From: an uncultured bacterium
GTDB lineage: Bacteria; Chloroflexota; Anaerolineae; J036; Brachytrichaceae
Length of the DNA stretch: 47,537 nucleotides
Direction: 5' to 3'
Assembly (NCBI GenBank): GCA_903921365.1
Contig: CAIXPS010000423.1
Span: forward strand, 1 to 47,537
The notes beneath the pieces are model-generated. The model was given only the letters and a program-made list of their open reading frames with translations. It did not search any database and had not been told where the DNA came from. Within the stretch, counting starts at the first letter, position 1. Every line of letters begins with the position of its first letter. Shown in pieces: positions 1 through 47,537 of this stretch. The position numbers and the translations under genes were made by a program.

Positions 1-265
1 TCGCCTCGACGCGGAACAGATTCAAACCCGCGAATAGCCAGCATCTGCCGCTGGCCGCCTGCGAGGTGATGTCATTGCTCTTTAACAGGTGTGAGAACGT
101 GTGGTTGGTTTGGGTGACGACCGTATGGTTCAGCACCACCGTGTTGATCGAGTTGCGGGTGACAGCGTTCAAGGCGAGGCGGTTTTTAGGGTCGGCCTCA
201 AACGATCGCTGAAAGCTGGTCACGAGTTCGGGGGTAATTGATTGCGATGCGCCAGTATCTGACAT
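1..265 (-). CDS. pepC: Aminopeptidase C / bleomycin hydrolase (C1B cysteine peptidase), N-terminal part
   Basis: Reading the minus strand from the ATG at 265 gives 88 codons that run off the window edge, so the gene is incomplete at its 3' end. The visible part contains QASGRCWLFAGLNLFR, the active-site Cys segment of the papain-like PepC/bleomycin hydrolase family, preceded by the usual N-terminal helix region. Family members are cytoplasmic hexameric aminopeptidases of about 440-460 residues that trim peptides. An AGGAG Shine-Dalgarno lies a few bases before the ATG. It follows the hybrid kinase on the same strand after about 80 bp. The family call is firm; substrate and completeness cannot be judged. 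Confidence 0.87.
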   Translation of the reverse strand, partial: MSDTGASQSITPELVTSFQRSFEADPKNRLALNAVTRNSINTVVLNHTVVTQTNHTFSHLLKSNDITSQAASGRCWLFAGLNLFRVEA

Positions 266-347
266 GTTCTGGAATCTCCTCACAAAGTATTGATCATGAA
301 GCCGGCGCAGGACATCAGTCCCTTGTGGGCCTCATTTGATTCACACT

Positions 348-3300
348 TTAACACACCGGGGGATTAGCGTTGTCTGCGTCGGCGCGCGGCAGCCAGCGCG
401 CCAGCACATTGCTCAGGGTGCTGAGCGTTACGGGCTTGCTGATGTAGTCGTCCATCCCTGCCGCCAGACAGGCGTCGCGGTCGCTTGACATAGCGAATGC
501 CGTAAAAGCAATAATGGTTGTGTGCTGCGAGGCGCCGGCCTCGTGTTCGCGCACCAGGCGTGTGGCGCTTAGCCCATCCATCTCTGGCATATGCACGTCC
601 ATCAATACCAGGGCGTATTCTCCCGCATGATCCTTCAGCAGGTTGAAAGCCAGCCTGCCATTCTCAACCGCTGTTGCCTGCAGTCCCAGCGTGCGCAGCA
701 TGTGCGTGGTGACAGCCACGTTGGTCGGGTTATCCTCTACCAGCAGAATCGGCTTTTCCGAGCGTAACTGCATCACGGCAGGCTTAACCATTTTTGGCCT
801 GGAAGTTGCTGCCGGCCTGGGTATCGCCAGCGGCACGATGAACCAGAAGGTTGCTCCGGCGCCCTCGATGCTGCTGTAACCGATTTGACCTTTCATCAGA
901 TCGACCAGACGCGAGGCGATCACCAGCCCAAGCCCGGTGCCGCCGTATTTACGCGTCACGCTGCCATCGGCCTGCGTAAACGGTTCAAATAAAATCGCGC
1001 GCGCTTTTTCGGAAATGCCAATGCCGGTGTCGCTCACTTCAAAGCGAACGTTGATCACCCCCTCAGCGGCCAGACCAGCGGTGCTGACCTGCAGGCGCAC
1101 GGCGCCTTTCTCGGTGAACTTAATCGCATTGCTCAGTAAATTGGACAGTATCTGGCGCAGCCGTCCGGCGTCACCGGTGACCGTGGTTGGCGTGCCCGGT
1201 TCGACCTGGAAGTCAAATTCCAGGCTTTGCTCTGCGGCTTTGTGGCGGAAGAGTTCCACCACCTTGCGCAGAATCGCTGGCAGATTGAACGTTTCGGGGT
1301 CGAGCAGCAGCTTGCCGGCCTCGATTTTGGAGAAGTCGAGGATATCGTTCAGAATGCTGAGGAGCGCCTGCGCCGAACTCCCCACGATGCCGGCGAACTC
1401 GCGCTGCTCCTCAGTGAGCCCGCTATCCATCAGCATCTCGTTCATACCGATGATGGCGTTCATCGGGGTGCGAATCTCGTGGCTCATCGTCGCCAGAAAC
1501 TCAGACTTCAAGCGTGATGCTTCCAGCGCCTTGTCGCGCGCCATGGCTAGCGCCGCGTTCTTGCGTTCGATCTCGTCCGCATACGCGCGCAACCGGCGAG
1601 TGGCGCCCTCCCGCTCGATCTCCGCGCCGATCCACTGCGCCATCAGCCGGATGAATTCCTTGTCGACAGTGGTGAATGGCCGCAGGCGCGGTTGCAGGCT
1701 TGTGAAACTCAGAGTTCCATAAACATTGCCAGCCACAATCACAGGCGCTCCCAGATAAGCTTCGATGTGTGTCGCTTTATAGCAGAGATGCCTGGCCCAT
1801 TCCGATGCCCCGGCATGCACGATTTCGATGGGGGCATTGGCGCGCAGTGTGTCCCAGCTATAGGTCATCTTCACTTCGAGACTGTCGCCCATCTTTATGC
1901 TGCCCGACATTGGCTCAACCGCCATGACCGTATACCTCTCGCTTTCAACTTGCGACAGAATGCCAATGTCCAGCCCGAAGCGATGGATGCCCATGCGCAG
2001 AAGCTCCTGGATTTTCTGCTCGAAGGGAATCTGTTGCGCGGCGGTCTCGTACAACTCGCGAATAGACTCTTCGCTCTGACGCAGCAGTGTCTCCATCTGG
2101 CGGCGCTCGGTCAGGTCAGTGACGACGGCAATTGCGCCGGCAAATATCCCATCGCGGTAGCGCGGCACGCCAGTGATCAACGCGTATATTTCGCGCCCAT
2201 CCGCGCCGCGCAGGCGCGTTTCATAACTCGACGTCTGTCCCTGCAATCTCTGCCGGTTCGCGCTGTCCAATACGACATGATCATCAGGGAAGGTGAAGTC
2301 CTCGGGTGTTTTTCCGATCACTTCTTCTGGCGTTGTCCCAAGGATTCGCGCATACGCGGGGTTGACGTATTCGAACGCGCCATCGGTGGTAGTCACAGTC
2401 AAACCCTGTCCCATGCTGTTCATCAGTTGCTGCGCGAACTCGCCTTGCGCCTGTGCTTCAGCCTGGGCGCGCTTCAGGTCGGTGACATCAGTGCCGATCC
2501 CGAAGATATAGTCGCGCGGCCCCTTGGCGTCGGCGATGATCAGCCACCGCCACGAGCCATCTTTATGCATCAGGCGATGTTCGTATGGACGCGGATCCAC
2601 TGGCGCCTCGCCCATGGTCGCGCGCCGCACATAGGCTCTGTCCTGCTCCGGGTTGCCGCCCGACTTGCGGATGATTTCCCACCAACCATCGCCAAGCACT
2701 TCCTGTGGACTGTACCCGAGTATGTCCTGCACCGACGGGCTGATATATTGAATCAAGCCCTCGGAGTTTGCCACTAGGATTAAATTCCCGATGAAGTCGA
2801 GGATGCCGCTCGTCAGTTCGTGTTCGGCCTCGGCGTCCATTCGTTCGGTGATATCGAGGCAGTAGACGTTGACATATCCCGCTCCCAGGACAGGCACGAA
2901 CAGGCATGACTGGTAGCGATTTCCATAGTGGATGATCTCGTCGCGTTGTCGCCCGGTTGCCATGACGCGCTGAGCAAGCTCGATCCACGCCGGCGGCGCC
3001 TTCGCCTGGTCCGCCACGCCGATGTCATTTAAGAATTGCCGCCCATGCGCATTGGCATACAGTAAAGTGCCGTCAGGGAGCATGCGCAACAGCGGGTTGG
3101 GGTTCTCTTCAGGGAAGCGCGCCATCGAGTGCAGCGTCAGCATGTCCTCGCGCTCGACGCCCAGATCGCGCATGACCACAACCAGCACAGGGCGTCCCTC
3201 GTGCAGTTCTTTCACGATGGATGCAATGATGGGCGCCTCGACGCCATCTTTCCGCCGCACCATAGCCTGGCGATGATCCCCCAGCCCGGCTTGAAATCGT

Positions 3301-3455
3301 TCCGGCAATAGACGGGTGAGTGGCATGCCGATGAGCTCGGACTGTGAATAGCCTGACAGGTGTGCAGCGTTGTGATTGCACAACAGAATGGTCTGCGATT
3401 CATCGGCGATGACGATCGCATCGTTACTCAAGTCCAGCAGTAGCTGTGCTATCAC
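348..3455 (-). CDS. Hybrid sensor histidine kinase, four PAS + GAF + HisKA + HATPase + receiver
   Basis: A 1035-residue soluble hybrid kinase. Four PAS-like modules are seen at about 1-100, 110-205, 215-330 and 340-460; the last three end in the D(I/V)T(E/D)-type linker. A GAF domain spans about 465-630. HisKA carries the phospho-acceptor His659 (MSHEIRTPMNA). HATPase has its N box (LSNLLSNAIKF) and G boxes (DTGIGI, GGTGLGL). A C-terminal receiver has acceptor Asp953 in LMDVHMPEMDG and the Lys of ISKPV. No membrane segment is present, so it probably senses a cytoplasmic or redox/ligand signal. The start is GTG at 3455; an in-frame stop lies just upstream and no strong Shine-Dalgarno is seen. 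It begins 18 bp after aroE and may be read through from the aromatic operon. No separate response regulator is adjacent. Confidence 0.93.
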   Translation of the reverse strand: MIAQLLLDLSNDAIVIADESQTILLCNHNAAHLSGYSQSELIGMPLTRLLPERFQAGLGDHRQAMVRRKDGVEAPIIASIVKELHEGRPVLVVVMRDLGVEREDMLTLHSMARFPEENPNPLLRMLPDGTLLYANAHGRQFLNDIGVADQAKAPPAWIELAQRVMATGRQRDEIIHYGNRYQSCLFVPVLGAGYVNVYCLDITERMDAEAEHELTSGILDFIGNLILVANSEGLIQYISPSVQDILGYSPQEVLGDGWWEIIRKSGGNPEQDRAYVRRATMGEAPVDPRPYEHRLMHKDGSWRWLIIADAKGPRDYIFGIGTDVTDLKRAQAEAQAQGEFAQQLMNSMGQGLTVTTTDGAFEYVNPAYARILGTTPEEVIGKTPEDFTFPDDHVVLDSANRQRLQGQTSSYETRLRGADGREIYALITGVPRYRDGIFAGAIAVVTDLTERRQMETLLRQSEESIRELYETAAQQIPFEQKIQELLRMGIHRFGLDIGILSQVESERYTVMAVEPMSGSIKMGDSLEVKMTYSWDTLRANAPIEIVHAGASEWARHLCYKATHIEAYLGAPVIVAGNVYGTLSFTSLQPRLRPFTTVDKEFIRLMAQWIGAEIEREGATRRLRAYADEIERKNAALAMARDKALEASRLKSEFLATMSHEIRTPMNAIIGMNEMLMDSGLTEEQREFAGIVGSSAQALLSILNDILDFSKIEAGKLLLDPETFNLPAILRKVVELFRHKAAEQSLEFDFQVEPGTPTTVTGDAGRLRQILSNLLSNAIKFTEKGAVRLQVSTAGLAAEGVINVRFEVSDTGIGISEKARAILFEPFTQADGSVTRKYGGTGLGLVIASRLVDLMKGQIGYSSIEGAGATFWFIVPLAIPRPAATSRPKMVKPAVMQLRSEKPILLVEDNPTNVAVTTHMLRTLGLQATAVENGRLAFNLLKDHAGEYALVLMDVHMPEMDGLSATRLVREHEAGASQHTTIIAFTAFAMSSDRDACLAAGMDDYISKPVTLSTLSNVLARWLPRADADNANPPVC

Positions 3456-3473
3456 ACAGGTATCATAATCCAG

Positions 3474-4334
3474 CTAACGAGTAATTGCATTGAGCGCCTC
3501 GCGCATCACCCCAGCCACGCGCGCAGCCGGCGTCTGCGTCCAGTGTTCGAACGCCACCGCACCCTGTTCGGCCAGCATCCCAATGCCGTTGAAGACGCGC
3601 AACCCGGCTACTTGCGCCTGCTGCATCAGCTGTGTGATTGGCGGCTTATACACCAGGTCATACACAGTCGCGCCCTGCGGAAACGGAACTCCCTCCAGCC
3701 ACGGGGTCGTGTCGGAATTTGGCGACATACCCGCCGACGTGCAGTTGATGATCAACCCTGCGCCGCGTGAGGCTGCCCGGAGGCCGTCGGGCGTTAAGGC
3801 GAAAGACCGCAGGTGTTGCGCCGGGAATGCGGGCTGTAATGCGGCGACCAGGTGTTCGGCGCGGGCAGCGTCGCGATTGATGACGCGCACAGATAGTCCA
3901 GTGCTAGCTAGCGCATATACGATTGCGCGCGCCGATCCGCCTGCCCCCAGCACAAGCGCGGACGCGTACTGCGCCGGCTCCACGCCATAATGGCGCAGGT
4001 CGTTCAGGAAGCCGATCCAGTCAGTGTTGTCGCCGTGCAGATGGATGCGCCTGCTGGACGTCGTTTTGAAGATGGTGTTGATTGCGCCAATCGCGCGCGC
4101 CTGTGTGCTGATCTCGTCAACATAGGGCATGACGTTCTGCTTGTGCGGGATAGTCACATTCGCGCCGCCCAGATCGGGATCGTCGCGAATGGCTTGCATG
4201 CGCGCCGGCAACTCTTCCAACGGCGTATTCCATAGTTCGTATGTCCAGTCCAGCCCGATGGCGGCGAACGCGGCGCCCTGCATGCGCGGCGATGCGCTGT
4301 GTGATACCGGATAGCCGATCAGTCCGATACGCAT
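3474..4334 (-). CDS. aroE: Shikimate dehydrogenase (NADP+)
   Basis: A 286-residue protein of normal family length that reduces 3-dehydroshikimate to shikimate in the cytoplasm. The N-terminal substrate domain has SHSASP and GANVTIPHK with catalytic Lys65, and GDNTD with catalytic Asp105. The NADP-binding glycine loop is GAGGSA at 130-135, followed by VINRD, whose Arg fits NADP preference. It overlaps the end of aroA by 16 bp, so the two are translationally coupled in the aromatic operon aroH-aroF-aroF-tyrA-aroA-aroE. Confidence 0.97.
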   Translation of the reverse strand: MRIGLIGYPVSHSASPRMQGAAFAAIGLDWTYELWNTPLEELPARMQAIRDDPDLGGANVTIPHKQNVMPYVDEISTQARAIGAINTIFKTTSSRRIHLHGDNTDWIGFLNDLRHYGVEPAQYASALVLGAGGSARAIVYALASTGLSVRVINRDAARAEHLVAALQPAFPAQHLRSFALTPDGLRAASRGAGLIINCTSAGMSPNSDTTPWLEGVPFPQGATVYDLVYKPPITQLMQQAQVAGLRVFNGIGMLAEQGAVAFEHWTQTPAARVAGVMREALNAITR

Positions 4335-5695
4335 AGTGATCCGTGAGGCGCCTGAGATGAGTTGAGCGACGCGAGGTCATCATAGAATTGCGGGTATGTC
4401 TTGCTCACACACTCCGCGCCCAGGATAGTCGTCTCGCCAGTGGCGATCAACCCCGCCACAGTGAGCGCCATCGCCATGCGATGGTCGTCATACGCCTCCA
4501 CAATCGCGCCATGCAGGGGCGTCGGGCCGGCGACGACGAAGCCATCAGCAGTCGCCTCGATCTGTGCGCCCATCTTGCGCAACTCGTCGACCAACCCGTC
4601 GATGCGGTTACTCTCCTTAACGCGTAGTTCCTGCGCGTCGCGCACGATGGTGACACCTTCGGCCTGCGTGGCGGCGACGGCAAAAATTGGGAACTCGTCG
4701 ATCATCAGCGAGGTAAGGGCGCCGCCGACCTCAATGGCGCGCAAGGGCCCTGGGACGGGCAACAGGTCGCCTACAGGCTCACCGCCCTGCTGGTTGGCGT
4801 TCTCGACGCGAATGTCTGCACCCATTCTGCGCAACGCATCGAGCAAGCCGGTGCGCGTGGGGTTCAGTCCGACGCCGGTCAGTTCCAATTGTGTATCCGG
4901 GGCGAGCAGCCCGGCCACGAGGAAGAACGCAGCTGATGAGAAGTCGGCCGGGACGGTGATATCGAGCGGGCGCAGTGACAGGGCCGTTGTATTACCGCCG
5001 CGTATGGCGACCCTGCCACCGCCCCCGGCCGTAGCGACGTTCGCGCTCATCGCGATCCTCGCGCCCATCGCTAGCAGCATGCGCTCGGTGTGGTCGCGCG
5101 TCGGGCTGCCTTCGTGGATGATCACATCGCCATCGGCATATAGCGCGGCCAGCAACAATGCTGACTTGACCTGTGCGCTGGCTACCGGCATGACATAGTC
5201 GATGCCCTGTAATCGCGCGGGCGCACAAACGAGCGGGGCGCAATCATTTGTGGACGCGATGAGGGCGCCCATCTGCCCCAGCGGTTCAGTAATGCGGCGC
5301 ATAGGGCGCTTGCGCAACTGGCTGCTGCCATCCAGCGTGCTGGCAAACGACTGCCCGGCCATCAGCCCGGCCAGCAAACGCATCGTAGTCCCGGATGAGT
5401 TGCAGAACAGCGGCGCGGACGACGCCCGCAACCCATGCAGTCCCACGCCAGTAATACGCAGGGAGCGGGCGCCGTCCCGTTCCGTCCGTATGCTCTGTTC
5501 CACGCGTATATCCACGCCGAGCGCCCGCATGATATCGATGGCGGCGTTCGTGTCATCACAGCCGAGTGGGGCGCGCACCGTGCTGACGCCGTCGGCAATC
5601 GCGCCCAGCAGCACTGCGCGCACGGTGATGCTGCGGTCGCCCGGAACCCGCAATGCGCCGCGAAGATGGCTAACAGGGGATATTATTGCTTTCAT
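4319..5695 (-). CDS. aroA: 3-phosphoshikimate 1-carboxyvinyltransferase (EPSP synthase)
   Basis: A 458-residue two-domain EPSP synthase that transfers enolpyruvate from PEP to shikimate-3-phosphate. Recognisable blocks are NSSGTTMRLLAG, the KRPM segment, SAQVKSALLLAAL, TRDHTERML, the KESNRI region and DDHRMAMAL. The N-terminal motif, normally GDKSISHRA, reads GDRSITVRA here, so the conserved PEP/S3P-contacting Lys is Arg21 and the following His is Val. All other key blocks look intact, so it is unlikely to be a dead gene, but activity and glyphosate response may differ from the norm. Upstream is a 65-bp heptad-repeat hairpin, and there is no obvious Shine-Dalgarno. Its end overlaps aroE. Confidence 0.95.
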   Translation of the reverse strand: MKAIISPVSHLRGALRVPGDRSITVRAVLLGAIADGVSTVRAPLGCDDTNAAIDIMRALGVDIRVEQSIRTERDGARSLRITGVGLHGLRASSAPLFCNSSGTTMRLLAGLMAGQSFASTLDGSSQLRKRPMRRITEPLGQMGALIASTNDCAPLVCAPARLQGIDYVMPVASAQVKSALLLAALYADGDVIIHEGSPTRDHTERMLLAMGARIAMSANVATAGGGGRVAIRGGNTTALSLRPLDITVPADFSSAAFFLVAGLLAPDTQLELTGVGLNPTRTGLLDALRRMGADIRVENANQQGGEPVGDLLPVPGPLRAIEVGGALTSLMIDEFPIFAVAATQAEGVTIVRDAQELRVKESNRIDGLVDELRKMGAQIEATADGFVVAGPTPLHGAIVEAYDDHRMAMALTVAGLIATGETTILGAECVSKTYPQFYDDLASLNSSQAPHGSLCVSD

Positions 5696-5705
5696 CTTTT
5701 TAAGA

Positions 5706-5770
5706 GAGATTTGAGACTAGAGATACGAGATTAGCGTCCGGAATCTCCAATCTCTCATCTCTCATCTCCC
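5706..5770 (-). repeat. Mirrored 7-bp repeat hairpin between tyrA and aroA
   Basis: On the plus strand four heptads of the form GAGATNN (5706-5733) are followed by a 9-bp centre (5734-5742) and four heptads of the form ATCTCNN (5743-5770). The two halves are approximately reverse complementary, so the tyrA-aroA transcript can fold into a long imperfect hairpin. The tyrA stop codon abuts one end and the aroA start lies 10 bp from the other. It may act on mRNA processing or on aroA translation, or it may be a neutral simple-repeat expansion. Confidence 0.7.
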
Positions 5771-6678
5771 TACCAATGCGTCCCATGTGTCTTCCGCGCC
5801 AGTGCGGCGGCGGTCAGGTAGGCGCGCAGGCCGGCTTCGTCGCGGCGATCAAGCAACGCGGTGAACTGATCAAGGCTGAACTGAAAATCGCGGATCGCGT
5901 TTGTTACGGCGGCGCTATTGGTCAACAAAATGTCAAGCATCATCGTAACGTCGCTGGCAGCCACGCGGCTGGTATCCCGGAACCCGCTGGCGGTGACCTG
6001 CCACACGGCCGGGTCGTTCAGGCTGGCCTGGTCGGTCACGCTGACGAGCGCCAGCGACAGTGCATACGGCAGGTGACTGGCGAATGCGACCAGCATGTCG
6101 TGGCGGGCAGCGTCGAGTTCGAGCGTCACTGCGCCGGCGGTGTGGGCCATTCCCCGGATCAGATCGAAGGAGGCGTCATCCGTGCGCGCGGTGCGCGTCA
6201 GTATCCAGCGCTTGCCGCGATAGAGATCCGCGTCAGCGGCATCCAGCCCGGTGATTTCCTTGCCGCACATCGGGTGTGAGCCGACCGCGAACAAGCCTGC
6301 CGGCAACTGGTTCATCGCGCCGACGATCTCGGTCTTGGTGCTGCCCAGGTCGGTGATCACTGCGCCGGGCTTGAACGCGTCGCCAAGCGTGTTTAACTGC
6401 TGGATGATTGCGCGCACCGGCGCCGCCAGCACGACGACATCGGCCTGCGCCACGCCCACGGCGAAGTCGGTCGTGGCCGATTCGACGATGCCACGGCTGA
6501 CAGCTTCGCGGACGGTTTCCTCACGCCTTGCAACGCCGGTGATGCGCCAGTTCACGCTGCCGCGCAGTGCCAGCGCCAGCGATGCGCCCATCAGCCCCAG
6601 CCCAACAATGCACAGCGAATGCAGATGCGGGATGGGGCCAACACCGGCGTTGTTTTGTTCCGTGTCAGTTTCTTTCAT
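5770..6678 (-). CDS. tyrA: Prephenate dehydrogenase
   Basis: Oxidative decarboxylation of prephenate to 4-hydroxyphenylpyruvate for tyrosine synthesis. The Rossmann motif is GLGLMGASLALAL. The catalytic-site segment GSHPMCGKE carries the conserved His, and a helical prephenate dehydrogenase domain follows. No C-terminal ACT domain is present, so feedback control is probably exerted on the DAHP synthases instead. The start is placed at the ATG at 6678 because the alignment to the family begins shortly after it. A GTG at 6723 would add 15 residues without family similarity. Neither has a convincing Shine-Dalgarno. It sits between aroF and aroA in the same operon. Confidence 0.93.
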   Translation of the reverse strand: MKETDTEQNNAGVGPIPHLHSLCIVGLGLMGASLALALRGSVNWRITGVARREETVREAVSRGIVESATTDFAVGVAQADVVVLAAPVRAIIQQLNTLGDAFKPGAVITDLGSTKTEIVGAMNQLPAGLFAVGSHPMCGKEITGLDAADADLYRGKRWILTRTARTDDASFDLIRGMAHTAGAVTLELDAARHDMLVAFASHLPYALSLALVSVTDQASLNDPAVWQVTASGFRDTSRVAASDVTMMLDILLTNSAAVTNAIRDFQFSLDQFTALLDRRDEAGLRAYLTAAALARKTHGTHW

Positions 6679-6747
6679 GTAAATCAGCGTGCCAATTGCG
6701 CAAGCGAGTGTAACATGACACACTCGCTGTTGCGCTCGGCGGGAAGT

Positions 6748-7779
6748 TTATACCGTCCGGTCGACGGCCTCGGCCACGCGCCGCACTTTGGCAACCAGCT
6801 TCGTGTAGCTCTCAGGCGTGAGCGATTGCGCGCCATCGGACATGGCCTGCGCCGGGTTCGGGTGCACTTCTATGATCAACCCATCTGCGCCGGCGGCCAC
6901 AGCCGCCTTCGACACCGCAGTAACGTACTCCCATTTGCCGGTGGCGTGGCTTGGATCCACAATCACGGGCAGGTGACTGAGCGCCTTAAGCACCGGCACT
7001 GCATTGATGTCGAGCGTGTTCCGCGTGTAGGTCTCGAAGGTGCGGATGCCGCGCTCGCACAGCATGACGTTGTAGTTGCCGTTCGACAGAATGTACTCGG
7101 CCGCCATCAACAACTCCTCCATCGTGCTCATCATGCCCCGTTTCAACAGCACTGGTCGCGTGCTCATGCCGACGGCGTTAAGCAGGGCAAAGTTCTGCAT
7201 GTTGCGCGCGCCAACTTGCAGAATGTCCGCATACTGGCTCACCAGCGGCACCTGGTCGGGCGACATGACTTCAGTGACGATAGCCAGCCCGGTTTGCTCG
7301 CGCGCCTCGGCCAGCCACTTGAGCGCGTTTTCACCGTGACCCTGAAATGAATAGGGCGACGTGCGCGGTTTGAACGCGCCGCCGCGCAGAATATTCGCGC
7401 CGGCAGCTTTGACCAGATGCGCGCTTTCGATAATCTGCTCGCGTGTTTCTACCGCGCACGGCCCGGCCATCATCGCAAGCCCGTTCGCTGCGCCGCCGAT
7501 GCGGATCGTCCGCTGCCCGGTGCTAATCTGGATGACCGTGTCATCTTTCTTGAAGTCGCGGCTGGCCAGCTTGTACGGGCGCAGAATCGGCACGACGCGA
7601 TCCACACCGCTCATCAGTTCGAAAGTTGATCGGTCGATCGGGCGGTCGTTGCCGACCATGCCGATGATGGTGCGCTCTTCGCCCTGCGACAGATGCGCGC
7701 GCATCCCGGCCAGTTCGATCTGTTTGACAATCGCGCCGATTTCCTGGGTCGACGCACCCGACTGCATGATGATGACCAT
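6748..7779 (-). CDS. aroF: 3-deoxy-7-phosphoheptulonate (DAHP) synthase, copy 1
   Basis: A 343-residue class I-beta DAHP synthase (Thermotoga/Bacillus type) that condenses PEP with erythrose-4-phosphate. The N-terminal ~70 residues form the ferredoxin-like regulatory domain typical of the tyrosine-sensitive type. The barrel carries [47 protein letters not shown] and DPSHATGK, covering PEP, E4P and metal ligands. The start at 7779 has a GGAAGAG Shine-Dalgarno. It lies 26 bp downstream of a second, clearly paralogous DAHP synthase. Confidence 0.96.
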
Positions 7780-7805
7780 AGCTCTCTTCCTTTACGAACT
7801 GCTTT

Positions 7806-8831
7806 TTACAAGCCGCGATCCATCGCCTCAGCGATGCGGCGCGTCTGCCTGACCAAATCTCCGAACTGCTCTGGCGTGAGCGACTGTGCGCCGTCCGACA
7901 TGGCCGAGCTTGGATCCGGGTGCACTTCAATGATCAATCCATCGGCGCCGGCGGCGATGCCCGCGCGCGCGGTGGCAATGACGTATTCGCTCTTGCCGGT
8001 GGCGTGGCTGGGGTCGACAAGCACAGGCAGGTGGCTGAGCTTCTTCAACACCGGCACCGCGTTGATGTCGAGCGTGTTCCGCGTGGCGGTTTCGAAGGTG
8101 CGGATGCCGCGCTCGCACAGCATGACGTTGTAGTTGCCATTGGACAGGATGTATTCCGCGGCCATCAGCAGTTCCTCAACCGTGCTCATCATGCCGCGCT
8201 TGAGCAACACCGGCTTCATGCTCAGCCCCACGGCGTTGAGCAGCGGAAAGTTCTGCATGTTGCGCGCGCCGATCTGCAGCACGTTGGCGTACTGGCTGAC
8301 CAGAGGCACTTGTTCAGACGCCATGACCTCGGTGACGATGGCCAGCCCAGTTTGCTCGCGCGCCTCGGCCATCCATTTCAACGCGTCTTCGCCATAGCCC
8401 TGGAACGAATAGGGCGACGTGCGCGGTTTATACGCGCCGCCACGGAACGCCTTTGCGCCCGCCTCTTTCACGGCGTGTGCGGTCTCAAGCACCTGCGAGC
8501 GACTCTCGGCCGAACACGGCCCGGCGATCAGCAGCAGGTCATTGCCGCCCACTTTCACGCCGTTGCCGTTGCCGATGATTGAGAACACGCTGTTCTCCTT
8601 CTTGAAATCGCGGCTGGCCAGCTTGAACGGCTTCAGAATCGGGACGGTAGTCTCGACGCCCGGCATCATCTCAAAAATGCTGCGATCGATCGGGCGGTCA
8701 TTGCCCACCACGCCGATAATCGTGCGTTCCTCGCCATAGATCGGGTGCGCGCGCATGTTGAACGACTCGATGCGCGACACCACCGAACTGATCTCTTTTA
8801 CCGTCGCGCCAGACCTCATTATTACGACCAT
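7806..8831 (-). CDS. aroF: 3-deoxy-7-phosphoheptulonate (DAHP) synthase, copy 2
   Basis: A 341-residue paralogue of the gene immediately downstream, colinear over the full length and very similar by eye in the barrel. It has the same ferredoxin-like N-terminus and all barrel motifs ([56 protein letters not shown]). Differences concentrate in the N-terminal regulatory domain and the strand before the barrel, which would fit two isoenzymes with different feedback effectors. It starts at 8831 after a strong GGAGG. It is separated from aroH by the heptad-repeat tract. Confidence 0.96.
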
Positions 8832-8853
8832 TTCAACCTCCAGAAAAACTCAC

Positions 8854-8923
8854 CAATTTCTAATCCCAAATCTCCAATCTCTGTCCCTTGTCCCCTGACC
8901 CCTGACCTCTCACCCCTGACCCC
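8854..8923 (-). repeat. Ten degenerate 7-bp repeats spanning the aroH stop codon
   Basis: On the minus strand the tract reads as consecutive heptads GGGGTCA, GGGGTGA, GAGGTCA, GGGGTCA, GGGGACA, AGGGACA, GAGATTG, GAGATTT, GGGATTA and GAAATTG. The first heptads encode the last residues and stop codon of AroH. The form resembles the short tandemly repeated repetitive (STRR) heptads described in cyanobacteria. Related tracts occur at 5706, 13933 and 45873. Confidence 0.8.
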
Positions 8924-9281
8924 TCTTCCTATCCGGCCTCAACACTTCTGCGCCGTTGATGTAAACATGCGCGATCTCGCTGGCGCGCTTGTCCGTGTTC
9001 CAGTGCACCATGACGCGTATGCACATCGGCAAGCCGCGCGGGACGTCCATCTCGTGCATGCACATGAGCGCCGTGTCTGTCCAGCCGATTTGCCGGGCGG
9101 CAATTGCCGGATAGTCGGCGTTCAGGTCGCGGGTCGTGCTGAAGAAGGCGCTGGCGATATCCTCAGCCTGCATCTCATTCGCTTCGACCAGTCTTTCGAG
9201 CATCTCGCGCGTTGCCGTCAAGATTGCTTCGCGCGTGTTCTCGCGCGCAACTGTCGCGCCTCTCACACCACGTATTGCCAT
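8910..9281 (-). CDS. aroH: Chorismate mutase, monofunctional AroH type
   Basis: A 123-residue trimeric AroH-fold chorismate mutase that converts chorismate to prephenate. It aligns end to end with the Bacillus subtilis enzyme: the N-terminal RGVRGAT with catalytic Arg, the C-M-HEMDV active-site strand with Cys and Glu, CIRVMVHW with the second Arg, and HVYINGAEVLRPD with the Tyr. It is the first gene of the aromatic operon, preceded by AGGAAGG nine bases before the ATG. The last codons are formed by the heptad repeat tract, so its natural C-terminus may have been rewritten. Confidence 0.95.
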   Translation of the reverse strand: MAIRGVRGATVARENTREAILTATREMLERLVEANEMQAEDIASAFFSTTRDLNADYPAIAARQIGWTDTALMCMHEMDVPRGLPMCIRVMVHWNTDKRASEIAHVYINGAEVLRPDRKRGQG

Positions 9282-9320
9282 AAAGATCGACCTTCCTGTT
9301 TTTGCTCCATGCTTTGTGAG

Positions 9321-9363
9321 AAAACAAAAAAGAGGGCGCGGAGCTTACTACTCCGCGCCCTCT
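9321..9363 (-). terminator. Intrinsic terminator in the aroH leader (probable attenuator)
   Basis: Read on the minus strand, a 13-bp perfect stem (9351-9363 with 9331-9343) and a 7-nt loop are followed by TTTTTGTTTT (9330-9321), which is a textbook Rho-independent terminator. It lies inside the leader between the mapped promoter elements and aroH, so it should stop transcription before the operon unless disrupted. Upstream leader sequence GCCCTGC can pair with GCAGAGGGC at the foot of the stem (one bulge), a possible antiterminator. The plus-strand T-run is weaker. Confidence 0.8.
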
Positions 9364-9508
9364 GCTTTTTCTGTTTCTTCTACTCTGGCTGTCGTTCCGT
9401 CATGCAGGGCCTGCGTGTGAGTAAGCTCACTTTACGTTTTGTAAAGTAGCCATAAAACCGGAAGTGGCCATAATACAAGTTTTGGCAGGCCATGTTTAAA
9501 CGGTGACG

Positions 9509-9537
9509 ATGGTACTCGATTCATGGCGGGGTGTCAA
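9509..9537 (-). promoter_or_regulatory. Promoter of the aromatic amino acid operon
   Basis: On the minus strand a perfect -35 TTGACA (9537-9532) is followed after exactly 17 bp by -10 TACCAT (9514-9509). Predicted transcription start is near 9502, giving a leader of about 220 nt before the aroH start. The leader holds small inverted repeats (CTTTAC/GTAAAG, GTGAG/CTCAC, GCAGG/CCTGC) and then the terminator at 9363-9321. A 14-codon open frame (MATSGF...) in the leader lacks a Shine-Dalgarno and is not rich in aromatic codons. Confidence 0.72.
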
Positions 9538-9587
9538 GTAAAAGTTTTAGTAATCCGGGCTTGCATATGGGCATCCTTTGACCGAAA

Positions 9588-10583
9588 ATGAAAGCGATGA
9601 ACTTTCTAGCATTTGCCGGTGGAGTCGGCGGCGCCAAGTTGGCCGAAGGTCTGGTGCGCGCGGTGGGCCCAGAGCAGGTTGCCATCATTGTCAACACGGG
9701 CGACGACTTCACATTGTATGGTCTTCATATTTCACCGGATATCGACACAGTCATGTATACGCTGGCGGGCATCGCCAACCCGGAAACGGGCTGGGGGATC
9801 GCCGGCGACGCCTTGGAGAACTATGGCATGTTCGAGCGCTATGGCGCCGCGCCATGGTTCCGCCTGGGTGATCGCGACTTAGCCACGCACCTGTTGCGCA
9901 CCGAGATGATGAATGAGGGGGCGACTCTCAGCGAAGTCACGCGCAAACTCGCGCGGCGTCTGAAGGTGGCATCCCTCATTCTTCCAATGAGCGATGACCC
10001 TGTTCATACGCTCGTGGACACCGACAAAGGCGCATTGCCGTTCCAGGAGTATTTTGTAAAGCATCGCTGGCAACCGGTGGTGCGCGGGTTGATGTACGAA
10101 GGGTCTGCGGAAGCCGAGCCGAGCCCCTCTGTGTTGCGCCGGATCGAGACCGCCGACACGATCGTGATCTGCCCGTCAAACCCGTATCTGAGCATCGACC
10201 CGATTCTATCGCTGCATGGCATTCATGATGCATTGCTCAACGCCAGTGCGCCGATCATCGCCGTGACGCCGATCATCGCCGGAGAGGCGGTGAAGGGCCC
10301 GGCTGCGAAGCTGATGAAGGAGCTGGGCGTGGAGCCATCAGCTGTTGAGGTGGCGCGCCATTATGCCGATTTCATCAATGGCTTTGTCCTGGATGTGCGC
10401 GACGCCGAGTTGCGCCAGAAGATCGAATCGATGGGCATGGGTGTGCTCGTGACCGATACGCTTATGCACAACAGCGATGAGCGCGCCCGCCTGGCGTGTG
10501 AGATAGTCACTTTTGCCGACCAACTGCGTCCTGAGAAATTAGGCGGTTGTCTGCTGGACAAGACCGAAGCGCCTGGCGTCTGA
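9588..10583 (+). CDS. cofD: 2-phospho-L-lactate transferase (CofD), F420 biosynthesis
   Basis: A 331-residue CofD: transfers the phospho-lactyl (or phosphoenolpyruvyl) group from the GDP-activated donor to Fo, making the F420 core. The N-terminal signature is FAGGVGGAKLAEGL, followed by NTGDD, PDIDTVMYTLAG and GWGIAGD; the central CPSNPYLSIDPIL is typical of the family. The start could be 9588 or the ATG at 9597, which begins closer to the family N-terminus. cofC follows three bases after the stop, so the pair is an operon. Transcribed divergently from the aromatic operon. Whether phospholactate or PEP is the donor cannot be read from sequence. Confidence 0.95.
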   Translation: MKAMNFLAFAGGVGGAKLAEGLVRAVGPEQVAIIVNTGDDFTLYGLHISPDIDTVMYTLAGIANPETGWGIAGDALENYGMFERYGAAPWFRLGDRDLATHLLRTEMMNEGATLSEVTRKLARRLKVASLILPMSDDPVHTLVDTDKGALPFQEYFVKHRWQPVVRGLMYEGSAEAEPSPSVLRRIETADTIVICPSNPYLSIDPILSLHGIHDALLNASAPIIAVTPIIAGEAVKGPAAKLMKELGVEPSAVEVARHYADFINGFVLDVRDAELRQKIESMGMGVLVTDTLMHNSDERARLACEIVTFADQLRPEKLGGCLLDKTEAPGV

Positions 10584-10586
10584 GCA

Positions 10587-11177
10587 ATGATTGCACTGGT
10601 CCCGGTTAAAACTCTTGCTCGGGCAAAATCGCGGCTGGCTGGCACGCTCGATCCGCCGGGACGCGCGCGTCTGATGCACGACACGCTGCGCCGCACGGTG
10701 CAGGCCTTGAAAGGCGTCGAGTCCATCAGCCTCATCGCGGTGATCACGCGCGACGCCGAAGTGAGTCAGTGGGCGCAGGAGTGGGGCGCGAGCGTCATAC
10801 ATGAGCGTGAAGACGGTTTGAACGAGTCCTTGCGCGACGCGCGCGCCCGTTTTGGCGCCGTCGATGCAGTGCTGGTCGTGCCGGCGGATCTGGGCTGGCT
10901 GGATAGCGACGACATCCGCGCTATGGCGGCGCTAGCCGGGAGCGGGCCAGCCGTGATCATCGCTCCCGACCGGCACGAGCGCGGCACGAATGCGCTGCTG
11001 CTGCGTCCACCCGACATCATCGACTTTCACTTTGGCGTGGATAGCGCGCAGGCGCATGCGGCGCTCGCGCAGGCTAAAGGCATCACAGCGCAATGGTACC
11101 GCTCCAGTTCGATCAGCCTGGATGTTGACGAACCCTCCGACCTGGCGCTGTATGGCGCGGCGCCTTATCTACTCTAG
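10587..11177 (+). CDS. cofC: 2-phospho-L-lactate (or PEP) guanylyltransferase (CofC)
   Basis: A 196-residue CofC/FbiD nucleotidyltransferase that activates the three-carbon phospho-acid with GTP for CofD. Features are the N-terminal VPVKTLARAKSRLAG nucleotide loop, VVPADLGWL metal site and the late DVDEPSDL motif. It begins three bases after cofD with no separate Shine-Dalgarno, suggesting coupled translation. It ends convergently with the PPOX gene, the two overlapping by 4 bp. The Fo synthase (CofG/CofH or FbiC) and the glutamate ligase CofE are not in the window. Confidence 0.95.
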   Translation: MIALVPVKTLARAKSRLAGTLDPPGRARLMHDTLRRTVQALKGVESISLIAVITRDAEVSQWAQEWGASVIHEREDGLNESLRDARARFGAVDAVLVVPADLGWLDSDDIRAMAALAGSGPAVIIAPDRHERGTNALLLRPPDIIDFHFGVDSAQAHAALAQAKGITAQWYRSSSISLDVDEPSDLALYGAAPYLL

Positions 11178-11662
11178 TCGTTGTGCCACTCGGCGCCGAT
11201 CTTCACTACGCTGATTGGCTTGATTTCGATCACTACGCGCGGGCCTTTGAACAGCCATGCCATCAGGGCGTCGAGTTCATCGGCAGCGATGTAGCGCGCG
11301 ACGATGCGCCGCGCGAGGGCTGTGATATCGCCAGTGTGAATCTGTGCGATGCCTTTGACCGATATGCCGCGGTAGGGATGGTCGTCATCAATGGATGCGC
11401 CCACGCGCGGGTCGCGCACGATGTTGCGATATTTCATCCGTTCTTTCTCGGTGCTCGCAAACAGGCTGCCGTTCTCCTGCAGGAACCACACCGGCGTGAC
11501 CTGCGGGTAGCCATCCGCGCCAAGCGTCGCCATGCGCATTAACAGCGGACGATCGAGAAAACGCGATGTCTCGGCGTCGAATGGAAAAGGGGCTGACAGA
11601 ATAGCCTGGGTATTAGAGACGCGCTTGTTTGCCATGGAGTGTGGTTGGATTACTGTGTGCAT
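11174..11662 (-). CDS. PPOX-class (pyridoxamine oxidase-like) flavin/F420-dependent enzyme
   Basis: A 162-residue split-barrel protein of the pyridoxamine 5'-phosphate oxidase-like superfamily. The core has LMRMATLGADGYPQVTPVWF, then KYRNIVRDPRV and the downstream strand-helix pattern shared by F420-binding members. Location next to cofC and cofD favours F420 as the cofactor, but FMN or heme cannot be excluded. The ATG at 11662 overlaps the end of the upstream nucleotidyltransferase gene by 13 bp; the ATG at 11635 is an equally plausible start. No substrate can be assigned. Confidence 0.85.
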   Translation of the reverse strand: MHTVIQPHSMANKRVSNTQAILSAPFPFDAETSRFLDRPLLMRMATLGADGYPQVTPVWFLQENGSLFASTEKERMKYRNIVRDPRVGASIDDDHPYRGISVKGIAQIHTGDITALARRIVARYIAADELDALMAWLFKGPRVVIEIKPISVVKIGAEWHND

Positions 11663-12276
11663 CGCTCGGCCAGGCGGGACAACGCCTCACGATAGGCTTC
11701 GGGCGTGTCGACATCGCCCAGAATCGAGTCGTTGTTGACCACCAGGTGCGTGACGCTCGTGCGATTCGCGCGCAACAGTTCGCGCACATTGCTTTCCGGC
11801 GGGAGTTGTAACACAGCATCCCACCATGCCCGCCCGATCAGCACAGGGTGACCGCGCGGGCCGTGAATGCCGAAGCGCGGGGTGATCAACTCGCCGCAGT
11901 TCTGGTTGAACGCGATGATGATGCGCTCAATCACATCGAGCCGCAACAACGGCTGGTCGCCCAGCACGATCATGATTGCCTGCGGCGCAGAGCCGTCAGA
12001 CATCATCCGGCGCAGCCCGACCTTGACCGACGATAGCATCTCACCGCTGCTGTAGTCTGCGTTGTGCGCGAAGATCACCGGTTGCCCTGATGAGGCTACA
12101 GCGGCCTGCACTTGCTCGGCCTGGTGACCTGTGACGAGCACGATCGGGCGAGCGGCAGATCGCGCCACCGTTGCGACAACCGTCGATATCACGCTGCCGG
12201 CGCCAAAGGGTAATAACAGTTTATTCGCGCCGTATCGCGACGATGTTCCGGCTGCAAGGACAATCACTCCAATCAT
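11650..12276 (-). CDS. MocA-like molybdenum cofactor nucleotidyltransferase
   Basis: An NTP-transferase of the MobA/MocA group. The start region reads MIGVIVLAAGTSSRYG with the nucleotide loop and the Lys of NKLLLPFG; VLGDQPLL holds the metal-binding Asp and RGHPVLI is characteristic of the cytidylyltransferase (MocA) branch that makes MCD for xanthine-dehydrogenase family enzymes. That fits the Mop-type aldehyde oxidoreductase encoded at 41557-44292. The start is placed at 12276 where family similarity begins; a GTG at 12330 would add 18 residues that overlap an inverted repeat. It may be co-transcribed with the PPOX gene. Confidence 0.85.
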   Translation of the reverse strand: MIGVIVLAAGTSSRYGANKLLLPFGAGSVISTVVATVARSAARPIVLVTGHQAEQVQAAVASSGQPVIFAHNADYSSGEMLSSVKVGLRRMMSDGSAPQAIMIVLGDQPLLRLDVIERIIIAFNQNCGELITPRFGIHGPRGHPVLIGRAWWDAVLQLPPESNVRELLRANRTSVTHLVVNNDSILGDVDTPEAYREALSRLAERCTQ

Positions 12277-12304
12277 GGCGGCGATTGTATCGCGAGACGA
12301 CACG

Positions 12305-12359
12305 CCCTTGCGAGGGTTACCGCGCGTCACGCCACCCGCCTGTCAACCCCTCGCAAGGG
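12305..12359. repeat. Inverted repeat between divergent mocA-like and aldehyde dehydrogenase genes
   Basis: The arm CCCTTGCGAGGGTT (12305-12318) is the reverse complement of AACCCCTCGCAAGGG (12345-12359) apart from one inserted C, with 26 bp between. It lies in the divergent intergenic region and could be an operator, a DNA hairpin or a small repeat element. No T-run follows on either strand, so it is not a typical terminator. Confidence 0.6.
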
Positions 12360-12373
12360 TGGCCGGCGTCATT

Positions 12374-12403
12374 TTGGCAGGCTGGTGTATCCTAGGGTTA
12401 TAT
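12374..12403 (+). promoter_or_regulatory. Weak candidate promoter for the aldehyde dehydrogenase gene
   Basis: TTGGCA (12374-12379, five of six matches to the -35 consensus) and TTATAT (12398-12403, three of six) are spaced by 18 bp. It sits about 40 bp before the likely start codon. Only the -35 is convincing. Confidence 0.35.
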
Positions 12404-12443
12404 CGAGTCAAATATTCATATGGGAGGATCTGACCTGAAAGCC

Positions 12444-13865
12444 ATGACCCCAAAACCTTTTTACCTAGCCGGAGAGTGGCGCACATCGGACGATGTGCTG
12501 CCGGTGCGCAATAAGTTTGACGGAAGTGAGTTCGCCAGCATCTGCCGCGCTTCGCGCGCCGATGTTGATGAGGCGATTCGCATTGCGACAGAGACACTGC
12601 CGCAGACGCGCTTCATGCCCGCATATAAACGCTCTGAAGTCCTGACGAATATCGCGATAGCGCTCAGAGCGCGTCTCGAGGAACTGGCGCACCAGCTGGC
12701 GCTTGAAGCCGGTAAGCCTATTCGCACAGCGCGCGTCGAGATCGACCGCGCTATCCTGACGTTCAACGTGGCTGCCGAGGAAGCCAAACGCGTCCCCGGC
12801 GAACTGTTGCCGATGGATATCGCCGCGCCAGGTGATGGCCGTGTGGCGATCATCAAGCGCTTCGCCATCGGGCCGATCAGCGCAATTACACCGTTCAATT
12901 TTCCGATGAACCTTGTGGCGCACAAGGTCGCGCCCGCTATCGCCGCGGGTTGTCCTGTGATCCTGCGCCCGGCATCGGCCACGCCGCTCAGTGCGCTGTC
13001 GCTGGCCGAGATCATTCACGAATCAGGCTATCCCAAAGGGGCGTTCAGCGTCGTGCCGTGCAGCACCACTGCCGCGGAACCACTGATCACCGATGAGCGC
13101 ATCAAGCTTCTAACCTTCACGGGCAGTCCGGCTGTGGGCTGGCCGTTCAAGAACAAGGCTGGGCGCAAGCGCATCACGCTTGAGCTGGGCGGCAACGCGG
13201 GTGTGATTGTGCACAGCGACGCCGATCTTGATTTTGCCATTGCGCGCATCGTCCAATTCGCGTTTGGTTACGCCGGACAGTCGTGCATCAGCGTGCAGCG
13301 TGTGTTCGTGCACTCTTCCATCTTCCAGACCTTCATGGACAAGTTTCTGCCCAAGGTTCGCGCGCTGGTCGTGGGTGATCCGCTGGACGAGAGGACCGAC
13401 GTCGGCCCGATGATCGATGAGCCGTCAGCAGCCAAGGTCGAAGAGTGGGTCAACGAGGCGGTTGCCGGCGGGGCGCGCGTGCTCATTGGTGGAACGCGCG
13501 CGGGCAGCCTGATGGCGCCGACCGTCGTCATCGATGTCAAGCGCGACATGAAGGTATGCGCTCAGGAAGTATTTGCCCCACTCGTCACTATCGTGCCCTA
13601 CGATGACTTTAAGGACGCGGTGCATGAGGTGGACAACAGCGACTTCGGCCTGCAATGCGGCATCTTCACTAACGACATCAAGAAGATCTGGTATGCCTAC
13701 GAACATATTGAGGTTGGCGGTGTGATTGTCAACGACGTCTCGACCTACCGAATTGACCACATGCCCTACGGCGGCGTCAAGCAATCCGGGTTTGGCCGCG
13801 AGGGTGTGAAGTACGCCATCGAAGAGATGACCGAGCCCAAGCTCCTTGTGATGAACGTGTCATAA
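12444..13865 (+). CDS. NAD(P)-dependent aldehyde dehydrogenase, lactaldehyde/glyceraldehyde-3-P type
   Basis: A 473-residue aldehyde dehydrogenase of the ALDH superfamily. Key features are TPFNFPMNLVAHK (cofactor site), the FTGSPAVGW loop, general-base Glu in ELGGN, the nucleophile Cys in GYAGQSCISVQR and the C-terminal YGGVKQSGFG. By overall form it resembles the archaeal lactaldehyde dehydrogenase and non-phosphorylating glyceraldehyde-3-phosphate dehydrogenase subgroup. Near cofC/cofD it could supply lactate for F420, but that is inference. The ATG at 12444 is preferred; the only GGGAGG is 16 bp before it, and an ATG at 12420 precedes that motif. A terminator hairpin follows the gene. Confidence 0.88.
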   Translation: MTPKPFYLAGEWRTSDDVLPVRNKFDGSEFASICRASRADVDEAIRIATETLPQTRFMPAYKRSEVLTNIAIALRARLEELAHQLALEAGKPIRTARVEIDRAILTFNVAAEEAKRVPGELLPMDIAAPGDGRVAIIKRFAIGPISAITPFNFPMNLVAHKVAPAIAAGCPVILRPASATPLSALSLAEIIHESGYPKGAFSVVPCSTTAAEPLITDERIKLLTFTGSPAVGWPFKNKAGRKRITLELGGNAGVIVHSDADLDFAIARIVQFAFGYAGQSCISVQRVFVHSSIFQTFMDKFLPKVRALVVGDPLDERTDVGPMIDEPSAAKVEEWVNEAVAGGARVLIGGTRAGSLMAPTVVIDVKRDMKVCAQEVFAPLVTIVPYDDFKDAVHEVDNSDFGLQCGIFTNDIKKIWYAYEHIEVGGVIVNDVSTYRIDHMPYGGVKQSGFGREGVKYAIEEMTEPKLLVMNVS

Positions 13866-13881
13866 GACGGCCATCCAAAGC

Positions 13882-13926
13882 CACAGGCAGCATCGGATTA
13901 CGCCGGTGCTGCCTGTGTTCACCTTT
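13882..13926 (+). terminator. Terminator after the aldehyde dehydrogenase gene
   Basis: A 15-bp stem (13882-13896 with 13903-13917, one G-U type mismatch) with a 6-nt loop is followed by TTCACCTTTT. It lies 16 bp after the stop codon, in the right place for a Rho-independent terminator. Confidence 0.75.
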
Positions 13927-13932
13927 TCGCGC

Positions 13933-13967
13933 CAATCTCTAATCCCTGATCTCCATCCTCCATTCCC
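13933..13967 (+). repeat. Five degenerate 7-bp repeats
   Basis: Consecutive heptads CAATCTC, TAATCCC, TGATCTC, CATCCTC and CATTCCC lie in the gap between the aldehyde dehydrogenase terminator and the kinase promoter. Same family of pyrimidine-rich heptads as the tracts at 5706 and 8854. Confidence 0.7.
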
Positions 13968-14013
13968 CCTGTAATAAGCCAAACTCGCAATATTAACGTC
14001 ATCATCTCTGGCA

Positions 14014-14019
14014 TATAAT
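14014..14019 (+). promoter_or_regulatory. TATAAT -10 element upstream of the sensor kinase gene
   Basis: A perfect -10 hexamer TATAAT lies 58 bp before the GTG start at 14078. The best -35 candidate, TTAACG at 13993-13998, is only 15 bp away, so the promoter is plausible but incomplete. The same CTGGCNTATAATC context recurs before the paralogous kinase at 17374. Confidence 0.5.
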
Positions 14020-14077
14020 CCCAGCAACTTTGTAATCAAATGGCTATTTATGACGCGCGCTGACGAGGACTCCCTGA

Positions 14078-15766
14078 GTGTCAACACTCATTACAGGTGG
14101 TAACGACCGCGCCCTGACCGAATCCGGGGGGCTGCAATTCCTTGCCGCTGTGACCGAGGTGCTGGCCCAGGCTGATAAATTGGGCGATGGTTGCCACGGG
14201 GTCCTTCGCGCGGTCTGCGAAAAATTCCACGCGGATAGAGGCGCTATTTATTTTGTGGGCCCAAACGCAACTGTTCAACCAGGTTACGCCTGGCCTGAAG
14301 ATGCGCCCAATGCCATACAGGTCGATCTGGCCCTGATCAATGAGTCTGTGCTCAGTCCCCGTAGGACTGTACTCAGTCCCCATTTATCCTGGCGCAAAGC
14401 TCCCGTCGACGGCCATAAAGATGCGCAAGTGCTAGTCGTGCCTTTGTGCGGTAGAGACGCGGTTGCAGTCAATGGGGTGCTGGTGATTGCACTCTCAACA
14501 GACGAATGGCTCGATTCAATCACACAAGAAGCCCTCCTGATCGCTGTGCGTCAATTAGGCGTCTTCATCGAGGTCGCCATGGCGCTTCCCCTCACAGATG
14601 CCAGCGATCACGCGCAAGTCGAAGCCCATCTACAGGCGCGTTTGCGGGAAAGTGAAGCGCAATTGTATGAAGCCGGGCTGCGTTACCAGACGCTTGTTGA
14701 ACAGATCCCCGTGCTTACCTACAGAGCGTCGCTCGATGATCGGCACAGGTTGTTGTACATCAGTCCGCAGGCGCAGGACTGGCTGGGTTATTCGCCGCAG
14801 CAGTGCATCGACGCACCCGACTGGTGGGCACAGGTGATTCACCCTGATGACCTGGCGCGGATCGTCAATTCGACATGGCGATCCAACGGTGAAGTCGCCA
14901 AGACCAGTTCGGAGTACCGCATGGTGACGCGGACTGGTCAGGAACTATGGGTGCGCGATGGCGCCCGCGCAGCCTGCGACGAGCAAGGCCGCACCTTGTT
15001 CGTGCAGGGCGCCATCACTGACATCACCGAACGCAAACGGTTTCAGGAGGAAATGGGCGTTTCACTGGCGCGCGAACACGAACTCAACGAACTGAAGACT
15101 CGCTTTATTACCACCGTATCGCACGAGTTTCGCACACCGCTCAGTCGCATTCTTTCCGCCGCCGAACTGATCGAACGCTATGGGGAGAAGATTACCCCGG
15201 AGAAGCGCCGCAATTACGTCGACCAGATCCGCGCATCGATCACCTTCATCGCTGACATGCTGCAGGAAGTCCTGCTGGTTGGCAACTACGAAGCGGGCAT
15301 CGCCACGGTCGACGTCAAACCGATCGACCTCGAACAGTTCTGCGTCGAGCTGGTGCAGCAGATGCAGATCGCGCTTGGCAGGCGGTGCCGTTTGATCTTC
15401 GACTCGCGCGGCGACTGTCTCAGCGCGCGCATAGACACCCGCGTTTTGAAACAGATCCTGTCCAACTTGCTCAATAATGCGATTCGTTACTCAACCCAGC
15501 CAGACCCGACGGTCGAGTTTACGCTGGAGTGCGACGGTAACCGCGCCATTTTCCGCATCACCGATCATGGCATCGGCATCCCTGATGAGGATCAACATCG
15601 CATCTTCGACGCTTTCTTTCGCGGGAGCAATGTGTCGTTGATCGCGGGCACCGGGCTGGGGCTGGCGGTTGTCAGAAACGCGGTTCAGGCCCATCGCGGC
15701 GAGATATCGTTCCAGAGCGAGCGCGATAAAGGGACGACCTTCACAGTCAGCCTGCCGTTGCGTTGA
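14078..15766 (+). CDS. Sensor histidine kinase, GAF + PAS + HisKA + HATPase
   Basis: A 562-residue soluble kinase. A GAF-like domain covers about 20-175. A PAS with YISPQAQDWLGYSPQQ and a PAC-type GAITDITERK end covers about 205-330. A short coiled linker leads to HisKA with phospho-acceptor His349 (VSHEFRTPLSR), and the HATPase has LSNLLNNAIRYS, DHGIGIPDED and GTGLGLAVV. No receiver and no membrane segments. GTG start with GAGGA eight bases upstream. It is paralogous to the kinase at 17374-18630, with which it flanks the HD-GYP gene. Its 3' end overlaps the convergent HD-GYP gene by 20 bp. The partner regulator is unknown. Confidence 0.93.
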   Translation: MSTLITGGNDRALTESGGLQFLAAVTEVLAQADKLGDGCHGVLRAVCEKFHADRGAIYFVGPNATVQPGYAWPEDAPNAIQVDLALINESVLSPRRTVLSPHLSWRKAPVDGHKDAQVLVVPLCGRDAVAVNGVLVIALSTDEWLDSITQEALLIAVRQLGVFIEVAMALPLTDASDHAQVEAHLQARLRESEAQLYEAGLRYQTLVEQIPVLTYRASLDDRHRLLYISPQAQDWLGYSPQQCIDAPDWWAQVIHPDDLARIVNSTWRSNGEVAKTSSEYRMVTRTGQELWVRDGARAACDEQGRTLFVQGAITDITERKRFQEEMGVSLAREHELNELKTRFITTVSHEFRTPLSRILSAAELIERYGEKITPEKRRNYVDQIRASITFIADMLQEVLLVGNYEAGIATVDVKPIDLEQFCVELVQQMQIALGRRCRLIFDSRGDCLSARIDTRVLKQILSNLLNNAIRYSTQPDPTVEFTLECDGNRAIFRITDHGIGIPDEDQHRIFDAFFRGSNVSLIAGTGLGLAVVRNAVQAHRGEISFQSERDKGTTFTVSLPLR

Positions 15767-17231
15767 TCAGGCGCTGGAACGCCGCGACAATGGCTGGGTC
15801 GAAGTAGCTGCCGCTATCCTGGCTGACTAATTCGCGCGCCTGCCGCTGGCTCCGCGCTTTGCGAAATGGTTTGTCCGAACAGAGCGCATCCCAGGCATCA
15901 GCAACTGCGAACACGCGCGCCGCCAAGGGGATATCCTCGCCCGCAAGCCCGAGCGGGTAACCGCTCCCGTCCCAGTGTTCATGGTGCAGATACGGGATGT
16001 CGAGCGCCGTTTGCAGATAGTCAATATTTGCCAACATGTGATAGGCATATAGCGGATGCCGTCGCATGAGCGCCCATTCTTCTGCAGTCAAGGGCCCCGG
16101 CTTTAGCAGCACATCGTCGGGAATGCCCATCTTGCCGATATCGTGCAGCATGGCGCCCTGATAAAGATGCAGCAGATCCTCTTCGGACATGCCGATGGCG
16201 CGCCCCAGTCGCATGCTGAAATCAGCCACGCGCCGGCTGTGCCCAGTCGATTCCCTGGTTGCGCGGTCAATAGCGCGCGCCCATTCCTCGATCCCGCCTT
16301 CGTAGTTAGCGCCGGCGTCGAGTTTAGATTTGGTGGAACTCTCAAGCAGCATGGTGGCGATAGCGCTTGCCGCCTGCTGCGCGAAAGTCTCGATGAATCC
16401 AGTCCACGCCGCATCCGGCTCAAAATGGCTGCGCTTAAGCATCCCAAGCACCCCATACAGGCGGCCCTTCGAGATCAACGGCATGCCCAGGTAAGTGACA
16501 AAGCCCTCCTCAGCGATCATGTGCGACTCGGCGGCGTTATCAGCAGGGTGGACATCAAGATGGTAGATGATCACCAGGCGCTGTTCGGTTGCGACGCGCG
16601 ACGCATAGCCCTGCATGAGCGGGGCTGAACTGAACATCAACGCGCGCGCGTGGAAGCCGCGTCCAACAGAGTAGTGGAACGTTTTGTTGCGCGCATCCAG
16701 CAGCAGGATATCAGCGGCGTCGATGCCGAGCAAATTGATCACCTGTTCAAGCACGATACCCAGTTTCAGGCGCAGATCCAGGCTGCCATTGATCGCTTTA
16801 CTCATCGTGTATATCAATTGCAAATCGTGGAGTTGGCGCGTTGTCTCAACGAAGTCCCTGTGCTCAAGCGCATGGCGGATGGCGCGCGTCAAATTATGGC
16901 GATCGACATGGGCGCCATCGAGATGGTCGAAGACGATGCCCTGCATGGAATGCGCCGCCTGCGCTGAAGCGGCAACGGCGTCTTCTCCGCCGATAACGAT
17001 GAGCGGACAATTCGGGGATAGCTCATGGATTCGCCCCAAAGCAGCGATCAATGTATGATCCACTAGAATGATATCAGGCGCATTTGTCGATGCAAAATCC
17101 AAGGCGTGGCTGAGCGTATCCACGCTGAAAACAGCACTGGGTGGGCGTGACTCGGATAACAACAACTCCATCCGACGCCCGCCGTCTGGATCAGGTGTAA
17201 TAAATAATACACGCGTGTTTTGATGGTCCAT
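15747..17231 (-). CDS. Receiver-like + GAF + HD-GYP protein (putative c-di-GMP phosphodiesterase)
   Basis: A 494-residue protein. The N-terminal ~125 residues look like a degenerate receiver: DIILVDHTL offers a possible acceptor Asp, but the acidic pair and the late conserved Lys are not evident. A GAF domain spans about 140-300. The C-terminal HD-GYP domain has the HD pair His363-Asp364 in MLHDIGKMGIPD, then HHEHWDGSGYP with GYP at 424-426 and the VADAWDAL helix. Intact HD and GYP motifs predict hydrolysis of c-di-GMP or a related cyclic dinucleotide. It lies between and opposite to two paralogous kinases that may signal to it. Confidence 0.92.
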   Translation of the reverse strand: MDHQNTRVLFITPDPDGGRRMELLLSESRPPSAVFSVDTLSHALDFASTNAPDIILVDHTLIAALGRIHELSPNCPLIVIGGEDAVAASAQAAHSMQGIVFDHLDGAHVDRHNLTRAIRHALEHRDFVETTRQLHDLQLIYTMSKAINGSLDLRLKLGIVLEQVINLLGIDAADILLLDARNKTFHYSVGRGFHARALMFSSAPLMQGYASRVATEQRLVIIYHLDVHPADNAAESHMIAEEGFVTYLGMPLISKGRLYGVLGMLKRSHFEPDAAWTGFIETFAQQAASAIATMLLESSTKSKLDAGANYEGGIEEWARAIDRATRESTGHSRRVADFSMRLGRAIGMSEEDLLHLYQGAMLHDIGKMGIPDDVLLKPGPLTAEEWALMRRHPLYAYHMLANIDYLQTALDIPYLHHEHWDGSGYPLGLAGEDIPLAARVFAVADAWDALCSDKPFRKARSQRQARELVSQDSGSYFDPAIVAAFQRLINATAG

Positions 17232-17340
17232 CTTCGCTTTACTTGTTTTGCAAACGCATTCGGGTGAGTATATGGCAATTTTATGCCATAGTTGCCATTT
17301 CCATTTTCCAGATCGCCATCGAATATTTCAACTACTGGCC

Positions 17341-17346
17341 TATAAT
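17341..17346 (+). promoter_or_regulatory. TATAAT -10 element upstream of the second paralogous kinase
   Basis: A perfect TATAAT in the context CTGGCCTATAATC lies 28 bp before the ATG at 17374. No clear -35 at 16-18 bp. Its match to the context at 14014 suggests the two kinase promoters arose by duplication or bind a common activator. Confidence 0.5.
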
Positions 17347-17373
17347 CTAATATGAACACTGAATCGATGAGTC

Positions 17374-18630
17374 ATGACGACAACCTTAACCGGTGACACG
17401 ACAGTCGGTCTGTCGGTGAACCAGCAACTACTTCTGCACAGGAGTGTAATAGAAACCCTGTCCCAATCTGGCTCCGCGCGGGAGTGTTGCCAGGGCTTGC
17501 TTCGCGTGTTGTGTGATGCGGGCGGGCTGGCGCTCCCCGCCGGCGCGGTGTGGCTGGTGGATGTTGCGCAGGAGATCAGGACATTCGGCGAGTGCATCGT
17601 GTGGCCTCCTGACTTTGAACCCGCTCTTAGCATCCACGTGCTCAATCATGTCGCAAACGCGGGTTGTGCGCAGTGGACACCAACTGACTCGGCTGACGCA
17701 ACGTCAAATGCCAATGGGCTTTACGTTTTGCCTGTGCATAACTGGCTCGGCACAGCGGGCATAATGGCATTGTCTGTGCATTCCGCTGTTGCTCTCGACA
17801 AGGACTTCGCCAAGATGATCGAAGCACTGTCGTGGCAGATCGGGATTTTTATCGAGCATCATCAGTTTACGAACATGTCGGACGAACTGGCAAAGTCGCG
17901 TCATGATGAGGAGAATACGCGAGCGGCACTGGCGCGCGAGCGCGAGCAGAACGACATAAAGAATCGCTTCATCTCGCTTGTGTCGCATGAGTTCCGCACA
18001 CCGCTCAGCATCATCCAGTCTTCATCCGAACTTCTGGAGCGATATTACGATCGCCTGACTGACGAGAAGCGTCGCCGCTACTTCGAGCAGATTCGCACTT
18101 CCACTATGAATGTGGCGGATATGTTGCAGGACATCCTCGTGCTAGGGCGCTACGACTCTGGCAAGACGCGTTTTGACCCGCATCCTATAGATCTGACACA
18201 ATACTGTCGCCAGTGTGTTGAACAGATACAACAGGCCGCCGGTCCGAAGTACCAACTGATCTTCGAATATCGCGGCGTCAGCGAAGACGCGCGCATGGAC
18301 GACAAGCTGTTGTGGCAGATCATTAATAACCTGCTCTCGAACGCGATGAAATACTCGCTGCAGCCCAACCCGACGGTGGAGATGACGCTCGAAATCGACG
18401 GGGATCGCGTTATGCTGCGCTTTGCCGATCATGGCATCGGCATCCCGCCGGAGGATCAAATCCGATTGTTCGAGCCATTCCATCGCGGCAGCAACGTGGG
18501 CGCGGTTCCGGGCACCGGGCTGGGGCTGTCCATCGTGCAACGCGCCGTTCAGGAACATCATGGCGAGGTGCACTTCAGCAGCGTCGTCGACAAAGGAACC
18601 ACCTTCACGATTACTTTGCCGCTTCGATAA
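17374..18630 (+). CDS. Sensor histidine kinase, GAF-like + HisKA + HATPase
   Basis: A 418-residue soluble kinase, a shorter paralogue of the 14078-15766 kinase that lacks the PAS module. The N-terminal ~165 residues are a divergent GAF-like domain. A charged coiled linker leads to HisKA with His205 (VSHEFRTPLSI), and HATPase has INNLLSNAMKYS, DHGIGIPPEDQ and GTGLGLSIV. The C-terminal ends of the two kinases (DKGTTFT-LPLR) are nearly the same. Likely partner and signal are not encoded next to it, apart from the HD-GYP gene transcribed away from it. Confidence 0.92.
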   Translation: MTTTLTGDTTVGLSVNQQLLLHRSVIETLSQSGSARECCQGLLRVLCDAGGLALPAGAVWLVDVAQEIRTFGECIVWPPDFEPALSIHVLNHVANAGCAQWTPTDSADATSNANGLYVLPVHNWLGTAGIMALSVHSAVALDKDFAKMIEALSWQIGIFIEHHQFTNMSDELAKSRHDEENTRAALAREREQNDIKNRFISLVSHEFRTPLSIIQSSSELLERYYDRLTDEKRRRYFEQIRTSTMNVADMLQDILVLGRYDSGKTRFDPHPIDLTQYCRQCVEQIQQAAGPKYQLIFEYRGVSEDARMDDKLLWQIINNLLSNAMKYSLQPNPTVEMTLEIDGDRVMLRFADHGIGIPPEDQIRLFEPFHRGSNVGAVPGTGLGLSIVQRAVQEHHGEVHFSSVVDKGTTFTITLPLR

Positions 18631-18640
18631 ATCGACGGTG

Positions 18641-18649
18641 TGCTATAAT
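18641..18649 (+). promoter_or_regulatory. Extended -10 promoter of the RNA-binding protein gene
   Basis: TGCTATAAT is a perfect extended -10 (TGn plus TATAAT). No -35 is needed for such promoters. It lies just after the kinase stop codon and about 180 bp before the GTG start of the RRM gene, which implies a leader RNA of roughly 170 nt. Confidence 0.65.
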
Positions 18650-18785
18650 TTTCGCGTCAGTAGTGATTACGACGTGATTACGTCGATCAACAGGTCTTCC
18701 ACTTGTCCCTCGGCGACGGCTCCGACATCTTTCAGGGAGATTGAAATATGGTCGATATTTCGCCAAGTCTTCCTACATTCTTTTT

Positions 18786-18807
18786 GTTGCGCATTGCGCA
18801 ACTTTTT
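18786..18807 (+). promoter_or_regulatory. Terminator-like hairpin in the RRM gene leader
   Basis: The stem GTTGCGC/GCGCAAC (18786-18792 with 18796-18802) with a 3-nt loop is followed at once by TTTTT. It ends 14 bp before the AAGGA Shine-Dalgarno. As a short 7-bp stem it could be a weak or temperature-sensitive attenuator. A second small hairpin (CGACGT/ACGTCG) lies earlier in the leader. Confidence 0.55.
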
Positions 18808-18830
18808 AATCTCTTTTCTGAAGGATCTAC

Positions 18831-19142
18831 GTGAATAACAAACTTTATGTCGGCAATCTGTCCTACAACACCAGCGAAGCAGCCCTGCGCGAGATGTTCA
18901 GCAAGGCCGGCGCGATTCGTTCTGTGACCATTCCGATGGATCGCATGACCAACCAGCCGCGCGGCTTCGCTTTTGTTGAGATGGAGACCCCTGCTGATGC
19001 GCTTAAAGCCATCAAACTGTGCAACGGTCAGGAAATCGATGGCCGCCAGATCAAGGTAAACGAGGCCAAGCCGCCAGAGGCCCGCAGCAACGGCGGCGGC
19101 GGCGGTGATCGTGGTGGAGATCGGGGCGGCCGGCGTTACTAA
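18831..19142 (+). CDS. RRM-type RNA-binding protein with Gly/Arg-rich tail
   Basis: A 103-residue single RRM protein of the bacterial Rbp type found in cyanobacteria and Chloroflexota, often cold-inducible. RNP2 is LYVGNL near the N-terminus, RNP1 is RGFAFVEM near residue 45, and a GGGGGDRGGDRGGRRY tail ends the protein. GTG start at 18831 with AAGGA five bases upstream. It has a promoter of its own and a long leader, and a hypothetical gene follows after 2 bp. It probably binds single-stranded RNA, acting as a chaperone or in mRNA stability. Confidence 0.94.
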   Translation: MNNKLYVGNLSYNTSEAALREMFSKAGAIRSVTIPMDRMTNQPRGFAFVEMETPADALKAIKLCNGQEIDGRQIKVNEAKPPEARSNGGGGGDRGGDRGGRRY

Positions 19143-19144
19143 AC

Positions 19145-19528
19145 ATGACGCAGACACGACCCAACCGGCCCGGCCCTAAACCCAAGTCCATTGTGCTGAG
19201 GAACGGGACGACTACGCGCGTCTATCGAACCTTTGAGGACTGGCAGGCTGCGCAGGATTTGGACAAACGCACTCCTGAACAACGCGGCATCAAGGTCGGT
19301 GGGCCTGTGATGTGGCGGCATCGCAACGACGGCATTATCACAACGGATCGAGCGACAGTGGTTGCAATTACTGCAAACATCGTGACGATTAGAGTGAGTG
19401 ATGTGGTCGTTCGCACCTGCGATGTGGATGTGTGTGAGATCGTAAACAGCGATGATGATCGGATGAGCCTGCGCGAAGCCAATCGGCGCATGTTCTCCGG
19501 CAATCAGGCTGAAACACCAACCGTCTGA
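19145..19528 (+). CDS. Hypothetical protein co-transcribed with the RRM protein
   Basis: A 127-residue basic-then-acidic soluble protein not recognised as any family. The N-terminus is rich in Pro, Lys and Arg (PNRPGPKPK), and a short beta-rich core (GPVMWRHRNDGII to VRTCDVDVCEIV) follows. No signal peptide or membrane segment. It starts two bases after the RRM stop codon and ends just before a strong terminator, so it belongs to the same transcript; an RNA-related role is only a guess. Codon use matches its neighbours, supporting a real gene. Confidence 0.7.
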   Translation: MTQTRPNRPGPKPKSIVLRNGTTTRVYRTFEDWQAAQDLDKRTPEQRGIKVGGPVMWRHRNDGIITTDRATVVAITANIVTIRVSDVVVRTCDVDVCEIVNSDDDRMSLREANRRMFSGNQAETPTV

Positions 19529-19531
19529 CAC

Positions 19532-19576
19532 AAACACACAACGTTCAACAGCAGCACTGTTGAACGTTGTGTGTTT
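19532..19576 (+). terminator. 20-bp perfect hairpin terminator after the RRM operon
   Basis: Arms 19532-19551 and 19557-19576 are perfect 20-nt reverse complements around the loop CAGCA. The stem ends in GTGTGTTT followed by CTCTC, so the terminal T-run is short. Position four bases after the stop codon fits a terminator. Confidence 0.8.
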
Positions 19577-19638
19577 CTCTCGACCCCTGCAACGTCGCGC
19601 TTCGTGTATATTAGGCGCACGCGCGCGTAGCGCAAAAT

Positions 19639-20106
19639 ATGCCCGACATCATTGTCGTTCTGGGCCATTTTGATAACACGGCACACCTGACCTCCACTGG
19701 CCGTGAACGTCTCGATGCGGGAATTGCCCAGCTTCACTTGTGTCCCGACTCCCTGCTTGCCGTCACTGGCTGCGCCCCAGGCGTCCCGCGCGCGGACGAA
19801 GTAGCGGCTTATCTGCTGGCGCGCAACGTGGGACACGTCGAGTTGATCGACACCCACAATACTGCCGAAGATGCCTTCCTCACCGAGCCCCTGGTCTCCA
19901 GATATGCGCCGGCGCGGCTGGTTGTCGTCACGTCGGATTATCACATTGAGCGGGCGCGCTTCATCTTCGAGCGAGTGTTTACTCAACTGCCAATCGTGAT
20001 GCATAGCGTGCCGCACAAGGCCATGGAGGATGAGCGGCGCGCCCTGCTTGCGCATGAAGAACGCGCCCTGCAGTCGTTGCGGACGCGCGGGCTGTATCGC
20101 CAGTGA
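19639..20106 (+). CDS. DUF218 (YdcF/SanA/ElyC-like) protein
   Basis: A 155-residue protein with the DUF218 fold: IIVVLGHFDN at the N-terminus, LTSTGRERLDAGI, a central RADEVAAYL and NTAEDA, and the signature VVTSDYHIERARFIF. Family members include E. coli YdcF, which binds S-adenosylmethionine, and the envelope-related SanA and ElyC. This version lacks the N-terminal membrane helix of SanA/ElyC and is probably cytoplasmic. No enzymatic role is established. It stands alone between a terminator and the membrane protein gene. Confidence 0.85.
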   Translation: MPDIIVVLGHFDNTAHLTSTGRERLDAGIAQLHLCPDSLLAVTGCAPGVPRADEVAAYLLARNVGHVELIDTHNTAEDAFLTEPLVSRYAPARLVVVTSDYHIERARFIFERVFTQLPIVMHSVPHKAMEDERRALLAHEERALQSLRTRGLYRQ

Positions 20107-20305
20107 TCTCACTTCCGCCAAGGCAAACCGTCCCCTCGTTCCCTCCGCTGCCTTGACGCCGGTGACGAATTCCGTTAGCATCTTTGCTGTGCCCACGGGA
20201 GCGCCACCGTACCTTGGAACGCTAGTGTGTTTCGCATTAATCTCTAGCTAGATTGATCTCTAGATCGTTCTCCCGATTCAGCGCGTATCAAGAGAGATGT
20301 GAATA
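20107..20305. other. Intergenic region with small palindromes
   Basis: No gene was seen. Near 20260-20275 there is a cluster of short palindromes (AATCTCTAGCTAGATT, then GATCTCTAGATC) that look like a decayed piece of the heptad repeat family or an operator for the following membrane protein gene. No convincing promoter hexamers were found. Confidence 0.4.
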
Positions 20306-21109
20306 GTGGATACCATTCGTAAGCCCTTCTTTATCGCGTCCGTCGTTCTGATCGCGCTGGCGTTTCTACTGGAGATCGGCTCAACGGTCTTTCTGAACAA
20401 GATCACGACCAGCCTGAGCGGAGGAACACGCAGCGTCACCAGCCTCCTGCCCGATGACCCTGCCGTGCGCAAGGCCTTTAACGACCCTGCCATGCAGCAG
20501 AAGGAAGCCGACCTGGCATCGCAGGGCAAACCGCCCGGCATGGGCATTCCCTACATGGCGGTGCTCGATGGCGTGCTGTTGTTCACGATCCTGCTCACGG
20601 GCTCCGGACTAGTGCTCGATCAAGCTGTCGTCGCAAACGCGCAGGGCTGCCTGTCGCTGATTGTTTCGTTGCTCTCGCTCATCGCGGGCATCGTTTCGAT
20701 CATTACGGCGTTGGTCCTCGTGATTGTCATGATCTCGCTGCTGCTGGCCGTTCCGTTTGGCACGATTGCCTACATGATCCTGTATGGATTCTTCGATGTC
20801 GATGGGGCCAGCGTGGTGCTCAGCCTGTTGATGGTTCTGAAGATCGCGTTCGTGGTCACGCTCATCCTGTCGCAGCAGCGCTTCATCGAGCGCAAAGGGT
20901 TGATGCTGTTGATCGGGTGCTCGCTTCTCGCTAATGTAGTCATCAGCTTCCTGCAGGGCTTTCTCCCCGGCTTCCTCGTCAGCATCACCGATGGCATCGC
21001 GGCCATCCTCGTCGCGTTGTGCGGCGTGATCTGGTGGTTGATCCTGCTGATCGGCGCGATCCCGGCGATTATCAAGATGCTGGGGCTTCTCAAACTGGCG
21101 AAACGCTGA
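20306..21109 (+). CDS. Polytopic membrane protein of unknown function
   Basis: A 267-residue protein with about seven hydrophobic segments, near residues 8-30, 85-105, two within 115-160, 168-190, 198-218 and 225-255. The first loop (about 31-80) is polar and probably outside. No transporter or enzyme motif was recognised. The start is a GTG at 20306, with AGAGAG-type purines upstream. It is followed by an AT-rich stretch and a broken ATPase gene. Function not assignable. Confidence 0.75.
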   Translation: MDTIRKPFFIASVVLIALAFLLEIGSTVFLNKITTSLSGGTRSVTSLLPDDPAVRKAFNDPAMQQKEADLASQGKPPGMGIPYMAVLDGVLLFTILLTGSGLVLDQAVVANAQGCLSLIVSLLSLIAGIVSIITALVLVIVMISLLLAVPFGTIAYMILYGFFDVDGASVVLSLLMVLKIAFVVTLILSQQRFIERKGLMLLIGCSLLANVVISFLQGFLPGFLVSITDGIAAILVALCGVIWWLILLIGAIPAIIKMLGLLKLAKR

Positions 21110-21180
21110 ACCGATCACAATTCAGCATCCAGTAGTATAACGAATTTATATAAATATAGACGTTGTAGTATCATTAATTA

Positions 21181-21544
21181 ATGAAAATACAGCGGTTAAT
21201 GCTTCCTCAACTTATCAACAGCCTCATTCCTGGAAAGGTTGTAGTCCTTTACGGCCCACGCCAGGTAGGCAAGACAACACTGGTTAAGGAAGTACTGACC
21301 TCGGTAACACTAAAGAGCCGCTTTATCAACGCCGATGAACTTATCTACCGTGATGTTCTGGCGCACTTATGACCAGAAAGAAATCGACTGCATCGAGGAG
21401 CATGGCGGCAAACTGTTCGGCTATGAGTTTAAGTGGCGCAGCGGTGACATACGCCGATCAACCCGCACCGAGTTTCTGAATGCCTATCCTGGATCTGAAT
21501 TAACGACGATCGATCAACAGAACTTTGAGAGTTTCGTGATGTAG
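21181..21544 (+). pseudogene. Remnant of an AAA_14/DUF4143 ATP-binding protein
   Basis: The first part (21181-21354) encodes a typical AAA_14 N-terminus with Walker A GPRQVGKTT and FINADE. It then stops out of frame. The adjoining frame (to 21544) carries the family's C-terminal DUF4143 end, FWRTYDQKEIDCIEE followed by LFGYEFKW. The roughly 250-300 residues normally between these parts are missing, so the gene has suffered an internal deletion with a frameshift near 21350. Intact members are about 380-400 residues and are often toxin-antitoxin-like or mobile cargo. The flanking DNA (21130-21180) is notably AT-rich, as expected for acquired DNA. Confidence 0.85.
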
Positions 21545-21548
21545 TGAT

Positions 21549-22049
21549 CTACTGGATCGTCACGCGACAGTCTTTTGGCGGGTTGCTGCGGCAGGTGAGC
21601 GTCAACCTCGCCGTCTTGTTATCGTCGGCGTTAAAAATGCTCAACATCAAGGGTTCGTCGCCGGGGAGCGTCTGAGCCACGTCAAAGGCATCCTTCCTGT
21701 TCTGCCTGAGGTCGACGTCCACGGTCGTCGCGGCTGTGACCAGATGAAGGCCGAGTTTACGCGTCGGCATCGCCGATTGCCCGATATCATAGGCGCACGA
21801 GCGGTTCGCCGGGACGACAAATACCCGATTGCCCGAATCCAGGCACGCGGCTGGCGTCCCTGTTGCCGGGCGCAATTCACCCAGGTTGAGCCGCGTGCTG
21901 AACAGCGAATTGAGCGAACTCGCCGACAGGTCCGAGACGCTCACTTTTGGCGGCGGGGCGCCTTTACCGCGCTGCCCGGCGATAATCCCGAAGATGAATA
22001 CGATGACGAGCGCGATCAGAAGAATAAATAACAGTTTCTGTGTGTTCAT
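21549..22049 (-). CDS. Single-pass membrane-anchored protein at the end of the injection-system operon
   Basis: A 166-residue protein with one N-terminal membrane helix (about residues 7-24) and an exported remainder. The soluble part has three Cys (CLDSG, RSCAYD, LTCRS/DCRVT region) and no recognised family. It lies 66 bp after the Ig-like membrane protein gene on the same strand, with a GGTGAG Shine-Dalgarno, so it is probably the last gene of the contractile injection operon. It could be a third envelope anchor or an accessory protein. Function unknown. Confidence 0.7.
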   Translation of the reverse strand: MNTQKLLFILLIALVIVFIFGIIAGQRGKGAPPPKVSVSDLSASSLNSLFSTRLNLGELRPATGTPAACLDSGNRVFVVPANRSCAYDIGQSAMPTRKLGLHLVTAATTVDVDLRQNRKDAFDVAQTLPGDEPLMLSIFNADDNKTARLTLTCRSNPPKDCRVTIQ

Positions 22050-22115
22050 GGCTACTCACCGCGCATACCTGCCGCTATCATGAGACCGATCAGGTATGCA
22101 CGCTCACCTTTCGCA

Positions 22116-23081
22116 CTACGGTGCAACCAGTGTAATCTTCAGCACCTTGTCGCGGATATCGATCGGTATCTTGATGATTAAAGACGGGCGACACGGCACA
22201 GGCTGGCTCGACCCGTTTCGCCAGCCGCACCAGTCATTGGTCGTGTTCCAGGAACCTTGGAATTGCTGATCGTTGCCGGACAGAGACCATACAAATGCGC
22301 CGCCGGACGCGCCTGACCGCCACTGTCCGGTAAGCGTGTTCCCAGATACAAAACCGCTGATGGCGCCTGTGGCGCTACCGTTAAAGAATGTGCCGACGAC
22401 GTTGATCCCGCTCTGCATCAGATCCGTCGCAGCGCCAGCGCCTTGTCCGTTACCTGCCAAGTTCCAATGTCCGTTGAAGTTGCCGATGGGCGCCGGCGTG
22501 GGTGTGCGCGTTGGCGTTGCGGCAGGTGTAGGCGTGGAGGTGGGTGTAGGCGTGCCCGTCGGCGTCGCTGTGCCCGTTGCTGTGGGGGGCGATGTCGGTG
22601 TTGGAGTAACTGGAGGCGCGGGCGGCGGCTTCAAAATGACGACGGCGCCAACGATCAACACGATCGCGGCGACGACAATCACCGGTATCCACCATGGGAA
22701 AGGCTTGGCAGGCGGTGGCGTTGCAGGAACGGTGAATGTAATGCTGGGGCCAGTCACCAGTGTGTCATCGGGGTTAGCGTCGTCCCATACATCAAACCGG
22801 AATGTGTAGTTGCCCGCTGCGCCTGTCTCTGGAACGGTGATCTGCACCGTGTATTGCAGCGACTCCGCAATCTTGAACTCGCGCATCCCCTCTGGGTCAA
22901 GTTTCAGCCACTTGCCATAGGAAGCCGTCGCGTCGGGCAGCAATGTCAACCGCGCGGCCGCGCGCGTCAGGGGACGCCCGCTGACATTATTTACGGTGAA
23001 CTGGACGCGCCCCTTGCGCGTGTCGTCCAGAATGATGGTGTTGCTGGGTGGGTTAGGGATATCAAAAAGCACATTGGGCAT
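22116..23081 (-). CDS. Ig-like domain + TM + Pro/Thr linker + beta-rich domain protein
   Basis: A 321-residue protein. The N-terminal domain (about 1-120) is an Ig-like beta-sandwich with WDDANPDDTLVTGPSITFTV. A membrane helix follows at about 130-150 (FPWWIPVIVVAAIVLIVGAV). Residues 151-199 are a Pro/Thr repeat linker. The C-terminal ~120 residues form a Gly/Trp/Ser-rich beta domain with SGNTLTGQWRSG. No signal peptide precedes the Ig domain, so an N-in topology with an external C-terminal domain is likely. The first 150 residues are clearly paralogous to the upstream gene; the C-terminal parts are unrelated. GGAG precedes the ATG. Likely an accessory or anchor of the contractile system. Confidence 0.72.
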   Translation of the reverse strand: MPNVLFDIPNPPSNTIILDDTRKGRVQFTVNNVSGRPLTRAAARLTLLPDATASYGKWLKLDPEGMREFKIAESLQYTVQITVPETGAAGNYTFRFDVWDDANPDDTLVTGPSITFTVPATPPPAKPFPWWIPVIVVAAIVLIVGAVVILKPPPAPPVTPTPTSPPTATGTATPTGTPTPTSTPTPAATPTRTPTPAPIGNFNGHWNLAGNGQGAGAATDLMQSGINVVGTFFNGSATGAISGFVSGNTLTGQWRSGASGGAFVWSLSGNDQQFQGSWNTTNDWCGWRNGSSQPVPCRPSLIIKIPIDIRDKVLKITLVAP

Positions 23082-23127
23082 GTTGAACTCCGTTATAACT
23101 GATTCATACTCTGCGATTCATCACTAC

Positions 23128-24261
23128 TCATGGAAAGCGCATCTCTACCACACCGTTTTGCGCGTTTGGCGGCGTGCCGGCGTGAATTCCGAAAAACAGC
23201 GGGTGATCTTTGGCGACATCCGTCACCGTATAGGAAAATGCGCCGTCGCCGTTGTTGGGGCGTATCAACCCGGCGGTGTTTCCGCCAAAGCGCGTGAGCG
23301 TAAATACGGCATTCGACGGCGCACCGGACGTCCTCGCTGCGACCGTTCCTTCGCGCGTTGCTGCAATCACGAATATGAGATCGGCCTCCTGTGGGGTGAC
23401 GTTAAAGGGGTCTTCCACGTTCTCACCCGCACCTGTGGCGCCTGGATACTTGATGAGAACCACGCCCTTTGCGGACGTATTTGCGCCCGTCGTTCTGATC
23501 GATACCATCCACGTGTCGCTGTTGCGCACATCGGCATCCGTGATATCAAGAAGCGCCGGTGTGAACACACCTCCGCTCAACTGTCCCTTTGCCACTGCAT
23601 TGCCGGCGCCTGTCAGAATCTGAAACTCCACCGAGTCTGTGGCGTTTGCCAGTTTTGCGGCTACCTCGATCCGTCCCGGTCGCGTAATGCGCAACACGTA
23701 GGATGTGTTATTGCCGCCTTTCATAGTGAGCGGCGCACGCCACAGCGTCGTCGCGCCTCCTGGCGTGATCGGCGGCGTCGGGGTGACAGTCGTCCCGCCC
23801 AAACCCTGGCTGATGACAATTGCGCCGACGATCAGAACGATCACTGCAACCGCCACGACCGGTATCCACCATGGAAACGGCGCCGGCTTTTTTACTGCCA
23901 GTTGCGCCAGCGTAATTGTGACACTCGGGCCTGTCATCAGCGTGTCGTCGGGGTTGGCGTCATCCCAGACCGATAGCGCAAACGTGTAGCTTCCTGGCGC
24001 GGCTGTATCCGGCGCTTCGATCTGGATCGTGTACTGCTGAACACCCGCGATGCCATACTCCCTGTACCCGGCGGGATCAAGCGTGAGCCACGCGCTATAG
24101 GGGGCGGACTGATCCGGGAGCGGAACAGGCCGAGCGTCCGTCCGTCGTAGCGGGCGGCCGCTGATATTGGTGACTGTGTATTGCACGACGCCCTTGCGAT
24201 TTTTATCAAGGACGATCGCATTTGAAGGCGGCGATGGGATGTCAAAGAGTTTATCGGGCAT
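23128..24261 (-). CDS. Ig-like domain + TM + large extracytoplasmic domain protein
   Basis: A 377-residue paralogue of the downstream gene. The N-terminal Ig-like domain (about 1-120, WDDANPDDTLMTGPSVTITL) and membrane helix (about 131-151) match it closely. The 220-residue C-terminal part, though, is a different beta-rich region with two repeats resembling bacterial pre-peptidase/lectin-like sandwiches (YVLRITRPGRIEVAAKL, WMVSIRTTG). The N-terminal domain lacks an export signal and probably faces the cytoplasm, where it could touch the injection particle. It lies 59 bp after the tail-I gene in the same operon. Role inferred from position. Confidence 0.72.
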   Translation of the reverse strand: MPDKLFDIPSPPSNAIVLDKNRKGVVQYTVTNISGRPLRRTDARPVPLPDQSAPYSAWLTLDPAGYREYGIAGVQQYTIQIEAPDTAAPGSYTFALSVWDDANPDDTLMTGPSVTITLAQLAVKKPAPFPWWIPVVAVAVIVLIVGAIVISQGLGGTTVTPTPPITPGGATTLWRAPLTMKGGNNTSYVLRITRPGRIEVAAKLANATDSVEFQILTGAGNAVAKGQLSGGVFTPALLDITDADVRNSDTWMVSIRTTGANTSAKGVVLIKYPGATGAGENVEDPFNVTPQEADLIFVIAATREGTVAARTSGAPSNAVFTLTRFGGNTAGLIRPNNGDGAFSYTVTDVAKDHPLFFGIHAGTPPNAQNGVVEMRFP

Positions 24262-24320
24262 TACGGGTCACATACCTCCAACTGACACAACAACTTGAAT
24301 TTTGCCTCATTATCAGGGCA

Positions 24321-24872
24321 TCAGGGCAGATACTGCACTTCTGCGGTCACATAGACAGGTTTCTCATATTGCACGATGCGTTCCACCACATCGCGATACG
24401 CCGAGGCCTCCTTCGGCGCGACGATGCGAATGTGAAATGGGATCGGGAGGTCATTCGACCCCTGCGGCCGTTCCTCAATGCGGAAACCGCTTACGCCCGT
24501 GGCGGTTTGCAGAAAGAACAGCAGCGCCTCGGCCGTGCCGCGCCGTTGCGACAACAATGGCGCGCCGGCGACGAGGGCGCGCAACCGTCCCAGGTCGATG
24601 GGCAACTGTGACAGCCACTCTCCCGTGACAGGTGATTGCAGCAACCAGCCCAGGTCGACCCAGATCGCCAGGAATCGGACGAACTCCGGCTCTGCAACGG
24701 TCGGGTTGAAATAGGCCCACAGACTCGCCAGCACGCGCTCATCCGGCTCGTGCAGGCCGGACATCACTTCCAGGAGGGCGTAGAGCGGCGAGCCCTTCAA
24801 TGTATCAGGGTCGCACACACTGGTGCGCTGAAAGATGCCGGGCAGCAACCGCTCAATCTCGGATCGTTTCAT
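24321..24872 (-). CDS. Phage tail protein I-like baseplate protein of a contractile injection system
   Basis: A 183-residue protein of the TIGR02242-like tail family (Afp12-like baseplate component). Shared features are LLPGIFQRT near the N-terminus, LLEVMSGLHEPDERVL, FLAIWVDLGWLL and the RRGTAEALLFFLQTATG helix, then a short beta end. It pairs with the J-type protein to form the baseplate wedge. It overlaps the preceding J gene by 20 bp and is read from the ATG at 24872, a coupled arrangement typical of these operons. Confidence 0.85.
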   Translation of the reverse strand: MKRSEIERLLPGIFQRTSVCDPDTLKGSPLYALLEVMSGLHEPDERVLASLWAYFNPTVAEPEFVRFLAIWVDLGWLLQSPVTGEWLSQLPIDLGRLRALVAGAPLLSQRRGTAEALLFFLQTATGVSGFRIEERPQGSNDLPIPFHIRIVAPKEASAYRDVVERIVQYEKPVYVTAEVQYLP

Positions 24873-27504
24873 TTTCTTCGCTCACCTGTATGTCATGATC
24901 GCCTGACACAAACAGCCAGTTGTCGGGCAGCGTCACATTGTCGATGCTCGTCTTGTCGCGCGCAGGCGTGTAGGCGTCGCCGCCGTCCCGGCTGATATAC
25001 ACGCCGGTGCTGCCACCCATCATGATGATGGATGTGTCGCCAGCGGGCGAGGTCGCGACCGTTTCAATGCGCTGAAACTGGGTATTGACCCGACCGGCGC
25101 CGGTGATCTGTTCGGTGGGCAATCCACTGCGGATCATATCCGAGGGCTGCCAGGCCGGACTGGTATCGGATGTGTCCAGCCGCAAGACGCCCGCCCGGCG
25201 CGAGGCGGCGAACACCTCCGAGCCCTGGAACGCCAGTTCCAGACAGCTCCCGCCAACCCAGCGCGATCCAAATGCGTTCCAGCTATCGGGCGGATACTGT
25301 GTCCCGCGCAATTCCCAGCGCCAGCAGCCGTCCCCAGGGACATCGCCTTCCGCTGCAGCGCCTGCCCACAGGAAGGCGCGCGAGCCTTGCACCTGCACAG
25401 CCAACGAGCGAATATTTTTTCCCTTCAGCGTTGGCACAGTGGCCCCTGGAATCTCAGCAGGGTGGAAAGTGCCCGTCTTGCCGCCATCGCTCGAAATGTA
25501 AATGCCGCTGCTTCCATCGGCGACAAGAGCCACATTTGTAATACCGAGTGCATCTGTATAGGAGACGACGGAGTTAAATCCCTTGTCCTGGGCGAGACCG
25601 CGGTCAACCAGAAGCTGCACCGGGTTATGTCCTGGTCGGACATCGAGTTCAAACAGCCCCTTCTCGGTGGCTAACAGCAGGTACGGTGTGTTGTCGCGCT
25701 TCGTCCATGCCATATCCTGCACAATGGCGCTGATCGACCAGCCGGGCATTTCCCAGTTTTCACCGCAATCACGCGAGATCACTACGCGCGATCCCGCGCC
25801 GTTGGTGAAGCGGCTGGCGATTGCAATGAACCCCGGTTGAGCTGCGCCGCAGGCTCTGACTACGCTCACTACCTCGCTACTCGTCAAGAGCCCGACGGCT
25901 TCCCAGCCGTAGCCATCGTTGAGCGATCGGAATATTGTCGCTCCACTGCCTGCATACCAGGTTCTGGGTTGCGCGCCATCCGGCACGATGGAAAGCGTCG
26001 CCTGATCGGGCGCCTGATCCACCACCAGCCGGAGCTGTTCGACGTAACTCACTCCCGGCTCGCGCAGGACGAGGTCGTAGATGACCGAACTGCGCAACGC
26101 CCGACCGAACTGCCCGCTGTATGGGCTGATAGTCGCGTTCAATCGGTCGATCAAGCGCTTTTTCACGCTGTCGGGGTTTTCCTCGCGACGGACAACCACA
26201 TGCGCGGTGACGTGAACGACCTTAAAGCGAACCCAGTTGACCACACAACTGATTCCGAGTGGACGCCGCCCGTCAATCGCCTTCTGTGCCTGCGTGAGGA
26301 TGTCAGGGTTCTGATAGGTATTGATAGTGTCGATTGTCAATGGGACGCCGTCAGGCACGCTCGGCGCCAGCAATACCTCAACCGTGCCCGGTTCTGCAAA
26401 TGACCATACTTCTTTGCGTGTATAGGCGCGCGCGCGTTTTACGGCTGGCGAACTATTCAACGCAGTGACCTCAAAGTCGCCTGCCGTCACCGCCCGCTGC
26501 AGAGAGCGGAATTGCTGCGGCCCGCGGAGGAGAGCGTTCTCCAGCGTTTCCACAGCCCGGCCGCCGTACGAGGGGGCGGGGTTGGCGACCTGGATGCCGC
26601 TGAGGTTCATGACAGTCGTCAGCGTTCCCGCTGCCACGTTCCCTTCAGCGCCGCCGCCGCTGCGGTACCACGCGCGGATCTGCCGCCCTTTGACAGGCGC
26701 AGCCGCCATGCGCGCGGGGGTGTCGGTCAGCGCCGTTGAACCTTCCGCGCCCTGCGCGGTTTTCTGTTCGATGCGCAATGCCGGCGCGAAGAAGATCGCC
26801 CCGGATGCGCGATCGACAGTGTAGATGGCGTCGTCCGGCCCGGTAGATTCGGCGAAGCTCTCCGCCTCGCGCCAGAGACGATACGTCTTACCGTCATACT
26901 GGATAGCGGGGGCCCGTGAAGTAATCTCTCCGGGCAACGCTTCGACGCCGATGACCAGCTCGATCTTGTCGGCCATCGGCGCAACGATCGGAGGGCGTTT
27001 CACTACACACGAAAGCCCGGGTTGTCCCGTGCCGGTTCCGAGCAATTCCGCCTCAATGGGGCGGCAGTGATACGCGGCAATCTGTGTTTTGGCAATGCCT
27101 GTCGGAATCGTCACCGGTTCAAGCGTCACAAAGATGGGAGCGCTTGTCGCGGTTCCGCCGCGGCCGGTGGTCACGCTGGTCCCGCGCGGGATGACCACAT
27201 CACGGTCTACTGCGCCGGCCCGGCTGAACTCCAGCATCACGCCGGCAGCCGCTGACGAATACAGGTGGATGCCAAGCAGGCGCAGGAACTCGATGTACAC
27301 CTTCTGCGGCACCCGGTTCAGCCGGTAGATCATGACCTCGGTCAGATGCGCAAACAGTTCCAGCAGAATGATGCCGGGGTCGCTCGGGGTGAGGTCAGTC
27401 CATTCCACCGTCGATTGGGAGAACTGCGTGAAGCGTTCCTTAGCCTCATTCAGCAATTGGTCAAAATTGCGATCGTCCAGGTTAGGAGTTGGAATATCAA
27501 CCAT
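24853..27504 (-). CDS. Baseplate J-type protein fused to an Asp-box beta-propeller
   Basis: An 883-residue protein in two halves. Residues 1 to about 510 match putative baseplate assembly proteins of extracellular contractile injection systems (Afp11/TIGR02243 type): TPSDPGIILLELFAHLTEVMIYRLN, then the J core to YVEQLRL. Residues about 515-883 contain repeated Asp-box motifs of BNR/sortilin-type propellers (SLNDGYGWE, SRDCGENWE, SSDGGKTGT, SRDGGDAYT). The first gives the wedge scaffold; the propeller would sit on the baseplate periphery and may bind glycans or substitute for a fibre. The ATG shares one base with the gp25 stop (TGATG). The junction lies in the middle of one uninterrupted frame. 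Confidence 0.87.
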   Translation of the reverse strand: MVDIPTPNLDDRNFDQLLNEAKERFTQFSQSTVEWTDLTPSDPGIILLELFAHLTEVMIYRLNRVPQKVYIEFLRLLGIHLYSSAAAGVMLEFSRAGAVDRDVVIPRGTSVTTGRGGTATSAPIFVTLEPVTIPTGIAKTQIAAYHCRPIEAELLGTGTGQPGLSCVVKRPPIVAPMADKIELVIGVEALPGEITSRAPAIQYDGKTYRLWREAESFAESTGPDDAIYTVDRASGAIFFAPALRIEQKTAQGAEGSTALTDTPARMAAAPVKGRQIRAWYRSGGGAEGNVAAGTLTTVMNLSGIQVANPAPSYGGRAVETLENALLRGPQQFRSLQRAVTAGDFEVTALNSSPAVKRARAYTRKEVWSFAEPGTVEVLLAPSVPDGVPLTIDTINTYQNPDILTQAQKAIDGRRPLGISCVVNWVRFKVVHVTAHVVVRREENPDSVKKRLIDRLNATISPYSGQFGRALRSSVIYDLVLREPGVSYVEQLRLVVDQAPDQATLSIVPDGAQPRTWYAGSGATIFRSLNDGYGWEAVGLLTSSEVVSVVRACGAAQPGFIAIASRFTNGAGSRVVISRDCGENWEMPGWSISAIVQDMAWTKRDNTPYLLLATEKGLFELDVRPGHNPVQLLVDRGLAQDKGFNSVVSYTDALGITNVALVADGSSGIYISSDGGKTGTFHPAEIPGATVPTLKGKNIRSLAVQVQGSRAFLWAGAAAEGDVPGDGCWRWELRGTQYPPDSWNAFGSRWVGGSCLELAFQGSEVFAASRRAGVLRLDTSDTSPAWQPSDMIRSGLPTEQITGAGRVNTQFQRIETVATSPAGDTSIIMMGGSTGVYISRDGGDAYTPARDKTSIDNVTLPDNWLFVSGDHDIQVSEENETIRD

Positions 27505-27974
27505 CAGATTTTCTCTCCGGCCAGACTGACGGCGATGGTCAGGGGTTCGATGTGCAGTGTCGCGCGGACGCGATACGCCAGTTGGATGTTCAGCTGTTCC
27601 GGCGCCTCTGGGTCGCGCCCGGCGTCCAGCGCCACGATGTCAACGCGTGGTTCCCACTTTTCGATGGCGCGACGGATGTAGTGGATCGCCAACCCGGCCG
27701 TAGTGTCATCGTTAGGCGAGAAGATCAGGCGATGCAGATCGCACCCATAGTCCGGGCGCATGATGCGTTCTCCCGGGATGGTGAACAGCAGGATCAGAAT
27801 GGCCTGGCGGATGGCCTCGTTGCCATCGACCATGCCGATCCCGCCACGCGCCGATAACTGCAAGCCGGGCGCAACCGGCGCTGTGTCCATCATGACGCCG
27901 CTAGAGGACGCGTAGTAGTCCTCCATGTCGGGCAGGATGAATTGCCAGGCGCGATAAGGGGTGCGTTTGTTCAC
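27504..27974 (-). CDS. gp25-like baseplate protein of a contractile injection system
   Basis: A 156-residue GPW/gp25 family wedge protein (Afp9-like). Diagnostic stretches are NEAIRQAILILLFTIPGER, RPDYGCDLHRLIFSPN and HYIRRAIEKWEPRV, with the EPR segment seen across the family. It starts inside the end of the previous gene (4-bp ATGA overlap) and its stop overlaps the start of the J gene, so the three are translationally coupled. Confidence 0.92.
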   Translation of the reverse strand: MNKRTPYRAWQFILPDMEDYYASSSGVMMDTAPVAPGLQLSARGGIGMVDGNEAIRQAILILLFTIPGERIMRPDYGCDLHRLIFSPNDDTTAGLAIHYIRRAIEKWEPRVDIVALDAGRDPEAPEQLNIQLAYRVRATLHIEPLTIAVSLAGEKI

Positions 27975-28321
27975 GCGGCGCCCTCTGCCAACAGATCCTG
28001 GCCAGGAGTGCGCACTTTGTATTGCACGTTGGCGCCCGCCCAGTCCGTCAGCCCGGTGACGGCATCAAGGCATATGCGATGCCCGTCGATGCGGACGAGA
28101 TCCGAGTACCCGCTGGTGACTTTGAGCGACAGGGTGCATGGCTTAATCGTCGGGGTCGCCATGGTGCAGCCCTTGATTGCCTTGCGTTCCGGGTCGGCCT
28201 CCACCAGAATCGGGCGACCAGCGATCGTCACCCACTTCTGGCTGGGCTGGTTAGTCACGATGCCGGTCTGATGATTGCACACCAGCACCGCTTGATCGGT
28301 CAGTATTTTTAGTAATTGCAT
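27971..28321 (-). CDS. Probable PAAR-like spike-tip protein
   Basis: A 116-residue small protein with no strong standard motif. It begins with VLVCNHQTGIVTNQPSQKWVT and has three further Cys (KGC, KPC and RICLD). Its position, directly after the VgrG-like spike gene and before gp25, is where PAAR or PAAR-like tip proteins are encoded in these systems. Beta-rich character and small size fit a tip. Sequence alone does not prove it. The 2-bp gap to the spike gene and 4-bp overlap with gp25 show tight coupling. Confidence 0.6.
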   Translation of the reverse strand: MQLLKILTDQAVLVCNHQTGIVTNQPSQKWVTIAGRPILVEADPERKAIKGCTMATPTIKPCTLSLKVTSGYSDLVRIDGHRICLDAVTGLTDWAGANVQYKVRTPGQDLLAEGAA

Positions 28322-28323
28322 GC

Positions 28324-29835
28324 TTATGCCCTGTTGAAGTCAATCGCTGCCGCGCTGATGGCGATCTGCTTGCCCGGCGCATCGATCTGCAGGTCGGCTG
28401 CGGCGTGAAAGCGCACTCCACCCGGCGCCAGGTCGATGAAGCTGCCGCTGTTATTTTCAAGATGAAGCGTGCCATTTGAGTCATCCATGCTGATGCGTTG
28501 GCCCTGCGGCGTCACAAACGTAAATCGCCGGCGCGCGCCATCGACGATGCCCACGTCGGGCGGTGATATCTGTCCATAGAATCCGCCCAGGACGACGCCA
28601 TGCGCCGGGTCTTCGTGCGCCAGCAGCATCAACACCAGGTCGCCGGCGGCGGGCAGCGCGATCACGCCTTTGTTCGGCCCCGCGCCGGGGACGACCACAC
28701 CCACCCAATCGGTTTCGACATCGGCGAAGGTAAGGAGCTTGACCCGCACGCGCCCTTGTTGAAAGGGATCATCAATCGCGCTGATGACGCCGGGGGTGAC
28801 GATTGTGCCAACCGGGCGCGCGACAGGCACAGGCGGGCGTGTGGATATTTCCGTCACATAGCCCATGCGGGAATCGATGGAGTGCGTCGCTTCCGACAGC
28901 ACATAGCGCCCGCTGACCTCCTGCGCAACGCCGCTGACGTCGATGCGCGTGCCGGGTCGCAGGCGCGGGTCCCCATCGGCCACACCCCACAACGTCACTT
29001 CCGTCGCCGCGCGCTGATCCAGGTCGGCCTGGGCAAGCTGCCCGGCGTGGATGTCGTTCTGCGCGATCGCATCGACGATGGTTCGATCTGCTGCGGCAGG
29101 AGTGGCGGAAACGTTCGCCGCGCGATTCGCGCGTGGACTGGTTGCGCTGCCCCGGAATGACTCGCCTTCGGTTGGGAACCATCCCTGCGCCTGGACGCCG
29201 ATCACGGCGGCATCGGTGTTTATCTCGATAGTCGCCTCGAACAGCGTATTGCCCAGTCCCAGCGCTATGGGAGCACCCATACCCTCAAGCGTCAGCAGAT
29301 GCAGCGCGCCCTCACGCGCGCTGAGATATAAACCAGAGCGTTCAGCCAGACGCACGAGAAACTGCCAGTCAGTCTCGCGCCCCTGGATCAACCACTGGTA
29401 TTCGGCGCCGTCATCTGTTGCCTCAACGCTTAACCCGATGTCGGCGCACACTTCGCGCGCGATATCGGCTACGGTTTTACCGGCGAATGTCCGCACCGTT
29501 TGGCGCTTGCGCAGGCGATGCAGTGCGTCGTAGGCGCGCACGCGCATCTGGCGCTCATTGGAAGCACTGTGCAGATATTCAACGGCGGTGACCTCGCCGC
29601 TGAACAGCACCGTTGTGTTTGTGCTGACCGTCACCGTGAGTTCAGCGCCGGGGCGAAGGCGCGAATCGATTCGCACTGTCTCTGCGCCAAGGCCAAAAGT
29701 GAGTTCACATTGCGCCGGGGCTGAGAGCCGCTGGGCAACATGCACCTTTTCCAGCATCCGCAGAGAGTCCGAGTCAGCCGGGCTGCCACTCACTGTCAGC
29801 GTGACCTCGGGCAGTGTGCTAATCCTCGGCGCCAT
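28324..29835 (-). CDS. VgrG-like spike protein (gpD/gp5 type)
   Basis: A 503-residue Afp8-type spike. The N-terminal half is the phage late control D-like region (gp27 fold) with QWLIQGRETDWQFLVRLAER. An OB-fold gp5-type domain covers about residues 345-430 (DDPFQQGRVRVKLL, WVGVVVPGAGPNKG, LPAAGDLVLMLLAHED). The C-terminal ~60 residues are a short beta-helix (ENNSGSFIDLAPGGVRFHAAADLQI). No extra effector domain is attached. It overlaps the LysM gene by 17 bp. Confidence 0.92.
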   Translation of the reverse strand: MAPRISTLPEVTLTVSGSPADSDSLRMLEKVHVAQRLSAPAQCELTFGLGAETVRIDSRLRPGAELTVTVSTNTTVLFSGEVTAVEYLHSASNERQMRVRAYDALHRLRKRQTVRTFAGKTVADIAREVCADIGLSVEATDDGAEYQWLIQGRETDWQFLVRLAERSGLYLSAREGALHLLTLEGMGAPIALGLGNTLFEATIEINTDAAVIGVQAQGWFPTEGESFRGSATSPRANRAANVSATPAAADRTIVDAIAQNDIHAGQLAQADLDQRAATEVTLWGVADGDPRLRPGTRIDVSGVAQEVSGRYVLSEATHSIDSRMGYVTEISTRPPVPVARPVGTIVTPGVISAIDDPFQQGRVRVKLLTFADVETDWVGVVVPGAGPNKGVIALPAAGDLVLMLLAHEDPAHGVVLGGFYGQISPPDVGIVDGARRRFTFVTPQGQRISMDDSNGTLHLENNSGSFIDLAPGGVRFHAAADLQIDAPGKQIAISAAAIDFNRA

Positions 29836-30625
29836 CAGTCACTCCTGGAACCTGCGGGATGCGCAAGAGGGTTCCTGTATCCAGGCGCAGAGGGTCATCG
29901 ATATCGTTGATCTTGGCCAGCAATCGCCAAATCGATGAGTTCTTGAAATAGCGATACGCGATCTCATCCAGGCGCTCAGAGGAGCCCGCATCTGCGCCGC
30001 TCGCGGCGACGTTTTCGTCACTGCCGCCCAATATCTCGTGCATCATGCCCGAATCGTCCGAGGGCGTATCGGACTGAGTTTTAGCCCACTCATCCAGCAG
30101 GGTGTTGGGCAAGCCGCCGCCTTTCTCGATCTCGCTGGCCGTCTGGCGCGCGGGTTCGTTCACACGCACCAGGCGCAGGCGCAACCACGACCGTTGTGGA
30201 GCGCCGCCGGGCGTGAACTCCTCCAGCCGCTCGGCAATGGCAGCCACGATGGCAGGCACGTTCCACGACTTGCCCCACACAAACCGCACGAGTGGGGGTT
30301 GGCGATAATTGGCAGAGCCGGAAGGCGTCGCGCTATTCTCCGACAGGCTCCACAAGGGGGCGGTCAGGTCGCGCACATCGTCGGATGTGATGGACGATCC
30401 CGCCAACTGGACATCGAAGAGCAGATCAAGTTCGAGTTCGGTGTGTCCCCCGCCGGTGTACAACAGCGTGTTCTCAATCTGCCCGGCCCCGGTCAGTTGC
30501 CCGCTCACGGACTGGCGCGAGCGCAACCCGGCTATTCGCCGTACGACCAGGCTTTCCGGGTTCAACAGGCACCCGATGCGCTGGTTGGTTTCCTCGATCA
30601 GGAAGGCGGCGCGTTCCATGGTCAA
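29819..30625 (-). CDS. LysM-containing baseplate hub protein (Afp7-like)
   Basis: A 268-residue protein whose N-terminal part (LLNPESLVVRRIAGLRSR, TELELDLLFDVQ) matches the gp53-like hub proteins of contractile injection systems. The C-terminal LysM-type segment (about 215-258) has LDEIAYRYFKNSSIWRLLAKIN and GTLLRIPQ. A Ser/Asp-rich linker separates them. The TTG at 30625 is preceded at a good distance by GAGGG; an ATG at 30619 is the alternative. LysM may hold the particle on murein or stabilise the hub. Confidence 0.87.
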   Translation of the reverse strand: MTMERAAFLIEETNQRIGCLLNPESLVVRRIAGLRSRQSVSGQLTGAGQIENTLLYTGGGHTELELDLLFDVQLAGSSITSDDVRDLTAPLWSLSENSATPSGSANYRQPPLVRFVWGKSWNVPAIVAAIAERLEEFTPGGAPQRSWLRLRLVRVNEPARQTASEIEKGGGLPNTLLDEWAKTQSDTPSDDSGMMHEILGGSDENVAASGADAGSSERLDEIAYRYFKNSSIWRLLAKINDIDDPLRLDTGTLLRIPQVPGVTDGAED

Positions 30626-30636
30626 CGGCTGAACCC

Positions 30637-32013
30637 TCAGCCTATGCCCTCCTGCTCACGCGCCAGCCGGCGCGCGTGCTCGTTCTCGCGGCTCTCGCTT
30701 TCGCTGTCTGCATCCTCCGCCCATACATTTACCGGGAGTTCGGGCCACTGGTTTGGTTGCGGGGCCATTGGCTCAAAGGGTTCCGCGGGTTTAACATGAC
30801 CCACTGGCGGCGCATCCATGCGTCCACGCCTGACTGCTACGATGGGTTGATGACTGCCGCGACTATCGCCACGGGCAGCGCGCCGCGACGTGGCTGCCAT
30901 CGTTCTTGGCAAATCGGGCGCCGCTTGACGCTGTGGTCGCGCGCGTTCAGCCGTTCCCCCATCCACCTCCACAGGCTTTCTCGCTACAGGATGCACGATT
31001 GTCGGCGCTGCCCGCGCGGCAGTCCCGATCGTCGTCCGCCGTAGCAGGCGCATATCAGCCAGTCTCCTTTTGGAAGTCGAGCCTTCAGGCGGTCGCACAG
31101 GGCTGTTGTTCACCCCCGCGTTGGAGGCCGAGCCTTCAGGCGGACGCACAAGGCTGTTGTTCACCTTTGCATTGGAGGCCGAGCCTTCAGGCGGAGGTTG
31201 CATCTCCCCACGACGAATCGCGCCACTTGCCTCATCCACCACCCGCTCACGATGACCCGCCACACCATCGCGCTTCACCCCTGCATTGGAGGCCGAGCCT
31301 TCAGGCGGATGCGTCACCCTGTGACGAATCGCGCCACCCGCCCCATCCTCCACCTGCTCACGATTTCCCGCCATGGCATCGCGCTTCACCTTCGCATTGG
31401 AGGCCGAGCCTTCGTGCGGAGGTTGCATCACCCCGCGACGAATCGCACCACTCGACTCATCCTCCACCCGCTCACGGTTATCCGCCACATCATCGCGCTT
31501 CATCTCCGCGTTGGAAGCCGCGCCTTCAGGCGATTGCGTCGCCCCACGACGAATCGCACCACTCACCCCACCTTCAACCCGCTCACGATGACCCGCCACC
31601 GCGCCACGCTTCACCTTTGCGTTGGAGGCCGAGCCTTCAGGCGGTTTTGTGCTGCGGATAGACCCTTCAGTCTCTGCGGTATTAGGAACGTCCGGCGGTT
31701 GTCCAGTCGCGTCATCTGGCGACGGAATAGTCACATCGAAGGTCTCGATGCGATCAGGGTTGGCGGCGCGACGCCGGATGTCTTCCAGCCAGTGGGCGGG
31801 CGGGCCGCTGCGCTGCACCCTGGCAAGCCAGTGGACAGGCGGCCCATCGCTGTTCACGGCAGGCTCTGGTAGTTCAACGGGAAATTCCTCGCCGGGTTCG
31901 ACCGCCAGACGCTGATCCATCGCATCCAGACGGCGCGCCGCGCCTGCGAACACGGTTTGTAACCCGTGCACAAGCGTGTGAGCCAATTGCCTGAAGCGGT
32001 CTGACGGCGTCAT
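30637..32013 (-). CDS. Repeat-rich, low-complexity protein between tube and LysM genes
   Basis: A 458-residue charged, apparently disordered protein. The N-terminal ~50 residues (RFRQLAHTLVHGLQTVFAG...) are helical and the end is rich in Arg and acidic residues. Between about residues 120 and 320 are tandem units beginning PPEGSASNA(K/G)V. Four units are 37-38 residues and contain KRD..AG.RE.VED..SGAIRRG; two are 17 residues. No family was recognised. Position in the operon suggests a structural role (linker or tape-measure-like), with copy number perhaps tunable by recombination. The opposite strand has long open frames that are shadows of the repeat. Confidence 0.75.
   Translation of the reverse strand: MTPSDRFRQLAHTLVHGLQTVFAGAARRLDAMDQRLAVEPGEEFPVELPEPAVNSDGPPVHWLARVQRSGPPAHWLEDIRRRAANPDRIETFDVTIPSPDDATGQPPDVPNTAETEGSIRSTKPPEGSASNAKVKRGAVAGHRERVEGGVSGAIRRGATQSPEGAASNAEMKRDDVADNRERVEDESSGAIRRGVMQPPHEGSASNAKVKRDAMAGNREQVEDGAGGAIRHRVTHPPEGSASNAGVKRDGVAGHRERVVDEASGAIRRGEMQPPPEGSASNAKVNNSLVRPPEGSASNAGVNNSPVRPPEGSTSKRRLADMRLLRRTTIGTAARAAPTIVHPVARKPVEVDGGTAERARPQRQAAPDLPRTMAATSRRAARGDSRGSHQPIVAVRRGRMDAPPVGHVKPAEPFEPMAPQPNQWPELPVNVWAEDADSESESRENEHARRLAREQEGIG
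31070..31644 (-). repeat. Seven-copy DNA repeat within the repeat-rich gene
   Basis: The 23-bp plus-strand sequence TTGGAGGCCGAGCCTTCAGG plus CGG, with few changes, starts at 31070, 31121, 31172, 31286, 31397, 31511 and 31622. Spacing is 51, 51, 114, 111, 114 and 111 bp, always a multiple of three. The minus strand within it contains two overlapping palindromes (GCCTGAAGGC and AGGCTCGGCCT), like small mobile palindromic elements that insert in frame. Confidence 0.9.
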
Positions 32014-32033
32014 GAGTGCATCACCCGGATCGG

Positions 32034-32471
32034 TTACGCCCTTTGCAGCGTCTCGTACACCAGCGTGAGGCTCTCAATCGCCACTTCGCTTGACAGTCCG
32101 TTCAGGATCGAGCCGCGCCACTGGCTCGGCCAGGCATTGACCAGGTCCCAGCGCATCACTTCCGCCACGCTGTCGCTGTCGAGCAACAGGATCGAGCAGT
32201 TGCGACGCGCGACCTTGCCGTTGACGGCGGTCATAAACCAGTCGTACAACTCGCGTGATGCCGTCAACCCATAGCGCAGGGTGATGGGCGAATATTCGAC
32301 ATATCCCGGAACCGTATGCACGAACGGGCGCATCCCGCCCTCGCGATATGCGATCGTCTGCACATTGATCCCAATGCCGCTGATTTCGGTGAAGTGCGCT
32401 TCGGTGATGTTCGGCTGGAAGGTCAGCTTAAAGTTATAGGCGCGATACGGATCGATTACTTGATCAGGCAT
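32034..32471 (-). CDS. Contractile injection system tube protein (gp19-like)
   Basis: A 145-residue tail tube protein of the TIGR02241/Afp1 type. Typical pieces are YNFKLTF, HFTEISGIG, YREGG, ITLRYGLTASRELYDWF and WPSQW, with a C-terminal ESLTLVYETLQRA. It forms the inner tube of the particle. It starts two bases after the sheath stop, and GGGAGG lies just within the end of the sheath gene. Only one tube gene is present. Confidence 0.93.
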   Translation of the reverse strand: MPDQVIDPYRAYNFKLTFQPNITEAHFTEISGIGINVQTIAYREGGMRPFVHTVPGYVEYSPITLRYGLTASRELYDWFMTAVNGKVARRNCSILLLDSDSVAEVMRWDLVNAWPSQWRGSILNGLSSEVAIESLTLVYETLQRA

Positions 32472-32473
32472 GA

Positions 32474-33736
32474 TTAACCTCCCAGATTCTCAGTCTGCAC
32501 GCCTTCGGCATACTGGCTGATGCGAAAGACGACGAATTCGGCGGGTTTTACTGGCGCGACACCGATGATGACGACCACCTGTCCGGCGTCGATCACCTCG
32601 GGCGGGTTGGTTTCCGCATCGCATTTGACGAAGAAGGCTTGTTCGGCGCTCGCACCCATCAACGCCCCATCGCGCCACATGCGCATCAGGAAGGCCGAGA
32701 TGTCGCGACGAATCGACTTCCACAGCGTCATATCGTTTGGCTCAAACACAATCCAGCGAGTGTTCAGCGCGATTGATTCTTCGATCATGTTGAACAAGCG
32801 TCGCACGTTGAGGTAGCGCCACTCGCTGGCCGATGCGGCCAGCGTGCGCGCGCCCCAGATGCGAATGCCTTCACGCGGGAAGGCCCGTATGCAGTTCACC
32901 CCTGCGCTATTGAGTTCGCCCTGCTCGGCGCGGGTCAGCGGATAACCCAGCCGCAACGCGCCACGGATCGCTTCGTTGGCAGGCGCTTTGTGCACGCCGC
33001 GGGTGGCATCCGTGCGCGCCCATACGCCTGCGATATGTCCTGATGGCGGTGCCATCACCAGTGCATTGGCCTCCGAGGCATTTGGGTCAGGGTTGGCGGG
33101 CGGCAGCGGATCGCGCACCAGAATCCACGGGAAGTAGAAGGCGGCGTAACCGCCGTCGGATTGGCGCGGCTTCAACCCGGCCGGCTGAGGGTTTGAAGTA
33201 ACAGGCGCACCTGCTGGCGCGGGCGGCTCTGCGGTTACTTTCAACGCATCGATCCTGGTCGCATCGACATCGCGCGGCGCGTCCAGGATCGCGACGCGAT
33301 CTTTCAGTTTTTCGCAATGACTGATGACAGCGTTGTAAGAGGCCGCATCGGTGAGCCCCGGCGCGCACACAATGGCGATTTCGTCGACCTGTTCGAGTAG
33401 ATCAAGTCCGGTTTTTGTGCCAGGCGTGCCCTCGATGGGGTTGCCTGCCGGCACGTTGGCGATATAACAGCGCGTGCCTCCGTTCAGAAAGAAACCGTAC
33501 ACAGCCTGTGACAGATCCGTGCTGGCAAGCAGATGATCTTTGCCGCCAGCGCGCGCGGTGGCAAACTCGCGCACAAACTCAGACCAGTTATTGATCGGGT
33601 AGGCTTCGGTGAGATGCGCCCCCGTGTTTGGCGCAGCGCCTGCGAAGCCGGCAGTACTGGTCCCTACCGCCTCAATCGGCCGCGCGCCGGCGGAGACTTC
33701 CTCCACATAGATATCGGGTGCAAGGTAATTTGGCAT
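32474..33736 (-). CDS. Contractile injection system sheath protein
   Basis: A 420-residue phage-tail-sheath family protein that wraps the tube and contracts. The N-terminus PDIYVEEVSAGARPIEAVGTS and the C-terminal RRLFNMIEESIALNTRW, FNDMTLWKSIRRDISAFL-like helices and VVFRISQYAEGVQTENLGG arm are standard for the compact sheaths of these systems. A single sheath gene is encoded. AGGAGTG precedes the ATG, and a second promoter may lie in the 109 bp upstream. Confidence 0.95.
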   Translation of the reverse strand: MPNYLAPDIYVEEVSAGARPIEAVGTSTAGFAGAAPNTGAHLTEAYPINNWSEFVREFATARAGGKDHLLASTDLSQAVYGFFLNGGTRCYIANVPAGNPIEGTPGTKTGLDLLEQVDEIAIVCAPGLTDAASYNAVISHCEKLKDRVAILDAPRDVDATRIDALKVTAEPPAPAGAPVTSNPQPAGLKPRQSDGGYAAFYFPWILVRDPLPPANPDPNASEANALVMAPPSGHIAGVWARTDATRGVHKAPANEAIRGALRLGYPLTRAEQGELNSAGVNCIRAFPREGIRIWGARTLAASASEWRYLNVRRLFNMIEESIALNTRWIVFEPNDMTLWKSIRRDISAFLMRMWRDGALMGASAEQAFFVKCDAETNPPEVIDAGQVVVIIGVAPVKPAEFVVFRISQYAEGVQTENLGG

Positions 33737-33786
33737 ACAGCATCACTCCTATTCGACTGACTATTCGAACGACTAAACGCTTGTGC

Positions 33787-33815
33787 AATACAAATTGCGA
33801 CGCGAACAGTGACAA
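33787..33815 (-). promoter_or_regulatory. Candidate internal promoter before the sheath gene
   Basis: On the minus strand TTGTCA (33815-33810) and TGTATT (33792-33787) are spaced by 17 bp, five and four matches to consensus. It lies in the only sizeable gap of the operon, between the cap-like and sheath genes, and would raise expression of the highly needed sheath and tube. Confidence 0.45.
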
Positions 33816-33845
33816 ACTTATAATGGCGATCCGACAGACAGCCGG

Positions 33846-34517
33846 TTACACAGGCTCGAACTGGATCACGACAGGTTTGGAGGCGTCGACGGTGACGTCG
33901 AACTGGCGCCCTTTCGCCAGGATGCGGATGTCTCGCTTTCCGCTCATCCCAGGCAAGCCGAGGAAACGGAATTGCCCGTTTGCATCGGTGTAGTTAAACA
34001 GTTGCAGGCCGGTGATCTCCACCCGCGCGCCAACAATCGGCAAGTCGCCCGGCCCGACAACTCGCCCGATGAGTTGCGACATCGGCTCGGTCTTGACCGA
34101 TAATGCCGAACGCACATACTCGACCCTGGCTTTGGGCCGTTCCTGGCGCACGGGCAGGCTTAACATAAATGCGGGTCGCGGCACGAGTTTGAGCGCCAGC
34201 CACGTCTCCGCCGGCAGCGGATCCAGATCGATGCTGAATTCTGACACGCCCATGGCAGCAAAGGCGAGATCACCGAGTAGCTGGTGCGCTTTTTGAGGTG
34301 TTGCAGCCCAGGTTGTGACGAGGTAGCGCAACAGGATCTGCAGCGGTGGGCGCTCATTGGTGCGCGGCGGCGGGCAATTGGCAAATGACAACAGGTACAG
34401 GCTGACGCCCTCTCCGGTTGGGGCGGGCGCATCCACAGGAAGCGCCAACGTTACCGTTGCATTCTCCACTGTCGCGCCTATCCAGGTGGACAGGCGCTCA
34501 TCGGTCAGATCAAGCAT
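33846..34517 (-). CDS. Cap-like DUF4255 (Pvc16 N) protein with carboxypeptidase-regulatory-like tail
   Basis: A 223-residue protein, first gene of the injection operon. Residues 1 to about 140 match the DUF4255/Afp16-type cap or terminator that ends the tube (SLYLLSFANCPP, PPLQILLRYLVTTWA, LGDLAFAAM). Residues about 147-223 form a CarboxypepD_reg-like beta domain (LIGRVVGPGDLPIVGARVEI, TDANGQFRFLGLPG). The extra domain is unusual for a cap and may contact the membrane or a partner. Weak Shine-Dalgarno. A good promoter lies about 110 bp upstream. Confidence 0.85.
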   Translation of the reverse strand: MLDLTDERLSTWIGATVENATVTLALPVDAPAPTGEGVSLYLLSFANCPPPRTNERPPLQILLRYLVTTWAATPQKAHQLLGDLAFAAMGVSEFSIDLDPLPAETWLALKLVPRPAFMLSLPVRQERPKARVEYVRSALSVKTEPMSQLIGRVVGPGDLPIVGARVEITGLQLFNYTDANGQFRFLGLPGMSGKRDIRILAKGRQFDVTVDASKPVVIQFEPV

Positions 34518-34630
34518 CGCTCAGGCCCTACCTTAACAACGAATCCAACGTCGTGATTGGGCTTTGACGGGGAGTATTGGGGCGGCAATGAACTACAGCG
34601 CCAGTCACTGACTTTCGAATCTGCCTCTTC

Positions 34631-34659
34631 ATAGTATCTGTAAACACTTGACGTGTCAA
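34631..34659 (-). promoter_or_regulatory. Promoter of the contractile injection operon
   Basis: On the minus strand -35 TTGACA (34659-34654, perfect) and -10 TACTAT (34636-34631, four of six) are separated by exactly 17 bp. Predicted start is near 34624, giving a leader of about 107 nt. The -35 is part of the near-palindrome TTGAC-GT-GTCAA, a possible operator. Confidence 0.7.
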
Positions 34660-34671
34660 TGTTGCGCTATA

Positions 34672-34718
34672 GAACGAAAGGAATGCCGGAGCCACCCGCT
34701 CCGGCATTCCTTTCGTTC
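34672..34718. repeat. 20-bp perfect inverted repeat between ligase and injection operon
   Basis: Arms 34672-34691 and 34699-34718 are perfect 20-nt reverse complements around CCACCCG. It lies about 210 bp beyond the ligase stop and just upstream of the injection promoter, so it may end transcription from the molybdenum cluster, but no T-run follows on either strand. The rest of 34518-34927 shows no gene. Confidence 0.7.
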
Positions 34719-34927
34719 CACCATTTGCCCCGTCGTCGGGGAGGAGTGAAGTCCCCTGGCAAATGTCGGGCCGACGAATCAGGTTTGAGAGATGCTTAAC
34801 CTTGTTCCGTCTTCCGTTAGTCCGTTCGCGCCTTATTTATACAAAACTAAACGCAAACAAAGTTGACATTTCTTACCAGATGACTTACCAAAGCAATAAC
34901 AACTGATGCCCAGGGACATGCCGCGTT

Positions 34928-36208
34928 TCATCGACTTCTCCGATCCACAATAACGCGTTTTGCCATAGTCAGTGGAATACTGTTGACTATTGAGATGCGC
35001 AGGTCAACGCCTGAGCACATAGCCGCCATGCTTTGAGCAATTGATCTGCTAACGGTGGCCGCGTTCTCGCTGGCCAATTGGACTTCCAGGCATAGGCAGT
35101 CGCGCTGATTCTCGCGGATGAGAGAAGCGCTGAAGTTCATCACATCGCCGATGGCGAACAACGCTCTGTCAAGGTCGGCTATGGTTAGAGTGTCGTTGCC
35201 AACCGGCACTCGCCCATTGATCCTACCGGCAACCCTTTCAAGTGTTTTCAGGCTTGTGCCACACGGACAAACGCCGGGGATGAAACGGCCAATGTCCCCG
35301 GTGCGATAACGAATCAGCGGCATTCCGTGTCGGGTGAGTGTGGTGAACACCACTTCGCCATATGCTCCATCGGGCAGCGCAGCGCCGCTAGCCAGATCGA
35401 CGATCTCGAACAACAGATCGGCCTCGCGCAGATGATAGCCGCGCCGCGCGTCACATTCCACGCCACCGCCCAACCCCATCTCAGTCATGCCATAATGATC
35501 AAAGGCCATGCACTGCCAGGTGTTTTGCACAGTGTCCCGGATTGCGTCACAAACGTAATCGGTGGCAAACAACACACTCTTTAGCTTACGCACTGACTGG
35601 ACTTGCTGCCGGGCCAACGCCAGCAGATGTGCCGGCACACCGACGACCACATCGACGTTTTCACGGCAGATCAAGTCCAGCACTGCAACCGGATCAGACA
35701 CCGGACCGTGTTTGATAGCCGTCGCGCCGAGTCGCCCCAACGCGATTGCCAGCAGGTCGCCCACACTGCCGGGTGTTTGACCGGGTAACAGGATCAATAC
35801 CCGATCGCCTGCGTTAGTCAACGTTGACATCCCAACGCAAAAGAAATCAATCGTCAGTTCCTGATCGTCCTGCGTGAAATAGAGCCGTTTGCGGCTGCCG
35901 GTGGTGCCCGAACTGTCCAGCGTGACTACCCGCTGAATGTGGTCCTGGGAGACGCACAGCAATTGCAACGGCTCATTACGAATGTCATCTGCCGTAGTAA
36001 ATGGCAGGTGAGTCAGACCGGCGAGTCTACTCAGATCAGAAGGCGCGCCGTCTAAGCGCTGGCGGTAGAACGGGCTTTTTTTGCGCGCCAGATCGATAGT
36101 CACACGCAATTTTTGCAGCTGGTAAGCTTCCAGGTCAGCGCGAGTCAACGGAGAATTCGCCCGCCCGATTTTACGCGCGATCCAGGGCTCAAGCGGTGTG
36201 CATTTCAT
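34928..36208 (-). CDS. AMP-dependent CoA ligase, phenylacetate-CoA ligase-like
   Basis: A 426-residue adenylate-forming enzyme of the PaaK type. The phosphate loop LDSSGTTGSRKRL lies near residues 98-108, HYGMTEMGLGGG carries the A5-type motif, and RYRTGDIGRF with CPCG forms the late core. The subgroup is, as I recall, the DVU_1553-like CoA ligases that sit beside radical SAM and molybdenum enzymes. It would activate an unknown acid as an acyl-AMP or acyl-CoA, perhaps the product of the aldehyde oxidoreductase. It overlaps the radical SAM gene by 4 bp and is the last gene of the cluster. Confidence 0.85.
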   Translation of the reverse strand: MKCTPLEPWIARKIGRANSPLTRADLEAYQLQKLRVTIDLARKKSPFYRQRLDGAPSDLSRLAGLTHLPFTTADDIRNEPLQLLCVSQDHIQRVVTLDSSGTTGSRKRLYFTQDDQELTIDFFCVGMSTLTNAGDRVLILLPGQTPGSVGDLLAIALGRLGATAIKHGPVSDPVAVLDLICRENVDVVVGVPAHLLALARQQVQSVRKLKSVLFATDYVCDAIRDTVQNTWQCMAFDHYGMTEMGLGGGVECDARRGYHLREADLLFEIVDLASGAALPDGAYGEVVFTTLTRHGMPLIRYRTGDIGRFIPGVCPCGTSLKTLERVAGRINGRVPVGNDTLTIADLDRALFAIGDVMNFSASLIRENQRDCLCLEVQLASENAATVSRSIAQSMAAMCSGVDLRISIVNSIPLTMAKRVIVDRRSR

Positions 36209-37572
36209 GGGCTGGCTACACGATATAGCGCTCTGCCGGCCTGGTCAGTCAGGTTGTAGGCGCAGAATGGGATGATCCGACCGTCGGGGCTGACCGTGTG
36301 AATACAGCAGTCACGCAGCCGATCCAGGTCGAGGTTCCACGCATCCTGGAAGGCCATGCCCGATATGCAAAAGGTATGCGTCTTTGCGCGCGCTAAAAAA
36401 ACCTCCCAATCACCGAAAGCGGATACGCCGATGCTGTTAATCGGCACAACGTTCTGACCGGCGCCCCAGTGTTGCGCCACGAACTGGCGGGTCTTCGCTG
36501 CACCCGCCGCTGCGGGTTGAGGTGCACAGCAACTCGCTTTTTGCTGCTGCCCCTGGTTCGTCCAAGGGCGCAGCGCGCCGTCCGGCATGACGACAAAGTT
36601 GCCATGCAGTGAGCACAGCGCATTCTCACAGCCGGATGTGGTGAAGTTCTCGACTTCGATCAACCCGCGCGTCTGGGCTGCGATGGCGCGCATTAATTCC
36701 GGGATCGTGATCCGGTTCGCATCCAGCGGAGGCTCTGGGTAGCGCCCAAAATAGCTGATCGGCTGGAAGTGCACGCCGCGGATCGTCGGGAACATGGACA
36801 ATGCAAACTCGATGATCGCGCCGATGTTCGACGTGTTCACGCCAGGGACGAGTGTCGACACGAGGACCACGCCCAGGTTATTGTCGGCGCAGTGGGCAAT
36901 AGCGGCGCGTTTTCGTTCGAGTTGTTTCACGCCGCGCATCGCTTCGAGGATGTGATCATTTGTGCCGTCAAATTGCAGAAACACAGAGGCTAACCCGGCT
37001 TCTTTGAGCCTCTTCACATAGCCCGCATCTCTGGCCAGCCGCATGCCATTGGTGTTGAGTTGAATGAACTGAAAGCCGAGGGATCGTCCCAGTGCAATGA
37101 TATCGGGCAGATCGTCGCGGAGCGTCGGCTCCCCACCGGACAGTTGCAGGTTGTACGGGCCACCTGTGTCGAGTAATCGGCGATACCAGTTTTCGATCTG
37201 GTTCAGAGCGGGATCAGGTTGATGAAGAACAGACTCACCTGCGCTGGCAAAACAATAAGCGCAGCGCAAATCGCAGCGCTGTGTCACTTCCAGCAGTGCA
37301 GTGCAGGTTTGCTGGCGATGATCGGCGCACAGCCCACAGTCGAATGGACAACCTCGTTGGGTATCCGTGAACGGAGTGGCCGGATACGCTGGAATCTTGG
37401 GCCTGGCCCAGCCTGTATAGGCCGGCGGGCCGCGCCACAGGATCGTTTTGAAATCGCCATGTTCGGGGCACGTCTTACACAAATAAACATCCTCGCCCTG
37501 AATCACGCGCCGGGCCGGCAAGCGCGCCAGGCAAACCGGGCAAACACTTTCGGTCGTCGAGATCACACGCAT
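36205..37572 (-). CDS. Radical SAM protein, TrsS-like
   Basis: A 455-residue radical SAM enzyme. The N-terminus has two zinc-ribbon pairs (CPVC at 11-14 and CKTC at 32-35) and GCPFDCGLC (75-82). The SAM cluster motif is CDLRCAYC with Cys100, Cys104 and Cys107, followed by SGGEPTLR. A later SGC-ENALC-SLHG segment and CC pair may bind a further cluster. The protein resembles the TrsS family, in which one of these Cys can be selenocysteine; here all are Cys. Substrate unknown. It uses the repeated leader ending in GATTCAAAGC before the ATG. Confidence 0.85.
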   Translation of the reverse strand: MRVISTTESVCPVCLARLPARRVIQGEDVYLCKTCPEHGDFKTILWRGPPAYTGWARPKIPAYPATPFTDTQRGCPFDCGLCADHRQQTCTALLEVTQRCDLRCAYCFASAGESVLHQPDPALNQIENWYRRLLDTGGPYNLQLSGGEPTLRDDLPDIIALGRSLGFQFIQLNTNGMRLARDAGYVKRLKEAGLASVFLQFDGTNDHILEAMRGVKQLERKRAAIAHCADNNLGVVLVSTLVPGVNTSNIGAIIEFALSMFPTIRGVHFQPISYFGRYPEPPLDANRITIPELMRAIAAQTRGLIEVENFTTSGCENALCSLHGNFVVMPDGALRPWTNQGQQQKASCCAPQPAAAGAAKTRQFVAQHWGAGQNVVPINSIGVSAFGDWEVFLARAKTHTFCISGMAFQDAWNLDLDRLRDCCIHTVSPDGRIIPFCAYNLTDQAGRALYRVASP

Positions 37573-37593
37573 TGCTTTGAATCCTGTAGGATC
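37573..37593 (-). promoter_or_regulatory. Repeated ribosome-binding leader, copy before the radical SAM gene
   Basis: On the minus strand GATCCTACAGGATTCAAAGC plus A directly precedes the ATG. It holds an AGGA Shine-Dalgarno inside the inverted repeat ATCCT/AGGAT. Two nearly identical copies precede other genes of the cluster. Confidence 0.7.
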
Positions 37594-37596
37594 GTG

Positions 37597-38049
37597 TCAA
37601 TCATCATCCGGCCCGGCCAGATCAAATCCATTCTCGACCAGCAGCTCTTTCACCTTCTGAAACGTTCCCGCGACCATCGTCGGGCAACGTGTGCTGAGGT
37701 TCTGCCGGCCACCGGTGGTAATGTCTTCACAACGGATACTGCCGTAATCCTTGCCGTACCCTTCCTTGAACCAGTCGACGAGGTCCAGAATCATGGGATT
37801 AAGGTATTGATGCTCCTCTTCATTGGGTCTTCCCTTCCCCGCATATAGGGCAAGCAAACAAGCGCCCCCAGTCAACGCCCCGCACGTCTCACCGCTGAAT
37901 CCGAGCCCGCCGGCCAGGCCCTGCATCGCCCGAATCAGATCCGGATTTTCTCTGCCTTGTAACTCCATTCCCAGAATCATCAATATCTGGCTGCAATAGA
38001 ATCCCTGCTGTTTGAGTTCTTTCATCCGACCAAGAGTGAAATCGTCCAT
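37597..38049 (-). CDS. C_GCAxxG_C_C family protein
   Basis: A 150-residue protein with the family signature FYCSQ then GLGFSGETCGALTGGACLLA, and further Cys near the C-terminus (RCED, RCPT). Such proteins are thought to bind metal or act in redox chemistry; none is well characterised. The start at 38049 is preferred over 38091 because GGAGG lies five bases before it and the family begins there. It lies between the methyltransferase and radical SAM genes. Confidence 0.85.
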   Translation of the reverse strand: MDDFTLGRMKELKQQGFYCSQILMILGMELQGRENPDLIRAMQGLAGGLGFSGETCGALTGGACLLALYAGKGRPNEEEHQYLNPMILDLVDWFKEGYGKDYGSIRCEDITTGGRQNLSTRCPTMVAGTFQKVKELLVENGFDLAGPDDD

Positions 38050-38068
38050 GCGTCCTCCGCAATCCAAA

Positions 38069-38797
38069 TCAAACGCCGGCGGTCTGCGCAATCAACACGT
38101 AATAACCCGGTCTCGAATGAGCGATAGCGGTCTGAACGTCCGATGCTTCCGCACACGACGGTAGGGTGCGGCGCCAGAGCTGCTGGATCGACTCTTGCGA
38201 CCAGATCAACCGCGCCGTGAACACCTTGAGCGCCTCTGTGTGATCTTCCCACAGGGTGACCACGAAACCATGTCGCCTCACCATGTTAGTAACCTCGTCC
38301 TGCAACATGGCGCCGCTGAGGCATGAATCAATGTTCAGGTTGCGCAGCGCGGCCACACCATGAGGATTCCGGGCGTAGATGTCGCTCAAAACCAGATACC
38401 CATTGTTTCGCAGCACGCGCCGAAACTCGGTTAAAGCCATATCCGGGTCTTTAATCACCGACAAGCTGCACTCGGTCAGAATGGCGTCAAACGAGTTTGT
38501 CGCGAAAGGCAGATGTTCGCCCAACGACTGGACCAGCGGTAATGAATCAGTGCGCCGGCGACCGTCTCTCAGCAGCAGCGCGGACGGATCGACTCCCAGA
38601 GCGGACAAATGATGCTGCGCGATGAGATGTTCAACCGATGCGCCCGGGCCGCATCCTACGTCGAGCACCTGCGCGCCAGCCGGAAGGCCGCAATAGGCGA
38701 GCGCATGATCAGTCAGCGCCAGACCGCCGGGCCGAATCATGTCGCCTGCGACGTCGCGCATCGCCTGCTGCTCGTAGATGCGGCTTCTGGTAGTCAT
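38069..38797 (-). CDS. Class I SAM-dependent methyltransferase
   Basis: A 242-residue methyltransferase with motif I VLDVGCGPGASVEHL, the post-I acidic GVDPS, motif II-like FDAILTECSLSVI and LRNNGYLVLSD. The later part has HGFVVTLWEDH. It resembles DVU_1556-type methyltransferases, again by recall of the neighbourhood. It may methylate a cofactor, metabolite or metalloid processed by the cluster. The repeated leader with AAAGGA precedes the ATG at 38797. Confidence 0.85.
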   Translation of the reverse strand: MTTRSRIYEQQAMRDVAGDMIRPGGLALTDHALAYCGLPAGAQVLDVGCGPGASVEHLIAQHHLSALGVDPSALLLRDGRRRTDSLPLVQSLGEHLPFATNSFDAILTECSLSVIKDPDMALTEFRRVLRNNGYLVLSDIYARNPHGVAALRNLNIDSCLSGAMLQDEVTNMVRRHGFVVTLWEDHTEALKVFTARLIWSQESIQQLWRRTLPSCAEASDVQTAIAHSRPGYYVLIAQTAGV

Positions 38798-38820
38798 ATT
38801 GCTTTGAATCCTTTAGGATC
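38798..38820 (-). promoter_or_regulatory. Repeated ribosome-binding leader, copy before the methyltransferase gene
   Basis: On the minus strand GATCCTAAAGGATTCAAAGC, then AAT, precedes the ATG. It differs from the copy at 37573 at one base inside the spacer and places the AAAGGA two bases further from the start. Confidence 0.7.
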
Positions 38821-38829
38821 GAAACCCGA

Positions 38830-39039
38830 TTATTTATCTTCGAGTTGTTTTTCCACGTCAGCCATCTTGCCAAGCGCCAGGTCTTCGGGGATGAAAACTA
38901 ACCCGCAGTTCGGACACTTCAGCAGATCGACGGGGAAAGCATTGCCCAGATAGCCGACATCGACTTTGGACAAGCCCAGCGGAAGGTTGCAGTTGGCGCA
39001 CATCCAGGGCGGGGGTTCGGCTGGCTGTTGTTCGGTCAT
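38830..39039 (-). CDS. Small CxxC/CxxC redox protein (rubredoxin-like zinc/iron ribbon)
   Basis: A 69-residue protein with two pairs of Cys, MCANC and KCPNC, in a ribbon arrangement followed by GLVFIPEDLALGKM. The start at 39039 is chosen because the repeated leader with AAAGGA directly precedes that ATG; an upstream frame start at 39120 would run into the oxidoreductase gene. It likely binds one zinc or iron and serves as a redox or scaffolding partner for the neighbouring iron-sulfur oxidoreductase. It resembles the DVU_1557-type redox protein by position. Confidence 0.82.
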   Translation of the reverse strand: MTEQQPAEPPPWMCANCNLPLGLSKVDVGYLGNAFPVDLLKCPNCGLVFIPEDLALGKMADVEKQLEDK

Positions 39040-39059
39040 TGCTTTGAATCCTTTAGGAC
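39040..39059 (-). promoter_or_regulatory. Repeated ribosome-binding leader, copy before the small redox gene
   Basis: On the minus strand GTCCTAAAGGATTCAAAGCA directly precedes the ATG. The TAA inside it is the stop codon of the upstream oxidoreductase gene, so stop and Shine-Dalgarno overlap. Confidence 0.7.
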
Positions 39060-41431
39060 AGTTGTCCACTCCCCGGAACTTCCATGCGATGGCTGTAGGC
39101 GTTATAAATGGCGAACCCATCCGCCTGCCGCAGATATTCCACCCAGTAAGTGACGCTGGTCGGTTTGAAATAGGCCAGAGTGTGTCCAGTGCCCTGGTTC
39201 AATAATCGGCGGCCCGTGCGTTCGGCGTATTCGATCACGCGTTGGATGTCCTCGGTCAGGATCAAGCGCTGCTCCAGTTTCACCCGCACCTCGTCGGCAA
39301 TAATCAACCGGATCGACTCGTAAGCTTGTGCTCCATCCATCTCTTCTCCCCAGATTGTTTTCAGCAGTTTCCGTTTAAGCCGCGCCCGGTTTTCGTGGCG
39401 TTGCGAATAACCAGGGCCACGCCGCGCGGCGCGTTCATCAGTCGTTTGTGCAGACGCTCCCGGAATTTCCGAAACTCCTGGAGTGTCTCGGTTGTAAATC
39501 AGATCGAGGAGATGGAGCGCGCGTTTGCCATGCGAGGCGAAGAAATCCCGGCACATGGCGCAGTACGTCACATAATCGGCCTGACTCGCGGCGACGCGAC
39601 GCTGGATGACCTTATGCGCAAGCTCCCGGTTTGACAACCACATCAAGCCGCCGTAACTGCAACACTCGGTGCGTTCCCGGCTCAGCGGCAGCTCTTCGAT
39701 CTGGTAACCCATCCGTTGAACAATGCGACGCACACTGTCCTGAATGGAGGTCTCATAGCGTGTCGTGCATGGATCGTGAATAGCAATGGCGCAGTTGGCA
39801 GGCTCGACGGTTCCCGCAAAGGCTGGCAGCCCGCACTGATCGTAGATTTCCCAGAGCGAGACGATCTCAACACCCGGCATATGGTTCTTAAACACTTGAT
39901 AGCAGCTTGAACAAGGCAATATAACTTTCGGGTTGCCCATCGCCTGAAGCTGAGTGCGCCACGCCGCCAGGGTGCTTTCAAACAGAGCGGACTGGCCTGC
40001 CCAGTTCGCGGGCGCGCCGCAACAGCCCAACATCAACCCCACGCGGCTATCTGTAAGATGATTGTTGAGATAGGCGTAAACCGACTCGACGTGATCCGGC
40101 GACGAGGCACTGAGCTGGCAACCGGGGAAAAACACGGTGTCGCTCATGTCCGTGCCGGGCCGGTTGCGCGCCAACTCAAACTTGTCGCTGTTGCTGAACT
40201 GCATGTCACGCAGCGCAAAATCAAACGCCGAAGGAGGCATCCGGTTCTGTTCCACCATCTCCCGGCGCGCAGTCAGATTGACTGAAGCCATGTCGAGGTG
40301 TTCCGGGCAGATTTCGCCGCACAACCCGCACAGGCTGCACGAATTGATGAAAGTGTTGGCGTGGCGCGTGCCTTTGACAATCGACAGGTTGTTATAAATC
40401 TCGCGCACATAGCGCTTGGGATAACGCTCAAACTGCTTCAGATATTCGCATGCCTTGACGCACTCCATGCATTCGCATTGCAGACAGCGTTTGGCCTCCT
40501 GAATTGCCTCGTTCCATTCGTAACCCTGCTGATGGTCATTTGCATCGATCACAGGATGCGGTTCAATGCCCTGCATATTGGTATACAGGCACGATGGATA
40601 TGTCCCCTCATTGATGCGCGAGGCCGTTAGCGAGACTTTCTGCAGATAGCGGTCGATAGAAATTGCCGCGCGCCGCCCCTCGGATATCGACGTGATCGCG
40701 GAGTGCATTTCTTTGCCCCAGCGCAGCCCGCCCCCGGCAAACACGCCGTCCATGCTTGTGGCAAATGTGACCGCATCCACCTTGACGAAACCATATTCGT
40801 CCTGGTCCAGATCAAACCGTTCGACAGTGTGCGCGCCGATGGCAACGTAAATCGCGTTGAAATCGCGCCGCAGATCATGAAGCTCCTGGTTGATCGGCGT
40901 GTTCAGCCGGATCACCACGCCCAACTTGATCACTGCATTAACGTCATCTTCGATTGTTTTCGCGGGCAAAAAGTCGCGATCCACCTTCCACAAACTACCG
41001 CCCAGCCGGCTGTCCGCCTCGATGATTGTCACCGCGTAGCCTTTGCGCGCCAGATCATAGGCCGCAGTCAACCCGCTGACGCCGCCTCCAATGACGGCTA
41101 TCTTACCGCCGCGTTTGGGCAACGGGCGCGATTTCTCACTGGATGATTCACCGATATCGACGCACGCGCGCTCCAGATTGCGGATGGCAATCGCATCGCC
41201 GGCTTCAGCGCGTTTGCAGACATCCTGGCATGGCTGATCGCAAATGCGGCTGATGATGCCTGGAAAAGGCACAGTCTTTTTGTACTGCCTCAGCGCCGCG
41301 GTAAAATCGCCCTTCGCGATCTCGATCAGCATCGCTTTAACATCGACGTGAACAGGACAGGTCGCGGCGCAAGCTGGCGCGCATTCTTGAATGCACTTTG
41401 CTTCCAGTTCACGTAATTCTTTCTGATCCAT
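39053..41431 (-). CDS. FAD-dependent, multi-[4Fe-4S] oxidoreductase with CCG domains
   Basis: A 792-residue multidomain electron-transfer protein. The N-terminal dicluster ferredoxin part has Cys13, Cys17, Cys21 and Cys25, then Cys64, Cys68 and Cys72. An FAD/NAD oxidoreductase follows, with GGGVSG at 115-120 and FAGGGLRWG. A second ferredoxin section has CLQCECMECVKACEYL and CSLCGLCGEICPEH. Two CCG (heterodisulfide reductase B-like) units carry GCCGAPANW and ECCSYGG. The C-terminal ~120 residues are a family-specific tail. It probably passes electrons from the aldehyde oxidoreductase to another carrier, perhaps by bifurcation or via ferredoxin. Located next in order after the aldehyde oxidoreductase gene. 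Confidence 0.9.
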   Translation of the reverse strand: MDQKELRELEAKCIQECAPACAATCPVHVDVKAMLIEIAKGDFTAALRQYKKTVPFPGIISRICDQPCQDVCKRAEAGDAIAIRNLERACVDIGESSSEKSRPLPKRGGKIAVIGGGVSGLTAAYDLARKGYAVTIIEADSRLGGSLWKVDRDFLPAKTIEDDVNAVIKLGVVIRLNTPINQELHDLRRDFNAIYVAIGAHTVERFDLDQDEYGFVKVDAVTFATSMDGVFAGGGLRWGKEMHSAITSISEGRRAAISIDRYLQKVSLTASRINEGTYPSCLYTNMQGIEPHPVIDANDHQQGYEWNEAIQEAKRCLQCECMECVKACEYLKQFERYPKRYVREIYNNLSIVKGTRHANTFINSCSLCGLCGEICPEHLDMASVNLTARREMVEQNRMPPSAFDFALRDMQFSNSDKFELARNRPGTDMSDTVFFPGCQLSASSPDHVESVYAYLNNHLTDSRVGLMLGCCGAPANWAGQSALFESTLAAWRTQLQAMGNPKVILPCSSCYQVFKNHMPGVEIVSLWEIYDQCGLPAFAGTVEPANCAIAIHDPCTTRYETSIQDSVRRIVQRMGYQIEELPLSRERTECCSYGGLMWLSNRELAHKVIQRRVAASQADYVTYCAMCRDFFASHGKRALHLLDLIYNRDTPGVSEIPGASAQTTDERAARRGPGYSQRHENRARLKRKLLKTIWGEEMDGAQAYESIRLIIADEVRVKLEQRLILTEDIQRVIEYAERTGRRLLNQGTGHTLAYFKPTSVTYWVEYLRQADGFAIYNAYSHRMEVPGSGQLS

Positions 41432-41486
41432 AAATCAACCGTGGGATCAATTCCGGGGCGGCGCCCGCGCGCGTGTTTTTAAAGGG

Positions 41487-41519
41487 GAACGGCGCTTCAG
41501 TTTCACCTTGGCGCCGTTC
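41487..41519. repeat. Hairpin in the gap between the aldehyde oxidoreductase and FAD genes
   Basis: GAACGGCGC (41487-41495) pairs with GCGCCGTTC (41511-41519) around a 15-nt loop in the 125-bp gap. On the minus strand the stem is followed by CCCTTTAAAAAC, a poor T-run. It may be a weak terminator or processing hairpin that sets different levels of the two genes. Confidence 0.5.
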
Positions 41520-41556
41520 ACACAGATTCGTTATGATGAACTTTCAGCCACCCCTC

Positions 41557-44292
41557 TTACGCAGGAATCACTTCGAGTTCCTTTATTCCATCAAGCACTT
41601 TCTCCGGGCGAGCGGGTAGATGGCGGATACGGACACCCGTTGCGTTGTAGATCGCGTTGATCACAGCAACATGCGGCGAAGTCAGCGGCAGTTCCCCAAC
41701 GCCCGCCGCGCCGAACGGCCCGTTTTCGCGCGCGTTCTCGAAGTAATGGATGTCAAACTTGTCCGGGATATCCCTGGCGTAAGGGATGCCTGCGCCAAGC
41801 ATGGTGCTGTGCTTTTCGATATCTTCAAAGTCTTCAGACAGCGCCAGGCCAATACCCTGTGCGACGCCGCCATAGATTTGCCCATCGACAACCAGCTTGT
41901 TATTGATCTTGCCGATATCGGCCATGACTGTCATACCCTCAACGGTAGTCTTGCCCGTCCTGGTAGCGACATTGACCTCGGCCATGAACGCGCCGTACAT
42001 ATAAACTGCGAACGGTTTACCCTGTGTATTCTCGTCACAGTTGCTGTTCATCGAGGCTGCCCACTTCCCGATGTAAGACAACGGCAGTTTTTCGGCGACC
42101 ATCTGGTCAAATGAGCGGAACATGCCGTCCGGCTTTGTCATCGCGCCGATCAGTTGTTCACAACCGTTCTTAATGGCATTGCCAATAACGACCTGGCTGC
42201 GGCTGCCGCCTGATGGGCCGCCGTTCGGAGCCGTCCCGGTGTCATTCAATGTCAAACGAATTTGATCGGGTCGCAAGCCCAGTGGCCGCAGCGCTTCATG
42301 GGCGGTGCCCAGCACCCCCATATCGGCGCCCTGGCCATGATCCTGCCATGTGGCGTAGACAGTCACGCCTGCTTTGGTCAACTCGATCTTCGCCTCCGCG
42401 CCGTCTACACCATCCAGTCCGCAGCCGTAGATGCCTATGGATATGCCGACACCCTTCTTGTTTTCTGGTGTTGAATCACGCTTGGCCTTTTCTTTGGCTT
42501 CTTTGTACAACGGGCGCAGCGCATCGAGCATTTCAGGAAGCGAATAGACTTCCGGGTCCTGGCCGGTTGGCGTTGTTGAGCCGGCTCGATACACATTCAG
42601 ATAGCGAAACTCCAGCGGATCCATGCCGATTTTTTCGGCGAGTTCGTCCACCAGGCTTTCGGATGCGAGGAACGCTTGCGGGGATCCATAGGCGCGGAAG
42701 GCCGCTCCCCAGGCGTGATTGGTCGCCACTGTGCGCCCCATCCCGCGGATGCTTGGAATGTTATAGCCAGCGCCCATGTATTGTGCGCCACGCAGTGTCA
42801 ACAGATCGCCGAATTCCGAATACGGTCCATGATCCACGCTCCAGTCGGTTTCCATCGCAACGATCTTGCCGTTTTTGTCAGCGGCCATTTTCATGTCGAT
42901 GAAGAACGGCGAGCGCTTGCCGGTGTAAGTCATGTACTGCTGATAATCATATTCAAGATATACTGGTCGGTGCGTTGCCAGGCACGCCACACCCAGTAGA
43001 GCTTCCATCGTCGGGCTGAACTTGTAACCGAACGTGCCGCCCGCCGGGTTCTGAACCAGGCGCAGTTTGTCGGCATCGATGCCGATTCCGGGCGCAATCA
43101 TGTACAGATGCAGATACAACCCGATGGACTTGGAGTGAATGGTCAGGTGCTCCTGCTCGTCAAAGTACGCGAAACCCATGTCGCTTTCAATTGTCAAATG
43201 CGGTTGGCGCTGCAGATAGAAACTATCCTCGACGACGTAGGGCGCAGACTCCATAATCGGCGCGGTATCCGGCCCTTTGGCGATTTTCTGCTCGTAGTAC
43301 ACGTTGGGCGTGCCGGGATGGATTTCGATTGCATCGGGAGCCATCGCCGCAGGCGCGCTCATGTAGGCGGGCAGCGCCTCCAGTTCAACCTTAACCTTAT
43401 CGGCGGCAGCCTTGGCCTGCTCGATGGTATCGGCGCATACAATCGCTATGGCGTCGCCATACTGAAAGACTTTTGTGTCACACAGGATCGGCCTATCCCA
43501 GCCGTCGCCTTTGTTCGTCGGGAAGGTAATTAGGCCTGTTATCCGGTTCTTGCCTTTGACATCCTTGTGCGTAATGACTTTTTGGACGCCTGGCATTTTT
43601 TCGGCTTCCGATGTGTCGATCGACAGGATATTGGCGTGTGAGACTTTGGCTTGCACCAGGGCGAGTTGCAGCGTATTCGGCGGCAACTTCAGGCCAAGGT
43701 CCTGTCCATAGTCCAGCGTGCCAGTTACCTTGGCTGCAGCCGTCGGGCGCGGATAGCTGCTGCCCCAGATTCTGCCGTCGGCGGGCATCTTGAATTCAAG
43801 TGCTTCCTTTGGCATTTCACCCCGCAGGACCGCAGCCGCATCCATGACTGCGTCAACTGTGGGCTTGTAGCCATTGCAGCGGCAAGCGTTGTGATGCATC
43901 GTGAACCAGGTTCGCACTTGCTCGCGCGTGGGATTCGGATTCTGATCCAGCAGTGCTTTCGTCGACACGACGAAGCCCGGCATGCAAAAGCCGCACTGAG
44001 CGGCGCCGTGCGCAATCAGCGCCATTTGAATCGGGTGCAGGTTGCCCGGCGTTCCGATTCCCTCGACGGTGAGAACTCTGGCGCCATCCGGCACTCGCTT
44101 CATCTTGGTGACGCAAGCCAGCGTGAGCTTGCCATCGAGAATGACGGAGCAGGCGCCGCAATGGCCATCGTTGCACGAGACTTTGACACCGGTCAAGAGC
44201 GCCTGTTTACGGAGCACATCGGCCAGTGTGGCCTCGGGATCAACAATCATCGTCTTGGACATACCATTGATATTGAGGTTAACTTTCTGCAT
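41557..44292 (-). CDS. mop: Molybdenum aldehyde oxidoreductase, Desulfovibrio gigas Mop type
   Basis: A 911-residue xanthine-oxidase family enzyme that oxidises aldehydes to acids, matching the D. gigas aldehyde oxidoreductase along its whole length. The plant-type 2Fe-2S ligands fall at Cys40, Cys45, Cys48 and Cys60 as in that enzyme; the second cluster has CGFC and CRCNGY. The FAD domain is absent, as in Mop. The molybdenum-domain end has GPFGAAGVGELPLTSPH with the catalytic Glu. The ATG at 44292 is chosen: GGAGG six bases upstream and exact match to the Mop N-terminus. The MocA-like enzyme at 11650 would supply its MCD cofactor. First gene of the cluster, under a CRP/FNR-type site. Confidence 0.95.
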   Translation of the reverse strand: MQKVNLNINGMSKTMIVDPEATLADVLRKQALLTGVKVSCNDGHCGACSVILDGKLTLACVTKMKRVPDGARVLTVEGIGTPGNLHPIQMALIAHGAAQCGFCMPGFVVSTKALLDQNPNPTREQVRTWFTMHHNACRCNGYKPTVDAVMDAAAVLRGEMPKEALEFKMPADGRIWGSSYPRPTAAAKVTGTLDYGQDLGLKLPPNTLQLALVQAKVSHANILSIDTSEAEKMPGVQKVITHKDVKGKNRITGLITFPTNKGDGWDRPILCDTKVFQYGDAIAIVCADTIEQAKAAADKVKVELEALPAYMSAPAAMAPDAIEIHPGTPNVYYEQKIAKGPDTAPIMESAPYVVEDSFYLQRQPHLTIESDMGFAYFDEQEHLTIHSKSIGLYLHLYMIAPGIGIDADKLRLVQNPAGGTFGYKFSPTMEALLGVACLATHRPVYLEYDYQQYMTYTGKRSPFFIDMKMAADKNGKIVAMETDWSVDHGPYSEFGDLLTLRGAQYMGAGYNIPSIRGMGRTVATNHAWGAAFRAYGSPQAFLASESLVDELAEKIGMDPLEFRYLNVYRAGSTTPTGQDPEVYSLPEMLDALRPLYKEAKEKAKRDSTPENKKGVGISIGIYGCGLDGVDGAEAKIELTKAGVTVYATWQDHGQGADMGVLGTAHEALRPLGLRPDQIRLTLNDTGTAPNGGPSGGSRSQVVIGNAIKNGCEQLIGAMTKPDGMFRSFDQMVAEKLPLSYIGKWAASMNSNCDENTQGKPFAVYMYGAFMAEVNVATRTGKTTVEGMTVMADIGKINNKLVVDGQIYGGVAQGIGLALSEDFEDIEKHSTMLGAGIPYARDIPDKFDIHYFENARENGPFGAAGVGELPLTSPHVAVINAIYNATGVRIRHLPARPEKVLDGIKELEVIPA

Positions 44293-44430
44293 TCCAAGCC
44301 TCCAAATAGGGTTGGGCACTTAAGACAAGGAGTAAATACGCTAGCTGCCACAAGGATCAGCAGACATTCAGCGCATCCTTTCGCGGTTACATTCGCTTAA
44401 TGTGTAAGCTTGTGTGCGAGTCTTGCCCAC

Positions 44431-44448
44431 TTGTGATTTTTATCACAA
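44431..44448 (-). promoter_or_regulatory. CRP/FNR-family binding site upstream of the aldehyde oxidoreductase
   Basis: TTGTGATTTTTATCACAA is a perfect inverted repeat with the CRP-type half-sites TGTGA and TCACA six bases apart. It lies about 140 bp before the start at 44292, in an otherwise gene-free gap of 266 bp. On the minus strand TTGCAA (44465-44460) and TAAAAA (44442-44437) at 17 bp would be overlapped by the site (repression). Alternatively, a start near 44398 would place it at -41.5 (activation). Confidence 0.75.
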
Positions 44449-44558
44449 AACCAGCTTATTTGCAACAGGCTGGAATTTCGTTAAAGCAATCATCGGCTGG
44501 CTTGATCGTTGTCACTCATTGCCTGCTCCACTGCTTCACATGACATCAGTCGATTCTG

Positions 44559-45872
44559 TCACGGCGTGATTTGATATACCGCTCCGCGCAGGGCGACGGC
44601 GTACAACTCACCCTGGGCGTCTTCGCCAAATGAACTGATGCCCTGACCAAGTTCAGCCAGCAGCGTGTTGCCCCACTTGCCGTCGCTGCCGCGTTGCAGC
44701 GACCACAGATGCCCGGTGCAGTAGTCGGCATAGAGGTAGGCGCCGGCGAGTGCAGGGATGTTCTTGCCGCGATAAACGTAGCCGCCCGTGATTGAGCATC
44801 CCAGTGCGTGACTATAGGCATACGCCGGCATGGTGAGTCCGGCCGTAGCACCCCCACCCTTGTACGGCTCGAAGCCCTCGTACAGATTCCAGCCATAGTT
44901 CTGCCCGCCTTTGTCACCGGCCGGCTGGTAATCGATCTCTTCGTAGGTATCCTGCCCGACGTCCGCGATATACAAGTCGCCGGTGGCGCGATCAAAGCTA
45001 AAGCGCCACGGATTGCGCAACCCGTAGGCCCAGACCTCAGCGCGACCGCCTTTGTTCTGCAACGGATTGTCTGGCGGCGCAGTGTAAGCTTGTCCGGCAG
45101 TGCTGACATCGATGCGCAGGATCTTGCCGAGTAACGCCTGGGTATTCTGGCCGTTGCCGTTTGGGTCGCCCTGCGACCCGCCGTCGCCAATGCCAATGTA
45201 CAGCATCCCGTCCGGTCCGAACTGAAGTTGACCCCCATTGTGGTTCGGAAATGGTTCCGCCACGGTCAACAGGATCTGCTCGCTCGCGGGATCGGCCTGC
45301 GCCGTATCACGCGCAGCGCTAAACCGCGCCACGACCACATCGCCGCGCAGGTTGGTGTAATAGGCATAGAACGCGCCGTCATCCGCATAGCGCGGGCTGA
45401 ATGCAATGCTCAGCAGCCCCCTTTCGCTGGCGTCGCTGCCCACGCGGTCGGTGATATCGAGGAATGGTTGTGCGCGCACTATTCCCGGCGAGCCTGCGAG
45501 CACCAGCACGCGCCCGACCTTTGTCACCAGATACAACCGCGCAGTGTTGTCATTGGCGTGGGTGAGATAGGTCAGCGGCTCAACGTTGTCGACGACCTTA
45601 CGCAACCCCACGGTCGTGGCGCGTGGCGTTACAGGCGTCGCCGGGATGGCGGTAGGTGATGGGTCGACAGCCGGCGTAAGCGCCCCAGTCGCCGTTAGCG
45701 CCGCGGTTGCGGATGCGCGCACTGGCGCCATAGGCGACACTGACGCGGTTTTCTGCGAGGACATTGTCGCCGTCGGCGCCGCGACAGGCAGCGGCGCCGC
45801 ACCACACGCCGTCATAAGAACCGCGATCGCGCACACCACCGCCGCCTGAAATCGAATCACTCGTGTATTCAC
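44559..45872 (-). CDS. PQQ-type sugar dehydrogenase (glucose/sorbosone dehydrogenase) lipoprotein
   Basis: A 437-residue exported beta-propeller dehydrogenase. The N-terminus has a lipoprotein signal ending LMTAC, followed by an Ala/Thr/Pro linker. The propeller has ERGLLSIAFSPRYADDG, FPNHNGGQLQFGPDGMLYIGIGDGG, ILRIDV, YGLRNPWRFSFDRATGDLYIADVGQ and AGAYLYADYCTG, which is the standard pattern. The open frame continues upstream to 45947 through a purine-rich repeat tract and into the hydrolase gene; the GTG at 45872 (or 45860), after GGAGG-like purines, is taken as start. Substrate not known. Confidence 0.9.
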   Translation of the reverse strand: MNTRVIRFQAAVVCAIAVLMTACGAAPLPVAAPTATMSSQKTASVSPMAPVRASATAALTATGALTPAVDPSPTAIPATPVTPRATTVGLRKVVDNVEPLTYLTHANDNTARLYLVTKVGRVLVLAGSPGIVRAQPFLDITDRVGSDASERGLLSIAFSPRYADDGAFYAYYTNLRGDVVVARFSAARDTAQADPASEQILLTVAEPFPNHNGGQLQFGPDGMLYIGIGDGGSQGDPNGNGQNTQALLGKILRIDVSTAGQAYTAPPDNPLQNKGGRAEVWAYGLRNPWRFSFDRATGDLYIADVGQDTYEEIDYQPAGDKGGQNYGWNLYEGFEPYKGGGATAGLTMPAYAYSHALGCSITGGYVYRGKNIPALAGAYLYADYCTGHLWSLQRGSDGKWGNTLLAELGQGISSFGEDAQGELYAVALRGAVYQITP

Positions 45873-45946
45873 CTCCCCCTCCACCTCACCTCTTCTCCTC
45901 TTCTCCCCTACTCCTCTGCTCCGCCTCACCTCACCTCGCCTCCCCA
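45873..45946 (-). repeat. Purine/pyrimidine-asymmetric simple repeat tract
   Basis: About 74 bp almost free of purines on the plus strand (CTCACCTC, CTTCTCC and similar words). It overlaps the last codons and stop of the hydrolase gene and ends at the start of the sugar dehydrogenase gene. Its words match the heptad tracts at 8854 and 13933. It supplies many GGAG-like sequences on the coding strand, so it also serves as the ribosome-binding region. Confidence 0.6.
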
Positions 45947-47232
45947 TTCACCATATCCAGCAACCGGCCCAGCACGCGCTCGCCGTCCGCGCGCAAGCCG
46001 TTGTGTTCGTACTCGTTAGTCACCCACACCTTCAACCCCCGGATCGCCCGCGCCGTCTCCTCCGAGTACGCCCGTTCGACGTACATGTCGTTGTAGTAGA
46101 TCGCGGCCGCACAGGGCACAGTGTTGGCCTGCAGTGTTGCGATGTCATACAAACGCGGCCAGCGCGTCTCCGCCGCCAGCAGATGCGCCGCTTCCTTCAA
46201 TGGGCGCAGGTATTCGTAGTCGTCGAACATCCACGGATACACCATCTCGCCGGTGAAGCACAACGGCCCGTCCGGCGCGTCGAACTGGGGGAAGCGCGCG
46301 CGGATGCGTTCCGCCGACCAGTCCGAAGCCGCTTCCTGGCAGTATTCGGCCTCGTGCAACAGTGCATAAATTGGGTTGGTCTCAAATGACGCATAGCGCT
46401 CGACCGCGCGCAGGAAGGTGAAGCTGATCTCACGCTCAGTGGCGTTCGCGTTGGGCACAAACGCCTCTTCGAGCAGATAGTGCGCGTCCTCAAACCCGCT
46501 ACTGCTGCCAAACCCCATGCCGATCTGCTGGAAACGCCGCGGCGTCAGCTTACCGCCATCAGGCAATCGCACGTCATGCGTCTGCAGGTGCGCGTAAATG
46601 CCGCGCGCCAGTTCGATGTCGCCGGGGTAGCGCTCGTAATAGCGCTGGTTCTTCTCCAGCACGCGTTGATACGTGCCCAGATAGATGTCGTCGACCGGTC
46701 GATCAAGCGGCGGCAGTCCGCCCGTGATAACTGCCAGGTCGAGATAACCCGGCGCTGCTGAAAGGTAGTGGGTGACGCAAAATCCGCCGAAGCTTTGCCC
46801 CAGGACGCTCCAGCGCCCCTCTGCGCCCAGCATCTCGCGGCGAATCCACTCGGCATCGGCGACGATGGAATCGGCGCGGAAGTGCGCCAGATAGTCAGCC
46901 TGCGCCTGTGGCGAACCCAGCCGCGCCAGCGTCTGGAAGGTGAGCGGGGTGCTCAGGCCGACGCCGCGCTGATCCAGCAGCAACACGCGATAATTCTGCA
47001 ACGCGCGACGCAACCAACCATCACGACCCGTCGGGCGTGGCGCGGGCAGCCCGGGGCCGCCCTGGAAGAACATGAGCCACGGCAGATTGGCGCGCTCTTT
47101 GTCGGGCGCGACGACCGCGCGGGCAAAGACACTGATATGATCGGCATCCGGCTGGCGGTGATCCAACGGGACGTCGAATTGCAGTCCGGTCATGACCAGG
47201 CCGGGGATGCGGTGCGTTGATAACGTTTTCAT
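45931..47232 (-). CDS. Alpha/beta hydrolase of the proline iminopeptidase (S33) type
   Basis: A 433-residue cytoplasmic hydrolase. The oxyanion segment is MFFQGGPGLPAP, followed by LLLDQRGVGLSTPL, the nucleophile elbow GQSFGG, and a late YEHNG with the likely catalytic His. Such enzymes release N-terminal proline or hydrolyse related amides/esters. The start is placed at the ATG at 47232; a frame start at 47298 would add 22 residues unlike the family. Its last codons lie in the purine-rich repeat. Divergent from the MATE gene. Confidence 0.9.
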   Translation of the reverse strand: MKTLSTHRIPGLVMTGLQFDVPLDHRQPDADHISVFARAVVAPDKERANLPWLMFFQGGPGLPAPRPTGRDGWLRRALQNYRVLLLDQRGVGLSTPLTFQTLARLGSPQAQADYLAHFRADSIVADAEWIRREMLGAEGRWSVLGQSFGGFCVTHYLSAAPGYLDLAVITGGLPPLDRPVDDIYLGTYQRVLEKNQRYYERYPGDIELARGIYAHLQTHDVRLPDGGKLTPRRFQQIGMGFGSSSGFEDAHYLLEEAFVPNANATEREISFTFLRAVERYASFETNPIYALLHEAEYCQEAASDWSAERIRARFPQFDAPDGPLCFTGEMVYPWMFDDYEYLRPLKEAAHLLAAETRWPRLYDIATLQANTVPCAAAIYYNDMYVERAYSEETARAIRGLKVWVTNEYEHNGLRADGERVLGRLLDMVNGEAR

Positions 47233-47346
47233 GGCTGAGTTATAACGCATAGCAGGGGCGCTGGATTGCCAGATATACTCTGGCGGGTCAGAATTCATTG
47301 GGCAATAGGTTGCCCTTACTTATGCTTTACGATGTGATGTGTGGAA

Positions 47347-47537
47347 ATGAGTGAAGAAAGCCTGGGACTGCCCCAGGTGATGGATAAACAGACGATGCGC
47401 CGGCGCGTGTTCAGCCTGGCGTGGCCGATCATCGCTGAGAATGGCCTTGAAACCCTGCTCGGCATCGTCGACACGATACTCGTCGCGCACCTGGCGCAAA
47501 GCGCCGTGGCGTTGGCCGGCGTCGGTAGCGCCGTCCA
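47347..47537 (+). CDS. MATE-family efflux transporter, N-terminal part
   Basis: The first 63 residues of a protein cut by the window edge. After a polar start (MSEESLGLPQVM) the first membrane region RRRVFSLAWPIIAENGLETLLGIVDTILVAHL matches MATE transporters, with the conserved Asp of VDT(I/M). The ATG at 47347 overlaps a GGAAATG context. Substrate and full length cannot be judged. Confidence 0.82.
   Translation, partial: MSEESLGLPQVMDKQTMRRRVFSLAWPIIAENGLETLLGIVDTILVAHLAQSAVALAGVGSAV

Follow-up and report, generated by a model that had tools for sequence, protein, structure and literature searches.

The baseplate wedge protein of a compact contractile injection system (CIS) in an uncultured Chloroflexota bacterium is fused, in a single open reading frame, to a C-terminal domain that is probably a beta-propeller. 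The fusion proteins form one clade among the relatives sampled, they are encoded in an operon of conserved order, and in a sample of the class they are strictly linked to a family of bitopic membrane proteins. On our best reading, the propeller is a docking and sensing module of the baseplate, with the bitopic membrane protein as its most likely, putative binding partner; the near-constant presence of this neighbor suggests that the propeller is the machine's grip on its target membrane. To the explanation as a whole, in which a CIS without a recognizable tail-fiber gene would dock on the membrane protein through a ring of Cis11 propellers, signal passing included, we assign a probability of about 0.5.

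It is still an open question how cytoplasmic CIS particles locate and hold on to a membrane, and the propeller family bears on it. The original prediction, made from the sequence, named no described protein that combines J and BNR domains, and we found no description of one in the open literature searched. A Cis11 propeller is likewise undescribed there (most subscription journals lie outside that literature, and absence from it is not proof), and the available part of PMC12998442 describes no propeller-type Cis11. Propellers have been reported in the tail fibers of eCIS, not in Cis11 (PMC12923769). The propeller would lengthen the list of Cis11 add-ons, which includes a cage and a C-terminal extension.

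The wedge protein and its C-terminal domain

The gene occupies positions 24853..27504 of the window (the whole stretch of DNA analyzed, 47,537 nucleotides) and is one open frame on the minus strand, with its ATG at 27504 and its stop at 24853-24855. Judged by profile and alignment, residues 1-493 of the 883-residue product (26026..27504, minus strand) make up a whole wedge protein of the Cis11/Afp11 baseplate type, without the ~150-residue internal domain of other Cis11 proteins. Pfam Baseplate_J matches residues 285-473 (E 9e-14). NCBIfam TIGR02243 scores 208.3 bits, above its cut-off of 155.8, and the end of the model (658/659) falls at residue 493. The gene lies between those for gp25 and Tail_P2_I, which is the place of Cis11 in synteny. 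The original prediction had assigned the N-terminal half to the baseplate assembly proteins and placed the J and Asp-box parts in the same frame; both claims hold, the second in relatives as well as in the window.

The remainder of the protein, residues ~500-883 (24856..26007, minus strand), is a probable seven-bladed Asp-box (BNR) beta-propeller followed by a conserved tail, W-FVSG-HD. The strict Asp-box pattern [ST]x[DN]xGxx[WFY] is found at residues 527-534 (SLNDGYGW; 25903..25926), 577-584 (SRDCGENW; 25753..25776), and 838-845 (SRDGGDAY; 24970..24993), and a relaxed pattern adds residues 671-678 (SSDGGKTG; 25471..25494), all on the minus strand. Of the "four or more" Asp-boxes claimed originally, four are therefore present, three strict and one relaxed, and the scan found no more. 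These numbers are beyond chance: shuffles of the same residues average 0.07 strict and 0.38 relaxed matches, and the observed counts were reached in 0 of 2000 shuffles (strict) and in about 1 of 2000 (relaxed). The same scan finds no Asp-box in the N-terminal part. The propeller presumably also includes blades that carry no Asp-box.

Profile comparisons point in the same direction. We aligned 12 homologous C-terminal domains into a profile; searched against the PDB, it matches the BNR-repeat protein 3b7f (E 5e-9) as well as xyloglucanases and sortilin. Single members of the C-terminal family match Sortilin-Vps10, BNR, and Ycf48-type models, while the window protein's own matches to these Pfam models fall below the curated cut-offs; no glycosidase model of Pfam or NCBIfam scores above its cut-off for the propeller domain. 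In a leave-one-blade-out test of the proposed seven-blade division, scored against shuffles, four blades are clearly self-similar (75-100% of sequences exceed the 95th percentile of shuffles) and the other three show weak self-similarity (30-45% of sequences). Structure prediction of the C-terminal residues, suggested originally as a check, was run and did not confirm the fold: AlphaFold2 reached a pLDDT of 33 for the full protein alone and 38 for the C-terminal domain with one orthologue, both too poor for use, and the case for a propeller therefore rests on sequence. The top Foldseek matches of the pLDDT-38 model include many propellers, and we discount them as evidence because the model is poor, E is at least 3e-3, and the TM score is about 0.2. 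Taken together, the sequence support for a beta-propeller is good, short of proof. The BNR/Asp-box and sortilin-Vps10 propellers 3b7f, 6p2k, 2cn2, and 3f6k have Asp-boxes and a blade pattern in common with the 883-residue protein; unlike them, the propeller described here is fused to a baseplate protein and lacks a confident three-dimensional model.

Distribution of the fusion and absence of the internal domain

Of the 396 genomes in our sample of the class, 12 have the fusion (in G236 the end of the contig leaves the propeller part alone readable), as do six further genomes elsewhere in the phylum, one of them in pieces; these counts come from the search across Chloroflexota that the original prediction had called for. 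It is also found on plasmids of Deinococcus sp. AJ005, Rhodovulum sp. MB263, R. sulfidophilum, and Paracoccus sp. MC1862, which rules out a fusion peculiar to Chloroflexota. The plasmid homologues are 33-40% identical over 98-100% of the length; in R. sulfidophilum DSM 1374, the operon is carried by plasmid NZ_CP015419.1. TIGR02243 Cis11 proteins are present in 125 genomes of the class sample and the propeller in only 12, so that most Cis11 carriers are of another type. Two scans of viral contigs for further relatives of the fusion found none, and a phage collection yielded ordinary phage J proteins only.

Could the two parts have been joined by a frame error between adjacent genes, or could the Asp-box-like motifs have arisen by chance in a domain of another fold? 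The poor AlphaFold2 models would be in keeping with such an artefact, as would the fact that the window protein matches BNR-type Pfam models below their thresholds only. Against it, the same fusion is found in 18 genomes and five plasmid records, in which the C-terminal parts are 31-76% identical and the complete homologues, which join both parts in a single frame, are about 820-1016 residues long. Moreover, the fusion genes slightly overlap or directly adjoin the coding regions of both neighbors, RefSeq holds the fusion as one protein (e.g., WP_042465634.1), and the profile match to a PDB propeller at 5e-9 is hard to reconcile with chance motifs. A frame-error split, which was looked for in relatives as the outcome that would overturn the original prediction, is refuted by their single-frame fusions, and we regard an artefact of either kind as highly improbable.

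A tree was built from the J parts of 20 propeller forms and 15 ordinary forms, the latter from Chloroflexota, Streptomyces, Deinococcus, Roseomonas, Oscillatoria, and Paenibacillus; the sampling does not fix its root. The 20 propeller forms make up one clade with support 100/100 and require one change. This clade stands apart beside forms from S. clavuligerus, D. grandis, and Chloroflexota, in a tree that has no defined IId outgroup. All 15 ordinary forms carry an internal domain of at least about 150 residues between the positions equivalent to query residues ~133 and ~137 (at about 130-290 of their own chains), and it is missing from all 20 propeller forms compared. Most ordinary Cis11 proteins stop about 35-60 residues beyond the J part.

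The best solved relative, Cis11 of S. coelicolor (9gtp; PMC12237407), shares homology in residues 4-133 and 208-492 (E 9e-43), and its alignment shows the same internal-domain gap: the S. coelicolor protein has 652 residues and no propeller, and most of its internal domain, at about 129-333, has no counterpart in the window protein. Other Cis11 proteins resemble the window protein in carrying added domains. Alg11 of AlgoCIS (7aeb; PMC13314943) has 1050 residues, with its J-domain match at 773-880 of the chain and a cage; AlgoCIS has tail fibers, for which no gene was recognized in the operon described here. All3317 of the thylakoid-anchored CIS of Anabaena (1231 residues; 7b5h; PMC8894136) has a C-terminal extension, as does the 883-residue protein; in sequence the two match weakly, and over a short stretch around the J domain only. 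In the available part of that study, the All3317 system has extra cage and Cis12-contact domains, together with a fiber-like Cis13 and crown proteins, neither of which we recognized here, and no propeller is reported for it.

These comparisons bear on a purely structural alternative, in which the propeller would close round the spike like the cage of AlgoCIS and the thylakoid-anchored CIS, or staple the wedges together, offsetting the missing internal domain without binding anything outside the particle. In the J proteins compared, 20 with the propeller and 15 without, the presence of the propeller does track the absence of the internal domain. In other systems, extensions of Cis11 enclose the spike in a cage (PMC13314943 and the accessible text of PMC8894136), and the VgrG-like spike is shorter in propeller loci, at about 490-570 residues against about 550-620 in most other loci. 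Yet this alternative leaves unexplained the exclusive linkage to a membrane protein, described below. In addition, as far as PMC8894136 could be consulted, Cis11 of the thylakoid-anchored CIS contacts Cis13, a protein whose transmembrane domain positions the particle, through its C-terminal extension, whereas the cage is a separate, extra Cis11 domain. We consider the structural alternative quite unlikely.

The operon and its bitopic membrane protein

All genes of the operon lie on the minus strand. In order of transcription they encode a cap protein (33846..34517; Cis16; Pvc16_N, E 3e-5, just under cut-off, with a carboxypeptidase-regulatory-like domain), the contractile sheath protein (32474..33736; Cis2), the inner tube protein (32034..32471; Pfam T4 gp19, E 2e-36), a low-complexity protein of 458 residues with PPEGSASNAKVKR repeats (30637..32013), the tube initiator Cis7 (29819..30625; Pfam CIS_tube, E 1.5e-9), the VgrG-like spike (28324..29835; Cis8; Pfam Phage_GPD and Phage_base_V), a protein assigned to the spike-tip (PAAR, Cis10) position by its place and its conservation in 18 loci and without a Pfam match (27971..28321), the gp25-like sheath initiator (27504..27974; Cis9; Pfam GPW_gp25, E 6e-25), and the Cis11-propeller protein. 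There follow a Tail_P2_I-like baseplate protein in the Cis12 position (24321..24872; Pfam E 0.0015, below cut-off, and syntenic in 19 of 19 loci), two bitopic membrane proteins, and a small protein of 166 residues with an N-terminal transmembrane segment (21549..22049), which is conserved at the operon's end. The order sheath, tube, Cis7, spike, gp25, J, P2_I is kept across 19 loci. Operons of this type have a single tube gene, in 15 of 15 propeller loci, where other loci mostly have two or more.

The operon is a compact CIS with an eCIS-type gene set, not a phage or prophage. No capsid or terminase genes were recognized alongside it, its flanks consist of metabolic and signaling genes, and a PADLOC scan gave no matches. 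No Pfam match to an Afp15-like AAA ATPase was found among the window genes scanned; this ATPase is not universal in eCIS-type clusters and may be encoded elsewhere. Similarly, Pfam revealed no tail-fiber gene downstream of the baseplate genes, in a comparison that did not extend to the dedicated eBAP fiber-anchoring profiles. Elsewhere in the same genome, a different contig encodes a second CIS, whose Cis11 is of the ordinary kind and has 705 residues.

The first bitopic membrane protein (23128..24261; 377 residues), our proposed docking partner, has a conserved N-terminal domain, a transmembrane segment at residues 133-151, and an outer C-terminal domain; the second (22116..23081; 321 residues) has the same kind of N-terminal domain and a transmembrane segment at 132-150. 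Such a protein is encoded downstream in 18 of 19 propeller operons, directly 3' of Tail_P2_I or, in one group, 3' of a small membrane protein, the remaining operon (L098) having no recognizable membrane-protein gene in the stretch covered. Throughout the family, the conserved N-terminal domain of ~120 residues contains a K-P-F-P-W-W-like motif and is followed by a single transmembrane helix near residue 130. The outer part varies from about 50 to 1600 residues, with PASTA domains in several phyla and DUF11 or LamG elsewhere. As no N-terminal signal was found in the set and the positive charges lie mostly before the transmembrane segment (58 Lys and Arg residues against 31 after it), the protein is predicted to be N-in/C-out, with its N-terminal domain in the cytoplasm; the PASTA domains are on the far side of the transmembrane segment from that domain.

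The linkage of propeller and membrane protein is close. A profile of the N-terminal domain and transmembrane segment, searched against the 396 genomes of the class, detects the membrane protein in 12 of 12 propeller genomes and in 1 of 384 others (Fisher 5e-22); at E <= 1e-8, none of the 113 genomes with ordinary Cis11 only has it. In the one other genome (G004), which has the membrane protein and no baseplate gene, the contig ends just upstream of the membrane-protein genes, which accounts for the apparent exception. Two ordinary loci encode Ig-like membrane proteins that resemble the family more weakly (E 1e-7 to 1e-4). In this compact system, a single baseplate add-on is thus tied to a single membrane-protein family with no exception in the class sample.

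Proposed docking and sensing at the membrane

The original prediction held that the propeller could replace a tail fiber in binding glycan or peptidoglycan. The idea of a fiber replacement fits an operon in which no tail-fiber gene is recognizable; the proposed ligand does not fit the context, which favors a membrane protein whose outer part is often PASTA. Because the linkage is without exception in the class sample and the closest solved relative belongs to a cytoplasmic CIS, we think the membrane protein a likelier partner than glycan or peptidoglycan, and any contact with peptidoglycan is more likely made by the membrane protein than by the baseplate.

A released, extracellular CIS is the other explanation to be weighed. 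The propeller would then serve in receptor binding, with glycans or proteins of foreign cells as its targets, and the membrane protein would be an effector, immunity, or release factor. The propeller profile resembles BNR glycosidases and xyloglucanases, eCIS fibers have known propeller lectins (PMC12923769), and the Cis11 cage of AlgoCIS has two putative carbohydrate-binding modules, for which contact with a second receptor, sensed as a trigger for firing, has been proposed (PMC13314943). But the strict coupling of the operon to a bitopic membrane protein speaks against this, as do a closest solved relative that is cytoplasmic and fiber-less and glycosidase models that all stay below cut-off. 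Receptor-binding tips usually diversify, whereas this propeller is well conserved across phyla, at 31-50% identity with invariant W/G motifs. We therefore consider a released particle unlikely.

We propose instead that the propeller was added at the C-terminus of Cis11 in a lineage whose Cis11 proteins lack the internal domain seen in the others. The baseplate would be encircled by six to twelve propellers, which would take the place of tail fibers in offering a docking surface to the membrane or target. The N-terminal domain of the membrane protein, in the cytoplasm, would keep the loaded particle against the cytoplasmic membrane, and the variable outer part, often PASTA, DUF11, or LamG, may read the state of the envelope and relay the firing signal. 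In this proposal the position and copy number of the propellers, a cytoplasmic particle, contact with the membrane protein, and transfer of a signal are what we infer. We favor docking through a propeller ring because a C-terminal Cis11 add-on and a bitopic neighbor combine features with known or proposed docking roles in other systems, by analogy with Cis11-Cis13 of the thylakoid-anchored CIS and with CisA of Streptomyces. Comparison of tree distances lends the pairing limited support: given J, the distances of the propeller and the membrane-protein N-terminal domain correlate with r 0.32 (p 0.04), a value that fails correction for eight comparisons, while the positive control, J against P2_I, gives r 0.48 (p 0.0015), and the negative control, propeller against P2_I, r 0.00.

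The S. coelicolor CIS is fiber-less and free-floating in the cytoplasm; the propeller type is likewise without a recognizable fiber gene and is known from genes alone. Its membrane protein shares predicted traits with CisA, being bitopic, N-in/C-out, and encoded just downstream of the baseplate genes. However, CisA of S. coelicolor has a long disordered cytoplasmic part, and the family described here is dissimilar in sequence, as judged by the S. clavuligerus protein in the CisA position, to which it shows no similarity; homology with CisA is thus unsupported. CisA itself is unconfirmed as a direct binder in Streptomyces, and Roseiflexus has no close CisA homologues (PMC12237407 and the available part of PMC12998442). 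The CIS of Roseiflexus and of other Chloroflexota and Deinococcota, in the portion of PMC12998442 at hand, come from the same phyla as the propeller type and are intracellular and of the IId lineage, whereas the propeller type is known from its genes; D. grandis, a species of that study, has an ordinary Cis11 of 684 residues with no propeller.

A more specific version of our proposal is tentative, and we lean somewhat against it. It holds that an undescribed CIS lineage of Chloroflexota, Deinococcota, and Alphaproteobacteria, carried partly on plasmids, docks on the cytoplasmic membrane of its own cell, its propeller ring recognizing a membrane protein whose PASTA domains read peptidoglycan. 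If true, firing would have a trigger coupled to the cell wall and independent of CisA and Cis13. Finally, the fusion is present in cultured bacteria, for example Rhodovulum sulfidophilum DSM 1374, which makes the idea of docking directly testable.

Propeller-domain cysteines and enlarged Cis11 forms

Two cysteines stand out in the propeller domain of the Cis11 baseplate protein (24853-27504, minus strand): that at residue 754, within a GGSC motif, is invariant, and that at residue 580, within a DCGE motif, is nearly so. We note that in several members of the class the reading frame that encodes a TIGR02243 protein is very long, at 870-2151 aa (G367:C242, G338:C313, G256:C69 and G216:C546, given as genome and contig), and two J parts often adjoin. 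These proteins represent an enlarged Cis11 arrangement, unlike the propeller type.

Other proteins of the propeller operon

The gene at 30637-32013, flanked by the tube and Cis7 genes, encodes a 458-aa protein with numerous near-identical PPEGSASNAKVKR-type repeats, and most propeller operons have a counterpart in the same position. This protein could be a spike plug, a length ruler or a cargo carrier. The product of the operon-terminal gene (21549-22049) is 166 aa long and has a TM segment near its N-terminus; homologues are found at 13 propeller loci, and none at the non-propeller loci examined. Finally, the membrane proteins encoded downstream of propeller Cis11 reach by a wide margin their greatest length, approximately 1790 aa, in two genomes (locus L069, 3236-8617; locus L070, 3279-8657).

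A second CIS in the source genome

The genome that contains the window encodes a second CIS (L071, G000:C23:36000-55900) with an ordinary Cis11 that lacks a propeller. Its downstream gene set differs from that of the propeller operon and includes FHA-like genes.
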